Shown: positions 1-64,000 of the stretch, one piece after another
Position numbering within the stretch: position 1 is the first letter of the stretch
Layout of the letters: each line of letters begins with the position of its first letter
The notes under the pieces: model-generated
What the model was told of the DNA's origin: nothing
The model's input: only the letters and a program-made list of their open reading frames with translations
The model's database searches: none
Translations under genes and position numbers: made by a program
NCBI GenBank assembly: GCA_029846755.1
Contig: JARWBI010000004.1
Location: 1 to 64,000, forward strand
DNA from: Falsirhodobacter flavus
GTDB taxonomy: Bacteria > Pseudomonadota > Alphaproteobacteria > Rhodobacterales > Rhodobacteraceae
Direction: 5' to 3'
DNA length: 64,000 nucleotides

Positions 1-5
1 AAAAC

Positions 6-1580
6 CTATGCGAGATGATCGGTATGCAGCGCGATCGTCAAATCTGACCTCACCGTGGTCTTCACCGGATGGATACGTTCAGCTTTCTTTCGATCGCGAT
101 ACAGTCGCGACAGTTCGAGGATGATCGGAACCAGAACCGCCAAGGCAGCGACGGTCAGAAGCGTCGCCGCGATTGGCCGCGTCACGAATACGCTCATATC
201 GCCCTGGCTGATGGTCATGGCGCGGCGGAACTGCTGTTCGGCAAAGGGACCGAGGATCATGCCGATAATGACCGGGCTGGTGGGAAAGTCATATCTGCGC
301 ATGAAGAAACCCATCACGCCAATGCCGTAAAGCAGCGCAAGGTCGAATACCGAGCGGCTGATCCCGTAGGTGCCAATCGTCGCGAACACCAGAATGCCCG
401 CATAGAGGTAAGGTGTAGGTATTTTGAGAATTTGCACCCACAGTCCTACCAGCGGAAGGTTCAGCACAAGAAGCATCACGTTGCCGATGTAAAGCGATGC
501 GATCAGCCCCCAGACCAGATCGGGCTGCGTCGACAGAAGCTGCGGGCCGGGGTTAATGCCATAGCTCTGGAACGCAGACAGCATGATCGCGGCGGTGGCG
601 GATGTCGGCAGCCCTAGCGTCAGGAGCGGCACGAACACTCCGGCGGCGGAGGCGTTGTTGGCGGCCTCGGGTCCCGCCACGCCTTCGATGGCACCCTTTC
701 CGAATTCTTCGGGATGCTTCGACAGGCGCTTTTCCACAAAGTAGGACAGGAAGGTCGGGATCTCGGCCCCGCCTGCGGGCATGGCCCCGATGGGAAAGCC
801 AATCAGTGCCCCGCGCAGCCATGCTTTCCACGAACGCGCCCAGTCGGCGGCGTTCATCCACAGCGAGCCCTTGATCGGCACGATCTCGTCCTGCCCGCGC
901 TGATAGCGAGCGGCGAGATGCAGCGTCTCACCCACGGCAAACAGCCCAACACAGACGATGACCACGTCGATCCCATCCAGCAGTGACATCTGCCCAAAGG
1001 TGAATCGCGCTTGACCAGTCTGAAGATCCACACCGATCAACCCGATGAACAGCCCGAGCGCGAGCGCTGAAAGCCCCCTCACAATAGACGAGCCCAACAC
1101 TGCCGAGACGGTGATGAAGGCCAGCACCATCAGCGCGAAATAGTCGGCGGGCGAGAACAGCAGCGCAAGCTTTACGATGATCGGCGCAAGGATGGTGATG
1201 CCGATGACGCCGATGGTCCCCGCGACGAAAGACCCGATGGCGGCGGTGGCCAGTGCCGGACCGCCGCGTCCGGCGCGGGCCATCTTGTGCCCCTCCACCG
1301 CCGTGACGATGGTTGCGCTTTCGCCAGGGGTGTTGATCAGGATCGAGGTGGTCGATCCGCCGAACATCGCCCCGAAGTAGATGCCCGCGAATAGGATGAA
1401 GGCCGCAGCCGGTTCAACCTGAAACGTGATTGGCAACAGAAGGGCGATGGTCAGCGCAGGGCCGAGGCCCGGCAACACGCCAATGGCGGTTCCCAGCGTG
1501 ACGCCGACCACGGACCAAAGCACGTTCATTGGCGTCAGCGCGACCGAGAAGCCGTGAAGAAGTGAAACAAATCCTTCCAT
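6..1580 (-). CDS. tctA: Tripartite tricarboxylate transporter large permease subunit (TctA)
   Basis: A 524-residue polytopic inner-membrane protein, the large permease of a TTT-family (TctABC) transporter that takes a carboxylate handed over by the periplasmic TctC. The N-terminus has the glycine-rich family segment ([17 protein letters not shown], about residues 24-40) followed by [16 protein letters not shown], typical of TctA, and hydrophobic helices fill the rest. The start is the ATG at 1580, which overlaps the tctB stop (ATGA); an upstream in-frame extension reads through tctB and is ignored. It is the last gene of a leftward six-gene operon. The family is certain; the substrate is inferred from the neighbouring CoA-transferase and lyase. 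Confidence 0.95.
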
Positions 1581-2059
1581 CAGAAAAGATCCTCGATAAG
1601 CCCGCCGCCCATGCGAAGGCCGAGCAGTTGCGCGAAACCGAAATAGGCGACGAAGGCCAAGATGAAGCCGATCGAAGCCGCCAGCCACAGACGGCGTGCA
1701 CCGAAACCCTTGGCAACCATCAGATACATCAGGGTCGACGACAGGATGAAGCCGATCGGCACGATCAGCAGAAGGTTCAGCACCAGCCCCCCGCCGACCC
1801 AAGCCAGCGGAAGAAGGTCCGGACGCGGCTCGTCCGGGTCGGTCGCTTCGCACTGCCAGCGCCCGCTTCCGGCGCTGACCAGCAGCAGCGTGCCCAGCAC
1901 AATCAGCGCAGTGCCGACGATGCGCGGGAAAAAGGTCGGGCCGATGCGCGCATAGGCGGGAGAGACGGCGATTAGCGTGGTCATCCAGACCACGCCGATC
2001 CCCAGTCCCAGAACCGCAAGCGCCACGATGGTCGGACCCAGTCGCGAACGCATGTCCAT
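1580..2059 (-). CDS. tctB: Tripartite tricarboxylate transporter small permease subunit (TctB)
   Basis: A 159-residue membrane protein with four predicted hydrophobic helices separated by a charged loop (near residues 65-80), the usual TctB layout. It pairs with TctA as the small, poorly conserved permease subunit. The start is taken as the ATG at 2059, with a second in-frame ATG two codons on. The stop overlaps the tctA start in an ATGA arrangement, so the two are probably translationally coupled. The tctC stop lies only 4 nt upstream. Assignment rests on length, topology and position between tctC and tctA, since TctB sequences diverge strongly. Confidence 0.88.
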
Positions 2060-2063
2060 GACG

Positions 2064-3035
2064 TTACCCTGCCGCCAGTCCGAGGCCTTGAAGCACGGTG
2101 CGGATGCGTGCCGTGTCTTCCTCCAGATAAGCGGCAAACTCGTCCCCGGCGAGGAACAGCCGGTCCCACGAGCGGTTGGCAAGTTCGGTCTGCCACGCCT
2201 CGGACGCGTCCATCTTCGTCAGCATGTCGATCAGGCGAGCACGGTCATCGTCCACGATTTCCGGTGGGGCGAAGACAGCACGCCAGTTCAGAAGCTCGAC
2301 GTCTACCCCTTGCTCGCGGATCGTTGGCGCATCGATACCCGGAACCCGTTCGGGGGCCGAAATGCCGATGACACGCAGATTACCTGCCGCGACTTGCTCC
2401 GAGAATTCGCCCCAGCCCGACACGCCGCAGGTGACCTGATTGCCTAGAAGCGCCGCCATCGCCTCGCCCCCGCCCGCGAAGGCTACATAGCTGAGTGCCA
2501 GCGGATCGACACCCACTGCCTGTGCGACGAGGCCGGCCAGCATATGGTCGCTGCCACCCGCGCTGCCCCCCGCCCAAGACACCGAGCCAGGATCCTCCTT
2601 CAGCATCACCACCAGATCGTCCAGCGACTGGATGTCCGACGCCGCGGGAACGACGATAGTGATGTATTCGCCCGTCAGCCGTGCGATGGGGGTGACCATC
2701 GTCAGGTCCACGGCGGCGTTGTTGGTGATGATCGCACCGATCATGACCATGCCACCGGTCATCAGCGCGCTGCCTTCGCCGGAATACTGGTTGATGAATT
2801 GCGGCAGCCCGATGGTGCCGCCCGCGCCGCCCACGTTGGTGATGCGGGCCGATCCGATCAGCCCCTCGCCGCGCAGCACCTGATCCATCACGCGGGCGGT
2901 CTGGTCCCAGCCGCCGCCCGGTGCGGCGGGCACGAAGATGTCGAGCGAGTCGATCTCTTGTGCCAGAGTCATTCCTGGCATGGTGGCCATCAGGCCGATC
3001 GCACCGGTGGTCATCATGAAGTCTCTGCGATTCAT
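2064..3035 (-). CDS. tctC: Tripartite tricarboxylate transporter substrate-binding protein (TctC/Bug family)
   Basis: A 323-residue periplasmic solute receptor of the Bug/TctC family. The N-terminus MNRRDFMMTTGAIGLMA resembles a signal peptide with an RR pair and a hydrophobic core, cleaved near AQE. The family signature PAAPGGGWDQTAR follows at about residues 35-47. The start at 3035 has a strong ribosome-binding site (GGGAGGAG) about 10 nt upstream. It is encoded before tctB and tctA, so binding protein and permease are co-expressed. Bug proteins bind carboxylates such as citrate, tricarballylate or small aromatic acids; the ligand here is unknown. Confidence 0.94.
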   Translation of the reverse strand: MNRRDFMMTTGAIGLMATMPGMTLAQEIDSLDIFVPAAPGGGWDQTARVMDQVLRGEGLIGSARITNVGGAGGTIGLPQFINQYSGEGSALMTGGMVMIGAIITNNAAVDLTMVTPIARLTGEYITIVVPAASDIQSLDDLVVMLKEDPGSVSWAGGSAGGSDHMLAGLVAQAVGVDPLALSYVAFAGGGEAMAALLGNQVTCGVSGWGEFSEQVAAGNLRVIGISAPERVPGIDAPTIREQGVDVELLNWRAVFAPPEIVDDDRARLIDMLTKMDASEAWQTELANRSWDRLFLAGDEFAAYLEEDTARIRTVLQGLGLAAG

Positions 3036-3069
3036 GGTCTTTCTCCTCCCTAAAATTATCGTCCCGCGC

Positions 3070-3873
3070 TCACTCCCCTGAGCGTGGAACATCCCGATTA
3101 TCCGGACCCGCATAGGTCCAGAGCCATTGCCGGGGGATTGGCCCCTTGTTTCGCTGTGCCCCCAGGCTTTGTTCATAGGCATGGGCCAATATCCCGACCG
3201 AACGGGACAGGATGAACAGCCCGCGGCACAATGGCGGCGCAAAGCCGAGCTCGGCATAGATCGCGGCCGTCGCCCCGTCGATGTTCATCGGAACCGGACG
3301 CGACTTGGTGCGGCGCAGGTGGTCGTCGATGGCGCGGGCGATGGCGGCGAAGCGCCCCTCGACCGTGCCCGCCGCCACGGCATCGTCGACCAGCGCCAGC
3401 AGTCGCGGCGCGCGCGGATCGACCGGATGGAAACGGTGTCCGAAGCCCGGCAGGTATTTCAACTTCTTTTCTGCCAGCACGTCAGGCACGGCGTCAGGGC
3501 CGCCAGCCGCGTCAATGTCGTGGTAAAGTTCCACCGCCTGCTCGCCTGCGCCGCCATGAATGTCGTCCAGCACGTTGATCGCCGAAGCCATGGCCCCATT
3601 GATCCCCACGCCTCCCGTCACAGCCATGCGGGATATGGCGATCGACGGCGCCTGCGGGCCGTGATCGACCCCCGCCACCATCGCCGCCTCGAGCAGCTTG
3701 GCTTGCGCATCGGTTGGAAGATCGCCACGCGTCATCAGCCAGACCATCTGCGGATAGGAGATGCGGCCGATCAGATCCTCGATGGCATAGCCGCGCATGC
3801 GGATCTCGCCGGGGCGCATCTTAATGATCTCTGTTGTCCACCAATCCTCGGCCAGTTTGCGGTCGTCGCTCAT
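3070..3873 (-). CDS. Citrate synthase-like protein, probable citryl-CoA lyase type
   Basis: A 267-residue protein of the citrate-synthase fold, much shorter than citrate synthases (about 370-430 residues) and matching the citryl-CoA lyase subgroup in size. Recognisable elements are IHGGAGEQAVELYHDI, with the first active-site His region, GFGHRFHPVDPRAPRLL, the canonical GxGHxxxxxDPR block, and the C-terminal SRSVGILAHAYEQ. Its ATG overlaps the stop of the CoA-transferase gene (ATGA), implying coupled translation. Inferred role: cleavage of a citryl-CoA-like thioester made by the transferase, giving acetyl-CoA plus a 2-oxoacid. The true acyl group is not proven. Confidence 0.8.
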   Translation of the reverse strand: MSDDRKLAEDWWTTEIIKMRPGEIRMRGYAIEDLIGRISYPQMVWLMTRGDLPTDAQAKLLEAAMVAGVDHGPQAPSIAISRMAVTGGVGINGAMASAINVLDDIHGGAGEQAVELYHDIDAAGGPDAVPDVLAEKKLKYLPGFGHRFHPVDPRAPRLLALVDDAVAAGTVEGRFAAIARAIDDHLRRTKSRPVPMNIDGATAAIYAELGFAPPLCRGLFILSRSVGILAHAYEQSLGAQRNKGPIPRQWLWTYAGPDNRDVPRSGE

Positions 3874-5102
3874 CAGATCACCCCTTCGGATTTCAGCCGC
3901 ACGATATCCTCTGGCGCAAGGCCCAACGCGGCATAAATATTGTCATTGTCCGCGCCTAGAACCGGGGGCGGCGTGTCCACGACGGGCGCTTCGCCGTTCA
4001 ACTTGACGCCGGTGCGGACGACCGTGATGTCGCGCCCGACGCCATCGGGGGCGGAAAAAGTCGCCAGCATCCCGCGCGCGGCGATCTGCGGTGCGGCAAG
4101 GATCTGTGGCACGCTCAAGATCGCACCCGCCGGAACGCCAATGCGGTTCAGGTCGGCGGCCCAGTCCTCGGCCCCGCGGGTCACCAGCGTTTTCTCCAAC
4201 TCGCCGCGCAGACGGATGCGGTTGGCCTTGCGCAATTCGCGCGTGGCGAAATCGGGATCGGCCAGCAGATCGTCGCGGCCCAGATAGGACGCAAGGATCT
4301 GCCACTGCTCGTCCTTGTTGGCGGCAATGTTGATCGGGCCGTCCGCCGTCTCGAACGCGCCCGAGGGGGCGGAGGTGACGTTCTCGTTGCCGTTCGCCTG
4401 CGGCTCGACCCCTGCAATCAAGTAGTTCGACACAACCCAACCCATCGTCGCGACCACGGCTTCCAGCATCGACACGTCGATGAAGCCACCGCGTTCCGGC
4501 GCGTTCAGGGCCGAGGCGATGGCCATCGCCGCCGTCAGCCCGCCCACTGTATCGGCCAGCGGATAGCCGACGCGCAGCGGCGCGCTGTCCTTGTCGCCGG
4601 TTATCGACATGACGCCGGATGCGCCCTGAATGATCTGGTCATAGGCAGGGCGATCTTTCCATGGCCCGTCCTGTCCGAACCCCGAGATGGCGCAATAGAT
4701 CAGTTTCGGATTTTCAGCCTTCAGCACGTCGTATCCAACGCCCAGGCGGTCCATCACGCCGGGGCGGAAATTCTCGACCAATACATCCGCCGTCCGCACC
4801 AGCCGCTTCAGAAGCGCCTTGCCCTCGGGGTGTTTGAGGTTGATGGTGACTGACTTCTTGCCCGCGTTCTGGGCAAGGAAAGACACGCCCATCCCCGCCT
4901 TGTTCAGCGCGGCGTCGGCGCCGAGGTTGCGGGCCAGATCGCCCCGGCCCGTCGCTTCGACCTTGATGACCTCGGCCCCGAAATGGACAAGCTGGTGGCA
5001 GCAGAACGGCCCTGCCAGCACGTTGGTCAGGTCCAGCACGCGAATGCCCTCCAAGGGTGTCATGGCTGTTTTCTTCGTGGAAATGTCGGGTCGGGCATTC
5101 AT
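3873..5102 (-). CDS. CaiB/BaiF family (class III) CoA transferase
   Basis: A 409-residue cytoplasmic class III CoA transferase. The N-terminus carries the family pattern MTPLEGIRVLDLTNVLAGP followed by the GAEVIKVE block, and ENFRPGVMDRLG is also typical. These enzymes move CoA between carboxylic acids through an aspartyl intermediate. The first ATG at 5102 overlaps the transporter stop (ATGA); a second in-frame ATG 13 codons on (MTPLEG) is the start most homologues would use, so the real N-terminus may be shorter. It sits between a carrier and a citryl-CoA-lyase-like gene, which suggests it activates the imported acid. Confidence 0.9.
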   Translation of the reverse strand: MNARPDISTKKTAMTPLEGIRVLDLTNVLAGPFCCHQLVHFGAEVIKVEATGRGDLARNLGADAALNKAGMGVSFLAQNAGKKSVTINLKHPEGKALLKRLVRTADVLVENFRPGVMDRLGVGYDVLKAENPKLIYCAISGFGQDGPWKDRPAYDQIIQGASGVMSITGDKDSAPLRVGYPLADTVGGLTAAMAIASALNAPERGGFIDVSMLEAVVATMGWVVSNYLIAGVEPQANGNENVTSAPSGAFETADGPINIAANKDEQWQILASYLGRDDLLADPDFATRELRKANRIRLRGELEKTLVTRGAEDWAADLNRIGVPAGAILSVPQILAAPQIAARGMLATFSAPDGVGRDITVVRTGVKLNGEAPVVDTPPPVLGADNDNIYAALGLAPEDIVRLKSEGVI

Positions 5103-6400
5103 GCGGTAGCTCCGGTAAGGGGGATGACGCCGAAGATCAAAGCTCCGACCAGCATTGCCACCACCAGCCCCGCGACCCACAGGATCGAGGCGCGCTGGTT
5201 GTCGCCGTATTCCACGCCGACAAGGTTCACGAGCAGATAGGTTGAGGCGACAAGCGGGCTGAGAAGGTGGATCGGTTGCCCGATCAGCGAGGCGCGCGCC
5301 ATCTCGACGCCGCTTATGCCGTAGACCTCGGCGGTGGAGGCAAGGATGGGCAACATCCCGAAATAGAACGCATCGTTCGTGACGGCATAGGTCGCAACGG
5401 CGCTGAACAGGGCGGTGGCCGGGGCCATGTAAGGCCCGAGGCTGTCCGGCATGATCGACAGCAGGCTTTGCGACATCGCATCGTCCATGCCCGTGCCCGC
5501 CAGCACACCCGTAAAGATCGCGGCGGCAAAGATCAGCCCGACGACAGACACGATGTTGAAGGAATGCGCGGCGATGCGCTCGCGCTGGTCGGCGAGCTTC
5601 GGGTAGTTAATGGCCATTGCCAGTGCGGTTGCCAGAATGAACAGAATTGGCAGTGGCAGGATGCCGGTGATTAGTCCCGCCAGCAGCGCGAGTGTCAGTG
5701 CGACGTTGAACGGCAGCAGCTTCGGCCGGCGATACTCGGCCGGTTCTTCCATGCCATGTTCAAGCGCAGCCTCCTGATCGGCGGAAAGAATGCCGACGCG
5801 GCGGCGCTCGCGCAGGCCGAAGATCGCCGCAACGATCAGCAGATACCCAAAGCCCACCGCCATCGCGGGGATCAGGGGGACGAATACATCCGCTACGTCC
5901 ACATGCATTGCAGAAGCCGCGCGTGCGGTAGGGCCGCCCCAAGGCAGGATGTTCATGATGCCGATCGACATCAGTAACAGCGTCGCCATGTATTGTGGAC
6001 GAAGCCCGATAGCCTTGTAGATCGGCAGCAAGGCGCTGACGCAGATGACATAGGTAGTCGCCCCGTCACCATCCAGCGCGACCGACGTGCCGATGACTGC
6101 CGTTCCCACGAGGATCTTCAGAGGATCGCCTTTGGCAATCTTCAGAACGCGCGAGATCAAAGGATCAAACAGGCCGGCATCGGTCATGATGCTGAAGAAC
6201 AGGATGCCGAACATCAGCATCGCGCCTGTGGGCGCTAGCTTCACCAGCCCGTCGCGCATCATCTCTCCCAAGCCAGTGGGGTCGATGATTAGTCCGAAAG
6301 CGGTCGGGATCAGGGCAAGCGCGACAAGCGCGGACAATCTTCCAGTCATGATCAGCGCCAGGAACAGCGCAATCATGGCGAAACCAGCAAGTGATAGCAT
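5099..6400 (-). CDS. CitMHS-family citrate/carboxylate:proton symporter
   Basis: A 433-residue secondary transporter with about 11-12 hydrophobic helices, resembling the CitMHS (metal-citrate:H+ symporter) family. Visible family-like segments include VALDGDGATTYVICVSALLP near residues 108-127 and ILPWGGPTARAASA near 152-165. The ATG at 6400 is preceded by GGAGGAG at good spacing, making this the first gene of the leftward operon. The operon therefore encodes two unrelated carriers, this one and TctABC, which may cover different substrate concentrations. The exact substrate and any metal requirement cannot be read from the sequence. Confidence 0.88.
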   Translation of the reverse strand: MLSLAGFAMIALFLALIMTGRLSALVALALIPTAFGLIIDPTGLGEMMRDGLVKLAPTGAMLMFGILFFSIMTDAGLFDPLISRVLKIAKGDPLKILVGTAVIGTSVALDGDGATTYVICVSALLPIYKAIGLRPQYMATLLLMSIGIMNILPWGGPTARAASAMHVDVADVFVPLIPAMAVGFGYLLIVAAIFGLRERRRVGILSADQEAALEHGMEEPAEYRRPKLLPFNVALTLALLAGLITGILPLPILFILATALAMAINYPKLADQRERIAAHSFNIVSVVGLIFAAAIFTGVLAGTGMDDAMSQSLLSIMPDSLGPYMAPATALFSAVATYAVTNDAFYFGMLPILASTAEVYGISGVEMARASLIGQPIHLLSPLVASTYLLVNLVGVEYGDNQRASILWVAGLVVAMLVGALIFGVIPLTGATA

Positions 6401-6449
6401 CAAGTCTCCTCCGTGACCTCTGCATGACAGAGAAGACAACCACGGAAAA

Positions 6450-6465
6450 TTCAGTTATTTTCAGT
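6450..6465. promoter_or_regulatory. Candidate LysR operator: direct repeat between divergent genes
   Basis: The 90-bp gap between the leftward transport operon and the rightward LysR gene contains TTCAGT at 6450-6455 and again at 6460-6465, one helical turn apart. Divergent LysR genes normally bind this interval. The repeat is seen; binding by the adjacent regulator is inferred. Confidence 0.4.
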
Positions 6466-6490
6466 AGAACAAAACTTTTGGGATGTTGTC

Positions 6491-7387
6491 ATGGACGTGC
6501 GCGATCTGGCCTATCTTCATGCGATTATCCGTGAGGGAAGCGTCGTGGCCGCTGCGGGTGTGGTCGGGCGGACGCCACCCGCGCTGACAAAGGCGGTCCG
6601 GCGGCTGGAGGATCAACTCGGGGCTACTTTGTTCACGCGTGTTGGCCGTGGGGTCGCACCGACCGAGGCAGCGCTTTTTCTTGCCGAACGCACGACTGGA
6701 CTGGTGGAGCAATTCGACATCATCCGGCGGCAGGTCAAGGAGGTGAGCGACGGTCAGCACGGGTATATCCGGCTAGGCGTTGCCGCGACGATGGCGGCAA
6801 TTTTTCTTCCTTCATTCCTCCGGCGCCTCACATCCGCCCATCCCGAACTCCGCGTCTCGGTTGTGAACGGCATGAACGATGTGCTGCACGACGCCCTGCG
6901 CGCCGGCGAGATCGACATGGTGCTTGGCGTCATCGAACGATCCGACCTTGCCGTTACGGATCACCACGTATTGGCCGAAGACCGCGTCCGGATCGTTTCC
7001 TCGACTCAGCATCCGCTCCAAGGGCGAAACGTCGAATTGGCGGAAGTGCTGGCGCAGAAATGGGTGTTGCCGTCCCGCAGGGTAGCCATGCGTCAATGGT
7101 TCGACGCCTCTTTTATTGCGCGAGGCCTGACTCCGCCAGAGCCGCATGTCGAAACCTCCTCGATCGCCATTCTGGAAGAGTTGATCGCCGGGACGGATTA
7201 TCTGAGCTTTATCTCGGGGCTGAAGATGGACTTACCGACACTCCGGGACAGGATCGCCCCTTTGGAAATCGCGGATTTCATCATGACGAGAGAGATCGGC
7301 GCAACTTGGATGCGCGCACCAAGCCTCCCGCCGTCTCTGAAATTGGCACTTGCGGCACTGGACCTGCAAAGCAGCAAACATAGGTAA
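6491..7387 (+). CDS. LysR-family transcriptional regulator of the adjacent carboxylate operon
   Basis: A 298-residue LysR-type regulator. Residues 1-60 form the winged helix-turn-helix (VVAAAGVVGRTPPALTKAVR, then LEDQLGATLFTR), followed by a linker helix and a periplasmic-binding-like effector domain starting around residue 90 (GYIRLGVAATMAA). It is divergently transcribed from the CitMHS/CoA-transferase/TctCBA operon, the classic arrangement for a LysR regulator controlling its neighbour in response to the transported acid or a CoA-pathway intermediate. The stop is followed directly by degraded DNA, so this gene marks the right edge of the intact metabolic cluster. Confidence 0.93.
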   Translation: MDVRDLAYLHAIIREGSVVAAAGVVGRTPPALTKAVRRLEDQLGATLFTRVGRGVAPTEAALFLAERTTGLVEQFDIIRRQVKEVSDGQHGYIRLGVAATMAAIFLPSFLRRLTSAHPELRVSVVNGMNDVLHDALRAGEIDMVLGVIERSDLAVTDHHVLAEDRVRIVSSTQHPLQGRNVELAEVLAQKWVLPSRRVAMRQWFDASFIARGLTPPEPHVETSSIAILEELIAGTDYLSFISGLKMDLPTLRDRIAPLEIADFIMTREIGATWMRAPSLPPSLKLALAALDLQSSKHR

Positions 7388-7586
7388 TCAGTATTCTGCA
7401 TCTGCCAAGCAAATTTGCGCAAGCAGCGAATGACCGCATTGTCCCATCCTCGACCGCGCCCGCGCAGCCACAGATGACAGGGCGGTTTCGACGTTTGGAG
7501 CCCTTGAAAGCCATCCGTCGAAATCGTAGCGCGTAGTTCTGCAGTGCGGCAATCCGCTTGGCTATCTTCTTTGATTGCGGGGCGCT

Positions 7587-7727
7587 TCAGGCCTTCACGC
7601 GCTCGGACTTTGGATCGTAGAGCGGCACTAGGCTCGCTTCGGCGTCGACCATATGCCCTGCGATCTCGATTGTGTAGCGTGAGGCTAGCAACGCCTCGGC
7701 GCTTTCTCTTGGCTCCCGCAGCGACAC
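7587..7727 (-). pseudogene. C-terminal remnant resembling a GcvT-domain dehydrogenase
   Basis: On the minus strand an open frame of about 45 codons ends at 7587 with a protein-like tail containing [16 protein letters not shown] and [12 protein letters not shown]. This resembles the last residues of dimethylglycine/sarcosine dehydrogenase-type proteins, whose GcvT C-terminal domains often end in a YDPxxxRxRA pattern. No start or upstream domain is present; upstream, the DNA becomes the plus-strand ABC ATPase remnant. It reads as the severed 3' end of a gene. The family call is from memory of the motif and is tentative. Confidence 0.4.
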
Positions 7728-8218
7728 ACACCCACGACCAAAGCGAAGCGCTCGGCCTGAGCGACCGAATTATCGTTCTTAATAAGGGAAGTATCGCGCA
7801 GATCGGCACCCCGCGGGCGATCTACAACCAGCCAGAGAACGAATTTGTGGCCGATTTCGTAGGAACGACCAACCTGCTAGGCGTGGAGTTCGTCGAAAAG
7901 CGCGGCGCAGGGTGTCTCGTCCGATTGCCAAACCGCACGCTCGTGGAGGTAGGTTCGGCCTCCACCAACGTATCGGGAGCCGACCTAGTTATGTCTATAC
8001 GACCGGAGCGCATCCTCGTTGCCCTTGAGGGGGAGGTGCCGGAGAACCTGGTTCGAGGGTCCGTGACCGCGTCCGAGTTCCAGAGCGGAATGAACATCGT
8101 CACGGTCGATGTCGATGGCTCGCCCATTCAGGTGGAGACGCGTAGCAGCGTCAGTTCCGGTCCAATAACCCTCAGCTTCCCGAAAGAGGACGTTTTGATA
8201 TTGTCTAAATCAGCCTAG
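7728..8218 (+). pseudogene. Truncated ABC transporter ATPase (PotA/UgpC-like), C-terminal part only
   Basis: From about 7728 the plus strand encodes the end of an ABC ATPase: [20 protein letters not shown] is the H-loop and following region, then [20 protein letters not shown] and a TOBE-like domain with SIRPERILV. The Walker A, signature and Walker B motifs are missing, so the N-terminal two-thirds has been lost. The frame remains open upstream but the sequence stops resembling an ABC protein at about 7728. Such ATPases energise import of polyamines, sugars or iron. The fragment faces the dehydrogenase-like remnant head-on, marking a rearrangement junction. Confidence 0.75.
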
Positions 8219-8330
8219 GCGCGCCAGAGAGCTGGTTCGGTAGCGCCAACTCGGCAGTGGGCTCGGCTTCGGTGCCGGGCTCATATCTCGTTCGCTGCAA
8301 TTCTCGAGTTATCGCCACTGCAGCGCGGCA

Positions 8331-8807
8331 ATGGGGCCTCGTATCGCGGCGGCACGCGAACTTCCGAGCTACCTCAACGAAATCTCGCTGCTCTTCATGG
8401 CTGGATTCATAGGAAGCAGCGAAGGCATTCTCGCAGCTACCATCGCGGCAGCCCACGGCCCGGACCTAACGTCCGTTCCGCCTTGGTTGATCCTCGTCCT
8501 GATGGTCTGGATCATCCCGCTGACGGGACAGCTCGGAATGAACCCGATCTTGGCCGTCTCGCTGATCGTGCCCCTTCTCCCCCAGCCTTCCGATATCGGG
8601 CTCCCGCCGACGGCACTCGTGGCCGCTATAACCGCCGGATGGGCTTTGAGCGGAACGACTTCGCCTTATACGGCATCCGTCCTGCTCGCGGCGAAGCTCG
8701 GAGGAGTGCCTCCCGCTAAGGCGGGATTGGGGTGGAACGGCGTTTACACCGTGGTCGCCGGGACGGCGATGACGGTCAGGGCGATAGCTCTCGTTTACCT
8801 GCTATAG
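8331..8807 (+). pseudogene. C-terminal fragment of a polytopic membrane permease
   Basis: The 158 codons encode about four hydrophobic helices, for example ISLLFMAGFIG and PPWLILVLMVWIIPLTGQL, plus a loop with ITAGWALSGTTSPYTASV. The content looks like the C-terminal half of a secondary transporter. The open frame continues upstream of the nominal ATG without a plausible start or ribosome-binding site, so the gene is probably truncated at its 5' end. Specific family not recognised. It lies between the ABC remnant and the Qat operon and supports the view that the defence operon was inserted into, or replaced, transporter genes. Confidence 0.55.
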
Positions 8808-8972
8808 CAGCGAAGATATTCCATAGCCAAATGCTTCGAGCGCCGCGCGAAAAAGGTTTACATGACGCCCTCGCGGCGTTCATTCTGAGGCAAGGCATTT
8901 CTACATTTTTCCTTTGGAGCCTTCGGGGCGCCGCCGGTCCTTTTAGAAATCTATTTGTCGAGCGAATATTGC

Positions 8973-10730
8973 ATGTGGTCCGATACCGAAAGCAGCATCG
9001 ATTATCTCAATTACTCGGAAGTCTCCGAGATGCTGGTCGACATTATTTCTGACGATGACATGCTTCCGACCTCGATCGGGGTTTACGGCAGCTGGGGGGT
9101 GGGAAAATCCAGCCTTCTCAGGCTGACCGGAATGGGCCTCCAAGACGAGAAGTATCTCGTCGTGGAATTTGATGCCTGGCTCTATCAGGATTTCGATGAA
9201 GCAAAATCGGCCCTGATGACGGTCATCGCGCAGCACCTTTACGATGCGACGCCCGAGGACAGAAAGGAGCAAGCTGCCAGCTTCTTCCGCCGCGTAAACA
9301 AGTTGAAGGCTATAGGCATTGCTCTGGATCTCGGAGCTCTCGCGATGGGGGTCCCGACCATGGGCGCGCTGACCAAAGGTGCCGGGGCCCTTCAAAACTT
9401 CTGGGCAGGGGACGGGGATGTGGAAGATTTCGCTGACGTCCGCAATGGAGCCGCAGAAGCTCAACAGCGGCTTGGCGGGCTGCTCTCCGAAAGGGAGCAG
9501 CGCAGTCCTCCGGCGGAAATCGCCGCGTTCAGAGAGGAATTCGCCGGACTGCTCAGAGCATTGGACCGCAGGCTCGTCGTGTTCGTCGACAATCTGGATC
9601 GGTGCCTGCCCGTGAACACCATCGCCACAATGGAGGCGATGCGCCTTTTCCTCTTCCTTCCGAAGACGGCGTTCGTTGTTGCGGCTGACGAGGACATGAT
9701 CCGCCACGCCGTGTCGAAGCATTTCGACGAGCCCGGCAGCCGGCACGTCACAGACTATTTGGACAAGCTCATCAACATCCCGGTTCGGGTGCCGAAACTC
9801 GGCTTGCAGGAGGTCCGCGCCTATCTGTTTATGTTGGCAGCCGTGAAAGCCAAAGCTGATGGCGACAAGGTGGAAGAGCTGCGACGCGCATTGATCGAGA
9901 AGCTTCGCAGGAGCTGGTCGAATGACGCGCCTGTCAAGGTGGAAGAAGTCAGTAAGATCTTGGGCATCCGTGTCGGCGATCCGCTGAGACGCACGCTAGA
10001 CACCATGGATACGATCGCGGGGCAACTCGCCTATGCCGAGCGCGTTCAGGGCAATCCCCGGATCGTAAAGCGGCTGCTGAATGTTATCCGGATGCGTTCG
10101 GCGGTCGCGACCCGTCGACGCATGCCTTTTGACGATGCTCTCATCGCGAAACTCGCGCTCTTCGAAAGATGCACAGACGGGGAGGCCATCAAAGCCTTTG
10201 GCCAGCTCGTCAATTCCTCCCAGAATGGGACCGTAACGAAGTTCGCGGAGCTGGAAGGCATTGCGGGAGAAGAAGATCTCGAGGCTCTGCTCCCGAAAGA
10301 ATGGGCGAAGCATAGGACATTCGTCGCCGACTGGCTGAAACTGAAACCCCCACTCACGGGAGTCGACCTGCGCGCCGCCGTCTATCTTTCCCGCGAGACT
10401 CTCCCCGTGAAGACCACAATGCGCGGTCTCAGTGCCGAAACTCTCGAGGCTATCGATGTCTTGCGAAAAACCGGATCCATGAAATCGCCCGCGTCGAAAG
10501 CTGCGCTGAAGAAGATCGATTTTCTGGATGCGGAGGACGCGATGGAAGAACTTTGCGCAGGCATGTCCAGGAACGCGGACTGGTCCAAGATCCGGCCGGA
10601 TTTCCGCGGCGCGGTCATGCTCGCAGGCGTATCGGGCGACGCTCACGCCAGGCTCGTCCGTTTTATTGAAAACCTACCGGATCGGCCGCCCTGGATGGCA
10701 GGTCTGATGAAGGGTCTTGAGGAGAACTAA
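8973..10730 (+). CDS. qatA: Qat anti-phage system KAP-family P-loop ATPase QatA
   Basis: A 585-residue KAP-family NTPase. Walker A is GVYGSWGVGKSS (near residues 37-48) and Walker B/arginine region is VVFVDNLDRC (around residue 204). Between them lies a hydrophobic stretch (about residues 112-142) like the membrane-associated insert of KAP ATPases. The start is taken at ATG 8973 (MWSDTESS), matching the N-terminus common in KAP proteins; a TTG six codons upstream is an alternative. It is the first gene of qatABCD, a described defence system in which all four genes were reported to matter. The biochemical role of QatA is not established. Confidence 0.93.
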   Translation: MWSDTESSIDYLNYSEVSEMLVDIISDDDMLPTSIGVYGSWGVGKSSLLRLTGMGLQDEKYLVVEFDAWLYQDFDEAKSALMTVIAQHLYDATPEDRKEQAASFFRRVNKLKAIGIALDLGALAMGVPTMGALTKGAGALQNFWAGDGDVEDFADVRNGAAEAQQRLGGLLSEREQRSPPAEIAAFREEFAGLLRALDRRLVVFVDNLDRCLPVNTIATMEAMRLFLFLPKTAFVVAADEDMIRHAVSKHFDEPGSRHVTDYLDKLINIPVRVPKLGLQEVRAYLFMLAAVKAKADGDKVEELRRALIEKLRRSWSNDAPVKVEEVSKILGIRVGDPLRRTLDTMDTIAGQLAYAERVQGNPRIVKRLLNVIRMRSAVATRRRMPFDDALIAKLALFERCTDGEAIKAFGQLVNSSQNGTVTKFAELEGIAGEEDLEALLPKEWAKHRTFVADWLKLKPPLTGVDLRAAVYLSRETLPVKTTMRGLSAETLEAIDVLRKTGSMKSPASKAALKKIDFLDAEDAMEELCAGMSRNADWSKIRPDFRGAVMLAGVSGDAHARLVRFIENLPDRPPWMAGLMKGLEEN

Positions 10731-10732
10731 GC

Positions 10733-11488
10733 TTGGGAACCTCCGCATCTTCCAAAGGCTCCGGTCCCGACCAGTCGCTCGTGCCGCCATGGGCAGACGA
10801 TAGTTCTGGCGAACCCCTTCCGGAACTGGAGCCGAAGAGATTCAGGGCCTTCAGACGATCCTTTGGCGTTTATCTCAAGTCCGGAAAGAAAGCCGATCTG
10901 GACAAGGCTCTCGGACATTATGCGCGTAGCGCGACGGGCGGGCGGGGAGTCGGGCCTCGCAGGTTCGGTGCCGTCTACACATCGGGCAGCGATCTCTACT
11001 CGGTGCTGTCCTCGCTCGGAGGAGATGGGGAGCTCGCCGAGGCGCGTGGCATCGAGAGGGATCAGCTTGCAGGCCAGGCCATTGATGTCGTGTGCCAGCG
11101 CCTGGCAGATGCCCTGGCGCCGCAGAATGGCGATGCCGACAAGATCAGGGAGGCGATGAACGAGGCGATGATCGAGGTTCTGGGGACGGCTGACTTCGAT
11201 CCCCATCGGCTTGATGAGGAGGCAGTCCAAAGGATCTTGGGGGAGTATCTCAGCCAAGCGGTCTTCCAGGAAATCGTGGAAGAGGTCGGCGGAACTTGGT
11301 CGCAGGCGGCAGCAAATGCCACCCCCGAGGCCGAAAGCCGCCTTCTCGAAACGATCCGCGCCGTCATCGAGGTAACTCTCGGTCCGCAACTCGACGGCCG
11401 GGCGAACGTTCCCCGCGCGGAGATACACCGGTTCATGCGAAAAACGCTCGACGATGTCTGGGCCATCTGGGAGGCTCATGGTGAGTAG
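10733..11488 (+). CDS. qatB: Qat anti-phage system protein QatB
   Basis: A 251-residue protein of unknown function in the QatB position. It begins at a TTG (10733) two bases after the qatA stop, preceded by AGGAG, and opens with MGTSASSKGSG...VPPWADD, a low-complexity Gly/Ser start and a VPPW element that fit QatB as I remember it. The remainder is soluble and mostly helical and acidic, with no catalytic motif that I can see. The coding end overlaps the qatC start. Assignment relies strongly on the operon: KAP ATPase before it, QueC-like and TatD-like genes after it. Confidence 0.9.
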   Translation: MGTSASSKGSGPDQSLVPPWADDSSGEPLPELEPKRFRAFRRSFGVYLKSGKKADLDKALGHYARSATGGRGVGPRRFGAVYTSGSDLYSVLSSLGGDGELAEARGIERDQLAGQAIDVVCQRLADALAPQNGDADKIREAMNEAMIEVLGTADFDPHRLDEEAVQRILGEYLSQAVFQEIVEEVGGTWSQAAANATPEAESRLLETIRAVIEVTLGPQLDGRANVPRAEIHRFMRKTLDDVWAIWEAHGE

Positions 11489-12797
11489 GCTCGTATTCCA
11501 TGTCGATGACACGACCTTGCCTCAAGCCCGGCAGGACGGTCGTCTGGATATCGTCCTCTACGGCCCGAAACCTGGCCGTCCTCTGACGGGCTCCGTGGGT
11601 AACCGTCTTCCCGCCGCGGTCTCGGCGCTCGGGATTCTTGTCGATGTCAAGGCGTTCGACTTCCTGACGATTGCCCTCGCGGTCATTGCGGCAGACACAT
11701 TCGTCGACCGACGTTCGAAATGGGCGAGCAGCGGCTGGACGCGCGAGTTCCATCTCGACATTCCTTTGGCCCAGCCCAGGAACTGGGAGCCGGTGGTCGG
11801 AAAGCTGGAACGCGCCCTGGGCTTCCTGAGCGGGGACCGGTGGACACTTTCACTTCGACCGGATGGTGTCGCCCCGCCGACGAGGGCCGCGATCGCCCGG
11901 CGGCGAACCCATATAAACATCGGCGCCGCCGATTGCGTTTCACTCTTCTCCGGCGGCCTCGACAGTTTCATTGGCGTAGGAAAGCTCGTCGCTCAGGGCC
12001 GAACGCCGCTCTTGGTGAGCCACGCCTATCGGGGAGACAAGAAATACCAGGAGCTTTCCGTGCCCCACTTGGGAAAGATACTGCCACGGTTCGCGGCCAA
12101 CGCCCACCCTGCGAAGACCGACGGCACACCGAACGACACGACGATGCGGACAAGGAGCTTCGGATTCCTGGCGTATGCCGCCGTGGCGGCGTCTGCCCTG
12201 CATGCGAAAGGCGGCGGGCATGGAAAAGTGCAAACATTCGTTCCCGAAAACGGGTTTATCGCGCTGAATGCGCCCCTGACGCGCAGGAGGATCGGTTCTC
12301 ACAGCACGCGCACGACGCACCCGCACTTCCTGACACTCATCCAGGAAATATTCGATCAGGTCGACATTCGCGTGTCGATCATCAACGAATTCCGCCACCA
12401 GACCAAAGGCGAGATGGTGGCGAAGGCTGTCGCGGCCGGTCGTGTCGACGGACTTACCGGAACGATGTCGTGCGGAAAGTGGAAACGGAAGAACATGCAC
12501 TGCGGGTATTGCGTGCCATGCCTGATCCGTCGTGCCTCCTTCTCGAAAGCGGGCGTAGTTGATGACACGCCCTACCGTTACGATCTGCAAAAGGCGTGGA
12601 GCGACGTCGACCTCCGGGACGATCTCCTTGCGATGGTGCTCGCCTCGACCGATAATGTGCGGGACGCTAGAATGCGTGCCGCCGCGAGCGGCCCGTTGCC
12701 TCTGGATCGCGGAGAGCGGGACGGATGGTTCGGTGTGCACGACCGCGGGCTGCGTGAGGTGGCAGACTATCTTCGCCGGGAAGGGATAAGAGCTTGA
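11478..12797 (+). CDS. qatC: Qat anti-phage system QueC-like protein QatC
   Basis: A 439-residue protein whose second half resembles QueC, the 7-cyano-7-deazaguanine synthase. The PP-loop ATP-pyrophosphatase motif SLFSGGLDSF lies near residues 156-165, and a four-cysteine zinc site (MSCGK...HCGYCVPC) at about residues 333-350. The N-terminal 150 residues are an extension absent from QueC. The start is ATG 11478 inside the end of qatB, with GGGAGG just upstream; the next codon, GTG, is an alternative. QatC suggests deazaguanine-type base or protein modification in defence, but the product of the Qat pathway is unknown. Its stop overlaps the qatD start (TTGA). Confidence 0.94.
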   Translation: MVSRLVFHVDDTTLPQARQDGRLDIVLYGPKPGRPLTGSVGNRLPAAVSALGILVDVKAFDFLTIALAVIAADTFVDRRSKWASSGWTREFHLDIPLAQPRNWEPVVGKLERALGFLSGDRWTLSLRPDGVAPPTRAAIARRRTHINIGAADCVSLFSGGLDSFIGVGKLVAQGRTPLLVSHAYRGDKKYQELSVPHLGKILPRFAANAHPAKTDGTPNDTTMRTRSFGFLAYAAVAASALHAKGGGHGKVQTFVPENGFIALNAPLTRRRIGSHSTRTTHPHFLTLIQEIFDQVDIRVSIINEFRHQTKGEMVAKAVAAGRVDGLTGTMSCGKWKRKNMHCGYCVPCLIRRASFSKAGVVDDTPYRYDLQKAWSDVDLRDDLLAMVLASTDNVRDARMRAAASGPLPLDRGERDGWFGVHDRGLREVADYLRREGIRA

Positions 12798-13585
12798 TCG
12801 ACTTCCACTGCCATCTCGATCTCTTCGCGAATCCGCAGGCGGCGGTCAGCGAGGTCGAGGCGGCGGGGATCTATCTTCTCTCGGTCACCACGACGCCGAA
12901 AGCGTATGCCGGAACGAAAGCCCTTTCCGCATCCTCGAAGCGGATCCGAACAGCATTGGGTTTGCACCCGCAGCTGGTCCGTGACCGTCATGGAGAGGTC
13001 GATCTCTTCTGCGAGCTGGTTGGCGGCACCTCCTATGTCGGCGAGGTGGGTCTGGATGGCAGCTCGGACCATGCCGGAAGTCTTCCGCTCCAGCGCGAAG
13101 TCCTGTCTCGTATATTGCGATCGTGCGCCGCGTCCGGCGGAAAGATCATGTCGCTTCACAGTCGACACGCCAGCGGCGAGTTGCTCGAACTCCTCCAGCG
13201 GCACCCCGGCTCTGGGATTCCCGTCTTCCACTGGTTCAGCGGACCCCTTGGGGATCTCGGCCGCGCCGTCGAGATGGGGGCCTGGTTCTCCGTGGGATTG
13301 CCGATGCTCCAAAGCGAGCGGGCAGGTGCACTCATCGCGCGGATCCCGCGGGATCGCCTCCTCACTGAAACGGATGCCCCCTTTGCGTCGACGAGGGATG
13401 GGCTGTATCCGACATCTGCGCTGCGAACCACAATGGCGGAGATCGCGAGACATTGGAAGTGCGATGCGGATGAAGTGCGCCGTGGGCTTCTGCGTAACCT
13501 AACGCGTCTCGCAGAAGAAAAGCGAAAGGGGGCTATAATCAAACGAACAATTGCCTCGCGCCGTGAGGCGACTTCCCTGTCTTGA
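12794..13585 (+). CDS. qatD: Qat anti-phage system TatD-family hydrolase QatD
   Basis: A 263-residue metal-dependent hydrolase of the TatD amidohydrolase superfamily. Metal-ligand motifs are all present: DFHCHLD at the N-terminus, GEVGLD near residue 80, LHSRH near 120, FHWFSG near 145 and ETDAP near 192. TatD proteins are metal-dependent DNases. The start is TTG 12794, overlapping the qatC stop, making this the second TTG start in the operon. The basic C-terminal tail (EEKRKGAIIKR) extends beyond the catalytic barrel. It closes the operon, and about 280 bp without a recognised gene follow. Confidence 0.94.
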   Translation: MIDFHCHLDLFANPQAAVSEVEAAGIYLLSVTTTPKAYAGTKALSASSKRIRTALGLHPQLVRDRHGEVDLFCELVGGTSYVGEVGLDGSSDHAGSLPLQREVLSRILRSCAASGGKIMSLHSRHASGELLELLQRHPGSGIPVFHWFSGPLGDLGRAVEMGAWFSVGLPMLQSERAGALIARIPRDRLLTETDAPFASTRDGLYPTSALRTTMAEIARHWKCDADEVRRGLLRNLTRLAEEKRKGAIIKRTIASRREATSLS

Positions 13586-13868
13586 GGAAGAACCGGGAAT
13601 TAAAATCGGCTCGGTATGACTTCGGTCCAAGGGTATTTGGCCCGTGCCCTTCGCGCATATCTCTGGATCACTATGCGCTGGAGGCAGTATAGAGAAATGA
13701 ATAAAGGGTTCGCCTAAACTCGGGCAGGCGGTGGCAACCGGGTGATTACAATCGACCTTTGGACTATCCTCGGCGCGAGTGCGCTGAGATACTTGTCATG
13801 GCCGCCGGCGTGTGCCGAAGACTGCGGAAAGAGAATTCACCATTTCCGCGTCCTCGTGCGCTTGAAAA

Positions 13869-14213
13869 TCAGGAAATGAGGAGCTCTTCGAGCGATTTAC
13901 CTTCCGCGAGATAAGATTTCACCCAGTCAGGCTGGCGCCCTCGTCCAGTCCAAGTTTTATTCATGTTTTCTGGATGCGCATATTTCGGCTCAGAAGTCTT
14001 CTTGACATCTTTCTGCTTTGATCCTGTTCCGATTCCGAAAAGATCGGCCGCGGAGAAGCCCAGTTCAGTGGCGCGAGCTTCGAGTTCTTCCTTCGCAGCT
14101 TTCCGAGCAACTGCCAAGGAATCTTTCAAGGCGCGGTCAAGGTCTCCTTGAAGCTGTATGAGCGTCGAGCGCTCGGCTTTAAGAAGTTCTTCATATGTCG
14201 GCATCTTGGCCAT
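13869..14213 (-). CDS. H-NS family nucleoid-associated protein
   Basis: A 114-residue protein with the H-NS family layout: an N-terminal helical oligomerisation region (residues 1-50, rich in Glu/Lys/Leu), a linker, and a C-terminal DNA-binding core TWTGRGRQPDWV followed by a short helix. The core motif is the AT-hook-like element of H-NS/HvrA proteins. The start is ATG 14213 with GGAGA upstream; an ATG three codons later is possible. It lies between the Qat operon and the tRNA-Gly insertion site and points leftward. H-NS proteins silence AT-rich acquired DNA, so it may be island-encoded or a resident regulator. Confidence 0.88.
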   Translation of the reverse strand: MAKMPTYEELLKAERSTLIQLQGDLDRALKDSLAVARKAAKEELEARATELGFSAADLFGIGTGSKQKDVKKTSEPKYAHPENMNKTWTGRGRQPDWVKSYLAEGKSLEELLIS

Positions 14214-14593
14214 GACGAGTCTCCATTGGTCCTAGGCAATCAATACGGCATAAGTATCAACATGTGAACACTGGCGCTTGCGGTCCATACACACATCAGA
14301 AAGCAATTGTGAATGAATCCCGGCAACCGAAAGTCAATGACAGCTGTAAGGAAAACCACAGCGAGCTTCGATCCGCTTCACAGACGTGGGGCCAACAAAC
14401 TGACATTCGCGAGATAGTTTGAGCGACCTAGCCGGCATGGGACGCTCAAGCTGCCCGATGCCCTTGATCTACCTCACACAAGCCTCGCGAGGCAGAAGGT
14501 GTGCTGCTGCTCCGACCTTCCGCGGACCAGCAGCGCATCGACGTTTGTGGGGTCTTGCAACGACGGTCGCAAACGGATAGACGTCACGGCAGC
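14214..14593. other. Intergenic stretch between the H-NS-like gene and tRNA-Gly
   Basis: About 380 bp with no convincing coding frame. It holds the presumed promoter of the H-NS-like gene at its left end and that of tRNA-Gly at its right end. I see no repeat, terminator hairpin or recognisable gene fragment here, though a heavily decayed remnant cannot be excluded. Confidence 0.5.
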
Positions 14594-14667
14594 GCGGGTG
14601 TAGCTCAATGGTAGAGCAGAAGCCTTCCAAGCTTATGACGAGGGTTCGATTCCCTTCACCCGCTCCA
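14594..14667 (+). tRNA. tRNA-Gly (anticodon UCC)
   Basis: A complete 74-nt tRNA with encoded CCA. The acceptor arms GCGGGTG and CACCCGC pair fully. The D arm is TAGCTCAATGGTAGAGC, the anticodon loop CTTCCAA gives anticodon TCC, and the T loop is TTCGATT. It decodes GGA and, by wobble, GGG. The gene is the apparent insertion site of the recombinase element to its right: a second tRNA-Gly 3' end occurs at 20783-20823. The 3' half overlaps, antisense, the end of the small coiled-coil gene. Confidence 0.96.
14625..14667 (+). repeat. Left attachment-like repeat (tRNA-Gly 3' half)
   Basis: The 3' half of the tRNA-Gly gene, starting TTCCAAGCT and ending CCCGCTCCA, is repeated imperfectly at 20783-20823. 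Shared blocks are TTCCAAGC, GGGTTCGATTCCC and CCCGCTCCA. It is interpreted as the tRNA-side junction of the integrated element. Confidence 0.6.
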
Positions 14668-15124
14668 ATGACGCCTCGTAGATGTGACTTACATTTTTTG
14701 CAGCACTCAGTTGTTGTTTTAAATTTTTAATTTCAAAATCTTGCGCAGCGATTATCTGCTCCAAAACGTATTTACGTCTATCGGTTTCACTCGCCGAAGT
14801 AGCAGCATCATCAAAGGTGGCAGGAGGAGGCTTCCGCTTGCCACACATGACTTTGAGTGCCTCAATTTCCGTGTCCAGTCGGTTCTTTACGTCTTTATAG
14901 TGCGCACTGGCCAGTGTGCTCCTAGACGCGATCCCGGCTCGCAATCTCACTTCCGCGACGGATATTCGATGCTTATACTGATTAATGCCGTCTTTTATTA
15001 TCCAGTTTTTTTGATCAAGAATTTCTTCTCGGTAACACTTTAACTCCGCTTCGATTCGCGAAATAGTTTGAGAAATTTTATCTCGCTTGACTTTATCGGT
15101 ATTTTGCAATGCGACACGCTCCAT
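14633..15124 (-). CDS. Small coiled-coil protein of the recombinase operon (TnpC-like position)
   Basis: A 163-residue charged protein predicted to be largely coiled coil, with heptad-like runs at residues 10-40 and near the C-terminus (IIAAQDFEIKNLKQQL). It starts at ATG 15124, one base after the stop of the 626-residue recombinase (TGATATG). In Tn554-like systems a small coiled-coil TnpC follows the recombinases and affects orientation of insertion; similarity here is by position and architecture only. The last codons, encoding VKGIEPSS, lie inside the tRNA-Gly gene on the opposite strand, so the C-terminus depends on the integration target. Confidence 0.65.
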   Translation of the reverse strand: MERVALQNTDKVKRDKISQTISRIEAELKCYREEILDQKNWIIKDGINQYKHRISVAEVRLRAGIASRSTLASAHYKDVKNRLDTEIEALKVMCGKRKPPPATFDDAATSASETDRRKYVLEQIIAAQDFEIKNLKQQLSAAKNVSHIYEASLERVKGIEPSS

Positions 15125-15125
15125 A

Positions 15126-17006
15126 TCAGCCTTCAAATCCAAGATCGGCGATCACGTCCGGATACCTCTTTCTATAACTTTCAATTTTGGTCTTGTAATA
15201 ATTATGCTGCAGGGATCCAGTGTCGACTGATTCCAACGCTTGCACAGCTTCTGCGACGTCCTTTCGAACAAAGTCGCGGAATTCTTCTGTTTGGATGTGC
15301 CAAGAACACAGCGCATCACACTTCGAGATGTCCTGCGGTTCACTTGCTTTGCAGCATACTCCTGATTTACCAAGGGGGCGGCAACATCTCACTAAGCCCG
15401 GCAGAATGTGTGCGATTTGAAACTCTTCGGCCGGCAAGGAGCTCATTACTGCCACCATGTCTTCGACGCTCGTGTTCGCTTGGCCCCTTTTGCCCGTCGC
15501 AGTCAAAACTGTCATATTTTGGATCCTCGCGGAAAAATCACGAAAAGAAGATGCACCAGCACCAGTGAGGCCTTCCCTGTTCTCCAAGGATTGTTGCAAA
15601 AGATATTCATTCTCTATCCGAGCAGCTTCCTCGAGTTCTGCTGCAAAGTTCGAGTCTGAACGAAAATATCCCAAAGTAACTTCTACATCTACATGTCCCA
15701 AGAGGCGTCGAAGGATCATAATTCCTCCCCGAAGTGCCAAAATAACTAAGCGAGCGAGAGTGGAGCGAAAGCGGTGATGCGAGAACTTCGATCCATCTTC
15801 CAACTGGATATTTCCCGCCCTCATAAACGCGTGAAGGTTCTTGTGGATCTGACGCATCGGTTTCGAAGAGTTTATTATTGACTCGTTCGACCTCCACAGG
15901 TGGGGGAAATCTTCCTTCTCGATCATTTCAATAAGGGCGACGTGTCTACTTAAGATGGAAGCAATGCCGTCGTTAAGTGGAACCTGCCGCAGCTGACCAG
16001 AAAAGCTCGGAGATCCCTTGAATATACGCATCTGCAACATTTTCGAGGCATCGTTCTGGTTTACGAGGCTTTTCTTCGACAGGGAACCGATCTCTGACCA
16101 CCGCGATCCTAACATTAGAGAAACGAGCGAAATGACAGATATCTGATAAATGTTTAGAAGGTGTTTTAGTTGACGAGCATTTCGGATCGAGTATTTTTGC
16201 GGCCAGTTTACTCTTTCGGCTATTGCTTGGATCTCAAGTCGCGAAAGTCTGGGGAAGGTCGGTGATAGGCGCGCTTCCGAGTAAAACGCCATGAGTGCAG
16301 GTTGCATATTGTCGATAATGTCGAAAGCAAAAGAAAAATAGGAATTCAGGAAGTTATCCGGGAGAGGTAGTGTCGGGTGAGTTTCCTTATCAATATCGGT
16401 ATTGATGACGGGAGGTGTGGAATGATCGTTGACCCGAAATAATCTGGTTCTGGGGGGTGGGGGGTAGCCGCGAAAATGCGCCGGACTGGCGGAATGCCAA
16501 GTGCGCATCAATCCATTGCACGTAGATATGGCGGCTTTTTGATTATCGCTGAGCGAAGATATTACCTCCTCCAGGTTGTCTAGGCTGAGTTCATGTATTG
16601 GTATGCCTTCTGCAATAGCATATTTTGAGAACGCACAATATATCGTATGATGGTTGCGTATCGTCGATAAAGCGAACGGTTCTTTGCTCCAGAACAATGT
16701 AAGGAACATCGCTTTGCGCGGAAATGTAAAAGAAGATTTGAATGTTGTGACGTATGAATGATGTAAGGTCGGAGGAGACATTTCAGGAAATTTAAGATTC
16801 AGTTTTCCCAGAGGAGTGGTGGTGTTCACTCCTACCCACCATGGAGGTAAGGTCCAAACCGGTGAGCCGGCCACCTGTTTCACGCCGTCCGTCGCGAATA
16901 GAGGTATCTTGAGAAATTGGTCGTCGCTATCAAATGCGGGAAAGCCAGGAACAGGTAGACCTAGCTTTGCTAAGTTAATTTTGCACTGTTCCTTCGCCGC
17001 TTTCAT
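15126..17006 (-). CDS. Tyrosine recombinase, third of trio (626 residues)
   Basis: A large tyrosine-recombinase-like protein. The C-terminal catalytic domain shows box I LGSRWSEI (Arg), box II HHRFRSTLARL (HxxR) and the final LLGHVDVEVTLGYF with His and nucleophilic Tyr, so all key residues appear present. After the catalytic domain is a cysteine-rich segment (VRCCRP, GVCCKA, CDALC) that may bind zinc. The first 350 residues have no motif I recognise and may contain DNA-binding helices. Its ATG overlaps the stop of the preceding recombinase gene (ATGA). It is expected to act with the other two recombinases in integration and excision. Confidence 0.85.
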   Translation of the reverse strand: MKAAKEQCKINLAKLGLPVPGFPAFDSDDQFLKIPLFATDGVKQVAGSPVWTLPPWWVGVNTTTPLGKLNLKFPEMSPPTLHHSYVTTFKSSFTFPRKAMFLTLFWSKEPFALSTIRNHHTIYCAFSKYAIAEGIPIHELSLDNLEEVISSLSDNQKAAISTCNGLMRTWHSASPAHFRGYPPPPRTRLFRVNDHSTPPVINTDIDKETHPTLPLPDNFLNSYFSFAFDIIDNMQPALMAFYSEARLSPTFPRLSRLEIQAIAERVNWPQKYSIRNARQLKHLLNIYQISVISLVSLMLGSRWSEIGSLSKKSLVNQNDASKMLQMRIFKGSPSFSGQLRQVPLNDGIASILSRHVALIEMIEKEDFPHLWRSNESIINSSKPMRQIHKNLHAFMRAGNIQLEDGSKFSHHRFRSTLARLVILALRGGIMILRRLLGHVDVEVTLGYFRSDSNFAAELEEAARIENEYLLQQSLENREGLTGAGASSFRDFSARIQNMTVLTATGKRGQANTSVEDMVAVMSSLPAEEFQIAHILPGLVRCCRPLGKSGVCCKASEPQDISKCDALCSWHIQTEEFRDFVRKDVAEAVQALESVDTGSLQHNYYKTKIESYRKRYPDVIADLGFEG

Positions 17007-18934
17007 AGGCCGCTCCCAACAGAGGTAAGTGGGACGATTGGAGGCATGGATTCGGCATCTACCTGCGACGCACGAACTAGGGGCGCAGAAAATTTGCTCA
17101 GAATGAACCTAACAATTTCGAGATCTATATAGAAGCGGCTTGCCACCCAGGCCGAAGCAGTGCTGGCCTCTTTGATTAGTAGTAAATCTGATTTTATACG
17201 TAAAAGGAAGGGTATCGATCTAGCGTCAGCAAACCACTTAGTGCATTCAAGACATCGCTGTGCACCGCAAATGTTGCCGGGGAGGTGATTTGGATCGCCC
17301 CCTCGATCAGGATCTTTGGGCGAAATGCATACGAGACCCTTCGCGGAACGCGGCAAGCTCTCAGGTCGCGGGATCCTCAGTCTCGTGCCGATTAGTTGCA
17401 TCTGCCTCAAATCCGAAACTATTCTTCCCTGAAGGTTGATCAAGTTCGTCGCGTCTTCTGCGAGTTGTAGCCTGTCGTCGATGTATCGAGTAAAACTTTT
17501 AAGCGTCTTATGTTGAAGGGACATCGCGGTGACTACCGGATTGTAGCTCGACTTCCGATAAGCAAACATTGCCCAAGTGTCTCGACACATCAGTAGGTCG
17601 AATTCGATCTTTCCGCCATCCTCCCGTTTGACGTCTAATGATTCCAGAACTGAATTGATGATAATATTCTCTCGAGTAAACCCGCCTCCGCCAACCGTCT
17701 CACTGCTAAAGTCTCTGATGTTTCCATAAGAATCCTGATATAACCAAACCAGTTTGGCGCGTTCGCGGTCGTGCTTCAGTCCGCTCTCTGCGGCTATACT
17801 TTCAAGTTGTCGTCTAAGTGGCTCTGTTTTGCTTATGACATGATTAATTATTTGGTAGGGGTCAAGGGGCTTGAAGCGGCAAGAAGACGACTTGAGTAAA
17901 TAAACCTTGCCTCTTTTGTAGGCTTGAATAATCACTTTCCTGTCTGGCTCGAGAATGCTGTCGGTATACCAGTTGGTAATGGACATCCTCGCCAATGCGT
18001 CTGGATTAAAGCCAGTTCTTAATGCGACTAGACCGAAAGGTATGGATATCTCCGATCGAGTATAGCTTATACAGCCTATATGGCGCGCAAGGGCTGTTGT
18101 GTTACTTGGCAAGAGTTCAGCAATTTCAAAATCCGGCGGTATGGATCCTGTCCGCATACCGTCCGATATCCTCGCTTTTTCCGCCTCGGTCCGATTGGGC
18201 TCGCTCGGAAACAAGTTCTTTGCTACCCATAGGCGATTTTCAAAGTGTGTCCATGTTCCGCCTGAATATCTGTTTGCGCCCGAGCTTCCGATTTGAGGGT
18301 TTGTCCCCCCATCTGCGATTTTGTTGCACCTCTCAAATCTAATTTTGATTTTTCTGTAGGTCTTTCCTAATGCCTTGAAGCAGTGAGACGCTTCTATAAG
18401 TGACAGGCTCTCTCCATCATAGGTATCTGGTGTGCTGCTAGAGAAAGCAGTGTATACTGAGAATTCTTTGGTGACTTCTAAGGGGCCGCGTCGTGCCTCA
18501 TCTAAATAGAAAGAACGCTCCAGAATGCGCTTCAGATTACTCGTAATTTGATATTTATACTCGTCGGTGCTTTCGAGTTGTCTCAAGTATAATATGTAAA
18601 GAGGCCACATTTCTTGAAGTGACCGCCAAAATTCGGTATCGTCGGGATCGCTTAAGCTTTGATTTCCGATTAGTAAGGAATTTATATCCAGAAAGCGCAA
18701 AAGACTGCTAATGGACGATTTTAGTTGCGAGCAATATGAAGAGGAGTTTCCGTGGCATAGCTCTCTAAGTGCCGGCATGATGAGCGCTAGGAATCTTGCC
18801 TTGGCAGCATAGCAGGTCTCTCCTGCGGTGAGCAGGGTTCCGAAATCCACTCGCCAAGGGGTAGATAGGTGAATACCTTGGCCCGTGACGAGGTATGTTT
18901 CATCGATCGGCATGAAGGGCCTCGGAGTATTCAT
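17003..18934 (-). CDS. Tyrosine recombinase-like protein, second of trio (643 residues)
   Basis: Size and position resemble Tn554 TnpB. The C-terminal part ends LQHKTLKSFTRYI, with the His and Tyr of the recombinase active site, but the region expected to contain HxxR reads LMCRDTWA, and the box I area reads RTGFNPDALARM without an obvious catalytic Arg in the usual place. The protein may therefore be degenerate at two catalytic positions. A Cys cluster (CGAQRCLECTKW) follows the catalytic domain. The start is ATG 18934, overlapping the upstream gene by 35 nt; ATG 18913 is an alternative. Confidence 0.8.
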   Translation of the reverse strand: MNTPRPFMPIDETYLVTGQGIHLSTPWRVDFGTLLTAGETCYAAKARFLALIMPALRELCHGNSSSYCSQLKSSISSLLRFLDINSLLIGNQSLSDPDDTEFWRSLQEMWPLYILYLRQLESTDEYKYQITSNLKRILERSFYLDEARRGPLEVTKEFSVYTAFSSSTPDTYDGESLSLIEASHCFKALGKTYRKIKIRFERCNKIADGGTNPQIGSSGANRYSGGTWTHFENRLWVAKNLFPSEPNRTEAEKARISDGMRTGSIPPDFEIAELLPSNTTALARHIGCISYTRSEISIPFGLVALRTGFNPDALARMSITNWYTDSILEPDRKVIIQAYKRGKVYLLKSSSCRFKPLDPYQIINHVISKTEPLRRQLESIAAESGLKHDRERAKLVWLYQDSYGNIRDFSSETVGGGGFTRENIIINSVLESLDVKREDGGKIEFDLLMCRDTWAMFAYRKSSYNPVVTAMSLQHKTLKSFTRYIDDRLQLAEDATNLINLQGRIVSDLRQMQLIGTRLRIPRPESLPRSAKGLVCISPKDPDRGGDPNHLPGNICGAQRCLECTKWFADARSIPFLLRIKSDLLLIKEASTASAWVASRFYIDLEIVRFILSKFSAPLVRASQVDAESMPPIVPLTSVGSGL

Positions 18935-20081
18935 TCGAATAGTCGGCTAGCCAAAGGGTGGAAAGTCCCTGAACGTATCGAAATGTCGTGTCAATATGTG
19001 CATGCCCGAGATATTCTTGAAGTAATGCGAGAGGTGCAGATAGGTAGAGTTCTCCTTCACGAGACGTCCAATGCTCGTGTCTTGCGGGGTGATCTCTCCA
19101 TTTCCTCAATAGATAGTGCACGGCAAAGTGGTGGCGGAGGATGTGAGGGGTGATCCCTGCGCGGCCGGAACTTGCGCAATTTATTGCAAACTTCTTCTGC
19201 AAGGTCCTGGCATTCACGGGACTGGCCTTTTCTCCAAATCCGAGAATTAAGTGCGCAGGATTGATGTTGATACCTCGGAGCGCGATTGCCCTATCAATGT
19301 TTCGGTAGTTGTCGACGTCTTGCAGCAACCAAAGGGGGATTGGAACGAAACGGGTTTTGCCTCCTTTTCCGACAATTTTCAACTTTGGGACAGATCGTGT
19401 TAACGTGACCTCCGCAACGGTTGGAAAGGTGGATTCTTGTAAAGATATCGCCTCTGATAATCTGGCGCCGACGCCATACATAACCTTTGCGGCGATTATT
19501 GCCGATGGATCCTCGAATTCTGAGATGAAAGCGAAGATCTGATCTTCGCTATACCATCGGGTAATTTCCTTTGGATTTCTGCGGCCCGCCGCAACAGGTG
19601 CTCCACGGCTACGGGTGCGTTTTGGGGAGGGCTTTCGAGCAATGTGGAGGGCCGTTCTATAGCCTGCGGAGATACAAAATTCTAAGAAGTCCACGACGCC
19701 GAGAATATACTGATTAGCTGATGACGCTCCAACTATCTTCATTAAGTCGCTGTGGTAGTCGAATAGATCGTCTTGGGAGTGAGATTGAATTGTGATGTTA
19801 CGTTCAATCATCCAGCGTCTGTGAGCATTCAATTGATATGCTCTGTTCTTCATAAATACTGTTGACGGCCGATTGACTTCTTTGCCCTCCAGCCGTGCGT
19901 TCCGCGAGCTTTTTCTTACCTCTGGTGCCCAGTTTCCGACAGCGCGATGATATAGATATTGGTTTATCTCGGAGGCGGGATTTCCTTCGTCGTCAAGTAT
20001 GAATGGGATGCCAACAAGATTTTCTGGAATTCCGGCTGCCACGCCAAAACTGTCAAAGAAAAACAAGTTTCTCTGCGGCAT
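18900..20081 (-). CDS. Tyrosine recombinase, first of trio (393 residues)
   Basis: A typical-length tyrosine site-specific recombinase, about the size of Tn554 TnpA. The N-terminal SAM-like core-binding domain covers roughly residues 80-160. The catalytic domain has YGVGARLSEAISL (box I Arg), TPHILRHHFAVHYL (HxLRH) and LLQEYLGHAHIDTTFRYV with the LGH and Tyr motifs, all intact. The ATG at 20081 has GAGG about 7 nt upstream and begins the leftward four-gene operon. The adjacent 745-bp non-coding stretch should contain its promoter. This is the member most likely to be catalytically competent on its own. Confidence 0.92.
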   Translation of the reverse strand: MPQRNLFFFDSFGVAAGIPENLVGIPFILDDEGNPASEINQYLYHRAVGNWAPEVRKSSRNARLEGKEVNRPSTVFMKNRAYQLNAHRRWMIERNITIQSHSQDDLFDYHSDLMKIVGASSANQYILGVVDFLEFCISAGYRTALHIARKPSPKRTRSRGAPVAAGRRNPKEITRWYSEDQIFAFISEFEDPSAIIAAKVMYGVGARLSEAISLQESTFPTVAEVTLTRSVPKLKIVGKGGKTRFVPIPLWLLQDVDNYRNIDRAIALRGININPAHLILGFGEKASPVNARTLQKKFAINCASSGRAGITPHILRHHFAVHYLLRKWRDHPARHEHWTSREGELYLSAPLALLQEYLGHAHIDTTFRYVQGLSTLWLADYSNEYSEALHADR

Positions 20082-20782
20082 TCCAACCTCTTCGAATGAA
20101 GTAGCGTCTCATAGAAAGCATTATCTTTGAGACTGCAGCATCATAGCGCGCTCATGTCTAGCGTTGCTTCGACCAACTCGAGGGGGCAGAATTGTTGCGA
20201 CTGAATTTGTTTCAGATGAGACTATAAGCCTTACGGAGAAACAGGTGCATCGCACGCAACCTGAAGGTGGTTTGGAATTCGTATTTTTCGCAATTATGTA
20301 TCAACGTCTGCACTAGCTTCGGAAATTAGTTGAAATGATCCTTGTTCGCTAATTGTTCCTGATTTTTCGCAAACGCGGCAGAGTGATGTGCAGAACGGGA
20401 CTAATCATTTTAGGATTGTGTCGTGGCGATTTCCTGAAGCCCAAGCCGTGAAGAATTATCACGAAGATGTGATGTTTTGTCGGGGCGCCTATGAAAGGTA
20501 TTGGGTCAATATCGTCGGTCATCTCCGCGCGCGTTCGAGCGCGTGTATCTCACTGTCTCTCGGGCTGCGAGGCTCGACTAGTGGAATTACCCCTTAGCCA
20601 ACGGTGAGCCCCCATGATCTCCGAGTGAGATGACTGGGACTGTCGCCTCTCCCGCTGCATCCTCCGGTCGGAGGTTGCGCCAGATCGGCTGGTGCCGTCG
20701 GCCGATCGGCGGACGGAAAACCGTCCGACCGCGTAAAGATATGATAAGTATTAGTTATACGTTTTCGATGCGCATTACAGAT
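20082..20782. other. Non-coding right end of the recombinase element
   Basis: About 700 bp without a convincing gene. It should hold the promoter of the recombinase operon. A perfect 7-bp hairpin CGGACGG-AAAA-CCGTCCG lies at 20710-20727 but lacks a T-tract. Short open frames here have no protein-like features. The AT-rich composition of the element continues to about 20560 and then gives way to GC-rich sequence. Confidence 0.5.
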
Positions 20783-20823
20783 TTCCAAGCTAAAGACGCG
20801 GGTTCGATTCCCGCCGCCCGCTC
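20783..20823 (+). repeat. Right attachment-like repeat: partial tRNA-Gly 3' end
   Basis: An orphan tRNA 3' portion with an intact T arm (GCGGG-TTCGATT-CCCGC), acceptor half CGCCCGC and CCA, but no 5' half. It matches the tRNA-Gly 3' half at 14625-14667 in three blocks with several substitutions. Likely the displaced end of the original tRNA target; not a functional tRNA. Confidence 0.65.
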
Positions 20824-20826
20824 CAG

Positions 20827-21258
20827 TCACTTTTCTTCGGAAGCTGCCGCGTCGGAAATTCCCGCCGCTTCCATATCCATCCACATCGGTTCGAACACGT
20901 TGCCATCCGGGTCGCGGAAGGTGCGCGAATACATGAAGCCGTGATCGTCGGCGGGCTTCGGCTCGGTCCCTCCGGCGGCCAGCGCGGCCTCGGTGATGTC
21001 GTCCACCGCCTCGCGGTTTTCGCGCGACAGGGCGATCAGCACGCCTGTGCCTTGCGCCGGATCGGCGAAGGGGCCAGTCAGGAAGCTTTTGAAACGGTCC
21101 TGCTTCAGGATCATCAGGTGGATCGTGTCGCTGATCGTGACCGCGCAGGCGGTATCGTCGGCGAAGCGCGTGTCCAACGTGAAGCCAAGCGCCTGATAGA
21201 ACGCTTTGGAGCGTTCGAGGTCGGTGACTGGAATGTTGACGAAGATCATCTGGGTCAT
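20827..21258 (-). CDS. VOC (glyoxalase/bleomycin resistance) superfamily protein
   Basis: A 143-residue protein of the vicinal oxygen chelate fold. It begins MTQMIFVNIPVTDLERSKAFY, the usual VOC first strand and helix, and contains RTFRDPDGNVFEPMWMD, where Glu is a common metal ligand. The arrangement of a single two-module VOC chain is typical of small lyase/dioxygenase-like proteins of unknown substrate. The start is the ATG at 21258. It lies 44 nt downstream of fabI on the same strand and directly beside the orphan tRNA fragment, so it is the first chromosomal gene after the integrated element. Confidence 0.9.
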   Translation of the reverse strand: MTQMIFVNIPVTDLERSKAFYQALGFTLDTRFADDTACAVTISDTIHLMILKQDRFKSFLTGPFADPAQGTGVLIALSRENREAVDDITEAALAAGGTEPKPADDHGFMYSRTFRDPDGNVFEPMWMDMEAAGISDAAASEEK

Positions 21259-21302
21259 GTCGTCCTCCTGTTCAGGACAACATGACGCGCAGATGTGTCA
21301 GG

Positions 21303-22091
21303 TCAAAGATGCTCGGGCTGCGGCATCCCAAGGACGTGGTAGCCGCCATCGACGCGCACGATCTCGCCCGAGGTATAGGCGCCGTAGTCCGACGCCAGAT
21401 AGACCGCCGTGCCGCCCACCGATTCCAGCGTGGCGTTGGACCGCAGCGGGGCGTTCTGTTCGGTCTGACGATAGGTGTTGCGCGCCCCGGCGATCGCAGC
21501 GCCCGCCAGCGTCTTCATCGGGCCGGGCGAGATGGCGTTCACGCGGATGCCCTGCGGACCCAGATCGTTGGCCAGATAGCGCACCGCCGATTCCAGCGCC
21601 GCCTTGGCCACGCCCATGACGTTATAGTTCGGCGTCACGCGGTTCGAGCCTTGATAGGTCAGCGTCAGAAGCGTGCCGCCGTTCGGCATCAGTTCCGACG
21701 CGCGGCGCGCCACGTCGATGAAGCTGAAGCAGGAGATGGTCAGCGAGTTCTGGAAATTCGCCTTCGAGGTGTTGATGAAACGCCCCGAAAGCTCGTTCTT
21801 GTCGGAAAAGGCGATGGCATGAACCAGAAAGTCGATGCTGCCCCATTCCGATTTCAGCCGATCGAAAGCGGTATCGAGGCTGGCCTCGTCCGTGACATCC
21901 ACATCGACCAGAAAGCTGGAGCCGACCGAGGCCGCAAGCGGCTCCAGCCGCTTGCCGAAAGCCTCTCCCTGATAGGTGAAGGCAAGCTCTGCGCCTTCTT
22001 CGGCCATTGCCTTCGCGATGCCCCAGGCGATGGAGCGTTCGTTCGCGACGCCCATCACCAGCCCGCGTTTGCCCTTCAGGAGTTCGGCCAT
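21303..22091 (-). CDS. fabI: Enoyl-[acyl-carrier-protein] reductase (NADH) FabI
   Basis: A 262-residue short-chain dehydrogenase of the FabI type, catalysing the last reduction of each fatty acid elongation cycle. The cofactor loop is GVANERSIAWGIAKA, characteristic of FabI rather than ordinary SDRs, and the active-site block is YQGSNRVTPNYNVMGVAKAALE with the Tyr-x6-Lys spacing. The C-terminus holds the substrate-binding region and GGYHVLGM. The gene follows fabB with only 10 nt between, in the order fabA-fabB-fabI. Confidence 0.97.
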   Translation of the reverse strand: MAELLKGKRGLVMGVANERSIAWGIAKAMAEEGAELAFTYQGEAFGKRLEPLAASVGSSFLVDVDVTDEASLDTAFDRLKSEWGSIDFLVHAIAFSDKNELSGRFINTSKANFQNSLTISCFSFIDVARRASELMPNGGTLLTLTYQGSNRVTPNYNVMGVAKAALESAVRYLANDLGPQGIRVNAISPGPMKTLAGAAIAGARNTYRQTEQNAPLRSNATLESVGGTAVYLASDYGAYTSGEIVRVDGGYHVLGMPQPEHL

Positions 22092-22101
22092 CTTCGTGCC
22101 C

Positions 22102-23328
22102 TTATTTGTATTTGCTCATGACAAGGGTAGCATTGGTGCCACCGAAGCCGAAGCTGTTCGACAAAACGCCGTCCAGTTCAACCCCTTCGCGAAGGGTCGT
22201 CACGATTTCGCCTTCGTGCAGTTCGGGATCCAGCATGGTCACGTTGGCCGAAGCCGCGATGAAATTGCCGTTCATCATCAACAGCGAATAGATCGCCTCG
22301 TGCACGCCCGTCGCGCCCAACGAGTGGCCGGTCAGCGATTTGGTTGAAGCGATCGGCGGGGTGGACCCTTCGCCGAAGACGCGGCGGATGGCCTTCACCT
22401 CGGTCACGTCGCCGACGCCGGTCGAGGTGCCGTGGCTGTTGATGTAATCGATGGTGCGGCCTTCGGGCAGGGTGCCCAGCGCCAGACGCATCGACCGCTC
22501 GCCACCCTCGCCCGAGGGGGCGACCATGTCGTAGCCGTCCGAGGTCGCACCATAGCCGGTGACCTCGCCGTAGATCTTGGCGCCTCGTGCCAGCGCGTGC
22601 GACAGTTCCTCCAGAACCACCACGCCACCGCCGCCCGCGATCACGAAGCCGTCGCGCGTCGCGTCATAGGGGCGCGAGGCGGTAGCGGGCGTGTCGTTGT
22701 ATTTGGACGACATCGCGCCCATCGCATCGAACAGGCAGGACAGCGTCCAGTCCAGTTCCTCGCCACCGCCGGCGAAGACGATATCCTGCTTGCCCAGCTG
22801 GATCTGTTCGACACCGTTGCCGATGCAATGCGCCGAAGTGGAGCAGGCGGAGGTGATCGAGTAGTTCACGCCCTTGATCTTGAACGGCGTCGCAAGGCAG
22901 GCCGAGTTCGTGGACGACATGCAGCGCGTGACCATGAACGGCCCCATGCGTTTGGGCGCGCCCTTTTCGATGACCGTGTTATGGGCCGAAAAGAAGTTCG
23001 ATGTGGACGGCCCGCCCGATCCCATGATGAGGCCCGTGCGTTCGTTCGACACGTCCGATTCTTCCAGCCCCGAATCCTTGATCGCCTGTTCCATGGCGAT
23101 GAAGTTATAGGCGGCACCCGGACCCATGAAGCGCAGGTCGCGCTTGTCGATGTGGTCTTCAAGCACGATCTGCGGCATGCCGTGAACCTGGCTGCGGAAG
23201 CCGTGCTTGGTGTATTCGGGCGATGCCACGATGCCGGAGCGGCCCGCGCGCAGCGAGGCTTCGACCTCGGCCGCGTTGTTGCCGATGGGGGATACGATGC
23301 CGATGCCGGTGATGACGACGCGACGCAT
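22102..23328 (-). CDS. fabB: Beta-ketoacyl-ACP synthase I FabB
   Basis: A 408-residue condensing enzyme. The nucleophile is in the [13 protein letters not shown] segment near residue 160, and the two histidines in [14 protein letters not shown] and [12 protein letters not shown] complete the Cys-His-His triad; the C-terminus has [14 protein letters not shown]. Its location after fabA indicates FabB (KAS I), which elongates the cis-unsaturated intermediate made by FabA, rather than FabF. The start is ATG 23328; the fabA stop lies 16 nt upstream. Confidence 0.96.
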
Positions 23329-23344
23329 GGGGCAATCCTTTCGG

Positions 23345-23854
23345 TTAGCTCGCAGAAAGAGCGACCTTCATGTCCTTGACCAGATAGATGACCTCGCCAT
23401 CCGCCTCGACGCGGCCATCGGCCACTCCCATGGTCAGGCGGCGGGTCTGCACGGCCTTGGTGAAATCGACGTGATAGCGCAGCATCTTGCGGTCGGGGCG
23501 GACCATGCCGGTCAGCTTGACCTCGCCCACGCCCAACGCATAGCCGCGACCCTGCCAGCCGCGCCAGCCAAGGTTGAAGCCCGTCAGCTGCCACAGACCG
23601 TCAAGGCCAAGACAGCCCGGCATGATCGGGTTGCCGGGGAAGTGGCAGGAGAAGAACCACAGGTCCGGGTTGATGTCGAATTCGGCGACGACATGGCCCT
23701 TGCCATGTTCCCCCCCGTCCTCCGAGATTTCCGTGATGCGGTCCATCATCAGCATCGGCGGTTCGGGAAGCTGGGCGTTGCCGGGGCCAAAAAGCTCCCC
23801 GCGCGCGCAGGCCAGAAGTGCTTCCTTGTCGAAACTCGTCGGATATCCGGCCAT
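23345..23854 (-). CDS. fabA: Beta-hydroxydecanoyl-ACP dehydratase/isomerase FabA
   Basis: A 169-residue hot-dog-fold enzyme that dehydrates 3-hydroxydecanoyl-ACP and isomerises the trans-2 product to cis-3, starting anaerobic-type unsaturated fatty acid synthesis. Signature regions are [40 protein letters not shown] (catalytic His region) and [11 protein letters not shown]. The start is ATG 23854 (MAGYPTSFD), giving the normal family length; upstream ATGs at 23866 and 23869 would add a short non-conserved extension. First gene of the fabA-fabB-fabI operon and divergent from irr. Confidence 0.96.
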
Positions 23855-23980
23855 CAGGCTCCCCATCATACTTTGCCATCCCTCTACCACTTGGGCTTGC
23901 GTAAGGGCAAGGGCGGGGGAATCCGTTTGAAAAAACCCGTCGCCGCGCGATATAGAAGGGGGATGCGAGGTGACGACCCT

Positions 23981-24397
23981 ATGACGGACAATGTGCTGGA
24001 GCGTGGAACGGACTGGCTGGCGAAGGGTGGCCTTCGCCCGACGCGGCAGCGCGTGGCATTGGCTGCGCTGCTGGTCGGTGACGGCAAAAACCGGCATGTG
24101 ACGGCGGAAAGCCTGTTCGCGGCATCCACCGATGCGGGCGAGAAGGTCAGCCTTGCCACCGTCTACAACACCCTGCGCGCCTTTTGCGAGGCGGGGCTGA
24201 TGCAGGAAGTCGTGGTCGATGGCTCCAAAAGCTATTTCGACACGCGCATGGACGATCACCCGCATTTCTTCTGGGAGGATACGGCGGAGTTGACCGATGC
24301 GCCCGCCGATCAGCTGGAAATCACCCGGCTTCCGGATCTGCCCAAAGGGGCGGAGCTGAGCCGTGTCGACGTCGTGATCCGCCTGCGCCGGACCTGA
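23981..24397 (+). CDS. irr: Iron response regulator Irr (Fur family)
   Basis: A 138-residue Fur-superfamily regulator. The winged-helix part contains [15 protein letters not shown] and [20 protein letters not shown]; the C-terminal part has [19 protein letters not shown], a His-rich segment matching Irr of Rhodobacterales. Irr senses haem/iron status and controls iron uptake and haem synthesis. ATG 23981 is preceded by GAGGTGA; an in-frame ATG at 23963 is an alternative. It is divergent from fabA. In this window hmuSTUV and sitABCD are plausible members of the same iron regulon, but no Irr site was proven. Confidence 0.92.
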
Positions 24398-24448
24398 TCG
24401 GAACTTTCCCCAATTCGGCATGTTGATCCCCGCCAATTGGGGGTGCGC

Positions 24449-25267
24449 ATGTTCATTAGGTTCGGCTACGACATCACGATTTCCTGCCCGCAAGAAACGA
24501 CGCTGGTATCCCGCATGGCGATCCGGGACGAACGCCGCCCGGATCTGGCGCAGGACGAGGTGATCGAGCTTTCCCCCGGCGCCCGGCGCCACGAATTCGT
24601 CGACGGGTTCGGCAACCGTTGCTTGCGGATCGTCGCCCCGCCCGGCGATCTGCGCCTGCGCGGCGACGGGTTGATCCGCGATGACGGCTTCCCCGACCTG
24701 GTGGAGCCCGGCGCAGGCGAGACCCCGATCCACCAGTTGCCGGACGATGTGATGCAGTTCCTGCTGCCGAGCCGCTATTGCGAAAGCGACGAGCTTGGCA
24801 ATTTGGCGTGGAGCCTGTTCGGCCACCTGCCGCCGGGATGGGCGCGGGTGCAGGCGATCTGCGATCATGTGAATGCCGGGATCGCCTTCAACTATCAGAA
24901 CGCGTCGTCTTTCCGCACGGCAACGGGGGCGCTGCGGGACGGAACGGGGGTCTGCCGTGATTTCGCCCACACGGCCATCGCGCTCTGCCGCGCCATGTCG
25001 ATCCCGGCGCGATATGTGAACGGCTATCTGGGCGATATCGGGGTGCCCTACGGCGGGCCGATGGACTTTTCCGCGTGGTTCGAGGCGTTTCTGGACGGGC
25101 GCTGGTATGCGTTCGATGCGCGCCACAACGTCCCGCGCATCGGGCGGATCGACATCGCCTATGGCCGGGACGCTGCCGATGTAGCGATGATCCACAGCTT
25201 CGGCCCGCATCTGCTGAAGAACTTCACCGTGGTTTGCGATGAGGAAGCCGCGCTCGCCGCTCAGTAG
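24449..25267 (+). CDS. Transglutaminase-like domain protein
   Basis: A 272-residue cytoplasmic protein with a bacterial transglutaminase-like N-terminal region and a papain-like core. The nucleophile region is [16 protein letters not shown]. The second triad element normally gives His in an xxHAWFE context, but here reads [10 protein letters not shown]; the third is [11 protein letters not shown]. The Ser at the His position may be a subfamily trait, with the nearby DARHN His a possible substitute. The start at ATG 24449 avoids an upstream unsupported extension. The stop overlaps the end of epmA tail-to-tail by 7 nt. Substrate unknown; some relatives are annotated as proteases. Confidence 0.85.
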
Positions 25268-26253
25268 CCCACGGGCGCCCAGATCACGTCATCGATACGC
25301 GGTGCGCCGGTGGCCAGCATCACCAATCGGTCGAACCCCATGGCGATGCCGGACGAGGCGGGCATATGGGCCAACGCGGCCAGCAGGTCCTCGTCGATCG
25401 GGTAGCGCTCGCCATAGCGGCGGGCTTTCTCGTCCATTTCCGCGACGAAACGGCGGCGCTGCTCGGTGGGGTCGGTCAGCTCTCCGAAGCCGTTGGCAAG
25501 CTCCACCCCGCAGGCATAGAGCTCGAACCTCTCGGCAAGGCGCGGATCGGCGGCGGGGCGGGCGAGGGCGGCCTCGACAATGGGATAGTGGTCGAGGATG
25601 GTCACGCGGCCCATGCCAAGCCCCGGCTCCACCTTCTCCGACAGGATGCGCGAGAAGATGTCGGACCATGTATCGTCATCCGCCACCCGCAGCCCGGCCT
25701 GCGCGGCCAGCGCGTCACGGTCGCCGATGGTGGGCAGCAGATCGACGCCCACACGGGCGAAGGCGTCCGGCACCGAAAGCCGCTCGGGTTCGGCAAAGGG
25801 ATCGCAGTTGCGGTCGCGAAACCGCAGCGGCCCGGCCATCCGCAGGATCGCCATGCAATCATCCATCAGGACGGTGTAGTCCTGCCCCGTGCGATACCAT
25901 TCCAGCATGGTGAATTCGGGGCTGTGCAGCGGCCCGCGTTCGCGGTTGCGGAAGACATGGGCGAAGGCGGCGATCCGGGTTTCCCCCGCCGCCAGCAGCT
26001 TCTTCATCGCGAATTCCGGCGATGTGTGCAGATACATCCGCCGCGACGCGCCGTCATTGCCGATGGCATCCGTGCCAAAGGCGTGCAGATGCGTCTCGTT
26101 GCCCGGACTGTTCTGAAGCGCGGCGGGATCCACTTCGATGAAGCCTTCATCCGCCAGCCACGCCCTGATGCGCGATTGCAGACGGTTGCGCTCCATCAGA
26201 AGGGGGCGGCGGTCGGCGTGGCGGTGGGCATCCCACCAATGGGAACGGGACAT
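25261..26253 (-). CDS. epmA: Elongation factor P--(R)-beta-lysine ligase EpmA (GenX/PoxA)
   Basis: A 330-residue class II lysyl-tRNA-synthetase paralogue lacking the anticodon-binding domain. Motif 2-type sequence [23 protein letters not shown] and motif 3 [13 protein letters not shown] are clear. EpmA adds lysine or beta-lysine to EF-P. It is divergent from efp with 84 bp between, which strongly supports the pairing. The start is ATG 26253 (MSRSHWW); upstream in-frame codons are not conserved-looking. EpmB, the lysine aminomutase partner, is not in this window. Confidence 0.95.
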
Positions 26254-26337
26254 GGGTTCGGGCTTTCGATTTCCGCTGGAATGCGCTAGATCACGCGGCA
26301 ATTCCCGTCAACCGGGACCCCCAGCAAGGACGAATTC

Positions 26338-26904
26338 GTGAAAGTCATCGCATCCTCCCTTCGCAAGGGCAATGTCGTCGAGATGGACGGCAAGCTCTAT
26401 GCCGTTCTGAAGTCCGAGAACTTCCACCCCGGCAAGGGCACGCCGACGACTTCGGTCGACATGCGCCGCATCTCGGACGGGGTGAAGGTGTCGGAACGCT
26501 GGCGCACGACCGAGATGGTCGAAAAGGCGACGGTGGACGAGCGCGAATACGACTTCCTGTATGAAGACGGCGAAGGCTTCCACTTCATGGAGCCGAACAC
26601 CTATGAACAGCTGGTCGTGACCCCCGACGTGGTGGGCGATGACAACGTGTTCCTGGGCGAAGGCGTGAAGGTCTATCTGCGCACGTTCGAAGGCGTCGCC
26701 ATCGCGCTGGAACTGCCGCAGCGCGTCACGGTCGAGATTTCGGAGACCGAGCCGGTCGTGAAGGGGCAGACCGCGTCGTCGTCCTACAAGCCGGCGATCT
26801 GCACCAACGGCGTGCGCGTGATGGTGCCGCCGCATATCGGCACCGGCACGCGGATCGTCATCAACACCGAAGACCGTTCCTACGTCGAACGGGCGCGGGA
26901 CTGA
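26338..26904 (+). CDS. efp: Translation elongation factor P
   Basis: A 188-residue three-domain beta-barrel protein that relieves ribosome stalling at polyproline. The modification loop is [13 protein letters not shown] with Lys33, the residue EpmA modifies. The start codon is GTG at 26338, preceded by AAGGA. Domains run approximately 1-65 (KOW-like), 66-127 (OB) and 128-188, with the last containing [16 protein letters not shown]. The gene ends at a strong intrinsic terminator that begins at the stop codon. Confidence 0.97.
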
Positions 26905-26930
26905 AAAGGCGGCCTTCGGGCCGCCTTTTT
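26904..26930 (+). terminator. Intrinsic terminator after efp
   Basis: Starts at the last base of the efp stop codon: AAAA, stem GGCGGCC, loop TTCG, stem GGCCGCC, then TTTTT. The flanking A and T runs make it usable in both directions, and it also lies just beyond the arsC stop from the other strand. Confidence 0.93.
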
Positions 26931-26934
26931 CATT

Positions 26935-27354
26935 TCAGGCGCTGCGGGTGCGGGCCCCGTTCGGGTCCACCACCTGCTCGCCATCTTCCTTGACGAATGC
27001 GCCGCGCTGCGGCGGCAGCAGATCCAGCACCGTCTCGGACGGGCGGCAAAGGCGCGTGCCCTTGGGGCTGACCACGACAGGCCGGTTCATCAGCACCGGA
27101 TGCGCCACCATCGCGTCGATCAGCGCGTCATCGTTCAGCGCCGGATCGCCCAGCCCCAGATCGGCATAGGGCGTGCCCTTTTCCCGCAGCAGCGCCCGCA
27201 CGCCGATCCGTTCCCCGAGCTGCACCAGCATCGCGCGCGAGGGCGGCGTTTTCAGATATTCCACCACATGCGGCTCGATCCCCGCATTGCGGATCATCGC
27301 CAGCACGTTGCGCGACGTGCCGCAGGCGGGGTTGTGGTAAATGACGATGTCCAT
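26935..27354 (-). CDS. arsC: Arsenate reductase (glutaredoxin-type) ArsC
   Basis: A 139-residue thioredoxin-fold protein. The N-terminal MDIVIYHNPACGTSRNVL contains the catalytic Cys of the glutaredoxin-coupled ArsC family, followed by a helix and the PVLMNRPVVVSPKG block with the usual Arg residues. It reduces arsenate to arsenite; without an arsB or arsR nearby it may equally be an ArsC/Spx-like redox protein. The start is ATG 27354 with GGAGG upstream. A longer upstream in-frame extension overlaps sitA and is rejected. It converges on the efp terminator and is divergent from sitA. Confidence 0.93.
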   Translation of the reverse strand: MDIVIYHNPACGTSRNVLAMIRNAGIEPHVVEYLKTPPSRAMLVQLGERIGVRALLREKGTPYADLGLGDPALNDDALIDAMVAHPVLMNRPVVVSPKGTRLCRPSETVLDLLPPQRGAFVKEDGEQVVDPNGARTRSA

Positions 27355-27401
27355 TTCTGCCCTCCATGATCGCTGCATCATTACAGGGAACCGGAAGCAA
27401 T

Positions 27402-27416
27402 TGCGAACTGTTCTCA
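27402..27416. promoter_or_regulatory. Fur/Mur-type operator 1 upstream of sitA and arsC
   Basis: TGCGAACTGTTCTCA is a 7-1-7 dyad (TGMGAAC-N-GTTCKCA type). It lies in the divergent arsC/sitA gap, 30 bp centre to centre from a second copy. Manganese-responsive Mur/Fur repressors of Rhodobacterales bind such sites upstream of sitABCD. Confidence 0.6.
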
Positions 27417-27431
27417 TTAAGAGTTGACAGT

Positions 27432-27446
27432 TGAGAATCGTTCGCA
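27432..27446. promoter_or_regulatory. Fur/Mur-type operator 2 overlapping the sitA promoter
   Basis: TGAGAATCGTTCGCA closely matches operator 1 read on the opposite strand. It starts 2 bp downstream of a TTGACA -35-like hexamer (27424-27429), where a bound repressor would block RNA polymerase. No strong -10 hexamer is visible. Confidence 0.62.
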
Positions 27447-27480
27447 TCTTCTGTCCGTGCCGAGAATGACAGGAGCCACG

Positions 27481-28365
27481 ATGTTTCTTCGCCTGCTTGC
27501 CGCCACCAGCCTGATCGCACTGCCCGCCGCGGCAGAGGAACCGTTCAAGGTCGTCACCACCTTCACCGTGCTGGCCGACATGGCGCGGAACGTGGCGGGG
27601 GACGCGGCAGAGGTCGTCTCCGTCACCCGTCCGGGGGCCGAGATCCATGGATACGAGCCGACCCCGCGCGACATCGCGGGCGCGCAGGGGGCGGACCTGA
27701 TCCTGTGGAACGGGCTGAACCTTGAACGCTGGTTCGAACAGTTCCTGAGCAACATGGGCGATGTGCCATCCGCCGTTCTGACCGAAGGGATCGAGCCGGT
27801 GCCGATCCGCGAGGGATCGTACGAGGGGTTGGCGAACCCCCATGCGTGGATGGGGCTGGATAACGCGCTGATCTATGTCGACAACATCCGCAACGCGCTT
27901 CAGGAATACGACCCTGAACATGCCGAGGTCTATGAGGCGAATGCCGAGGCCTACAAGCAGAAGATCCGCGACACGATCGGGCCGCTGCGCGATCAGGTCA
28001 TGGCCATCCCCGAGGACAAACGCTGGCTTGTCACCTGCGAAGGGGCGTTCAGCTATCTTGCCCGCGATTTCGGGATGCACGAGCTGTATCTGTGGCCGAT
28101 CAATGCCGACCAGACCGGAACGCCGCGGCAGGTGCGGACCGTGATCGACGGGGTGCGCGAGCATCACATCCCGGTCGTGTTCTGCGAAAGCACCGTCAGC
28201 CAGGCCCCCGCCGAACAGGTGGCGCGCGAGACGGGGGCGGAATATGGCGGAATGCTTTATGTGGATTCGCTGTCCGAACCGGACGGGCCGGTCCCGACCT
28301 ATCTGGACCTGCTGCGCGTGACGTCGGAAACGGTCGCGAAGGGATTGGTCGAAAATGTCCGATGA
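27481..28365 (+). CDS. sitA: Manganese/iron ABC transporter substrate-binding protein SitA
   Basis: A 294-residue cluster A-I metal-binding protein. The N-terminus ([20 protein letters not shown]) is a Sec signal peptide. Metal ligands typical of SitA/MntC are visible: His in [11 protein letters not shown], His in NPHAWMG, Glu in [14 protein letters not shown] and Asp in [11 protein letters not shown]. The start is ATG 27481, with AGGAG 7 nt upstream. It delivers Mn(II) or Fe(II) to SitBCD and overlaps sitB by 11 nt. Two Fur-family boxes lie upstream. Confidence 0.95.
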
Positions 28366-29200
28366 TGGAATCGTCGCCAGCGGTGTGACGGTCACCTATC
28401 GCAACGGCCACACGGCGCTGCGCGATGCCAGCTTTGCGATTCCGCGCGGCACTGTCACGGCACTGGTGGGGGTGAACGGGGCGGGGAAATCCACGCTGTT
28501 CAAGGCCATCATGGGTTTCGTTCCCGCAGCGCGGGGCGAGATCCGCCTGCTGGGCATGACCGTGCGCGAGGCGCTGCGCAGCAACGTCGTCGCCTATGTC
28601 CCGCAGGCCGAGGAGGTTGACTGGGCCTTTCCGGTGCTGGTCGAGGATGTGGTGATGATGGGCCGCTATGGCCACATGGGGTTCCTGCGCCGCGCATCTG
28701 CGGCGGATCATGCGGCGGTGGATCAGGCGCTGCGGCGCGTCGGGATGCAGGATTTCCGCCACCGCCAGATCGGAGAGCTTTCGGGCGGCCAGCGCAAACG
28801 CGTCTTCCTTGCCCGTGCGCTGGCGCAGGACGGCCGTGTGATCCTGCTGGACGAGCCGTTCACCGGCGTCGATGTCCAGACCGAGGATCAGATCGTCGCC
28901 CTACTGCGCGAACTCAGGGACGAGGGGCGGGTGATGCTGGTGTCCACCCACAACCTCGGGTCCGTGCCGGAATTCTGCGACCGGGTGGTGCTGGTGAAGG
29001 GGACGGTGCTGGCGCATGGCCCGACCGAGGAGATCTTCACCCGCGCCAATCTGGAACTGGCTTTCGGCGGGGTGCTGCGGCACTTCACGCTGACCGGCAG
29101 CGCGCTGCATGACGATGACGACCCGCGCGAATTGACGATCATCTCGGATGACGAACGGCCCATCGTGCATTACGGCGACAAGGTCAGGAAAGCAGAATGA
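28355..29200 (+). CDS. sitB: Manganese/iron ABC transporter ATPase SitB
   Basis: A 281-residue ABC ATPase. Walker A is GVNGAGKST (near residue 39), the Q-loop region is [15 protein letters not shown] as in Mn/Zn importers, the signature is LSGGQRKR, Walker [13 protein letters not shown] and the switch His is in [11 protein letters not shown]-terminal tail of about 40 residues is acidic (HDDDDPRE). It energises the SitC/SitD channel. It overlaps sitA upstream and sitC downstream (4 nt), indicating a coupled operon. Confidence 0.96.
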
Positions 29201-30045
29201 GCGTCCTGCTGGAGCCGTTCAACTACATGTATATGACCAACGCGATGTGGGTCTCGGCGCTGGTCGGGGCCGTCTGTGCCTTCCTGTCGGCCTATCTGAT
29301 GCTCAAGGGTTGGTCGCTGATCGGGGATGCGCTGTCGCACTCTGTCGTGCCGGGGGTGGCGGGGGCCTACATGCTGGGGCTGCCTTTTGCGCTGGGGGCG
29401 TTTCTGGCGGGCGGGCTGGCGGCGGGGGCGATGCTGTTCCTGTCGGATCGATCGGGGCTGAAGGTCGACGTGATCATCGGCATCATCTTCACCAGCTTCT
29501 TCGGGCTGGGGCTGTTCATGATCTCGCTGAACCCCATCGCGGTTTCGGTTCAGACGATCACGATGGGCAACATCCTGTCGATCACCCCCGAGGACACGAT
29601 GCAACTTGCGATTATCGGCTTCGTCTGTCTGGGCGTGATGTTGCTGAAATGGAAGGACCTGATGGTGACCTTCTTCGACGAGAGCCATGCGCGGTCCATC
29701 GGGCTGAACCCGGCGCGGCTGAAGGCGATGTTCTTCGTTCTGCTGTCGGCGGCCATCGTCGCGGCGATGCAGACGGTGGGGGCGTTTCTGGTGATCGCGA
29801 TGGTCGTGACGCCGGGGGCGACGGCCTATCTGCTGTGCGACCGCTTTCCGCGGCTGATCGCGACCTCGGTTGCCATCGGAACGGTGACGGGGTTCGTGGG
29901 GGCCTACATCAGCTATTTCCTTGACGGGGCGACGGGGGCGGTGATCGTGGCGCTTCAGACGGCGATCTTCCTTGGCGTCTTTGCCTTCGCGCCGAAACAC
30001 GGGCTGCTGGCGGCCCGCAGGCGCGCGGCGGAGGCGTTGGAATGA
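29197..30045 (+). CDS. sitC: Manganese/iron ABC transporter permease SitC
   Basis: A 282-residue membrane protein of the ABC-3 permease family with about eight to nine helices. The loop [19 protein letters not shown] is the conserved ABC-3 signature, and [11 protein letters not shown] near the C-terminus is also typical. It begins with an ATGA overlap to sitB. Together with SitD it forms the translocation channel; having two homologous permeases is usual for the SitABCD subtype. Confidence 0.95.
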
Positions 30046-30854
30046 CCCCGCTTTCGCCGTTCGAATTCGGCTTCATGCAGAACGCCTTTCTGATCTGCCT
30101 GATCGTCGGGCCGCCGACTGCGATCCTGTCCTGTTTCCTGGTGCTCAAGGGTTGGGCGCTGATGGGCGACGCGGTCAGCCACGCTGTCCTGCCGGGGGTG
30201 GTGCTGGCATGGATCACGGGGATTCCGCTGGTGATCGGCGCGTTCATGGCCGGGATGATCGCCGCGCTTTCGACCGGGTGGCTGGCCGAGAACAGCCGCG
30301 TGAAGCGCGACACGGTGATGGGTGTCGTGTTCTCGGGGATGTTTGCGGTGGGGATCATCCTCTACACTTCGATCACCACGAACGAGCATCTGGACCATGT
30401 GCTTTACGGCAACATGCTGGGCGTGGGCGCGCAGGATCTTTGGACGGCGGCGGCGATCTGCATTCCGGTCGCGCTGATCCTGCTGCTGAAATGGAAGGAC
30501 TTCCTGCTGCACGCCTTCGATGCGGCACAGGCGCAGGCATCTGGGCTGCGGGTCGGCTGGCTGCATTACGGGCTCTTGTGCATCCTGTCGCTGACGGTGG
30601 TGGCGGTGCTGTCCTCGGTCGGGCTGGTGCTGGCGGTGGCGCTGCTGATCACGCCGGGGGCGACGGCCTTTCTGCTGGTCCGCAGCTTTGGGCGGATGAT
30701 GGCGGTGTCGGTGCTGATCTGCACCGGGGCGATGCTGACGGGGGCCTATGCCAGCTTCTTTCTGGACAGCGCCCCCGCGCCGACGGTGGTTCTGGTGCTG
30801 ACGGCGATCTTCGCCGCCGCGTTCATCAGGCGCGTCGCCCGCCGCGCCGCATGA
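30042..30854 (+). CDS. sitD: Manganese/iron ABC transporter permease SitD
   Basis: A 270-residue ABC-3 family permease homologous to SitC. It has the matching loop GDAVSHAVLPGVVLAWITG and LLITPGATAFLLVRSFG. The gene overlaps sitC by 4 nt. Its last 29 nt overlap, tail to tail, the end of the leftward gene for a secreted sorting-signal protein. Role: second subunit of the heteromeric metal channel. Confidence 0.95.
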   Translation: MTPLSPFEFGFMQNAFLICLIVGPPTAILSCFLVLKGWALMGDAVSHAVLPGVVLAWITGIPLVIGAFMAGMIAALSTGWLAENSRVKRDTVMGVVFSGMFAVGIILYTSITTNEHLDHVLYGNMLGVGAQDLWTAAAICIPVALILLLKWKDFLLHAFDAAQAQASGLRVGWLHYGLLCILSLTVVAVLSSVGLVLAVALLITPGATAFLLVRSFGRMMAVSVLICTGAMLTGAYASFFLDSAPAPTVVLVLTAIFAAAFIRRVARRAA

Positions 30855-31485
30855 GGCCGAGCGCGCCGATCCCGCCGATCAGCAGCAGGACGGATGCGGG
30901 CAGGGGCGTCGGAAGCGGCGCCGCCGCGGCCAATGGCACTTCGCCGCCTGCGACGCTCCATGTGCCGCCGGGGCCGATCTTGCCGGTTGTCAGCAGGCCA
31001 TAGCCTTCGATCCCATCCGGCAGGCCAAGAAAGAACGGCGCCTCGCCCAGCGCATTGATGCTGACATATTTGCCGCCGTTATAGAAATCGCCGCCAGAAA
31101 AGTAATTCCACGTCTCGGATGTGGTTTCGACATAGAGATCCCAATATTCCGGCATCCCGTCCGCGCCGAATGTCAGCGTCCGAAGCCCGACGCCCGGCAA
31201 TGTCGTGGTCAGCCCTTTCGTCGCGTCGTCATACCACGTCAGGGTAAGGCCGGGTATTTCGACGATGTCGGTATCGATCGAAATGTCGAAGCTGCCGCTT
31301 TCGTCCAAACTCGCACTGCGCGAAATGGAATAGGTATAGGAGCCGCCTTCGCCATCGTCCCCGATACCATCGAAGGCCACGGTTTCGGTATCGAACGCAT
31401 AGCTGTAGGTATAGGTAACGACCGCAGCATCGGCCATGGTCGAAATTCCCGCAGCCGCAAGGGCTGCCAGCGCAATCTTTAACAT
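30826..31485 (-). CDS. Secreted protein with VPLPA-CTERM-type sorting signal
   Basis: A 219-residue exported protein. The N-terminus MLKIALAALAAAGISTMADA is a signal peptide. The middle is a Tyr/Thr/Asp-rich beta-type region of the kind seen in surface proteins. The C-terminus has PTPLPASVLLLIGGIGALGL followed by MRRGGRRA: a Pro-Leu-Pro-Ala motif, a hydrophobic helix and an Arg cluster, the VPLPA-CTERM layout of exosortase/archaeosortase-like systems in Rhodobacterales. Start ATG 31485. No ortholog function is recognised; the sorting enzyme is not in the window. Confidence 0.85.
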   Translation of the reverse strand: MLKIALAALAAAGISTMADAAVVTYTYSYAFDTETVAFDGIGDDGEGGSYTYSISRSASLDESGSFDISIDTDIVEIPGLTLTWYDDATKGLTTTLPGVGLRTLTFGADGMPEYWDLYVETTSETWNYFSGGDFYNGGKYVSINALGEAPFFLGLPDGIEGYGLLTTGKIGPGGTWSVAGGEVPLAAAAPLPTPLPASVLLLIGGIGALGLMRRGGRRA

Positions 31486-31602
31486 CACACTCACCAAATG
31501 TTGACCAGAATCAGATCGTGCCAGCGCAGGATGATTCCAGCAACATTTAATCCATGAGTTGCATTTCGCTAATTATCGATCGTTCGGTGAGGGATCGGGG
31601 AC

Positions 31603-32262
31603 TTATTCTTCCGATTTCTCGTTCGAATAATACATCTTGCCGATCTCGATCTTTTCGCGTCCCTGCGAGATGCGGAAATCGTTCGTGTCGCGCAGGGAAT
31701 AGATGCAGCCGCAATATTCCTGCATGTAGAATTCCTCGCGCTTGGAAATCTCGATCATGCGGGATGCGCCGCCGCCTTTGCGCCAGTTGAATTCCCAGTA
31801 TTTCACGCCATCATAGGGTTTCGCCGCCCGCACGCCGCAATCGTTGATCTGCGCCATGTTCTTCCAGCGCGAGATGCCGAGCGAGGAGGTGATGACCGGA
31901 AACCCGTTCTCATACGCGTAAAGCGCGGTGCGTTCGAAGCGCATGTCGAAGCACATGGTGCAGCGGATGCCGCGTTCGGGTTCGAACTCCATCCCCTTGG
32001 CGCGGGCGAACCAGTTGTCGGCGTCGTAATCGGCGTCGATGAAGGGGATGTCGTGCTTTTCGGCAAAGCGGATATTCTCCTCCTTGCGCAGGACGTATTC
32101 CTTCTTGGGGTGGATATTGGGATTGTAGAAGAAGATCGTGTAATCGATCCCCGAGGCCGTCATCGCCTCCATCACCTCGCCCGAACAGGGCGCGCAGCAG
32201 GAGTGCAGAAGGACTTTCGTCTCTCCGTCAGGGGGGGTGAGGATGGGGCGATCATAGGTCAT
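31603..32262 (-). CDS. queH: Epoxyqueuosine reductase QueH
   Basis: A 219-residue protein of the QueH (former DUF208) family, which reduces epoxyqueuosine to queuosine in tRNA without cobalamin. Conserved cysteine motifs are [13 protein letters not shown] near the N-terminus, [15 protein letters not shown] in the middle and [12 protein letters not shown] near the end; these bind an Fe-S cluster and a metal. Start ATG 32262. It is a housekeeping tRNA-modification gene and unrelated to the QueC-like qatC despite the shared pathway theme. Confidence 0.95.
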
Positions 32263-32304
32263 GCCCGAGATTTTACCCGATTCCCGCGCCGCCTGCCAGA
32301 GCCG

Positions 32305-32442
32305 CTAGTGGCAGTGGACCGTGCCTGCCGCCTTGTCCATATGGCAGCACTGGCCCGGCGGCGAGGATTTGCGGCAGCCCCCGCCATGGGCCAGCGCAGG
32401 CCCGGCAAGCAGAAGCGCGACAACGGTCAGCCTGACGATCAT
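32305..32442 (-). CDS. Small secreted Cys/His-rich peptide (45 residues)
   Basis: A short gene starting at ATG 32442, two bases past the stop of the upstream membrane-protein gene, and ending at TAG 32305. It encodes MIVRLTVVALLLAGPALA, a clear signal peptide, then a mature part of about 27 residues with GGGCRKS, QCCHMDK and a VHCH ending. The paired Cys and His suggest metal binding or disulfides and recall small 'GGYHCH'-type exported proteins. Coding is supported by the signal peptide and operon spacing; function unknown. Confidence 0.65.
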   Translation of the reverse strand: MIVRLTVVALLLAGPALAHGGGCRKSSPPGQCCHMDKAAGTVHCH

Positions 32443-32443
32443 A

Positions 32444-33217
32444 TCAGCCCCGGATCCAGCGCATCGCGTTCAGCGCGGCATCGGCCAGATCGCCGCTGCG
32501 GGCGACGTAATGTTCGGGGGCGGCGAAGCGGCCGGTGCCGGGGGCGCGGGTCTCTGCCTCCACCGCGTCGATCAGCCGGTTCAGGCGCCGCTGGTGCCAT
32601 CCCAGTCGGCGTTGCAGCGGGTCCGTGACGATGCCCGCAAAGGTGGACAGGATCGCGATGGCAAGCACCAGCGCCGCCCCGGTCGCGAACACGGTGGTCA
32701 TCGGCACGGTCGAAGGGAACGCCCCATACCACACCGCGCCCAGCGCACCGCCCAGCGGAAAGGACGCGATTGCCGCCCCCTGCGCCATCACCGCCGCCAG
32801 CGTGGGGGCCAGCGACAGAACGCCGGGGGTCAGCGATTTGAACGCCACCGCGCCGAAGCCGACGGTGCCCAGCGTGGCCGCGATCTCGTTCGTGGCGGTG
32901 CGGGTCGCGACATAGTCGCCCGTCAGTGCGGCCAGCCCGAGCGGCTCCAGCAGCTCGCGGCGCAGACGCAGGTCCAGCTCGGTCGCCAGCGCGGTCCGGA
33001 ACATCAGCGGGCGCGCGGTGACCCATCGTGCGGCGCGGGGCAGGCGCATCCGGTCCAGCGTCAGCCCCGCCAGCCGCTGCAAAAGGAACAGCGGCGCCAG
33101 AGAGACATTCGCGGGCGCCTTCAGCATGTCCCAGCCCAGCGCGTGACGGTGCAGCTTCAGGCTGCCACGCAGGCTGAAATTGGCATCAACGAAACGGGTC
33201 ACGGCAATGCGGTCCAT
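32444..33217 (-). CDS. Conserved membrane-associated protein, function unknown
   Basis: A 257-residue protein without a recognised catalytic motif. It has an N-terminal amphipathic region (DANFSLRGSLKLHRHALGWD), two or three hydrophobic segments around residues 115-190 and a basic C-terminal part (QRRLGWHQRRLNRLIDAV). It resembles uncharacterised Rhodobacterales proteins, perhaps DUF6635, but I cannot confirm this. Start ATG 33217. The small Cys/His peptide gene follows 1 nt after its stop, so the two are probably co-transcribed. Confidence 0.7.
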   Translation of the reverse strand: MDRIAVTRFVDANFSLRGSLKLHRHALGWDMLKAPANVSLAPLFLLQRLAGLTLDRMRLPRAARWVTARPLMFRTALATELDLRLRRELLEPLGLAALTGDYVATRTATNEIAATLGTVGFGAVAFKSLTPGVLSLAPTLAAVMAQGAAIASFPLGGALGAVWYGAFPSTVPMTTVFATGAALVLAIAILSTFAGIVTDPLQRRLGWHQRRLNRLIDAVEAETRAPGTGRFAAPEHYVARSGDLADAALNAMRWIRG

Positions 33218-33253
33218 GCCGGGATGCTAGCCTTTCGCGTTGCCGCTGGGAAG

Positions 33254-34564
33254 CTACGGTCGCAGACAGCGCGCCTTCAGCGCGGCATGGATGTCATGGA
33301 CGCAGGCGATCAGCGCGGCGGGCGCGCTTTCTGGCGGCGGCACGCCCCGGGGCGGGCGAAAGCGCGGCGCGGATGCCAGAAGCTCCGCCGGGTTTCCAAG
33401 CGCCAGCGCCTCGGCCAGCGGGATCAGGTGGCGGCGCGGGTCCGAGCAGAGCGCGTCCTGATCGACGAGGATCGCGTTCGGTCCCGCCGTTTCCAGAACC
33501 ATGCGATAGGTATCCGCCCAATAGGACAGCCAGAATTCAGGCGTCGCCGGATCGCCCTTGCGCGGGCCGCCCAGCGGACGGAACGCGCTGCCGAAGCCGA
33601 ACTGCCCGATGGCGTGCATGTAGCGCCGGGCGAAAGGCTCCCTCGTTTGCAGGTCGGTGATGTGGCGGTGCTGGCGCAAAAGCGAACGGGCATGGGCGAA
33701 CGGGTCGCGCAGGGGGATCACGACCGTCGCATCCGGCCACGCTCGGGCGATCCAGGGCAGGCGCGCGACCGAAGCGTCGTTTCGGGCGACATAGCGCGAT
33801 GCCCCTGGCTTTGCCGCGACCACATTCGCCATATACCGGCGAAGGAAGGCCTCGAACTCCGGATGGGGCCGGTCGGTCCATGGGCGGATGTGGTCGGCGG
33901 CGTAGTGGTCCTTCCAGAACGCGATCCACGCCATTTCCTCCAGTGCGGCGGGGCTGTCGGGAAAGACCAGCCGCCCATCGCCGGGCATCCGTTCCATCCG
34001 CCCTTCGCCGCGCAACCCGCGCGTCAGGTTGCCCCAAAGCAAAGGGGACAGCGCGAAGGGCATGTGGCGATGGGCAGGGCTTGCGAATTCCGGCTGCCCG
34101 GCCAGGGCGTCCAGAAGAACCGACCCGCCCGCCCGCGCAAGCGATGTGACGAGCACCGGACGCAGGGCCGCATCGGGATCGATCCGGGCCGCGTATCGGC
34201 GGCTCTCGACCTGCGCCAAGGTTTTCTGAAGCCCCGGCGCGGCGAAGGCCAGACGGTGCAGCGCCCGATCCGCACGGCTGAGCGCAACGCCGCGCGGCGA
34301 AAGGGCAAGCCACAGCAAGATTGCCGCAAGCCCGGAGGCGATGGGCACAGGCCATGCCGCCGCGGCCCGCGCGTTTTCGGTCACGGGGTGGAAGTTCAAC
34401 GCAGCCCAAAGGATCACAAGCGCGGCTGCCATGGGCATGCCCCGGCGCCGCTCGGGGCGGGTGGCGGCAAGTGTGGCGCCGGGCGTGCCGCCCTGCTCGG
34501 TGCGCGAAAGCCTCAGGGCGACGATCAGGGCGGCGATGCCGAGGCCCAGCGCGGCAAGCACCAT
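33254..34564 (-). CDS. Membrane-anchored sulfotransferase-like protein
   Basis: A 436-residue protein with an N-terminal module of three hydrophobic helices (about residues 1-100) followed by a sulfotransferase-type P-loop domain. PVLVTSLARAGGSVLLDAL near residues 143-161 resembles the 5'-phosphosulfate-binding loop, and VVIPLRDPFAHARSLLRQH fits the 3'-phosphate-binding Arg/Ser element. The predicted role is sulfate transfer or a related reaction on a sugar or protein at the membrane. The ATG at 34564 overlaps the stop of a 49-codon gene (ATGA). Confidence 0.75.
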   Translation of the reverse strand: MVLAALGLGIAALIVALRLSRTEQGGTPGATLAATRPERRRGMPMAAALVILWAALNFHPVTENARAAAAWPVPIASGLAAILLWLALSPRGVALSRADRALHRLAFAAPGLQKTLAQVESRRYAARIDPDAALRPVLVTSLARAGGSVLLDALAGQPEFASPAHRHMPFALSPLLWGNLTRGLRGEGRMERMPGDGRLVFPDSPAALEEMAWIAFWKDHYAADHIRPWTDRPHPEFEAFLRRYMANVVAAKPGASRYVARNDASVARLPWIARAWPDATVVIPLRDPFAHARSLLRQHRHITDLQTREPFARRYMHAIGQFGFGSAFRPLGGPRKGDPATPEFWLSYWADTYRMVLETAGPNAILVDQDALCSDPRRHLIPLAEALALGNPAELLASAPRFRPPRGVPPPESAPAALIACVHDIHAALKARCLRP

Positions 34565-34713
34565 CACCCCTGTCGGCCCTTCGGCCCCGCCGAGAGCGTG
34601 TCCGGCGCCGCATGTTTCGCCGTTGCCCCTGCAAGGGCGGATGCGGCGCCGGGCAGGATCACAAAGGCGAAAGTGGCGGCGCAGATCAGCGCCGAAAGGG
34701 TCTTGCCTGTCAC
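34564..34713 (-). CDS. Small membrane or exported protein coupled to the sulfotransferase gene
   Basis: A 49-codon gene starting with GTG 34713 and preceded by AAAGGAAAG at good spacing. It encodes a hydrophobic N-terminal segment TLSALICAATFAFVILPGA followed by a short polar tail ending GPKGRQG. The stop overlaps the sulfotransferase start (ATGA), which supports it being translated. It may be a small membrane subunit or simply a coupling leader. No family recognised. Confidence 0.5.
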   Translation of the reverse strand: MTGKTLSALICAATFAFVILPGAASALAGATAKHAAPDTLSAGPKGRQG

Positions 34714-34932
34714 GGGTCTTTCCTTTCGCAGCGAGGGGGAGGAGCATGCGCCCGCGACGTTATTTGCACTGCGCCGCCATTCCCATGCGCGGAGGTCCGC
34801 TTGGCGAAGCGCCGCGCGAACGGCCCGGGCGGCTCGGCAGGAACCGGCCGAACGGGCGCGACAATGAAGCGCGCGATCCACCGGGAACCGAGCGCGCTGC
34901 GCGGACATTCCTGCTTGGACGGAAGGAAGACC

Positions 34933-35637
34933 ATGGACCGGATGACGACCCCCTATTGCGGCGCCCCGCCGATGCCTGCTGATCTGGCATCCGCGTGGAA
35001 TACCGATCCGCTGCTGTTGGCCGCAATGGCCGTCGCTGCGATCTGCACCTTTCGTGTCGGCGGCTCGCGTGTGGCCTGGGCGGCGGGGGTCGCGGTTCTG
35101 GCGGTCAGCTTCCTCTCGCCGCTTTGCGCCTTGGCCAGTGCGCTGTTCTCGGCCCGCGTGCTGCACCATGTCCTGATCGTGGCGGTGGCGGCACCGCTTC
35201 TGGTGATCGGGATGCGTGTTCGCGTCGGGCTGAGCGGCCCTGCCTTTCTGGCGCATATGGCGGCGGTCTGGGCATGGCATCTGCCTGCCCCCTATGCCGC
35301 GGCGCTGTCCAGCGATGCCGTCTACTGGCTGATGGAGGCGACGCTGCTGGGCACCGCGGTCTGGCTATGGTCCGCGATGATGGTGCGGCCTGCGCAGGGG
35401 GTGGCGCTGGCGCTGGGCACGCTTTTGCAGATGGGGATGCTAGGGGCTCTGCTGACCTTTGCCGGGCGCGTGCTGCACCCGTTCCATGCGCTGACGACCG
35501 CGCCCTATGGGCTGGACCCGCTGGAGGATCAGCAGCTTGCGGGCCTTCTGATGTGGGCCCCTGCGGCGCTGCCCTATCTGGGGTTCGCGATCCACGGCGT
35601 GCTGAGCGGCGTTCTGCCCCGCGCGGGCCGGGCATGA
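34933..35637 (+). CDS. Cytochrome c oxidase assembly protein, caa3_CtaG family
   Basis: A 234-residue membrane protein of the caa3-type CtaG family with about seven helices. Characteristic features are the LHHVLIVAVAAPLLV helix, the HMAAVWAWHLPAPYAAAL loop with several His residues and the later LHPFHALTTAPYGLDPLEDQQLAGLLMW-type region. These proteins help assemble the copper centres of cytochrome oxidase; they differ from the Cox11-type CtaG. Start ATG 34933 with GGAAGGAAG upstream. It overlaps the next gene (ATGA) and opens the oxidase cluster. Confidence 0.9.
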   Translation: MDRMTTPYCGAPPMPADLASAWNTDPLLLAAMAVAAICTFRVGGSRVAWAAGVAVLAVSFLSPLCALASALFSARVLHHVLIVAVAAPLLVIGMRVRVGLSGPAFLAHMAAVWAWHLPAPYAAALSSDAVYWLMEATLLGTAVWLWSAMMVRPAQGVALALGTLLQMGMLGALLTFAGRVLHPFHALTTAPYGLDPLEDQQLAGLLMWAPAALPYLGFAIHGVLSGVLPRAGRA

Positions 35638-36128
35638 TCGAACTGTTGAAGGCCGTCCACATCGCCGCCATCGCGGTCTGGAGCGCGGGGCTTCTGGCGC
35701 TTCCCTCGCTTTATATCCAGCGCCGCCATGTCCGCAGCGATGAGGAACTGCACCGCCTGCAGGAGATGGTACGTTTCGCTTATATCGCCATCGTCTCGCC
35801 CTTTGCCTTTGCGGCAGTGGCGTCGGGCATCGCGCTGATCTTCGCGCGCGAGGTGTTTGCGCCATGGTTCGCCGCCAAACTGGCGCTGGTGGCGATCATG
35901 ACCTTCGTTCACGTCCTGACCGGGCTGGTAGTGATCCGCCTGTTCCGCAAGGGCGAACGTTATCCCGGCTGGCGGTTCGTGCTGGCCACGGTCGCGACGG
36001 GGGTGATCGTGACGGGCATCCTGTGGCTGGTGCTGGCAAAGCCGCAGATGCCAGCCGCGCCGGACATCTTCCGTCCCGGCGCGCTGCCCGATCTGGTGGC
36101 GCGGATCAATCCTTGGACGACACCATGA
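35634..36128 (+). CDS. CopD-like membrane protein of the oxidase cluster
   Basis: A 164-residue protein with four hydrophobic helices. KAVHIAAIAVWSAGLLALPSL at the N-terminus and AIMTFVHVLTGLVVIRLF later place conserved His residues in helices, as in CopD/DUF2269-type proteins that may bind haem or copper. ATG 35634 overlaps the CtaG-like stop. Its end overlaps the convergent DUF2231 gene by 23 nt. Likely an accessory factor for oxidase biogenesis or redox balance; exact role unknown. Confidence 0.75.
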   Translation: MIELLKAVHIAAIAVWSAGLLALPSLYIQRRHVRSDEELHRLQEMVRFAYIAIVSPFAFAAVASGIALIFAREVFAPWFAAKLALVAIMTFVHVLTGLVVIRLFRKGERYPGWRFVLATVATGVIVTGILWLVLAKPQMPAAPDIFRPGALPDLVARINPWTTP

Positions 36129-36633
36129 GGCCGATCCCGTGATCGAAGATCAGCTTTCCGCCATGCCAGCCCGCGATCCCCGTCAGCACGACGCCGATGA
36201 CAGACAGCGCCAGCCCCTGCGGCAGCACCGCATCGGGGAAGGCCAGCCGCAGGCCCCAGTTCGCTCCGGCGACCGACACCAGCGCCATTCCGGCGATGCC
36301 ATGCGCCCAGCTTGCGGCGCGGGCGCGGATGCCGGGCACGGCCAGCAGTTCGACCGTTCCGACCGCCGCTGCGCCAAGCCCGGCAAGGAAGGTCAGCCCC
36401 GAGGACCAAAGCCCTGTGCGCACCCAGAACGGGTCCGCATCCCACCAGTAAAGGATGTCGATGCCCAGCGTGCAGATCATCAGCGCAATCGGAAAATGGA
36501 CGGCCATCGCATGCAGCGGATGACCCGCAACGGCGATGAAGCTGTCGGTTGCCTTCTCCTCGACCTTCGCAATGACGGGGTTCTTTTCGCTGCCATGCGT
36601 TTCGTCGGCGATATGTTCGTCGGTCTTTGTCAT
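36106..36633 (-). CDS. DUF2231 domain membrane protein
   Basis: A 175-residue protein with a short hydrophilic N-terminus (MTKTDEHIADETHGSEKN) and four helices. The DUF2231 hallmark is VAGHPLHAMAVHFPIALMI near residues 36-55, with further His residues (WAHGIAGMAL, GWHGGKLIFDHG). DUF2231 proteins accompany oxidase and c-type cytochrome genes. It is transcribed against its neighbours: its 3' end overlaps the CopD-like gene and its 5' end overlaps the start of coxB by about 20 bp, so the promoters are interlocked. Confidence 0.85.
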   Translation of the reverse strand: MTKTDEHIADETHGSEKNPVIAKVEEKATDSFIAVAGHPLHAMAVHFPIALMICTLGIDILYWWDADPFWVRTGLWSSGLTFLAGLGAAAVGTVELLAVPGIRARAASWAHGIAGMALVSVAGANWGLRLAFPDAVLPQGLALSVIGVVLTGIAGWHGGKLIFDHGIGLMVSSKD

Positions 36634-37275
36634 GCCCGGACAAGGCGGCTCGGGCTGGCCGGGTTCCCGATCCTTTTCGCCGCAGGGTGCGATGGGGGGC
36701 ATTCGGTGCTGTTCCCGGCAGGTCCGGCGGCGCAGGGAATCGCGACGCTGTGGTGGTGGATGTTTTGGGGCGGGGCGGCGATCTTCGCGCTGATGCTGGC
36801 GCTGTTTCTGTGGCTGCTGCTGCGCCCGGCTGCCGGGCAGGGCATCCCCGCGCGCTGGTGGATCGTGGGCGGCGGGCTGGTGTTTCCTCTGCCGGTGCTG
36901 GCCGCGCTGACCGGGGCGGCGCTTTGGCTGGGCGAGGGAACGCTGGGCGGCACGGCCCCTACCCGGATCGAGGCCGAGGCGCGGATGTGGCAATGGCAAT
37001 TCCGATACCCCGACGGGTCCGCGACGACCGACGTGCTGCACCTGCCCGCAGGGCGCGATGTCGAGATCGTCGTGACCAGCCCCGACGTGATTCACAGCTT
37101 CTGGATCCCACGCCTTGGCGGCAAGATCGACGCGATCCCCGGCCATGCGAACCGCATCGTGCTGCGCGCCGACGCGCCCGGCGAATATGGCGGTGTCTGC
37201 GCCGAATATTGCGGCACGGGCCATGTGGACATGAGCTTCACCGCCGTGGCGGAAGCCGATTGGGGGCGCGAATGA
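36613..37275 (+). CDS. coxB: Cytochrome c oxidase subunit II (CuA-containing)
   Basis: A 220-residue subunit II. It begins with a lipoprotein-like signal (lipobox FAAGC near residue 25), then two helices (LWWWMFWGGAAIFALMLALF; LVFPLPVLAALTGAALWL) and a cupredoxin domain. CuA ligands are present: His in DVIHSFWIP and C-x3-C-x3-H-x2-M in GVCAEYCGTGHVDM. There is no fused cytochrome c domain. ATG 36613 is chosen; ATG 36595 is possible. The stop overlaps the subunit I start (ATGA). Confidence 0.93.
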   Translation: MFVGLCHARTRRLGLAGFPILFAAGCDGGHSVLFPAGPAAQGIATLWWWMFWGGAAIFALMLALFLWLLLRPAAGQGIPARWWIVGGGLVFPLPVLAALTGAALWLGEGTLGGTAPTRIEAEARMWQWQFRYPDGSATTDVLHLPAGRDVEIVVTSPDVIHSFWIPRLGGKIDAIPGHANRIVLRADAPGEYGGVCAEYCGTGHVDMSFTAVAEADWGRE

Positions 37276-39635
37276 CCCCCATCCGCCGCCACAAGGAGCT
37301 TGACCGCATCTGGCGCACCGCCCCCGGCTGGGGCCGCCTTGCCGCCGTGAACCATACCGTCATCGGCAAGCGGTTCATGCTGACGGCGCTGGTGTTCTTC
37401 GCCATCGGCGGGCTGCTGGCGATGCTGATCCGCATCCAGCTTGCCTCGCGCCAAAGCGAGTTCATGGAGCCGGGGACCTATGCCCAGGTCTTCACCATGC
37501 ACGGCACGATCATGATGTTCCTGTTCGCGATCCCTTTCTTCGAGGGGCTGGCGATGTATCTGCTACCCAAGATGCTAGGCGCGCGCGACATGGCGTTCCC
37601 GCGCCTGTCTGCCTATGGCTACTGGTGCTATCTGTTCGGTGGGTCGATCCTGATCGCCGCGCTGCTGATGGGGGCCGCGCCGGATGCGGGCTGGTTCATG
37701 TATGCGCCGTTGTCATCGGCGACCTACAGCCCTGGCATCAATGCCGATATCTGGCTGCTGGGCATCACATTCGTCGAAATCTCGGCCCTTTCGGCGGCGG
37801 TGGAAATGCTGGTGTCGATCCTGATGCTGCGCGCCGGGGGGATGTCGCTGGACCGGATGCCGATCTTCGGCTGGTATATGCTGGTCGTGGCGGGGATGAT
37901 GCTGGTGGGGTTCCCGCCGCTGATCCTCGGGTCCTTGCTGCTGGAGGCCGAGCGCGCCTTTGGCCTGCCGTTCTTCGACCCCACCCGAGGGGGCGATCCA
38001 CTTCTGTGGCAGCACCTGTTCTGGCTGTTCGGCCACCCCGAGGTCTATATCATCTTCCTGCCCGCCGCCGGGGTTCTGTCGACCATCATCCCGGTCTTCT
38101 CGCGTCACCGGCTGGTCGGATATCGCGCCATCGTGGCGGCGATCGTGGCGATGGGATTCCTCAGCTTCGGGCTGTGGGTCCACCACATGTATGCGACGGG
38201 CATCCCGCATCTGTCGCTGTCGTTCTTTTCCATCGCCAGCGCGCTGGTGGCGGTGCCGACGGCGGTGCAGATATTCTCGTGGCTGGCGACCATGGCGGCG
38301 GGGCGGCCGCGCTTCTCCATCCCGATGCTGCATGTGTTCGGGTTCATGTTCGTCTTCGTCTGCGGCGGGCTTTCGGGCGTGATGCTGGCGATGGTGCCGT
38401 TCGATCTGCAGGCGCACGATACGCATTTCGTCGTGGCGCACATGCATTACGTGCTCGTCGGCGGCTTCGTGTTTCCAATGATGGCGGCGGCCTATTATTG
38501 GCTGCCGCACATGACGGGCCGCCAGCCGGTGCAGCATCTTTCCCATGCCGCGTTCTGGACGATCTTCGCCGGGTTCAACCTTACCTTTCTGGGAATGCAC
38601 CTGACGGGGCTTCTGGGGATGACGCGGCGCGTCCACAGCTATGACGATCCGTGGTGGGAGGTGTTGAACTTCATCTCGTCCATGGGCGGGTTCGTGACGA
38701 CCATCGGCTTTGCGCTTCTGGCGCTGGATCTGATCCTGTTGATGCTGTTCGGGCGGCCCTTCCGGCGCGATCCGTGGCGGGCGGGAACGCTGGAATGGGC
38801 GATGCCGACGCCACCGCCCAGCTATGCCTTTGCGTCCATCCCGATGGGCGATGCGGACGGGCCGTCGCTGGCGGCGGGCAAAGGGCTGCTGGCGACACCG
38901 CGCGGAGAGATGGAGACGCTGGGCGTCGATCCCCTGACCGGACGGCCCGAGCAGATCGTGATCCTGCCGAAGCCGACCTTCCTGCCGCTGCTGACCGCGC
39001 TTGCGACGGGCGGCGTGTTCCTGAGCCTGCTGTTCAAACTCTACCTGCTGGCCCCGGTCTTTGCAGTGGCGGTGGTGGCGCTTTTCCTGCGCTGGACCGC
39101 CGCGATGCCCGCGCCTGCGGTGCTGGATGCGGGGCAGGGGCTGATGCTGCCGAACCACCGTGCGGCGCGGCTGCCGCCCTCGCTTCTGGCGATGCGTTTC
39201 ATCATCGCGGCGGATGGGGCCGCCTTCGCCTCGCTGGTGTTCGGGGCAGGGTTCCTCGCGATCTCGGCCCCCGGCTGGCCGCCGGCGGACTGGCCGGGCT
39301 TCGGCTGGCCCGCCTGGGTGGCGGTGGCCGGGGCGCTGGCGGCATTGGCGCTGCCGGGGCGGGCGCTGATGCCGCAGGTGGTGACGGTGGCCGGGTTCGC
39401 CGCGATCCTGTGGCATATGGAAGGGGTGCAGGATCACGCCGCCCCGGCATCGCTGGCGGCATTGGCGACATGGGGCGCGGTCCATGCCGGCATCGGGGCC
39501 GTTCTGGCCGGATGGGCGGCGGGGCAGGAGGACAAGCGCCTCTCGGTCCAGTGGCAGCGCTATGCGGCGCTGGTCACCGTGGTCGCGGCGACATTCCCGC
39601 TGCTTCTACGCCTTCTGGCAGAGGGCGCGGCATGA
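37272..39635 (+). CDS. Fused cytochrome c oxidase subunit I/III
   Basis: A 787-residue haem-copper oxidase. The first 550 residues are subunit I: low-spin haem His in FTMHGTIMMF, the GHPEVY motif with Glu, His and cross-link Tyr, VHHMY for CuB, and HDTHFVVAHMHYVL for the high-spin and low-spin haem ligands. A further 200 residues (from about 590) contain helices resembling a reduced subunit III (PPSLLAMRFIIAADGAAFASL onward). Such I+III fusions occur in caa3/ba-type oxidases of alphaproteobacteria. It overlaps coxB upstream and a small membrane gene downstream. Confidence 0.93.
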   Translation: MTPIRRHKELDRIWRTAPGWGRLAAVNHTVIGKRFMLTALVFFAIGGLLAMLIRIQLASRQSEFMEPGTYAQVFTMHGTIMMFLFAIPFFEGLAMYLLPKMLGARDMAFPRLSAYGYWCYLFGGSILIAALLMGAAPDAGWFMYAPLSSATYSPGINADIWLLGITFVEISALSAAVEMLVSILMLRAGGMSLDRMPIFGWYMLVVAGMMLVGFPPLILGSLLLEAERAFGLPFFDPTRGGDPLLWQHLFWLFGHPEVYIIFLPAAGVLSTIIPVFSRHRLVGYRAIVAAIVAMGFLSFGLWVHHMYATGIPHLSLSFFSIASALVAVPTAVQIFSWLATMAAGRPRFSIPMLHVFGFMFVFVCGGLSGVMLAMVPFDLQAHDTHFVVAHMHYVLVGGFVFPMMAAAYYWLPHMTGRQPVQHLSHAAFWTIFAGFNLTFLGMHLTGLLGMTRRVHSYDDPWWEVLNFISSMGGFVTTIGFALLALDLILLMLFGRPFRRDPWRAGTLEWAMPTPPPSYAFASIPMGDADGPSLAAGKGLLATPRGEMETLGVDPLTGRPEQIVILPKPTFLPLLTALATGGVFLSLLFKLYLLAPVFAVAVVALFLRWTAAMPAPAVLDAGQGLMLPNHRAARLPPSLLAMRFIIAADGAAFASLVFGAGFLAISAPGWPPADWPGFGWPAWVAVAGALAALALPGRALMPQVVTVAGFAAILWHMEGVQDHAAPASLAALATWGAVHAGIGAVLAGWAAGQEDKRLSVQWQRYAALVTVVAATFPLLLRLLAEGAA

Positions 39636-39916
39636 GACGGCTGGCGCTTCTGATCGCGGGCTTCGTCATCTGGTCGGCGGCCTTCCTTGCCGTCTATGCC
39701 TTGCAGGCGACGGGCTGCGCGATCGGGATGGAGGCGGGGCTGCTGCGCGGTCTGCTGATCCTTTGCGTGGCGGTGGGGGTGGCGGCGGGGGCGGTGCCGC
39801 TGTGGCTGGCGCGGCGGGGCGGGGTGCTGGGGCAAAGCGCGACCATCGCCGCCGCCGCGGCGATGGCCTCGACGCTGCTGACACTTTCCGGTGTGTTCTG
39901 GCTTGGCCCCTGCTGA
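39632..39916 (+). CDS. Small membrane protein of the oxidase cluster
   Basis: A 94-residue protein with three hydrophobic helices (LLIAGFVIWSAAFLAVYALQ; LLRGLLILCVAVGVAAGAV; ATIAAAAAMASTLLTLSGVF). The ATG overlaps the subunit I/III stop (ATGA), so it is translated with the oxidase. It might act as a small oxidase subunit (subunit IV-like) or an assembly factor; sequence alone does not decide. Confidence 0.8.
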   Translation: MRRLALLIAGFVIWSAAFLAVYALQATGCAIGMEAGLLRGLLILCVAVGVAAGAVPLWLARRGGVLGQSATIAAAAAMASTLLTLSGVFWLGPC

Positions 39917-39973
39917 TCCGGGAACGCTTGGGCGGGCGGCGGGTTGACCTTGGCAAGCCAAGGAGCCGCCGCC

Positions 39974-42238
39974 ATGAAGGACGCCCCAGAACGCGACCAG
40001 GACCCCACGACCCCCTTCTATAACCACCCGACCGGGGGTTGGGGGTCGATCAAGAGCGTGCTGCGCCATATGGGGACCGGCCACGCCTCGCCCCCCGGCG
40101 TGCTGGAGACGCTGTGGCGGCAGAACAAACCGCACGGGCATATGTGCACCTCTTGCGCATGGGCCAAACCGCCGAACCCGCATCTGGCCGAATTCTGCGA
40201 GAACGGAGCGAAGGCGACGATCTGGGATCTGACCCGCGACCGCTGCGGCCCGGATTTCTTTGCCGCGCACAGCGTTTCGGAACTGCGGACATGGGCCGAC
40301 CACGATCTGGAGGCGGTGGGGCGGCTGACGCATCCGATGCGTTATGACGCCGCCACCGACCGCTATGTCGCGGCGACATGGGACGAGGCCTTTGCCACCA
40401 TCGGTGCCAAGCTGCGGGCAATGGACCCGAAATCCACCGTCTTCTACGCTTCGGGCCGCGCCAGCCTCGAGACTTCCTATCTCTATGCCCTGTTCGGGCG
40501 GGTCTATGGTCACAACAACCTGCCCGACAGTTCCAACATGTGCCACGAGACGACCAGCGTGGCACTGAAGAAGACCATCGGATCGCCCGTCGGCACCTGC
40601 GTTCTGGACGATTTCAAACATTGCGACATGCTGCTGTTCTTCGGTCAGAATACCGGATCGAACAGCCCACGCTTCCTGCATCCGCTTCAAAAGGCTGCCA
40701 AACGCGGCTGCCGAATCGTGACGTTCAACCCCGTGCGCGAACGCGGGCTGCTGGAATTTGCGAACCCTCAGAACCCGGTGGAAATGCTGACGGGCGGTTC
40801 GACGAAGATTTCCGACATCTATCTGCAACTGAGGCCCGGCGGCGACATCGCGGCAATCGCGGGGCTTTGCAAGCATCTGCTGGCGATGGGAGCCGTGGAT
40901 CGCGGCTTCATCGACCGGCATTGCCACGACTTCGACGCCTTCGCTGCGCGGATGGAGGCGCTGAGTTGGGAGGAGATAGAGACACAGTCGGGCCTTCCGC
41001 GCGCCGATCTGATCGAAGTGGCCGAGATCTACGCCAGCGCAAAGAACGTCATCGGCGTCTATGGCATGGGGCTGACACAGCATGTGCATGGCAGCCAGAG
41101 CATCGGGATGCTGGTGAACCTGTTGCTGATGCGCGGCAATATCGGGCGCAAGGGCGCCGGCATCTGCCCGGTGCGCGGCCATTCCAACGTGCAGGGGCAG
41201 CGCACGGTCGGCATCTCGGAAAAGCCGGAGCTTGTGCCGCTGGACAAGCTGGCGGAACTGTTCGATTTCGCCCCGCCGCGCGATACCGGGATGACCACGG
41301 TGGAGGTGGTGCAGGGTGTGATCGACGGGACGGTGCGCGGCTTCATCAGCCTTGGCGGCAATTTCGCCCGTGCCATCCCGGATCAGGGCCGCGCCGATCC
41401 CGCGTGGGCGGGGCTGGAGCTGAACGTCCAGATCGCGACCAAGCTGAACCGTTCACACACGCTTGTGGGGGACGGCGCGTGGCTGCTTCCCTGCCTTGTC
41501 CGCGCCGAGGAGGACATGCAGGTCGGCGGCCCGCAGACGGTCACGATGGAAGACAGCCTCAGCCATATCCACGGATCACTTGGCAAGCGCCCCCCGGCCT
41601 CGCCGCATCTGCTGTCCGAGGTCGCCATCGTCGTGGGGCTGGCCAAGGCGACGCTGCCGCCAAAGCCGAAGCTGCGTTGGGATGACTGGCAAGCCGATTA
41701 CGCCCGCATTCGCAACCTGATCGAAGCAACCTATCCCGACCAGTTCGCGCGTTTCAACGAACGCATGTTCGACGCGGGCGGTTTCTATCGCGGCAATTCG
41801 GCGCGGGACCGAGACTGGCAGACCGAAAGCGGCAAGGCCGAATTCACGGTGCCGGACACGCTTTCGGCACTGGGCAAGGGGCCGGAGGGGGCGCTGACGC
41901 TGATGACGCTGCGGTCCAACGATCAGTTCAACACGACGATCTATGGCTATCGCGACCGGCTGCGTGGGCTGGAGGGCGACCGGATGATCGTGCTGATGTC
42001 GCCTGCGGAAATCGCCCGCGCGGGGCTGCACGAGGGACAGCGCGTGACGCTGGTGTCGGCCCATGCCGATGGGGCGGTGCGCAGGGTGCCGGGCTTTGCC
42101 GTGACGCCCTATGATCTGCCGCAGGGGTGCGTTGCCGCCTATTACCCCGAGGCGAATCCGCTGGTCCCATTGGACCTGCACGATCAGGCGTCCAAGACGC
42201 CGGCCTTCAAAAGCGCACCTGTATGGGTGGAGGGGTGA
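39974..42238 (+). CDS. FdhF/YdeP family molybdopterin oxidoreductase
   Basis: A 754-residue molybdopterin-guanine-dinucleotide enzyme of the YdeP/FdhF subgroup. The N-terminus has CTSCAWAKPPNPH, a shortened Cys motif rather than a full [4Fe-4S] ligand set. LFFGQNTGSNSPRFLHPL and VRGHSNVQGQRTVGI are family blocks, and the C-terminal 130 residues form the cofactor-closing domain (LRSNDQFNTTIYGYRDR). YdeP-type proteins are cytoplasmic and of uncertain substrate; formate is not established. ATG 39974 follows AGGAG; upstream TTG rejected. No adjacent fdhD or mob genes. Confidence 0.9.
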   Translation: MKDAPERDQDPTTPFYNHPTGGWGSIKSVLRHMGTGHASPPGVLETLWRQNKPHGHMCTSCAWAKPPNPHLAEFCENGAKATIWDLTRDRCGPDFFAAHSVSELRTWADHDLEAVGRLTHPMRYDAATDRYVAATWDEAFATIGAKLRAMDPKSTVFYASGRASLETSYLYALFGRVYGHNNLPDSSNMCHETTSVALKKTIGSPVGTCVLDDFKHCDMLLFFGQNTGSNSPRFLHPLQKAAKRGCRIVTFNPVRERGLLEFANPQNPVEMLTGGSTKISDIYLQLRPGGDIAAIAGLCKHLLAMGAVDRGFIDRHCHDFDAFAARMEALSWEEIETQSGLPRADLIEVAEIYASAKNVIGVYGMGLTQHVHGSQSIGMLVNLLLMRGNIGRKGAGICPVRGHSNVQGQRTVGISEKPELVPLDKLAELFDFAPPRDTGMTTVEVVQGVIDGTVRGFISLGGNFARAIPDQGRADPAWAGLELNVQIATKLNRSHTLVGDGAWLLPCLVRAEEDMQVGGPQTVTMEDSLSHIHGSLGKRPPASPHLLSEVAIVVGLAKATLPPKPKLRWDDWQADYARIRNLIEATYPDQFARFNERMFDAGGFYRGNSARDRDWQTESGKAEFTVPDTLSALGKGPEGALTLMTLRSNDQFNTTIYGYRDRLRGLEGDRMIVLMSPAEIARAGLHEGQRVTLVSAHADGAVRRVPGFAVTPYDLPQGCVAAYYPEANPLVPLDLHDQASKTPAFKSAPVWVEG

Positions 42239-42249
42239 GAGGCTGGACA

Positions 42250-42340
42250 TCGACCCAAACGGGACTCGTTGCGGCTGCTTCCTTCCGGACCTGACCGGGT
42301 TGGCGAGGCGTTCGCCCGCGCCAACCTCTCGGGGGTTCAT
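42250..42340 (-). ncRNA. ffs: Signal recognition particle RNA (4.5S type)
   Basis: Read on the minus strand, the segment includes GGTCAGGTCCGGAAGGAAG followed by CAGCC, the invariant SRP RNA apical stem-loop with its GGAA tetraloop (helix 8, the Ffh-binding site). Flanking GC-rich arms can pair. The core lies at about 42269-42292; the outer ends are approximate. It is a standalone gene between fdhF and the phosphoesterase gene; its protein partner ffh is at 56005. Confidence 0.92.
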
Positions 42341-42367
42341 ATAGTCGCCCGAGCGGATGGGTGCAAG

Positions 42368-44179
42368 TCACAGATCCAGCCGGAACCGCAGGAAGCCGCG
42401 GTCGGTCGGGCCGATGGGCGTCAGGGGCAGATGTGCGACCTCGTGCAAGTGGTTGATCGCGCGCGGGGACGTGTCGAACGTGACCGAGGTGCCGGGCATC
42501 GACACGAAGGACCAGAACGGCGCTTGGGTGGCGGCAGGGGGGTGGCCGGCGATACGGTCCATCAGCACCTCGCGCATGGTGGCGGGGCCGATCGCGACGG
42601 GGGGGCGGGGGCTGAATCCGCCGGTGCCGCCCGCGCGATAGCTGCTGGTCGCGACATGGAACGCCGCGTCTGGGTCCAGCGGAGCGCCGTTCAGGCGCAG
42701 ATCGCGGATGCGCCCCGCCGTGCGGGAAAGGTCGATGCGGAAGGTCAGCCCGTGGATCAGATCGAAGTTGTAGCTTGGAACCTCGGGCGGCAGCAGGGGC
42801 TGATCGGGGAGGCCCGGCTCGATCCGGTTGAAGATCGCGGCGGCGCGTTCCAGCCAGCCCTCCACCTCGGCCCCGGACAGGCGAAGCACGGCAAAGCTGT
42901 TGGGATAGCAGTAAAGATCGGTCACATGCCGCAGTGCGATCGGTCCGGCGGGAATGTCGGTGAAATAGCCTGGTCCGCCGCGCCCGCCCGCCTTGAACGG
43001 CAGCCCGGTTCCCAGAACCGGCAGATCATCCCCCAGCAGGTTGTGCGCATGGGCGGCACCGGCATCGGCAATCAGGCCCACGGCGCGGGTTGGCGCGATC
43101 ATCGAAAAGAAGGTGTTCAGCGGAATGAGGCTTTTCCCAACCGGGCGGCGGGCGAAATCCACGGTTTCGTCGTGATCCTGCGCGGTGACGGCCAGGAATT
43201 CCGGATCGGGCGCGGCATCGTCGCTGCTGCGGGCATGGCAGCGCCAGCCCGTCACCTGCCAGTCGCCGGGACGCAGCGAAAGGTCGATCACCCCCAGATG
43301 CGAGCCCCAGAAACCCGGCATGACGGCGGGCGTGCCATGCAGCGTGCCTTGCGCGACATCGGCGCAGGGCAGCCCCTCGAACGCGGTCGAGGGGAAGATC
43401 TGGTGGCTATGGCCCGCAACGACCGCGTCGATCCCCGGCACGGCGGCCAGCGCGGCCGAGGCGTTCTCGGCGCCCGCCGCCTCGCCTTCGCCCGCGATGC
43501 CGGAATGGGACAGGGCGATGACGATGTCGCATTCGCGGCGCAGGGCGGGCACATGCGCGCGGGCGGCGGCGACGATGTCCTCGGTCGTCAGCACCCCTTC
43601 CAGCACTGCGCGGTCCCAGGTCATGATCTGGGGCGGGGCAAAGCCGATGATCCCGATCCGCAGCAGATGTTCGCGGCCTGCGCCATCCCGCACCCGGCGG
43701 ATCAGCACCGTCCATCGCGGCAGGAACGCGCTGCCATCTGCGCGGGATATGTTGGCCGAAACGAAGGGAAAGGCCGCGCTGTCCAGCACCTGCGACAGGA
43801 ACTGGATGCCATAGTTGAATTCGTGATTGCCCACCGTCGCCGCGTCATAGCGCATGTGGTTCATCGCCGCGGCAACCGGGTGGATACGCCCCGCGAGCCC
43901 CCGCCCATGCGCGACCCAGTCGCCCATCGGGCTGCCCTGAAGGAAATCGCCATTGTCGAGCAGGATGCAGTTCCCGGCCTCGGCCCGGGCCTGTGCGGCC
44001 AATGTCGCGATCCGCGCCAGGCTCTGCGTCGCGGTGGGCTGGGCGGTGGTATAGTCCCACGGATGCAGATGCATGTGGATGTCGCTGGTCGCAAGAATGC
44101 GCAGATGCACCCTGTCCTGCTGCCCGCCGGGGGGATCGCCCGCGGCGGCGACGGTCAAGTCGTTGGAATATCCGGGCAT
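42368..44179 (-). CDS. Bifunctional metallophosphatase/5'-nucleotidase family protein
   Basis: A 603-residue phosphoesterase of the CpdB/UshA family. The metallophosphatase domain (about residues 25-340) has ATSDIHMHLHPWD, LLDNGDFLQGSPMGDW, VGNHEFNYG and GHSHQIFPS, supplying the two-metal ligands. The second half is the 5'-nucleotidase substrate-binding domain, with TDLYCYPNSFAVLRLSG and SSYRAGGTGGF. The most similar subgroup is 2',3'-cyclic-nucleotide 2'-phosphodiesterase. Unlike most relatives it shows no obvious signal peptide at this start (ATG 44179), so it may act in the cytoplasm or start differently. Confidence 0.9.
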   Translation of the reverse strand: MPGYSNDLTVAAAGDPPGGQQDRVHLRILATSDIHMHLHPWDYTTAQPTATQSLARIATLAAQARAEAGNCILLDNGDFLQGSPMGDWVAHGRGLAGRIHPVAAAMNHMRYDAATVGNHEFNYGIQFLSQVLDSAAFPFVSANISRADGSAFLPRWTVLIRRVRDGAGREHLLRIGIIGFAPPQIMTWDRAVLEGVLTTEDIVAAARAHVPALRRECDIVIALSHSGIAGEGEAAGAENASAALAAVPGIDAVVAGHSHQIFPSTAFEGLPCADVAQGTLHGTPAVMPGFWGSHLGVIDLSLRPGDWQVTGWRCHARSSDDAAPDPEFLAVTAQDHDETVDFARRPVGKSLIPLNTFFSMIAPTRAVGLIADAGAAHAHNLLGDDLPVLGTGLPFKAGGRGGPGYFTDIPAGPIALRHVTDLYCYPNSFAVLRLSGAEVEGWLERAAAIFNRIEPGLPDQPLLPPEVPSYNFDLIHGLTFRIDLSRTAGRIRDLRLNGAPLDPDAAFHVATSSYRAGGTGGFSPRPPVAIGPATMREVLMDRIAGHPPAATQAPFWSFVSMPGTSVTFDTSPRAINHLHEVAHLPLTPIGPTDRGFLRFRLDL

Positions 44180-44324
44180 CGAAATCTTTTTTCAGTAATT
44201 CCCCGAAGGTTAATCAGAAGGCGGCCGGCGAATCCAGCCTGTTTGCTCCGGTCATGGACAAACTGCCACGTTTTTGCCACTTTTCCCTGTATCCGTCCGG
44301 CGCGGATGCGGCGCGGGGGATGTC

Positions 44325-45260
44325 ATGACGGAAATTCTGGCGCTTGGCGGTTCGGGGCTCGACCGGGCGGCGACGCTTCGGGAAAAGTCCGGGGACCTGC
44401 TGGGGCAGGGCGGGGTGTTGCCGGTCTGGCGCGGCAAGGTGCTGATGCAGGGCGGCGGGCTGCTGCGGCTGGATGCGGCAAGCCCGGTTCTGGCGAAGGG
44501 CGGGGTGGCGGTGTTCCTTGGGATGGATGACGGCACGGCGATCTTCGCGCAGGACATCTCGGACTGGTCGCCCGAAGCCGGGGCCGAGGGGATCGAGGCA
44601 GGCTTCGTCGATGCCAGCCGCCAGACCCACCCCGCGCTGGACGCCGATGCGGGCTTTGTCGAACTGCGGCAAGTGATGGCCGATCTGACCCCGCGCGATG
44701 CGGAACTAGCGGCGATGGGAAAGGCGCTGGTGCAATGGCACCGCAGCCATCGGTTCTGCGCCACCTGCGGCGCCGAATCCGCCCCCGCGATGGGCGGCTG
44801 GCAGCGCGATTGCCCGGCCTGCGGCGCCAAGCATTTTCCGCGCACCGATCCGGTGGTCATCATGCTGGTGCTGGACGGGAACCGGCTGCTTCTGGGCCGC
44901 TCGCATGGCTGGCCGGACCGGATGTATTCCTGTCTTGCCGGTTTCGTCGAGCCGGGCGAGACGATCGAGGATGCCGTCCGCCGCGAGGTGATGGAGGAGA
45001 CGGGCATCGCCGTGGGCCGGGTGGACTACCTTGCCAGCCAACCCTGGCCCTTTCCGGCGTCGCTCATGCTCGGCTGCCGGGCCGAGGCGCGAAGCCGCGA
45101 GATCCGCATCGACCCGGTGGAGATCGAGGACGCCCGATGGGCAACGCGAGAGGAGATGTTCGCCGCAATCGCCGGGGTCCATCCCGACATCGCCGCGCCG
45201 CGCGTGGGGTCGATAGCTCGATTTCTTATTTCCTCATGGCTTGCGGACAGGGTGGATTGA
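44325..45260 (+). CDS. nudC: NAD(+)/NADH pyrophosphatase NudC
   Basis: A 311-residue Nudix hydrolase that splits NAD(H) and removes NAD caps from RNA. A four-Cys zinc ribbon (HRFCATCGAES and CPACGAKHF) precedes the Nudix domain. The Nudix box is GFVEPGETIEDAVRREVMEETG, split here by naming only GFVEPGETIEDA and REVMEETG. The NudC-specific SQPWPFPASLM tag follows. Start ATG 44325; an ATG at 44320 is in another frame. A promoter is expected in the gap after the divergent phosphoesterase gene. Confidence 0.95.
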   Translation: MTEILALGGSGLDRAATLREKSGDLLGQGGVLPVWRGKVLMQGGGLLRLDAASPVLAKGGVAVFLGMDDGTAIFAQDISDWSPEAGAEGIEAGFVDASRQTHPALDADAGFVELRQVMADLTPRDAELAAMGKALVQWHRSHRFCATCGAESAPAMGGWQRDCPACGAKHFPRTDPVVIMLVLDGNRLLLGRSHGWPDRMYSCLAGFVEPGETIEDAVRREVMEETGIAVGRVDYLASQPWPFPASLMLGCRAEARSREIRIDPVEIEDARWATREEMFAAIAGVHPDIAAPRVGSIARFLISSWLADRVD

Positions 45261-45297
45261 GGGAAAACTCCCTGCAACCGCAGATGCAGGAGCGATC

Positions 45298-45756
45298 ATG
45301 AAATTCACCACCAAATGCGATATCGAGGCGCCGCTGGACTTTGCCTTCGCCGCGCTGACCGATTTCGACAGGTGGGAAAGGTCGATCCGGCGGCGCGGTG
45401 CGACCGTAAGCCGCATAGAGACGGAGGCCGATCCGGCCCCGGTCTGGAAAACCGATTTCACCTTTCGCGGCAAGCCGCGCAGCGCCACCATCCGTCTAGT
45501 GCAAAGCGTGCCGGACAAGCGGCTGGTCTTCGTCGCCTCGGGGGCATCGGTCGATGCACAGACGACGCTGGACCTGATCGCGCTGACGCCGATGCGCACC
45601 CGCCTTGCCATCGTGGCCGAGATGAAGCCGAACACGCTGGCCGCGCGGCTGTTCATCCAGTCGCTGCGGCTGGCGCGCGGCAAGGTGCAGAAGCGTTTCG
45701 ACGACCGCGCCGCACAGCTTGCGGACGAGATCACCGACCGCTATCGCACCGCCTGA
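45298..45756 (+). CDS. SRPBCC (START/Bet v 1-like) superfamily protein
   Basis: A 152-residue protein of the SRPBCC ligand-binding fold: MKFTTKCDIEAPLDFAFAAL at the N-terminus with F..W downstream, central strands, and a long C-terminal helix (RLFIQSLRLARGKVQKRFDD). The fold suggests binding of a hydrophobic ligand, but no specific function is recognisable. ATG 45298 has AGGAG upstream. It lies 37 nt after nudC and 7 nt before rpoN, so it may be co-transcribed with both. Confidence 0.85.
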   Translation: MKFTTKCDIEAPLDFAFAALTDFDRWERSIRRRGATVSRIETEADPAPVWKTDFTFRGKPRSATIRLVQSVPDKRLVFVASGASVDAQTTLDLIALTPMRTRLAIVAEMKPNTLAARLFIQSLRLARGKVQKRFDDRAAQLADEITDRYRTA

Positions 45757-45763
45757 CGCGGCG

Positions 45764-47038
45764 ATGAAGTCCCGCCAACGGATAGGCATCACCCAAGGGC
45801 AGCGGCTTCAGCTGAACCTCGGGCTCACGGCATCGATTCGCGTGCTGGAACTGGACGCGCCGGAGCTTGCCCGCTGGCTGGAAGAGCAGGCAGCGGCCAA
45901 TCCCGCGCTTCAGGTCGGCCCGCCGCCGGATCCCGGCCCCGGCGAATGGCTGCCGCGCTGGAGCAATGCCTTTCGCCAGATGGGCGGCGGCGTCGAGGCG
46001 GATCTGGCGGAATCCGCCGCACCCAGCCTGATGGCGCATGTGATGCAGGAAATCGCGCGGATCATCGGACAGGGGAGGGATTACCGGCTGGCGGTCGCCC
46101 TGGCCGAGGCGCTGGAGCCGTCGGGTTGGCTGGGCCAGCCGCTGGATCAGATCGCGTTGGCGGCGGGCTGTGCCGAATCGGATGTGGCGGCGGTTCTTGC
46201 GCGCCTTCAGCAGATCGAACCGCGCGGGCTGTTCGCCCGGTCGCTGGCGGAATGCCTGCGCCTTCAGGCCGAGGAGGAGGGCTGCCTCGATCCGGTCATG
46301 GATTTCATGCTGGCGCATCTGGACTTGGTGGCGGGTGGGGCGATCGAGCGGATCGCGGCGCTGTGCGGGGCGGATGCCTCCGACATCCGGGCGCGCATAA
46401 GGGTGCTGCGGCAGTTCGATCCCAAACCCGGCGCGCAATTCGTGCCCGGAGCCGCCCCGACACGAGAGCCGGACCTGATCGCGCGGCGGGGTGCGAATGG
46501 CTGGGATGTCTCGCTCAACCGGTCGTGTCTGCCCACCCTTGCCATCGCCGCACCCGAAGGTGACGACGCGCGCGATCAGGTGAAACAGGCCCGCGCGCTT
46601 GCCCGGATGGTCGAGGGGCGCAACACGACGATGCTGAACGTGGGTCGTGCGATCCTGATGCGGCAGCGCGCGGCGCTGGAACATGGTCTGGCGGCGCTGG
46701 TGCCAATGACGATGGCCAGCGTGGCGGCGGATCTATCGATGCATGAAAGCACGGTCAGCCGCGTGGTGGCTGGCACGTCGGTCGACACGCCCCTGGGCAC
46801 GATCTGGCTGCGGCGGCTGTTCACGGGCCGGCTGGGCGACACGCACAGCCCCGCCGCCGCCGAGGTGCGCGCCATGCTGTCGCGCCTGATCGCCGCCGAG
46901 GATCCCGCCGCCCCCCTGTCCGACGCCGGCTTGGCCGAGGCGCTGGCCGCTCATCATCTGCCAGTCGCGCGGCGCACCCTGGCGAAATACCGCGCCATGC
47001 TGAACATTCCGCCCGCCAACCGCAGACGGCGGCGATAG
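45764..47038 (+). CDS. rpoN: RNA polymerase sigma-54 factor RpoN
   Basis: A 424-residue sigma-54. Region I is Gln/Leu rich (GITQGQRLQLNLGLTASIRV), the acidic region II is short, and the core-binding domain is followed by the DNA-binding domain with a helix-turn-helix (SMHESTVSRVVAGTSVDTP) and the RpoN box ARRTLAKYR near the C-terminus (canonical ARRTVAKYR, a Val to Leu change). Promoters recognised are -24/-12 and need AAA+ activators. No nitrogen-fixation, ptsN or hpf genes flank it, unlike the usual rpoN neighbourhood, so it may be one of several copies. Confidence 0.92.
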   Translation: MKSRQRIGITQGQRLQLNLGLTASIRVLELDAPELARWLEEQAAANPALQVGPPPDPGPGEWLPRWSNAFRQMGGGVEADLAESAAPSLMAHVMQEIARIIGQGRDYRLAVALAEALEPSGWLGQPLDQIALAAGCAESDVAAVLARLQQIEPRGLFARSLAECLRLQAEEEGCLDPVMDFMLAHLDLVAGGAIERIAALCGADASDIRARIRVLRQFDPKPGAQFVPGAAPTREPDLIARRGANGWDVSLNRSCLPTLAIAAPEGDDARDQVKQARALARMVEGRNTTMLNVGRAILMRQRAALEHGLAALVPMTMASVAADLSMHESTVSRVVAGTSVDTPLGTIWLRRLFTGRLGDTHSPAAAEVRAMLSRLIAAEDPAAPLSDAGLAEALAAHHLPVARRTLAKYRAMLNIPPANRRRRR

Positions 47039-47092
47039 CTGCAAAAAACCTCTTGACCTCCCCCCCGGCTGCCCATATTGGTCCGCCCCGTT

Positions 47093-47169
47093 GGCGGAGT
47101 AGCTCAGCTGGTTAGAGCACGGGAATCATAATCCTGGGGTCGGGGGTTCAAATCCCTCCTCCGCTACCA
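47093..47169 (+). tRNA. tRNA-Met (anticodon CAU)
   Basis: A complete 77-nt tRNA with encoded CCA: acceptor GGCGGAG/CTCCGCT (one G-U pair), D arm AGCTCAGCTGGTTAGAGC, anticodon loop ATCATAA (CAT) and T loop TTCAAAT. The pattern fits the elongator tRNA-Met of alphaproteobacteria; initiator features are absent and the stem differs from tRNA-Ile2. A TTGACC...CATATT promoter precedes it at about 47053-47079. Confidence 0.94.
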
Positions 47170-47504
47170 ACTTTCCTTCGATTGCGCAGCAGCTTCGGGG
47201 CCGACAGCCCGGCAAGAAGCAGCAGCCCCGTGATGCCCATCGCCATCGCGGGGGGCAGCGGCACGGGCGCAGGCGGCGGTTCTTCCCCGCCACCGCCCGG
47301 CGGGCGGTAGGATGTGGGAACCGGCGGCATCCCATACATGGTCGGCGGGTTGTGGCGACGCGTCAGCGGCGTGCCCGGAAGGGCGGCCATCGTCGCAAAG
47401 GTGGGAACCTGATCGAAACAGGTCAGACCGAAAGGGGGTTCGAAGCCAATGTCGGCGTGCGCGAAAAACGGCACGAAGCACATGGCCGCAGCCATACGAA
47501 ACAT
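47148..47504 (-). CDS. Small exported protein with PEP/VPLPA-CTERM-like C-terminus
   Basis: A 118-residue protein. It has an N-terminal signal peptide (MFRMAAAMCFVPFFAHADIG), a Pro-rich middle (PPGGGGEEPPPAPVPLPP) and a C-terminal helix AMAMGITGLLLLAGL followed by a basic tail (KLLRNRRK). The VPLPPA context resembles the VPLPA-CTERM sorting signal. The last codons overlap the 3' end of tRNA-Met antisense, so the final GSGGGI residues come from the tRNA. Start ATG 47504. Function unknown. Confidence 0.7.
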   Translation of the reverse strand: MFRMAAAMCFVPFFAHADIGFEPPFGLTCFDQVPTFATMAALPGTPLTRRHNPPTMYGMPPVPTSYRPPGGGGEEPPPAPVPLPPAMAMGITGLLLLAGLSAPKLLRNRRKVGSGGGI

Positions 47505-47659
47505 CTTTAACCTATCACTCGTAACAAAAACTTAACTTCTGCAGAAATAGCGCCCGCGCCTCTGCGGATCAACTCACGATTCATTGCGAATGCTGCAAGG
47601 GTGGACGAATCCGGCCCCCGCACATAGGTTGGCACGATCCTACAGCCGGGACAGGCCGA

Positions 47660-49333
47660 ATGAGTGAAACGACCGGGACCTATCAGGTCCTTGCGCGCAA
47701 ATACCGCCCCGAAACCTTCGCCGATCTGGTCGGGCAGGAGGCGATGGTCCGCACGCTGAAGAACGCCTTCGCCGCCGACCGGATCGCCCATGCCTTCGTG
47801 ATGACGGGCATCCGCGGCACGGGCAAGACGACCACCGCGCGCATCATCGCCAAGGGGCTGAACTGCACCGGAATCGACGGCAAGGGCGGCCCCACGACCG
47901 AACCTTGCGGGCAGTGCGACGCCTGCCGCGCCATCACCGAAGGCCGTCATGTCGACGTGATGGAGATGGACGCCGCGTCCCGCACCGGCGTGAACGACAT
48001 TCGCGAGATCACGGAGTCGGTGCATTATCGGGCCGCCTCCGCGCGCTACAAGATCTACATCATCGACGAGGTTCACATGCTGTCGACCAGCGCGTTCAAC
48101 GCGCTGCTGAAGACGCTGGAAGAACCGCCCGCGCATGTGAAATTCATCTTCGCCACCACGGAAATTCGCAAGGTTCCCGTCACGGTCCTGTCGCGCTGCC
48201 AACGCTTTGATCTGAAACGGATCGAGCCGGAGGTGATGATCGCCCTTCTGCGCCGAATCGCCACCGCCGAATCGGCGCAGATCACCGATGACGCTTTGGC
48301 ACTCATCACGCGCGCCGCCGAAGGGTCGGCGCGGGATGCGACATCGCTTCTGGATCAGGCGATCAGCCATGGCGCGGGGGAGACGACCGCCGATCAGGTC
48401 CGTGCGATGCTGGGTCTGGCCGACCGGGGCCGGGTGCTGGATCTGTTCGACATGGTGATGAAGGGCGACGCGGCCTCGGCCCTGTCCGAGCTTTCGGCGC
48501 AATATGCCGACGGGGCCGATCCGATGGCCGTGCTGCGCGATCTGGCCGAGATCACGCATTGGATCTCCGTCATCAAGATCACCCCCGAAGCTGCCGAGGA
48601 CCCCACCATCGGCCCGGACGAACGCGCGCGGGGGCTGGAGATGGCGACCCGTCTGCCTATGCGCGTTCTGACCCGGATGTGGCAGATGCTGCTGAAATCG
48701 CTGGAGGAGGTCGCATTGGCCCCTAACGCGATGATGGCGGCGGAAATGGCGATCATCCGTTTAACCCATGTGGCCGACCTGCCGGACCCGGAACAGTTGA
48801 TGCGGCGGATCAATTCGCTGCCCCAGCCGACCCATGCGCCCGTGCCCGCGCCTCAGGGCGGGGGCGGGACGACGATGGCCCGCGCGGTGGGCGGCGGCAC
48901 GGTGGCCAGCGCCTTGCCCGCGACCTTCGATTCGGTCGTCGCCATGATCCGCGACAAGCGCGACATGGTGCTCCTGAACGATGTGGAGACGGGGCTGCGG
49001 CTCGTGCGCTATCAACCCGGCCGGATCGAGTTCGAACCGGGGCCGGGCGCACCGCGCGATCTGGCGGCCAAGTTGGCGCAGCGGCTTCAGGGCTGGACGG
49101 GGCAACGCTGGGGCGTGTCGATCGCCTCGGGCGGGGCGCCGACCATTGCCGAGGTGCGGCAGGCCGAGGAACAAGGCGCCAAGGCCGAAGCGATGGGCCT
49201 TCCCATCGTGCAGGCCATCCTTGCTGCCTTTCCGGGCGCGACGATTGCGGATATCCGCGCCCCCGTGGCCGACGCGGCAGCCGAAGCGCTGCCCGAAGTC
49301 GAAGATGAATGGGACCCTTTCGAGGAGGATTGA
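47660..49333 (+). CDS. dnaX: DNA polymerase III subunit gamma/tau DnaX
   Basis: A 557-residue clamp-loader ATPase. Walker A is TGIRGTGKTTTARI, the zinc module CGQCDACRAI follows, Walker B/DEVH is YIIDEVHMLS and the SRC motif is VLSRCQRFDL. The C-terminal part (after about residue 370) is the tau-specific region that contacts DnaE and DnaB. The order dnaX-ybaB-recR is conserved in bacteria. Start ATG 47660; no programmed frameshift site was identified. Confidence 0.97.
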   Translation: MSETTGTYQVLARKYRPETFADLVGQEAMVRTLKNAFAADRIAHAFVMTGIRGTGKTTTARIIAKGLNCTGIDGKGGPTTEPCGQCDACRAITEGRHVDVMEMDAASRTGVNDIREITESVHYRAASARYKIYIIDEVHMLSTSAFNALLKTLEEPPAHVKFIFATTEIRKVPVTVLSRCQRFDLKRIEPEVMIALLRRIATAESAQITDDALALITRAAEGSARDATSLLDQAISHGAGETTADQVRAMLGLADRGRVLDLFDMVMKGDAASALSELSAQYADGADPMAVLRDLAEITHWISVIKITPEAAEDPTIGPDERARGLEMATRLPMRVLTRMWQMLLKSLEEVALAPNAMMAAEMAIIRLTHVADLPDPEQLMRRINSLPQPTHAPVPAPQGGGGTTMARAVGGGTVASALPATFDSVVAMIRDKRDMVLLNDVETGLRLVRYQPGRIEFEPGPGAPRDLAAKLAQRLQGWTGQRWGVSIASGGAPTIAEVRQAEEQGAKAEAMGLPIVQAILAAFPGATIADIRAPVADAAAEALPEVEDEWDPFEED

Positions 49334-49334
49334 G

Positions 49335-49676
49335 ATGTTCGGACTTGGTGGCCTTGGCGACATGGGCAAGATGATGAAGGCTGCACAAGAGATGCAGACC
49401 AAGATGGCCGAGATGCAGGAGCAGCTTGGTTCCATCATCGTCGAAGGCGAGAGCGGGGCAGGGCTGGTCAAGGCCCGCGCAACCGCGAAGGGGGAATTGG
49501 TCGGCCTCGACATCGACCCGTCGATCTTCGTCGCATCGGAAAAGGAAGTGGTCGAGGATCTGATCCTTGCCGCGATCAAGGACGCGCAGTCCAAGGCGCA
49601 GGAACGGCATCAGTCGGAAATGGGCAAGCTGACCGAGGGGCTCGGCCTTCCGGCGGGCATGAAGCTGCCCTTCTGA
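49335..49676 (+). CDS. YbaB/EbfC nucleoid-associated protein
   Basis: A 113-residue DNA-binding protein of the YbaB/EbfC family. It starts [20 protein letters not shown], continues with a helix and a two-stranded sheet ([20 protein letters not shown]) and ends [13 protein letters not shown] 49335 lies 1 nt after the dnaX stop, and the gene runs straight into recR. These dimers bind DNA broadly and help nucleoid organisation and repair. Confidence 0.96.
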
Positions 49677-49677
49677 C

Positions 49678-50271
49678 ATGGACGCCCCCGGCAATATCGA
49701 ACGGCTGGTCGAGCTTATGGCCCGGCTTCCGGGTCTTGGCCCGCGTTCGGCACGCCGGGCGGTGCTGCATATGCTGAAGAAGCGGGGGCAGGTGATGGCC
49801 CCCTTGGCGCAGGTTCTGGCCGAGGTTGCGGCCTCGGCCCGCGACTGCGCCATCTGCGGCAATATCGGCGACAGCGACATCTGCCCCATCTGCCGGGATG
49901 ACCGCCGCGCCAATGGCGAGATCTGCGTCGTGGAAAACGTCGCCGACCTTTGGGCGATGGAACGGGGCGGGGCGTTCCGGGGCCGCTATCACGTCCTTGG
50001 CGGGACTTTGTCGGCGCTGGATTCCGTCGGGCCGGACGAACTCCGCATCCCCAAGCTGATGCAGCGCGTGGGGGACGAGGGCGCGCGCGAGGTGATCCTT
50101 GCGCTGAACGCCACGGTCGATGGGCAGACGACGGCGCATTACATCGCGGACGTTCTGGGCGACGCGGTGCGCGTCACCTCGCTGGCGCAGGGTGTGCCGA
50201 TCGGGGGCGAGCTGGACTACCTCGACGATGGCACGATCGGGGCGGCGCTGCGGGCGCGGCGGGGGATCTAG
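49678..50271 (+). CDS. recR: Recombination mediator RecR
   Basis: A 197-residue RecR protein: N-terminal helix-hairpin-helix ([20 protein letters not shown]), zinc finger [18 protein letters not shown], Toprim domain ([14 protein letters not shown]) and C-terminal Walker-B-like segment. Works with RecO and RecF in loading RecA at gaps. ATG 49678 is one base after the ybaB stop. Its end overlaps the convergent exoD-like gene by 4 nt. Confidence 0.97.
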
Positions 50272-50999
50272 CCGAACGCCTCGTTCAGAAGGAACACGGC
50301 GGCGGCGATCATCGCCCAGACCACTCCCCAGACGATCACCAGCGAGACGGCGCCCAGAACCAGACCGATCCCCACCCAAAGCCCGTCCCGCTCCAGCATT
50401 CCAAGCGAGATCAGCGTCATCGCAAAGGCGGGCAGCATGTTGCCCAGCGGGATCGGCAAGGCCAGCACGATGGCCAGCACAAGAAGCGCCGCGCCGATGA
50501 ACCGCTGCGCCGTTTCCGACACCATGAAGGTCAGGCGCGGGGCCAGCAGCTTTTCCGCGCGGCCCAGAACCGGGGTCATCTTGCCGACCAGCGCGGCGAA
50601 GGCCGACCGCTCCATCGACCGTGTGGCGATGAACGCCGGAAGCCAAGGCAGTCGCCCCATCATCAACTGCGCCGACAGAAAGATCAGCGGCAGGCCAAGG
50701 ATGCCCGACGTTCCCGGCGGCGTCGGCAGCACGTTCGGCAGCGCAAAGATCAGCAGCAAGGCCCCGAAGGCCCGTCCGTCCATCGCCAGAACCAGATCGG
50801 AGATCGAGATACGGTCCCGCTTGGGGTCGTGGGCGATGTCCTCCAGCACTTCGGACAGGCGTTTGCGGACAGGCTTGCGGGGGCGGCGCGGCTCGTCCTC
50901 GCCTTCCTCGAAATGCATGTCCACCGCGGGGGCGCCCGCCGCGCGCAGGCGCAGCGCCTCGGCTTCTTCCTCGCTCGCGCCCTCGTGACGGTTTTCCAT
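50268..50999 (-). CDS. exoD: ExoD-family exopolysaccharide-related membrane protein
   Basis: A 243-residue protein with an acidic N-terminus followed by four helices typical of Exo[21 protein letters not shown], then [20 protein letters not shown], and a hydrophobic C-terminal pair. ExoD in Rhizobium affects exopolysaccharide and alkaline tolerance, but its biochemical role is unknown. Start ATG 50999; it converges on recR. Confidence 0.85.
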
Positions 51000-51090
51000 G
51001 CCTGCTCCTGCTGTTGCAGGTGCAGTTTGGGGGCGGGCCGCGCGGGCCGCAAGCCGCAATCCCGTGATGACGGGCGGCGCGTTGACGCGG

Positions 51091-51867
51091 TCAGACGGAC
51101 GCGGCGTGCGGCACCAGCCAAGTGCCCGCATCGGGCGGCGTGTTCACCCTGACCCGGCAGCGATAGGCGCAAGACAGGTTCGCATCCGTCAGCACCCCCG
51201 CAGGTGTGCCCTGTGCCACCATCCGCCCCTCGGCCAGCAGCGCCACCCGGTCGGCGAACATCGCGGTCAGGTTCAGATCATGCATCACCGCGACCACGCC
51301 GCCGCCCGCATCGGCAAAGTCGCGGGCGATCTGCATGACGATCAGCTGGTGGCCGATGTCGAGGCTCGACACAGGCTCGTCCAGCAGCAGCCAGCGGGGC
51401 TGGCCGTCCAGCACCGGCTCCCATACCTGCGCCAGAACGCGGGCCAGTTGGGCGCGCTGCTGCTCGCCGCCCGACAGGTCCTGATACATCCGCCCCTCGT
51501 AGCCTTGCAGGCCGACGCGGGCCAGCGCCTGCTGCGCCAGATGGCCGCGAGCGGCGGAGATGCCGGAGCCGAGGCCAAGGCGCACCACCTCGATCACGGT
51601 GAAGGGAAAGGCCAGCGGCGTCGCCTGCGGCAGCACGGCGCGGATGGCGGCAAGCTGCCACGGTTTTGCGCTGGCGATGTCGGTGCCGTTCATCGCGACG
51701 TGGCCATCGAATGGGGTTTCGGCGGTGATCGCGCGCATCAGCGTGGTCTTGCCCGACCCGTTCGGCCCGACGATGGCGGTCAGATGCCCCGGCCTCGCGT
51801 CGAAGGACACGCCATGCAGGATCATGCGCCCGCCCAGCCGGACGTGGATATTCGCTGCAACGATCAC
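51091..51867 (-). CDS. hmuV: Haem ABC transporter ATPase HmuV
   Basis: A 258-residue ABC ATPase of the haem/siderophore type. Walker A is GPNGSGKTT, the signature LSGGEQQR, Walker B WLLLDEPVSSLD and the H-loop AVMHDLNLT. Starts at GTG 51867, overlapping the hmuU stop (GTGA). Powers the HmuU permease; last gene of the leftward hmuSTUV operon. Confidence 0.96.
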   Translation of the reverse strand: MIVAANIHVRLGGRMILHGVSFDARPGHLTAIVGPNGSGKTTLMRAITAETPFDGHVAMNGTDIASAKPWQLAAIRAVLPQATPLAFPFTVIEVVRLGLGSGISAARGHLAQQALARVGLQGYEGRMYQDLSGGEQQRAQLARVLAQVWEPVLDGQPRWLLLDEPVSSLDIGHQLIVMQIARDFADAGGGVVAVMHDLNLTAMFADRVALLAEGRMVAQGTPAGVLTDANLSCAYRCRVRVNTPPDAGTWLVPHAASV

Positions 51868-52910
51868 AGCGCCCCCACACCCTTGCGCGACAGCAGAATC
51901 CACAGGAACACCGGCGCGCCGAGGATCGCGGTCACGATGCCGATGGGCAGTTCCGCCGGGGCGACGATCATCCGCGCGACGATATCTGCGAGGCACAGAA
52001 GCACCGCCCCCAGCACGGCGGCATTCGGCAGCAACCAGCGGTGATCCGGCCCCGATCCAAGCCGCAACAAATGCGGCACGACGATGCCGATGAAGCCGAT
52101 CCCGCCCGACACCGCGACCGATGCCCCGGTCGCCGCGGCCACTGCAAGGATCGCCAGCAGCTTGATGCGCTGCACCGGAAGGCCCATATGGCCCGCCGCA
52201 GCTTCGCCCAAGGCCAGACCGTTCAGGCCCCGCGCCAGAAGGGGCGAGAGCAGGATCGCAGGCAGGATCAGCGGGATCGCCGCACCGACCTTGGCCCAGC
52301 TTGCCCCGGCCAGCGATCCCATGCCCCAGAAGGTCAGATCGCGCAACTGCCGGTCATCGGCCATATAGGTCATCACGCCCACCATTGCCGCCGCCAGTGC
52401 GCCCAGCGCGATCCCGGCCAGCAGCATCGTCGCGACGGAGGTGCGCCCCGACCGCGTGGCTACGCGATACAGCAACAGCGTCGAGCCACCTGCCCCCGCG
52501 AAAGCCATGAAGCTGACCGTATGCTGCCCCACCCATGCGGGCAGCATCCCGCCCAGCACGATGGCAAAAACCGCGCCAAGGCTCGCGCCCGCACCGACGC
52601 CGACCACGCCCGGATCCGCCAGCGGGTTGCGGAACAGCCCCTGCATCACTGCGCCCGACACCGCCAGCGCTGCCCCGATCAGCATCCCGAGCGCAAGGCG
52701 CGGCAGACGGATGCTCATCAACACCAATTCGTCGCGCGGGTCGAGATTGCCCGCGAGCCAGCCCTGCGCCGCGTCCATCACCGACACGCCCGACGCGCCT
52801 GTGCCGACGGACAGCACCGCCACCGCCGCCAGCCCCGCCAGCAGCCAGAAGAACAACCGCCTTGCACGGTCCGACCTGTCGCCGGGAATGCAGCCTGCGA
52901 TGGCGACCAT
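51864..52910 (-). CDS. hmuU: Haem ABC transporter permease HmuU
   Basis: A 348-residue FecCD-family permease with about ten helices. Family motifs include SIRLPRLALGMLIGAALAVSG, the GLFRNPLADPGVVGVGAGA block and GGIGFIGIVVPHLLRL. Imports haem from the periplasmic receptor HmuT. Start ATG 52910, immediately after the hmuT stop; it overlaps hmuV downstream. Confidence 0.96.
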   Translation of the reverse strand: MVAIAGCIPGDRSDRARRLFFWLLAGLAAVAVLSVGTGASGVSVMDAAQGWLAGNLDPRDELVLMSIRLPRLALGMLIGAALAVSGAVMQGLFRNPLADPGVVGVGAGASLGAVFAIVLGGMLPAWVGQHTVSFMAFAGAGGSTLLLYRVATRSGRTSVATMLLAGIALGALAAAMVGVMTYMADDRQLRDLTFWGMGSLAGASWAKVGAAIPLILPAILLSPLLARGLNGLALGEAAAGHMGLPVQRIKLLAILAVAAATGASVAVSGGIGFIGIVVPHLLRLGSGPDHRWLLPNAAVLGAVLLCLADIVARMIVAPAELPIGIVTAILGAPVFLWILLSRKGVGAL

Positions 52911-52911
52911 C

Positions 52912-53727
52912 TCAGCCCCCGTAGATCGCGTCGTGAAGCTGGATCGCGGCATCCGGCGTGCGCGGCCCGAAGCCCAGCAAGAGCAGCCCGTCCATCCGCA
53001 CCACCGCATCCGTCTTTGCCGCAGGGGACGCGCCCAGCGCGGCCTGAGCGAACAGCACCTCGTTCGCCGCGCCGTGATCGCCGCCCCGGTCCATCATCAG
53101 GATCACGTCGGGGGCGGCGGTCAGGATCGCCTCGTCCGTCATGGGTTTGTAGCCGTCGAAGCCGGTGGCGGCATTGATCCCGCCCGCCAGTTCTATGATC
53201 GCCCCGGCGGCGGTATGCTCGCCCCCGACCATCAGCCGCCCGCCCTGCGCCGACAGGATGAATAGCACCTTTTTCGGCTCGGTCACATCGGCCCGCGCGG
53301 TGGCGGCGCGGTCGAACCCGGCCGCGACCTGCGCTGCGAGGGGTTCCGCATCGATGTCCAGCGCCTCGCCCACGGCGCGGATCTTGGCCAGCACCCCTTG
53401 GGGCGAGGGGTCTTCGGGGATCGACACGAACGGGATGCCCGCCTGCTGCAACGCCTCGACCGCCTCGACGGGGCCAGCGCCGTCTTCGGCAAGGATCATG
53501 TCGGGGCCGACCGACAGCACGCCTTCGGGCGACAGGGCGCGGACATAGCCGACATCGGGCAATGCGGTCAGAGATTCCGGGAACAGCGTCGTCGAATCTC
53601 GCGCGATCAGCCGATCTTCGGCCCCGAGCGCGGCGACGATTTCGGACACCGACCCGCCCAGCGACACGATCCGGTCCTGCGCCGCGCAGGGCAGCGCGGT
53701 CAGCAGCAGGAACGCCAGCGCGCGCAT
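52912..53727 (-). CDS. hmuT: Haem-binding periplasmic protein HmuT
   Basis: A 271-residue cluster A-II solute receptor. The short signal MRALAFLLLTALPCAAQ precedes DRIVSLGGSVSEIVAALGAED, the family N-terminal segment. YVRALSPEGVLSVGPDMILAED and the conserved Tyr in DGYKPMTDEA fit haem receptors. Start ATG 53727 overlaps the hmuS stop (ATGA). Confidence 0.94.
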   Translation of the reverse strand: MRALAFLLLTALPCAAQDRIVSLGGSVSEIVAALGAEDRLIARDSTTLFPESLTALPDVGYVRALSPEGVLSVGPDMILAEDGAGPVEAVEALQQAGIPFVSIPEDPSPQGVLAKIRAVGEALDIDAEPLAAQVAAGFDRAATARADVTEPKKVLFILSAQGGRLMVGGEHTAAGAIIELAGGINAATGFDGYKPMTDEAILTAAPDVILMMDRGGDHGAANEVLFAQAALGASPAAKTDAVVRMDGLLLLGFGPRTPDAAIQLHDAIYGG

Positions 53728-54731
53728 CAGGCGATCTCCAGCGTGCGGGTCAGGGCAGAGGTCAACTCCTCCCACGGCTCGGACGCGGTGTTCTTGCGGT
53801 ATCCGAAGACCTGCGCGATCAGGGCGCCGTCGTGATCGAATGCCTCGACCGAGATCGCAGGGCCGCGCTGCGTCGGTTTCGTGACCAGCCAGACCTCGGC
53901 CACGCGGTCCTGCCGCAGATGCAGATCGAAGCCGGGGTCCAGCACGTTGATCCACGGCCCCATCGGCACGACCTTGTCCACCGGCCCGCCATGGATCTGG
54001 ATGCAGCCAGTGTTGCCGACGAAGATCATCACCGGCACCTTGCGGGCAGAGGCAAGCTCCAGCACCTCGGTCATCGCGCGCGGCTCCAGCGGGACGGCGC
54101 GGGGGGCGCCGACGATGCGATAGGCGCCCAGCCGGTTCATCTTCAGCTTGCGGGTCAGCTTCAGGAACTGGTGCGTGTCTGTCATCCGGTCCCATTCGGC
54201 GCGCAGTTCATCGGCGCGGGCGGGGTCGGCCTTAGGGCCCTCGACCGGAGTGCGGGGCAGGGGGGCGATGGGCGCGTCCGGCAGACGCAGCGCGGCGACC
54301 AGCGCGTCAAAAGCCGCGACATCGCTGGCTGGGCGCAGATGGACCTTGTGGATCGCATCCCCCGCCGCGTCGAACACCTGGATCGAGCGTTTGTCGCCAT
54401 CCGTCACGGCAAAGCCATGCACCCAGTGCGCCGGGAACATCCGCATGTCGATCTTGGCCCCCACGGTCATCGACGCGTGCTGGCCGGGGTGGAAATCTGT
54501 ATAGGTGCCGACCTTTTCCGCCACACAGCTTTCGTTGCGGGTCAGGGCCAGCACCTCGCCCAACGGCTCCAGCAGGGGGAACAGCTGGTCGGGATGCGAG
54601 TCGATGCGGATGCCGCCAAGGGCCGCGACCAGCTCCGCCTCGGCGATGCCATGGGCGGCGGCGAAGTCGCGTGCGCGAGTCTTGGGGTCGTCCTGCCGCG
54701 CGGCGCGGATCTGGTCGGGGGTCATGGCCAT
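53727..54731 (-). CDS. hmuS: Haem-degrading/haem-transfer protein HmuS
   Basis: A 334-residue protein of the HemS/ChuX family with two tandem similar modules. The first includes VLALTRNESCVAEKVGTY and the second LTRKLKMNRLGAYRIVG, VGNTGCIQIHGGPVDKV and LHLRQDRVAEVWLVTKPT, typical of HemS haem pockets. It accepts imported haem in the cytoplasm and may cleave it. Start ATG 54731, with AGGAG about 8 nt upstream; first gene of the operon and most likely iron-regulated. Confidence 0.95.
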   Translation of the reverse strand: MAMTPDQIRAARQDDPKTRARDFAAAHGIAEAELVAALGGIRIDSHPDQLFPLLEPLGEVLALTRNESCVAEKVGTYTDFHPGQHASMTVGAKIDMRMFPAHWVHGFAVTDGDKRSIQVFDAAGDAIHKVHLRPASDVAAFDALVAALRLPDAPIAPLPRTPVEGPKADPARADELRAEWDRMTDTHQFLKLTRKLKMNRLGAYRIVGAPRAVPLEPRAMTEVLELASARKVPVMIFVGNTGCIQIHGGPVDKVVPMGPWINVLDPGFDLHLRQDRVAEVWLVTKPTQRGPAISVEAFDHDGALIAQVFGYRKNTASEPWEELTSALTRTLEIA

Positions 54732-54853
54732 CGGGCGCTCCTTGAATGGATGCGTCTCTGGCGCGGGCACGGGGGGCGGCCCTTGGCTTGAGAACAGGCT
54801 TCGCGCGGGCCGAGGGAACCGCCAGCGGAAGATTTCTTACTCTATTGGTCGGG

Positions 54854-54880
54854 ATTATACCCGAAGCCTGCGACGTTCAA
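54854..54880 (-). promoter_or_regulatory. Candidate hmuS promoter
   Basis: On the minus strand a TATAAT hexamer (54854-54859) follows TTGAAC (54875-54880) with a 15-bp spacer, shorter than ideal. It lies about 125 bp upstream of hmuS and touches the 3' end of the LysR gene. No clear iron-box is recognised beside it. Confidence 0.35.
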
Positions 54881-55770
54881 GCGGGTTTCGCGCAGTCCCA
54901 GTCTTTGACGGCGGTCTTCAGGTGCGCAAGGAAGGCCTGCACCTTCAGCGTGCGGTGCAGGTCCACATGGGTTACGATCCACAGCGGTGCGTCCCAGTCG
55001 GGCTGGCTGGGCAGCACCTCGATCAGGTCGTCGCGGCGATGGGCGCGGAACATCGGCAGAAAGCCGACGCCCGCACCGCTGATGACGGCCTCGTCCAGCG
55101 CAGAACTGTCCGAGGCGCGGAAGACCAGCGATTCTGGCGGCACGGCCCCGGCCAACCAGCGGTGGAAGGGGGCGCGGCTGATCGGCCCCTCGGCCCCGAT
55201 GAAGCGGTGGCGGGCGGCGGTCTGAATGGTCGGCACGCCGAACCGCTCGGCATAGGATTTCGCGACGAACAGCCCGTGGCGCAGGCGCATCAGCGGCTGC
55301 ACGACATTGTCCGGCTCCTCCGGCGCCGCACCGGCGCGGATGGCGACATGCGCCTCGCCATAGTCCAGCCGGAAGACGCGCATGTCGGACAGGAACCGCA
55401 CGATCAGGCCGGGATGCTGGTTCTGGAAATCGACCAGCGTCTTGGTCATCAGTTCGGCCACGCCGCTGATGGAGGTGACGACCAATTCGCCCGCCACTTC
55501 CTCGCCCTGACCACGGATGCGGCTGGCAAGTTGGCCGAACTGTTCCTCGGTGGTTTGGGCGACGGTCAGCAGGTCGCGCCCCGCCTCGGTGGGGGTATAT
55601 CCGCGCGCGTGACGCTGGAACAGTTTCGAGCCGAGCCGTTTCTCCAGCGCGTCGATATGGCGGATGACGGTGGCATGATGCACGCCAAGGGCTTCTGCCG
55701 CGCCGGACACCGTGCCAAGGCGGGCCACCTGAAACGCGGTGCGGATCTCGTCCCAGTTCTCAAAGCTCAT
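54877..55770 (-). CDS. LysR-family transcriptional regulator
   Basis: A 297-residue LysR-type regulator. The helix-turn-helix is in RLGTVSGAAEALGVHHATVIRHIDALEKRLG (named in parts: GTVSGAAEALGVHH, IRHIDALEKRLG), and the effector-binding domain begins near residue 90 (ELVVTSISGVAELMTK). The ATG at 55770 is chosen; a GTG ten codons earlier lies inside a perfect operator-like palindrome, so the shorter form is preferred. It is not divergent from any obvious metabolic operon, and its 3' end abuts the hmu promoter region. Targets unknown. Confidence 0.9.
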   Translation of the reverse strand: MSFENWDEIRTAFQVARLGTVSGAAEALGVHHATVIRHIDALEKRLGSKLFQRHARGYTPTEAGRDLLTVAQTTEEQFGQLASRIRGQGEEVAGELVVTSISGVAELMTKTLVDFQNQHPGLIVRFLSDMRVFRLDYGEAHVAIRAGAAPEEPDNVVQPLMRLRHGLFVAKSYAERFGVPTIQTAARHRFIGAEGPISRAPFHRWLAGAVPPESLVFRASDSSALDEAVISGAGVGFLPMFRAHRRDDLIEVLPSQPDWDAPLWIVTHVDLHRTLKVQAFLAHLKTAVKDWDCAKPA

Positions 55771-55784
55771 CAGCGCACCGTCCT

Positions 55785-55802
55785 TTGTGCATTTTCGCAC
55801 AA
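55785..55802. promoter_or_regulatory. LysR-type inverted repeat at its own promoter
   Basis: TTGTGC-ATTTTC-GCACAA is a perfect 6-bp dyad with a 6-bp spacer, 15 bp upstream of the LysR start codon. It has T-N-A LysR-box character. Likely an autoregulatory site; binding is inferred. Confidence 0.55.
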
Positions 55803-56004
55803 CTTACGCGCGGGGGCGGCAAACTCAAGCCTTTCCTTGACTCGAGCGGGCGGGGGGCGTATTGGACCCGCGTCCCGGAGTCCGTCTTGCGCCTCCGGTC
55901 CCATCATGGGATCGCCATCCACCAGCGCGTTGCGCCCGTGGGTGACGTTGGCGTTTGGAGCGTTCCGACCTATGTCGGGGCAGGGCAACTGAAAGGGTAA
56001 GGCC

Positions 56005-57492
56005 ATGTTCGAGAATCTGTCAGAACGGCTTGGTGGCGTCTTCGACCGCCTGACCCGTCAGGGTGCCCTGACCGAAGACGACGTCGCCACCGCCCTGCGC
56101 GAGGTTCGCACCGCGCTGCTGGAGGCCGACGTTTCGCTGCCCGTGGCGCGCGATTTCGTCAAGCGGGTGCAGGAAAAGGCCAAGGGCCAGCACGTCACGA
56201 AATCGGTGACGCCGGGCCAGCAGGTCGTGAAGATCGTCCATGACGAGCTTGTGCAGGTCCTGACCGGCGAAGGCCGCGCCGATGCGCTGAAGATCGACAA
56301 CCCGCCCGCCGCGATCCTGATGGTGGGTCTGCAAGGGTCGGGCAAGACGACCACGACCGCCAAGATCGCGAAGCGGCTGAAGGACCGTGACGGCAAGCGC
56401 ATCCTGCTCGCCTCGCTGGACACCAACCGTCCGGCGGCGATGGAGCAGCTGGCGATTCTGGCCGGACAGATCGGCGTGGACAGCCTGCCGATCGTGAAGG
56501 GCGAATCCGCGGTCCAGATCGCGAAACGCGCCAAGACGCAGGCCTCGATGGGCGGCTATGACGTCGTGATGCTGGACACTGCGGGCCGTCTGCATATCGA
56601 CGAAGTGCTGATGTCCGAGGTTCAGGCGGTGCGCGACATCGCGAGCCCGCGCGAGACGCTGCTGGTCGTCGATGGCCTGACGGGTCAGGACGCGGTGAAC
56701 GTCGCGACCCAGTTCGACGGGCAGGTGGGTATTTCGGGCGTCGTTCTGACGCGGATGGATGGCGACGGGCGCGGCGGTGCGGCGCTGTCGATGCGCGCGA
56801 TCACCGGCAAGCCGATCCGCTTCGTGGGTCTGGGCGAAAAGATGGACGCGCTGGAGGCTTTCGAGCCGGAGCGCGTTGCGGGCCGTATCCTTGGCATGGG
56901 CGATATCGTCGCGCTGGTCGAAAAGGCGCGCGAGACTTTTGAAGCCGAGCAGGCCGAGAGGATGGTCAAACGCTTCCAGAGGGGTCTGTTCAACATGAAC
57001 GACCTGAAGGCGCAGCTTGACCAGATGCTGAAGATGGGCGGGATGCAGGGCGTCATGGGCATGCTTCCGGGCATGGGCAAGATGCAGAAGGCTGCTGCCG
57101 ATGCGGGCTTCGACGATCGGATGCTGCGCCGCCAGATCGCGCTCATCAACTCGATGACCAAAAAGGAACGGGCGAACCCGGACCTGCTGCAAGCCAGCCG
57201 CAAGAAGCGGATCGCTGCCGGCGCGGGGCTTGAGGTGTCCGAACTGAACAAGCTTCTGAAACAGCACCGCCAGATGGCGGACATGATGAAGAAGATGGGC
57301 AAGGGCGGCATGATGAAGAACGCCTTGAAGAACATGCTGGGCGGCAAGACCCCGGACCCGAGCCAGATGGACCCCGAGGCACTGGCAAAGGCCGCCGAGG
57401 CGATGAAGGGCCAGATGCCCGCCGGATTCGGTGGGATGCCGAAGGGGCTGACCCTTCCGGCGGGCCTGTCGGGGCTGACGCGCAAGAAATGA
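56005..57492 (+). CDS. ffh: Signal recognition particle GTPase Ffh
   Basis: A 495-residue SRP54 homologue. The NG domain has P-loop GLQGSGKTTTTAKIA, DTAGRLHID and TRMDGDGRGG; the C-terminal Met-rich M domain (from about residue 330) includes FNMNDLKAQLDQMLKMGG and the SRP-RNA and signal-peptide binding regions. Works with the SRP RNA found at 42250-42340. Start ATG 56005 with an AAGG-type site; it overlaps the downstream acetyltransferase gene by 4 nt. Confidence 0.98.
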   Translation: MFENLSERLGGVFDRLTRQGALTEDDVATALREVRTALLEADVSLPVARDFVKRVQEKAKGQHVTKSVTPGQQVVKIVHDELVQVLTGEGRADALKIDNPPAAILMVGLQGSGKTTTTAKIAKRLKDRDGKRILLASLDTNRPAAMEQLAILAGQIGVDSLPIVKGESAVQIAKRAKTQASMGGYDVVMLDTAGRLHIDEVLMSEVQAVRDIASPRETLLVVDGLTGQDAVNVATQFDGQVGISGVVLTRMDGDGRGGAALSMRAITGKPIRFVGLGEKMDALEAFEPERVAGRILGMGDIVALVEKARETFEAEQAERMVKRFQRGLFNMNDLKAQLDQMLKMGGMQGVMGMLPGMGKMQKAAADAGFDDRMLRRQIALINSMTKKERANPDLLQASRKKRIAAGAGLEVSELNKLLKQHRQMADMMKKMGKGGMMKNALKNMLGGKTPDPSQMDPEALAKAAEAMKGQMPAGFGGMPKGLTLPAGLSGLTRKK

Positions 57493-58010
57493 TCGCGCTG
57501 ACCGCAACTCCGGTTCTGGAAACGGAACGCCTGATCCTCCGCGCCCCCGTGGCGACGGATTATCCGGCCTATGAGGAGTTCATGGCGTCATCGCGTTCCG
57601 ACCGGATGGGCGGGCCGATGGACGGGCGCACGGCGTTCCGGGCCTTTGCCGCGCATATCGGCCATTGGGTGATGAGGGGCTTCGGCCAGTTCGTCATCAC
57701 CGACCGCCGCACGGGCGAGCCGATGGGTCAGGTCGGCCCGTGGTTTCCGCAAGGCAAGCCCGAGCAGGAGATCGGCTGGTCGCTCTGGACGGGCGAGGGG
57801 CAGGGCATCGCCTATGAGGCCGCCATCGCCGCGCGCGCGCATGTCTTCGACACGCTGGGCTGGGAAACCGCCGTCAGCTACATCGCGGTGGACAATGCCC
57901 GGTCGGCGGCGCTGGCCGAACGCATGGGCGCGGTCATCGACCCTGAAGCCACGCCGATGGACGCGCCCTTTCCGATGAATGTCTGGCGCCATCCGAGGAG
58001 GACAGCATGA
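57489..58010 (+). CDS. GNAT-family N-acetyltransferase
   Basis: A 173-residue GNAT acetyltransferase of the RimJ/RimL-type arrangement: VLETERLILRAPVATDYPAY at the N-terminus, IGWSLWTGEGQGIAYEAAIA for the acetyl-CoA loop region and VSYIAVDNARSAALAERMGA as motif B. The start overlaps the ffh stop (ATGA) and the stop overlaps the chorismate mutase start, so it is coupled on both sides. The substrate may be a protein N-terminus or small molecule. Confidence 0.9.
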   Translation: MIALTATPVLETERLILRAPVATDYPAYEEFMASSRSDRMGGPMDGRTAFRAFAAHIGHWVMRGFGQFVITDRRTGEPMGQVGPWFPQGKPEQEIGWSLWTGEGQGIAYEAAIAARAHVFDTLGWETAVSYIAVDNARSAALAERMGAVIDPEATPMDAPFPMNVWRHPRRTA

Positions 58011-58300
58011 GTGACGCCCTACGTGCAGCCGAACTGCTGAAAGGCCACCGCGAAAGCATCGACCGGCTGGACGCGATCCTTGTCTATACGCTTGCCGAAC
58101 GCTTCAAGCACACGCAGGCGGTGGGCGTTCTGAAGGCCGAACATGCGCTGCCGCCCTCGGACCCCGCACGCGAGGGGCAGCAGATCGAGCGGCTGGAGTG
58201 GTTGGCCCGCGAGGGCGATCTCGATCCCGAATTCGCCAAGAAATTCCTGAACTTCATCATCGCCGAAGTCATCAGGCATCACGAACAACACCAGAAATGA
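58007..58300 (+). CDS. Chorismate mutase (AroQ class)
   Basis: A 97-residue all-helical chorismate mutase that converts chorismate to prephenate. ESIDRLDAILVYTLAERFKHTQAVGVLKAEH carries the conserved Arg/Lys residues (named in parts: ESIDRLDAILVYTLAERF, VGVLKAEH), and the C-terminal helix ends NFIIAEVIRHHEQHQK. Start ATG 58007 overlaps the acetyltransferase stop. It lies close to aroA, both serving aromatic amino acid synthesis, though separated by rpsP-rimM-trmB. Confidence 0.93.
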   Translation: MSDALRAAELLKGHRESIDRLDAILVYTLAERFKHTQAVGVLKAEHALPPSDPAREGQQIERLEWLAREGDLDPEFAKKFLNFIIAEVIRHHEQHQK

Positions 58301-58320
58301 GCCTTTAAGGAGATACCAAC

Positions 58321-58674
58321 ATGGCCATGAAAATCCGTCTCGCCCGTGGCGGCTCGAAGAAACGCCCGCACTACGCCATCGTTGCGTCCGACTCGCGCAT
58401 GCCGCGCGACGGCCGCTTCCTGGAAAAGCTGGGCACCTACAACCCGCTGCTGGCGAAAGACAGCGAAGACCGCGTGAAGCTGAACGTGGAGCGCGTTCAG
58501 TACTGGCTGGGCCAGGGCGCACAGCCGACCGACCGCGTCGCGCGCTTCCTGGAATCGGCCGGCCTGAAAGAGAAGACCGCCCGCAACAACCCCAAGGCCG
58601 CCGAGCCGGGCAAGAAAGCGAAAGAGCTGGCTGCTAAGAAAGCTGCCCGCGCAGCTGCTCCGGCAGAAGAGTAA
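58321..58674 (+). CDS. rpsP: 30S ribosomal protein bS16
   Basis: A 117-residue bS16. The conserved N-terminus is [20 protein letters not shown], with [12 protein letters not shown] typical of the family. It is longer than the E. coli protein because of an Ala/Lys-rich C-terminal tail ([18 protein letters not shown]), common in alphaproteobacteria. Start ATG 58321 with AAGGAG upstream. First of the rpsP-rimM-trmB set. Confidence 0.97.
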
Positions 58675-58677
58675 GAG

Positions 58678-59175
58678 ATGTCCTCGTCCCGTATCTGCGT
58701 GGGTGCGATTGCCGGATCCTTCGGGGTGCGGGGCGAGGTGCGCCTGAAAAGCTTCTGCGCCATCCCCGAGGCGATCGCCGATTACGGCCCGGTCGTGTCG
58801 GAGGATGGGCGGCAGTTCCGCATCACGCTGACCCGGCCCGTCGCGGGCGGTCTTGGCGCGCGCCTGACCGGCGTTGCGACCAAGGAGGAGGCGGATGCGC
58901 TGAAAGGCACGCAGCTTTACGTCGGCCGGGACAAGCTGCCCGCGCTTGGCGATGACGAATTCTATCACTCCGACCTGATCGGGCTGGAGGTGCGCGATAC
59001 CGGCGGCACCCTGCTTGGCAAGGTCGCGGCGGTGCATAATCACGGCGCCGACGACATCATCGAGGTGCAGGGCAAGGGCGAGGCGCTGCTGCTGCCCTTC
59101 ACCCGCATCGTCGTTCCCACGGTCGATCTGACCGAGGGGCGCATCGTCGTCGATCCCCCCGAGGAAGACGAATGA
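58678..59175 (+). CDS. rimM: 16S rRNA processing protein RimM
   Basis: A 165-residue ribosome maturation factor: [18 protein letters not shown] opens the N-terminal barrel, and the PRC-barrel domain contains [11 protein letters not shown] and [12 protein letters not shown]. RimM helps mature the 30S head with S19. ATG 58678 follows the rpsP stop by 3 nt, and it overlaps trmB by 4 nt. Confidence 0.97.
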
Positions 59176-59843
59176 TCCCCCATCCCAAACGCCGCAACTT
59201 CTATGGCCGCATCCATGGCAAGACCCTGCGGCAAAGCCAGAAAGGGTATCTGGAGGATCTGGGCCACCTGCGCCCGCAGGGGATCACCTTCGACGAAAAC
59301 CCCGAGCGCAAGCAGATCGACCTGTTTCCGGGCCGCGAGACCTGGCTGGAGGTCGGCTTCGGCGGCGGCGAGCATATGGTGGCGATGGCGGCGCGGTATC
59401 GCGACGTGTCGATCATCGGCTGCGAGCCTTTCGTGAACGGTGTCGCGATGCTGCTGGGCAAGATCCGCGCGGCCGAGGTCACGAATGTCGCCGTCCACCC
59501 CGGCGATGCGCGCGATCTGATGGACGTGCTGCCGGATGCCAGCATTTCCAAGGCGTTCCTGAACTATCCCGACCCGTGGCCCAAGGCGCGGCATCACCGG
59601 CGGCGGTTCGTGACGCAGGATCACCTGATCCCGCTGTTCCGCGTGATGAAGCCGGGGGCGGAGTTCCGCGTCGCCTCGGACATTCCCGATTACATCCGCC
59701 AGACGCTGGAGGAAGGGCCAAAGGCCGGGTTCACGCTGGTCCACGAAGGGCCGGATGCGTGGGATGACTGGCATTCCACCCGATACGAGCAGAAGGCGCT
59801 GCGCGAGGGCCGCGCCCCGCATTACGTGACCTTCCGCCGCTGA
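59172..59843 (+). CDS. trmB: tRNA (guanine-N7-)-methyltransferase TrmB
   Basis: A 223-residue SAM-dependent methyltransferase that makes m7G46 in t[21 protein letters not shown] is the SAM-binding motif [15 protein letters not shown] follows, and [18 protein letters not shown] is the TrmB hallmark. It occupies the slot after rimM where trmD lies in many bacteria; trmD is not seen here. Start ATG 59172 overlaps rimM (ATGA). Confidence 0.95.
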
Positions 59844-59886
59844 CGCTAACATGCTAGGGGCGTTCCTCGAGAGAAGGAGACGCCCC

Positions 59887-61221
59887 ATGTCCGGCCACGG
59901 CACCCCCGAACCCATGACCGCCCACCGCTCCGGCCCGCTGAAGGGCGTGGCAGAGATTCCGGGCGACAAGTCGATCAGCCACCGCGCGCTGATCTTCGGG
60001 GCGATGGCGGTCGGGGAAACCAAGATCACCGGGCTGCTGGAAGGGCAGGACGTTCTGGACACCGCGAAAGCGATGCGGGCCTTCGGCGCGGATGTGATCC
60101 AGCACGGCCCCGGCGCGTGGTCGGTGCACGGCGTCGGCGTCGGCGGCTTCCGCGAGCCGGAGGATGTGATCGACTGCGGCAACTCTGGCACCGGAGTGCG
60201 GCTTATCATGGGGACGATGGCGACCTCTCCCATCAGTACGACGTTCACGGGGGATGCGTCCCTGCGCAAACGGCCCATGGGGCGCGTGACCGATCCGCTG
60301 GCCCTGTTCGGGGCGCAAAGCTATGGCCGGAAGGGCGGGCGTCTGCCTTTGACGCTGGTGGGCGCCGCGAACCCGGTTCCGGTGCAATACACGACGCCGA
60401 TGCCCTCGGCGCAGGTGAAGTCGGCGGTGCTTCTGGCGGCGCTGAACGCACCCGGAGAGACGGTCGTGACCGAGCGTGAGGCGACGCGCGACCATTCCGA
60501 GCGGATGCTGGTCGGCTTCGGTGCGAAGCTGTCGGTGGAGCGCACCGACGCGGGCAACGTCATCACCCTGCAAGGTCAGCCGGAACTGCGTCCGCAGGTC
60601 GTGGCGGTGCCGCGCGATCCGTCCTCGGCGGCGTTTCCGGTCTGTGCCGCGGTGATCGTCGAAGGGTCGGACATTCTGGTTCCGGGCGTGAGCCAGAACA
60701 CCACCCGCAACGGGCTTTACCCGACGCTGGTGGAAATGGGCGCCGACATCGCCTTCGAGAATCCGCGCGAGGAGGGCGGAGAGCCGGTTGCGGACCTGCG
60801 CGTGCGGTTCTCGGCGCTGAAGGGGATCGAGGTGCCGCCGGAACGCGCGCCTTCGATGATCGACGAATATCCGGTGCTGTCGGTGGTCGCGGCCTTCGCC
60901 GAAGGCAAGACGGTGATGCGCGGCGTCAAGGAGCTTCGGGTCAAGGAATCCGACCGCATCGACGCGATGGCGCGCGGGCTGGAGGCCTGCGGCGTGACGA
61001 TCGAAGAAGACGAAGATACGCTGATCGTCCACGGCCTTGGCGGCAAGGTGCCGGGCGGCGCAACCGTAGCGACGCATATCGACCACCGCATAGCGATGAG
61101 CTTTCTGGTGCTGGGCCTCGCCTCGCAAAAGCCGGTAACGGTGGATGACGGATCGCCCATTGCGACGTCCTTCCCGATCTTCGGCAGGCTGATGGCGGAT
61201 TTGGGCGCGGATATACGGTGA
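59887..61221 (+). CDS. aroA: 3-phosphoshikimate 1-carboxyvinyltransferase, CP4-like class II
   Basis: A 444-residue EPSP synthase. The N-terminus [21 protein letters not shown] and the motifs [26 protein letters not shown] and [11 protein letters not shown] match the Agrobacterium CP4-like class II group. At the equivalent of CP4 Ala100 the segment reads [10 protein letters not shown], so Gly replaces the tolerance-associated Ala. Start ATG 59887 with AAGGAG. The TGA at 61219-61221 originally overlapped a GTG start; a 44-bp tandem duplication follows. Confidence 0.96.
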
Positions 61222-61270
61222 TCTTCGGCAGGCTGATGGCGGATTTGGGCGCGGATATACGGTGATCTTC
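61176..61270 (+). repeat. 44-bp tandem duplication at the aroA/cmk junction
   Basis: The 44-bp unit beginning GATCTTCGGC and ending ATATACGGT occurs twice head to tail (61176-61219 and 61220-61263), followed by a further 7 bases of the unit (GATCTTC). The first copy encodes the aroA C-terminus; the second encodes the same residues again as a 15-codon frame (61218-61265) that begins with GTG and ends in a TGA overlapping the cmk start. Confidence 0.97.
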
Positions 61271-61855
61271 ACGGTTGCGATTGACGGCCCGGCAGCGGCG
61301 GGCAAGGGCACCATCGCCCGCGCCGTGGCGGCGGAGTTCGGGTTTGCCCATCTGGACACGGGGTTGCTGTATCGCGCGGTCGGCGCGAAGGGCGGCGATC
61401 CGGTCGCGGCGGCGAAGCTAACGCCCGAAGACCTGGCGCGCGGCGATCTGCGGTCGCTTGCGGCGGGGGAGGCGGCCAGCCGCGTGGCGGCCATCCCCGA
61501 GGTGCGCGCTGCGTTGACCCGCTTCCAGCAGGACTTCGCCCGGCAGGAGGGCGGCGCGGTTCTGGACGGGCGCGACATCGGCACCGTCATCTGCCCAGAG
61601 GCGGAGGTGAAGCTGTTCGTGACCGCCAGCGCGCAAGTGCGGGCGCATCGCCGCTGGCTAGAGGTTGGCGGCGACGAGGCCGAGGTGCTGGCGCAGGTGA
61701 TCGAGCGCGACCGCCGCGACAGCGAACGCGGTGTCGCGCCGATGGTCGCGGCTCCGGATGCGCTCTTGCTTGACACGTCCGAATTGTCTATACCGCAGGC
61801 GATCGAGATGGCCGTCGAAGCCATCCGTCAAAGGATCGGACAGGGTCGGGCGTAA
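61262..61855 (+). CDS. cmk: Cytidylate kinase Cmk
   Basis: A 197-residue CMP/dCMP kinase. P-loop [28 protein letters not shown] and the lid/NMP-bind blocks [19 protein letters not shown] and RDRRDSERG are clear. The start is GTG 61262; the GTG at 61218 gives only 15 codons before stop. Coding is in the aroA-cmk-rpsA order common in bacteria. Translation is probably coupled through the duplicated junction. Confidence 0.96.
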
Positions 61856-61940
61856 GCCTCGGGCCCCTTTCGCATTTCCACGAAGACCGGCGGAGCCAAC
61901 CGCATGGCCAGAAAAACCGTATAAAGGAAACTGTAAACGC

Positions 61941-63620
61941 ATGTGCGCTAAAGCAACTATGGACGAATTCGAAGCCCTTCTGAAGGAAAGCTTCGAGATC
62001 GACACCCCGGACGAAGGTTCGGTTGTCAAAGGTCGGGTCATCGCGATCGAAGCGGGCCAGGCCATCATCGATGTCGGCTACAAGATGGAAGGCCGCGTCG
62101 ATCTGAAAGAATTCGCAAACCCCGGCGAAACCGCTGACATCAATGTCGGCGACGAAGTCGAGGTCTATCTGGACCGTGTCGAGAACGCGCGTGGCGAGGC
62201 TGTCATCAGCCGCGAGAAAGCCCGCCGCGAAGAAGCATGGGACCGCCTGGAAAAAGCCTACGCCAACGAGACCCGCGTCGACGGCGCGATCTTCGGCCGC
62301 GTCAAAGGCGGCTTCACGGTCGATCTGGGCGGCGCTGTGGCGTTCCTTCCGGGCAGCCAAGTCGATGTGCGCCCCGTGCGCGACGCCGGCCCGCTCATGG
62401 GCATGAAGCAGCCGTTCCAGATCCTGAAAATGGACCGTCGCCGCGGCAACATCGTTGTCTCGCGTCGTGCGATCCTTGAAGAATCGCGTGCCGAACAGCG
62501 TGCCGAAGTCATCTCCAACCTGACCGAAGGTCAGACCGTGGATGGCGTGGTCAAGAACATCACCGAATACGGTGCGTTCGTCGATCTGGGCGGCGTTGAC
62601 GGCCTGCTGCACGTCACCGACATGGCATGGCGCCGCGTCAACCACCCGTCCGAGATCCTGTCGATCGGCGAGACCGTGAAGGTCCAGGTCATCAAGATCA
62701 ACAAGGACACCCACCGCATCAGCCTGGGCATGAAACAGCTCCAGTCCGATCCGTGGGATTCGGTGGAAATCCAGTATCCGCTGGGTTCGGTCCACAAGGG
62801 CCGCGTCACGAACATCACCGATTACGGCGCGTTCGTGGAACTGGAAGCCGGTGTCGAAGGTCTTGTCCACGTCTCGGAAATGAGCTGGACCAAGAAGAAC
62901 GTGCACCCCGGCAAGATCGTTTCGACCTCGCAAGAAGTCGACGTGATGGTGCTGGAAATCGATTCGGCGAAACGCCGCGTGTCGCTGGGCCTGAAACAGA
63001 CCCAACGCAACCCGTGGGAAGTGTTCGCCGAAACCCATCCGGTCGGCGCGACCATCGAAGGCGAAGTCAAGAACATCACCGAATTCGGTCTGTTCGTCGG
63101 CCTCGACAACGACATCGACGGCATGGTTCACCTTTCGGACCTGTCCTGGGACCAGCGCGGCGAAGACGCGATCCAGAACTACCGCAAGGGCGACACCGTC
63201 CAAGCGGCCGTCACCGAAGTCGATATCGAGAAAGAGCGTATCTCGCTCTCGATCAAGGCTCTGGGCGACGACACGTTCTCGGACGCTGTTGACGGCGTGA
63301 AGCGCGGCTCGATCGTGACCTGTGCGGTCACCGCGATCGAAGACGGCGGCATCGAGGTCGAATACAACGGCATGAAGGCCTTCATCCGTCGTTCGGATCT
63401 GGCCCGCGACCGTGGCGACCAGCGCCCCGAGCGTTTCCAGGTCGGCGACAAGGTCGATGCCCGCGTGACCAACGTGGACAGCAAGACCCGCCGTCTGGGC
63501 CTGTCGATCAAGGCGCGCGAAATCGCCGAGGAGAAAGAGGCCGTCGAACAGTATGGCTCGTCCGACTCGGGCGCGTCGCTGGGCGACATCCTGGGCGCAG
63601 CGCTCAAGAACAACCGCTGA
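61941..63620 (+). CDS. rpsA: 30S ribosomal protein bS1
   Basis: A 559-residue protein with six S1 repeats, each recognisable by a GxFVxL/GLVHVSE-type core (for example YGAFVDLGGVDGLLHVTDMA, YGAFVELEAGVEGLVHVSEM). The N-terminal repeats bind the ribosome and the later ones mRNA. ATG 61941 follows AAGGAAA at longer spacing; ATG 61959 (MDEFEALL) is a possible start. Ends with a clear terminator downstream. Confidence 0.96.
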   Translation: MCAKATMDEFEALLKESFEIDTPDEGSVVKGRVIAIEAGQAIIDVGYKMEGRVDLKEFANPGETADINVGDEVEVYLDRVENARGEAVISREKARREEAWDRLEKAYANETRVDGAIFGRVKGGFTVDLGGAVAFLPGSQVDVRPVRDAGPLMGMKQPFQILKMDRRRGNIVVSRRAILEESRAEQRAEVISNLTEGQTVDGVVKNITEYGAFVDLGGVDGLLHVTDMAWRRVNHPSEILSIGETVKVQVIKINKDTHRISLGMKQLQSDPWDSVEIQYPLGSVHKGRVTNITDYGAFVELEAGVEGLVHVSEMSWTKKNVHPGKIVSTSQEVDVMVLEIDSAKRRVSLGLKQTQRNPWEVFAETHPVGATIEGEVKNITEFGLFVGLDNDIDGMVHLSDLSWDQRGEDAIQNYRKGDTVQAAVTEVDIEKERISLSIKALGDDTFSDAVDGVKRGSIVTCAVTAIEDGGIEVEYNGMKAFIRRSDLARDRGDQRPERFQVGDKVDARVTNVDSKTRRLGLSIKAREIAEEKEAVEQYGSSDSGASLGDILGAALKNNR

Positions 63621-63638
63621 TCTGCCGCGAGGCAACGG

Positions 63639-63670
63639 AAAGGCCCTGCGCATGTCGCGGGGCCTTTTTG
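63639..63670 (+). terminator. Intrinsic terminator after rpsA
   Basis: An AAGGCCC stem, followed by a GC-rich loop and GGGCCTT with a TTTTT run, lies about 20 bp past the rpsA stop and separates it from ihfB. Confidence 0.88.
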
Positions 63671-63758
63671 CTTGTGGGGGTTTTCCTGTTTGTCACAGGA
63701 ATTACATTGCGTATATTCAGGGGGATAAGCGCGGCAGAATGGCCGCATCGGGGGGGTA

Positions 63759-64000
63759 ATGATACGATCAGAACTGATCCAGAAGATTGCCGACGAAAAC
63801 CCGCACCTGACCCAGCGTCATGTCGAACGTATCGTCAGCACCGTCTTCGAGGAGATCATCGAAGCGCTGTCGCGTGGTGATCGGGTGGAGCTTCGGGGAT
63901 TCGGTGCGTTTTCCGTCAAGGCGCGGGAGGCGCGGGTCGGACGCAATCCGAGGACCGGCGAAGCCGTCGAAGTAGAGGATAAGAAAGTGCCGTTTTTCAA
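63759..64000 (+). CDS. ihfB: Integration host factor subunit beta (partial at window end)
   Basis: The first 80 codons of an HU/IHF protein: [17 protein letters not shown] is typical of IhfB, followed by [13 protein letters not shown] and [12 protein letters not shown], the DNA-intercalating arm. The window ends before the stop. ATG 63759 has a G-rich site just before it, and a TATATT element lies upstream. rpsA-ihfB order is standard. Confidence 0.95.

Follow-up and report, generated by a model that had tools for sequence, protein, structure and literature searches.

The qat operon of Falsirhodobacter flavus

Positions 8973–13585 on the forward strand of the Falsirhodobacter flavus window (the whole 64-kb stretch of DNA analyzed) almost certainly hold a complete qatABCD anti-phage operon in which, judging by homology, QatC would act on QatB. 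The operon comprises four genes:

qatA, 8973..10730, + strand: ATG start, 585 aa, KAP-family P-loop NTPase
qatB, 10733..11488, + strand: TTG start, 251 aa, proposed protein substrate
qatC, 11478..12797, + strand: ATG start, 439 aa, QueC-like PP-loop ATPase with a zinc site
qatD, 12794..13585, + strand: TTG start, 263 aa, TatD-type metal-dependent hydrolase

All four frames are open and their coordinates needed no correction. The overlapping or near-touching junctions described in a sequence-only reading of this DNA were borne out: the qatA stop and qatB start are 2 nt apart, with GAGGAG about 8 nt upstream of the TTG at 10733, qatB and qatC overlap by 11 nt, and qatC and qatD by 4 nt. A longer qatC frame in the ORF list, starting at 11454, was rejected because its eight extra codons are not conserved; the qatC start was kept at 11478.

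PADLOC recognized all four products (E-values of 4.7e-192 for QatA, 3.7e-57 for QatB, 8.8e-107 for QatC and 4.5e-83 for QatD). A Pfam scan of the four proteins placed KAP_NTPase in QatA (2.5e-49), TatD_DNase in QatD (8.1e-39) and QueC in QatC, and returned no match for QatB. With NCBIfam, QatC and QatD scored above their curated cut-offs (360 bits against 280 and 297 against 230, respectively), and QatA and QatB below theirs (379 against 600 and 74 against 100). The latter two cut-offs look strict for this subgroup, since three other Qat operons in PLSDB records likewise have qatC and qatD named and A and B left generic.

The comparison set comprised 88 loci, namely the best 80 of 576 confirmed genome-contig loci and 8 plasmid loci (with L036 and L068 representing a single record). 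In 81 of these 88, tblastn matches to all four Qat proteins occurred in the order A-B-C-D. The QatA match was missing from L078, L088, L093 and L108, the QatB match from L078 and L093, and the QatD match from L049, L056, L059 and L078; some of the seven incomplete loci are interrupted by contig ends. The earlier identification of a complete operon is thus upheld by two HMM libraries, both of which matched QatB and QatC, as well as by gene order, junctions and these comparable loci. The F. flavus locus adds another intact Qat operon to those of an alphaproteobacterial subgroup and is otherwise an ordinary copy.

Conserved motifs and relation to characterized systems

The motifs described in the sequence-only reading as intact are present in QatA (Walker A/B), QatC (SGGLDS, CX9CGYCVPC, STRTTHP and RTRSFGF, an RxRxxxF motif) and QatD (HxH, GEVG, HWF and TDAP), the motif names being those that we take to apply to these segments. 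The features of Qat membership were found in both core proteins: SGGxDS, the zinc cysteines, RxRxxxF and a threonine pair before HP in QatC, and an N-terminal MGTS with a conserved PPW segment in QatB. Among the 88 listed QatC proteins, TRTxHP occurs in all 88 and Y/FPD[CQ] in none, so that threonines are kept throughout at the positions that hold the base in QueC and Cap9; SGGxDS and the zinc pattern are each found in 87.

Against PDB entries, QatC aligned with the QatC of 9vlk (E 3.2e-53) and 9zee (E 3.7e-51), in both cases including STRTTHP, QatB with that of 9zee (E 2.6e-9) and QatD with 9xsn (E 1.5e-60). The solved QatBC complexes (9zee/9zef and 9vlk/9vll) come from P. aeruginosa and E. 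coli according to the available text of PMC13279940, and phage defence by the qatABCD operons of these species has been demonstrated in print. The F. flavus proteins share with them the QatB MGTS N-terminus and the QatC SGGxDS motif, threonine pair and zinc site, but E-values of about 1e-51 to 1e-53 for QatC and 1e-8 to 1e-9 for QatB place F. flavus in a distant subgroup. Compared with the motifs in the accessible part of PMC13329287, the zinc cysteines are more closely spaced (CX9C instead of about CX19C), and P(x)4TK reads E(x)4TK.

Two other identities were rejected. QatC is not the canonical QueC (preQ0 synthase), as it has 439 aa rather than about 230, lacks YPD and lies in a qat rather than a que operon; the genome encodes its true QueC elsewhere (C33:27689). 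Type IV CBASS resembles Qat in pairing a QueC-like enzyme with a partner that has an N-terminal glycine (PMC13279940 and PMC11996544, available portions). Unlike in that system, CD-NTase and Cap10 are absent from the F. flavus qat locus; the PADLOC-scanned proteins included no CD-NTase, and STRTTHP replaces Y/FPD. QatC further differs from Cap9 in having Thr/Thr where Cap9 has Tyr/Asp, and in its additional N- and C-terminal parts.

QatB N-terminus and start codons

Read from the TTG at 10733, QatB begins MGTSASSKGSGPDQSLVPPWAD (MGTSASSKGSG...VPPWAD). The MGTS motif starts with this codon, and its glycine is required in P. aeruginosa QatB according to the available text of PMC13279940. An MGTS start was recovered in 84 of the 88 listed loci and not found in L055, L078, L093 and L105. 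In three relatives (L034, L035 and L038), qatB was annotated from a codon downstream of the one opening MGTS, in line with the frequent misannotation of QatB starts noted in PMC13279940.

The sequence-only reading had also proposed that the TTG starts of qatB and qatD may set protein ratios. Both genes do start with TTG, but the suggested role found no support for qatB and was rejected on the start codons of its relatives: among the 84 listed MGTS relatives, qatB starts with ATG in 73, GTG in 10 and TTG in only one, L088, whose QatC lacks SGGxDS. TTG is more frequent at qatD: in the 84 listed loci with QatD, the start is TTG in 21, ATG in 25, GTG in 12 and unassigned in 26. No result in this comparison shows start codons setting Qat protein ratios.

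Genomic setting and selection

Left of qat, genes for a LysR regulator, a CitMHS transporter and a CoA-transferase are followed by remnants; to the right, ordinary metabolic genes resume beyond a recombinase block. The features nearest to the operon are:

7544-8218: ABC-transporter ATPase remnant, matching the C-terminal part only
8331-8807: no match in three libraries
13869-14213, - strand: H-NS-type gene
14594-14667: tRNA-Gly
15126-17006 and 18900-20081, - strand: tyrosine-recombinase-like genes

The 643-aa gene between the two recombinase-like genes matched no known family. Since the G+C content of qat is 0.61 against 0.48 in the recombinase block, qat is not necessarily part of the block. 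The neighboring recombinase genes showed no homology to the 88 listed qat loci at E 1e-3, and no attachment repeat was found, the last 28 nt of tRNA-Gly occurring once only within the 64-kb window. PADLOC detected no second defence system in 13 neighboring proteins, bar a weak IetS match (3.5e-4) to the ABC-transporter fragment, so the operon does not evidently sit in a defence island.

Among the matches listed, the nearest relative is the operon of Paracoccus fontiphilus MVW-1 (L069), with protein identities of 83, 91, 84 and 78% for QatA to QatD. It has the same four genes in the same order and shares the TTG start of qatD, but its qatB starts with ATG. The surroundings are unrelated: DNA similarity is limited to 8973-13524 and starts exactly at 8973, as expected for a mobile defence cassette. 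The dN/dS values between the two species are 0.059, 0.042, 0.079 and 0.065 for qatA to qatD, and all four genes are under purifying selection. It is highly improbable that the F. flavus operon is silent or decayed, a passenger of an old insertion. Such a history would suit the remnants in the left flank (7544-8218 and 8331-8807), but all four genes are uninterrupted, their motifs are intact, and the comparison with P. fontiphilus gave dN/dS values of 0.04–0.08.

QatC matches also occurred on plasmids, with 128 plasmid records giving a tblastn match, 92 of them covering at least 80% of the query; two Listeria phage records gave partial matches. A Deinococcus radiodurans plasmid is among the qatC carriers, and matches on Rhodococcus and Arthrobacter plasmids were more distant. 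Within the F. flavus family, QatC exceeded the NCBIfam cut-off in 2 of 198 genomes, F. flavus itself and G189.

The putative QatC reaction

According to the available text of PMC13279940, P. aeruginosa QatB and QatC associate 1:1, and the complex is sufficient against lambda-vir and constitutes the minimal defensive unit. The QatB tail, disordered and starting MGTS, loses its defensive function upon G2D substitution or deletion of residues 16-22; QatC requires SGGxDS and T278/T280, which occupy the nucleobase positions held by Tyr/Asp in QueC and Cap9. QatA binds DNA, and both QatA and QatD affect phage range. The earlier description of the Qat mechanism as poorly defined therefore still applies to the reaction, but not to the minimal unit or the essential QatB glycine, both given in that paper (2026).

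All residues needed in P. aeruginosa QatB and QatC are present in the F. flavus genes, with T277/T279 aligning with T278/T280, and we infer that the F. flavus copy works like P. aeruginosa QatBC. By homology, QatC would bind ATP and, in a 1:1 ratio, QatB. Removal of the QatB initiator methionine would expose the N-terminal glycine, to which the QueC-type PP-loop active site of QatC may attach a group. QatBC would form the defence core, with the DNA-binding KAP NTPase QatA and the TatD-like hydrolase QatD presumably widening or regulating phage range.

As to the group attached, QatC could carry out a CBASS-type deazaguanylation, activating 7-carboxy-7-deazaguanine (CDG) with ATP and joining it to the glycine of QatB, in the way Cap9 modifies the CD-NTase. 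We regard this as plausible, though on the doubtful side. Deazaguanine conjugation by Cap9 is known from type IV CBASS (PMC11996544), and the current QatC model borrows this chemistry with CDG as the nucleobase; protein carboxydeazaguanylation is also proposed in PMC13329287. The common fold, SGGxDS, the zinc site and the glycine-ended partner speak for such a reaction (PMC13279940; PMC13329287). Yet the YPD/FPD base-recognition motif is replaced by TRTxHP throughout the 88 listed QatC proteins, CDG was not visible in QatBC crystallized in its presence, and activity could not be reconstituted, as far as the available text of PMC13279940 goes. The QatC active site is described as remodelled, and QatC cannot replace QueC in E. 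coli (PMC13329287, accessible part).

QueE and QueC in Qat-bearing hosts

QueE makes CDG, which QueC then uses (PMC13329287, accessible part). In F. flavus, the genes for canonical QueC and QueE are adjacent (C33:27689-28945), so CDG should be made there, which fits deazaguanylation by QatC. The host survey covered QueC and QueE in 77 draft genomes carrying the best 80 of the 576 loci, with L066, L077 and L115 left out. A QueE profile built from a 14-sequence alignment separated two groups of genomes: 56 of the 77 have a full-length QueE of at least 112 bits, again favoring CDG as the substrate, and the remainder reached at most 52 bits with partial matches. TIGR04508 alone found QueE in 36 of 48 of these genomes. 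QueC exceeded its cut-off in 61 of the 77 (38/48 and 23/29).

In 15 of these 77 genomes from the best 80 of 576 loci, neither QueE nor QueC was detectable by profile searches, which counts against CDG:

G198, G199, G201, G202, G204, G221, G228, G232, G242, G246, G250, G252, G255, G272, G274

Two borderline matches were scored as absent, a 41-bit QueE-like frame without CxxxCxxC in G228 and a 78-bit QueC-like match below the cut-off in G274. Thirteen of the 15 genomes have qatA-D with MGTS, the exceptions being L093, where a contig end interrupts the operon, and L078, a lone qatC. Six are titled as MAG or 'uncultured'; the nine not so labelled are Pseudorhodobacter aquimaris, Aminobacter ciceronei, Aureimonas sp. 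AU4, Celeribacter neptunius, Paracoccus fontiphilus (in contrast to F. flavus, which has both genes), Snodgrassella sp. CFCC 13594, Salipiger aestuarii, Palleronia pelagia and Thioalkalivibrio sp. HK1. Since all 15 genomes have tgt, these hosts may import a queuosine precursor. Six further genomes of the 77 (G207, G210, G219, G229, G230 and G263) have QueC above the cut-off and no full-length QueE; in G230 a contig end interrupts QueE, so some QueE misses are due to assembly gaps or divergent genes.

QueE was found in 17 of 198 genomes of the F. flavus family, with at most 14 candidates scored per genome, and not in G189, the second Qat genome of the family (99% complete). Counting the Rhodobacterales-titled loci among the matches listed together with F. 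flavus (G000) and G189, two of the ten Qat carriers encode QueE, the assignment of titles to this order being partly our presumption, with two checked. On this count, Qat shows no sign of needing QueE in Rhodobacterales. A literature search returned no paper on queuosine pathway loss in this order. The sole pair compared with both hosts lacking QueC and QueE, Palleronia pelagia and an uncultured Rhodobacteraceae isolate, gave dN/dS values of 0.13, 0.07, 0.14 and 0.13 for qatA to qatD; this purifying selection indicates that their qat genes are kept functional.

The host survey and the threonine replacement together disfavor CDG as the QatC substrate, although salvage is possible, and the group on the QatB glycine is probably not derived from host-made CDG. 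Because Qat is retained where QueE and QueC are lacking, and other residues uniformly take the place of those that bind the base in QueC and Cap9, we hypothesize, with the scales roughly level, that QatC does not deazaguanylate but may drive the ATP-dependent coupling of the QatB glycine to a different donor, available without the queuosine pathway. If so, QatB would carry a novel protein modification. What is new here is the finding of Qat in natural hosts apparently unable to make CDG, a comparison that bears on a question raised in PMC13279940, namely which reaction QatC catalyzes.

Cap9-like QueC operons as a stand-in control

As a control, the Cap9 of type IV CBASS was sought with PADLOC QueC across 398 genomes from the phylum. 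The first four flanks opened (L138, L139, L140 and L145) each held a TIR/TGT/Ogg/QueC operon, not CBASS, in which the Cap9-like QueC retains an FPDQ-type motif. Of these four genomes, only G288 has a full-length QueE; none was found in G656, G345 and G420 (74% complete). The control fails to separate QatC from Cap9-like enzymes: either the TIR systems, too, are independent of host CDG, or CDG can be salvaged, or QueE was missed. With three of four TIR-operon genomes lacking a full-length QueE, the case for a CDG-independent QatC is weakened rather than raised, and this failed control and the six QueC-bearing genomes without full-length QueE are why we leave that reading evenly poised. A further search of 394 family genomes for such operons gave 20 matches, of which seven were opened; six belong to a PfkB-linked QueC-like group, matching cluster 4 in the available part of PMC13329287, and one is a canonical QueC.

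A TIR operon with a Cap9-like QueC gene

An operon encoding a TIR-like/TGT-like protein, an Ogg-HhH glycosylase, a Cap9-like QueC and a ThsB-type TIR protein was identified at the following loci (L, individual search loci; G, the genomes carrying them):

L138 (G345)
L139/L188 (G656)
L140 (G420)
L145/L190 (G288)

In all of these genomes, the ThsB-type TIR protein begins with MGGGG(G). The accessory set is shared with type IV CBASS; where type IV CBASS encodes a CD-NTase, this operon carries the glycine-started TIR protein. A search of the accessible literature found no paper on such a TIR/TGT/Ogg/QueC operon, and we hypothesize that it possibly represents an undescribed defence system based on N-terminal glycine modification.

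PfkB-linked genes and incomplete qat loci

At L136, L168-L172 and L177, a QueC-like gene is preceded by a PfkB-like gene, an arrangement that fits the description of cluster 4 in PMC13329287. Full-length QueE, the maker of CDG, was not found in any of the six tested Rhodobacteraceae genomes with this gene pair (6/6).

Three Pseudomonas loci (L049, L056, L059) encode qatABC, with no qatD found within approximately 5 kb downstream. At L078, neither QatA nor QatB was found within 5 kb upstream of the QatC gene; downstream of it, the sequence is truncated where the contig stops. On a 12-kb contig of G076, the qatC-like gene at L010/L031 falls into two frames, and is apparently either broken or affected by a sequencing error.

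Surroundings of the window operon

The following features were mapped around qatABCD in the window:

7544-8218, ABC ATPase remnant, its similarity to polyamine/phosphonate-type ABC ATPases being confined to their C-terminal part
14633-15142 (-), 169-aa frame overlapping the tRNA-Gly gene
15126-20081, two tyrosine-recombinase-like genes flanking a 643-aa gene

The 643-aa gene had no family match. The recombinase block adjoins the tRNA-Gly gene and has a G+C content of 0.48.
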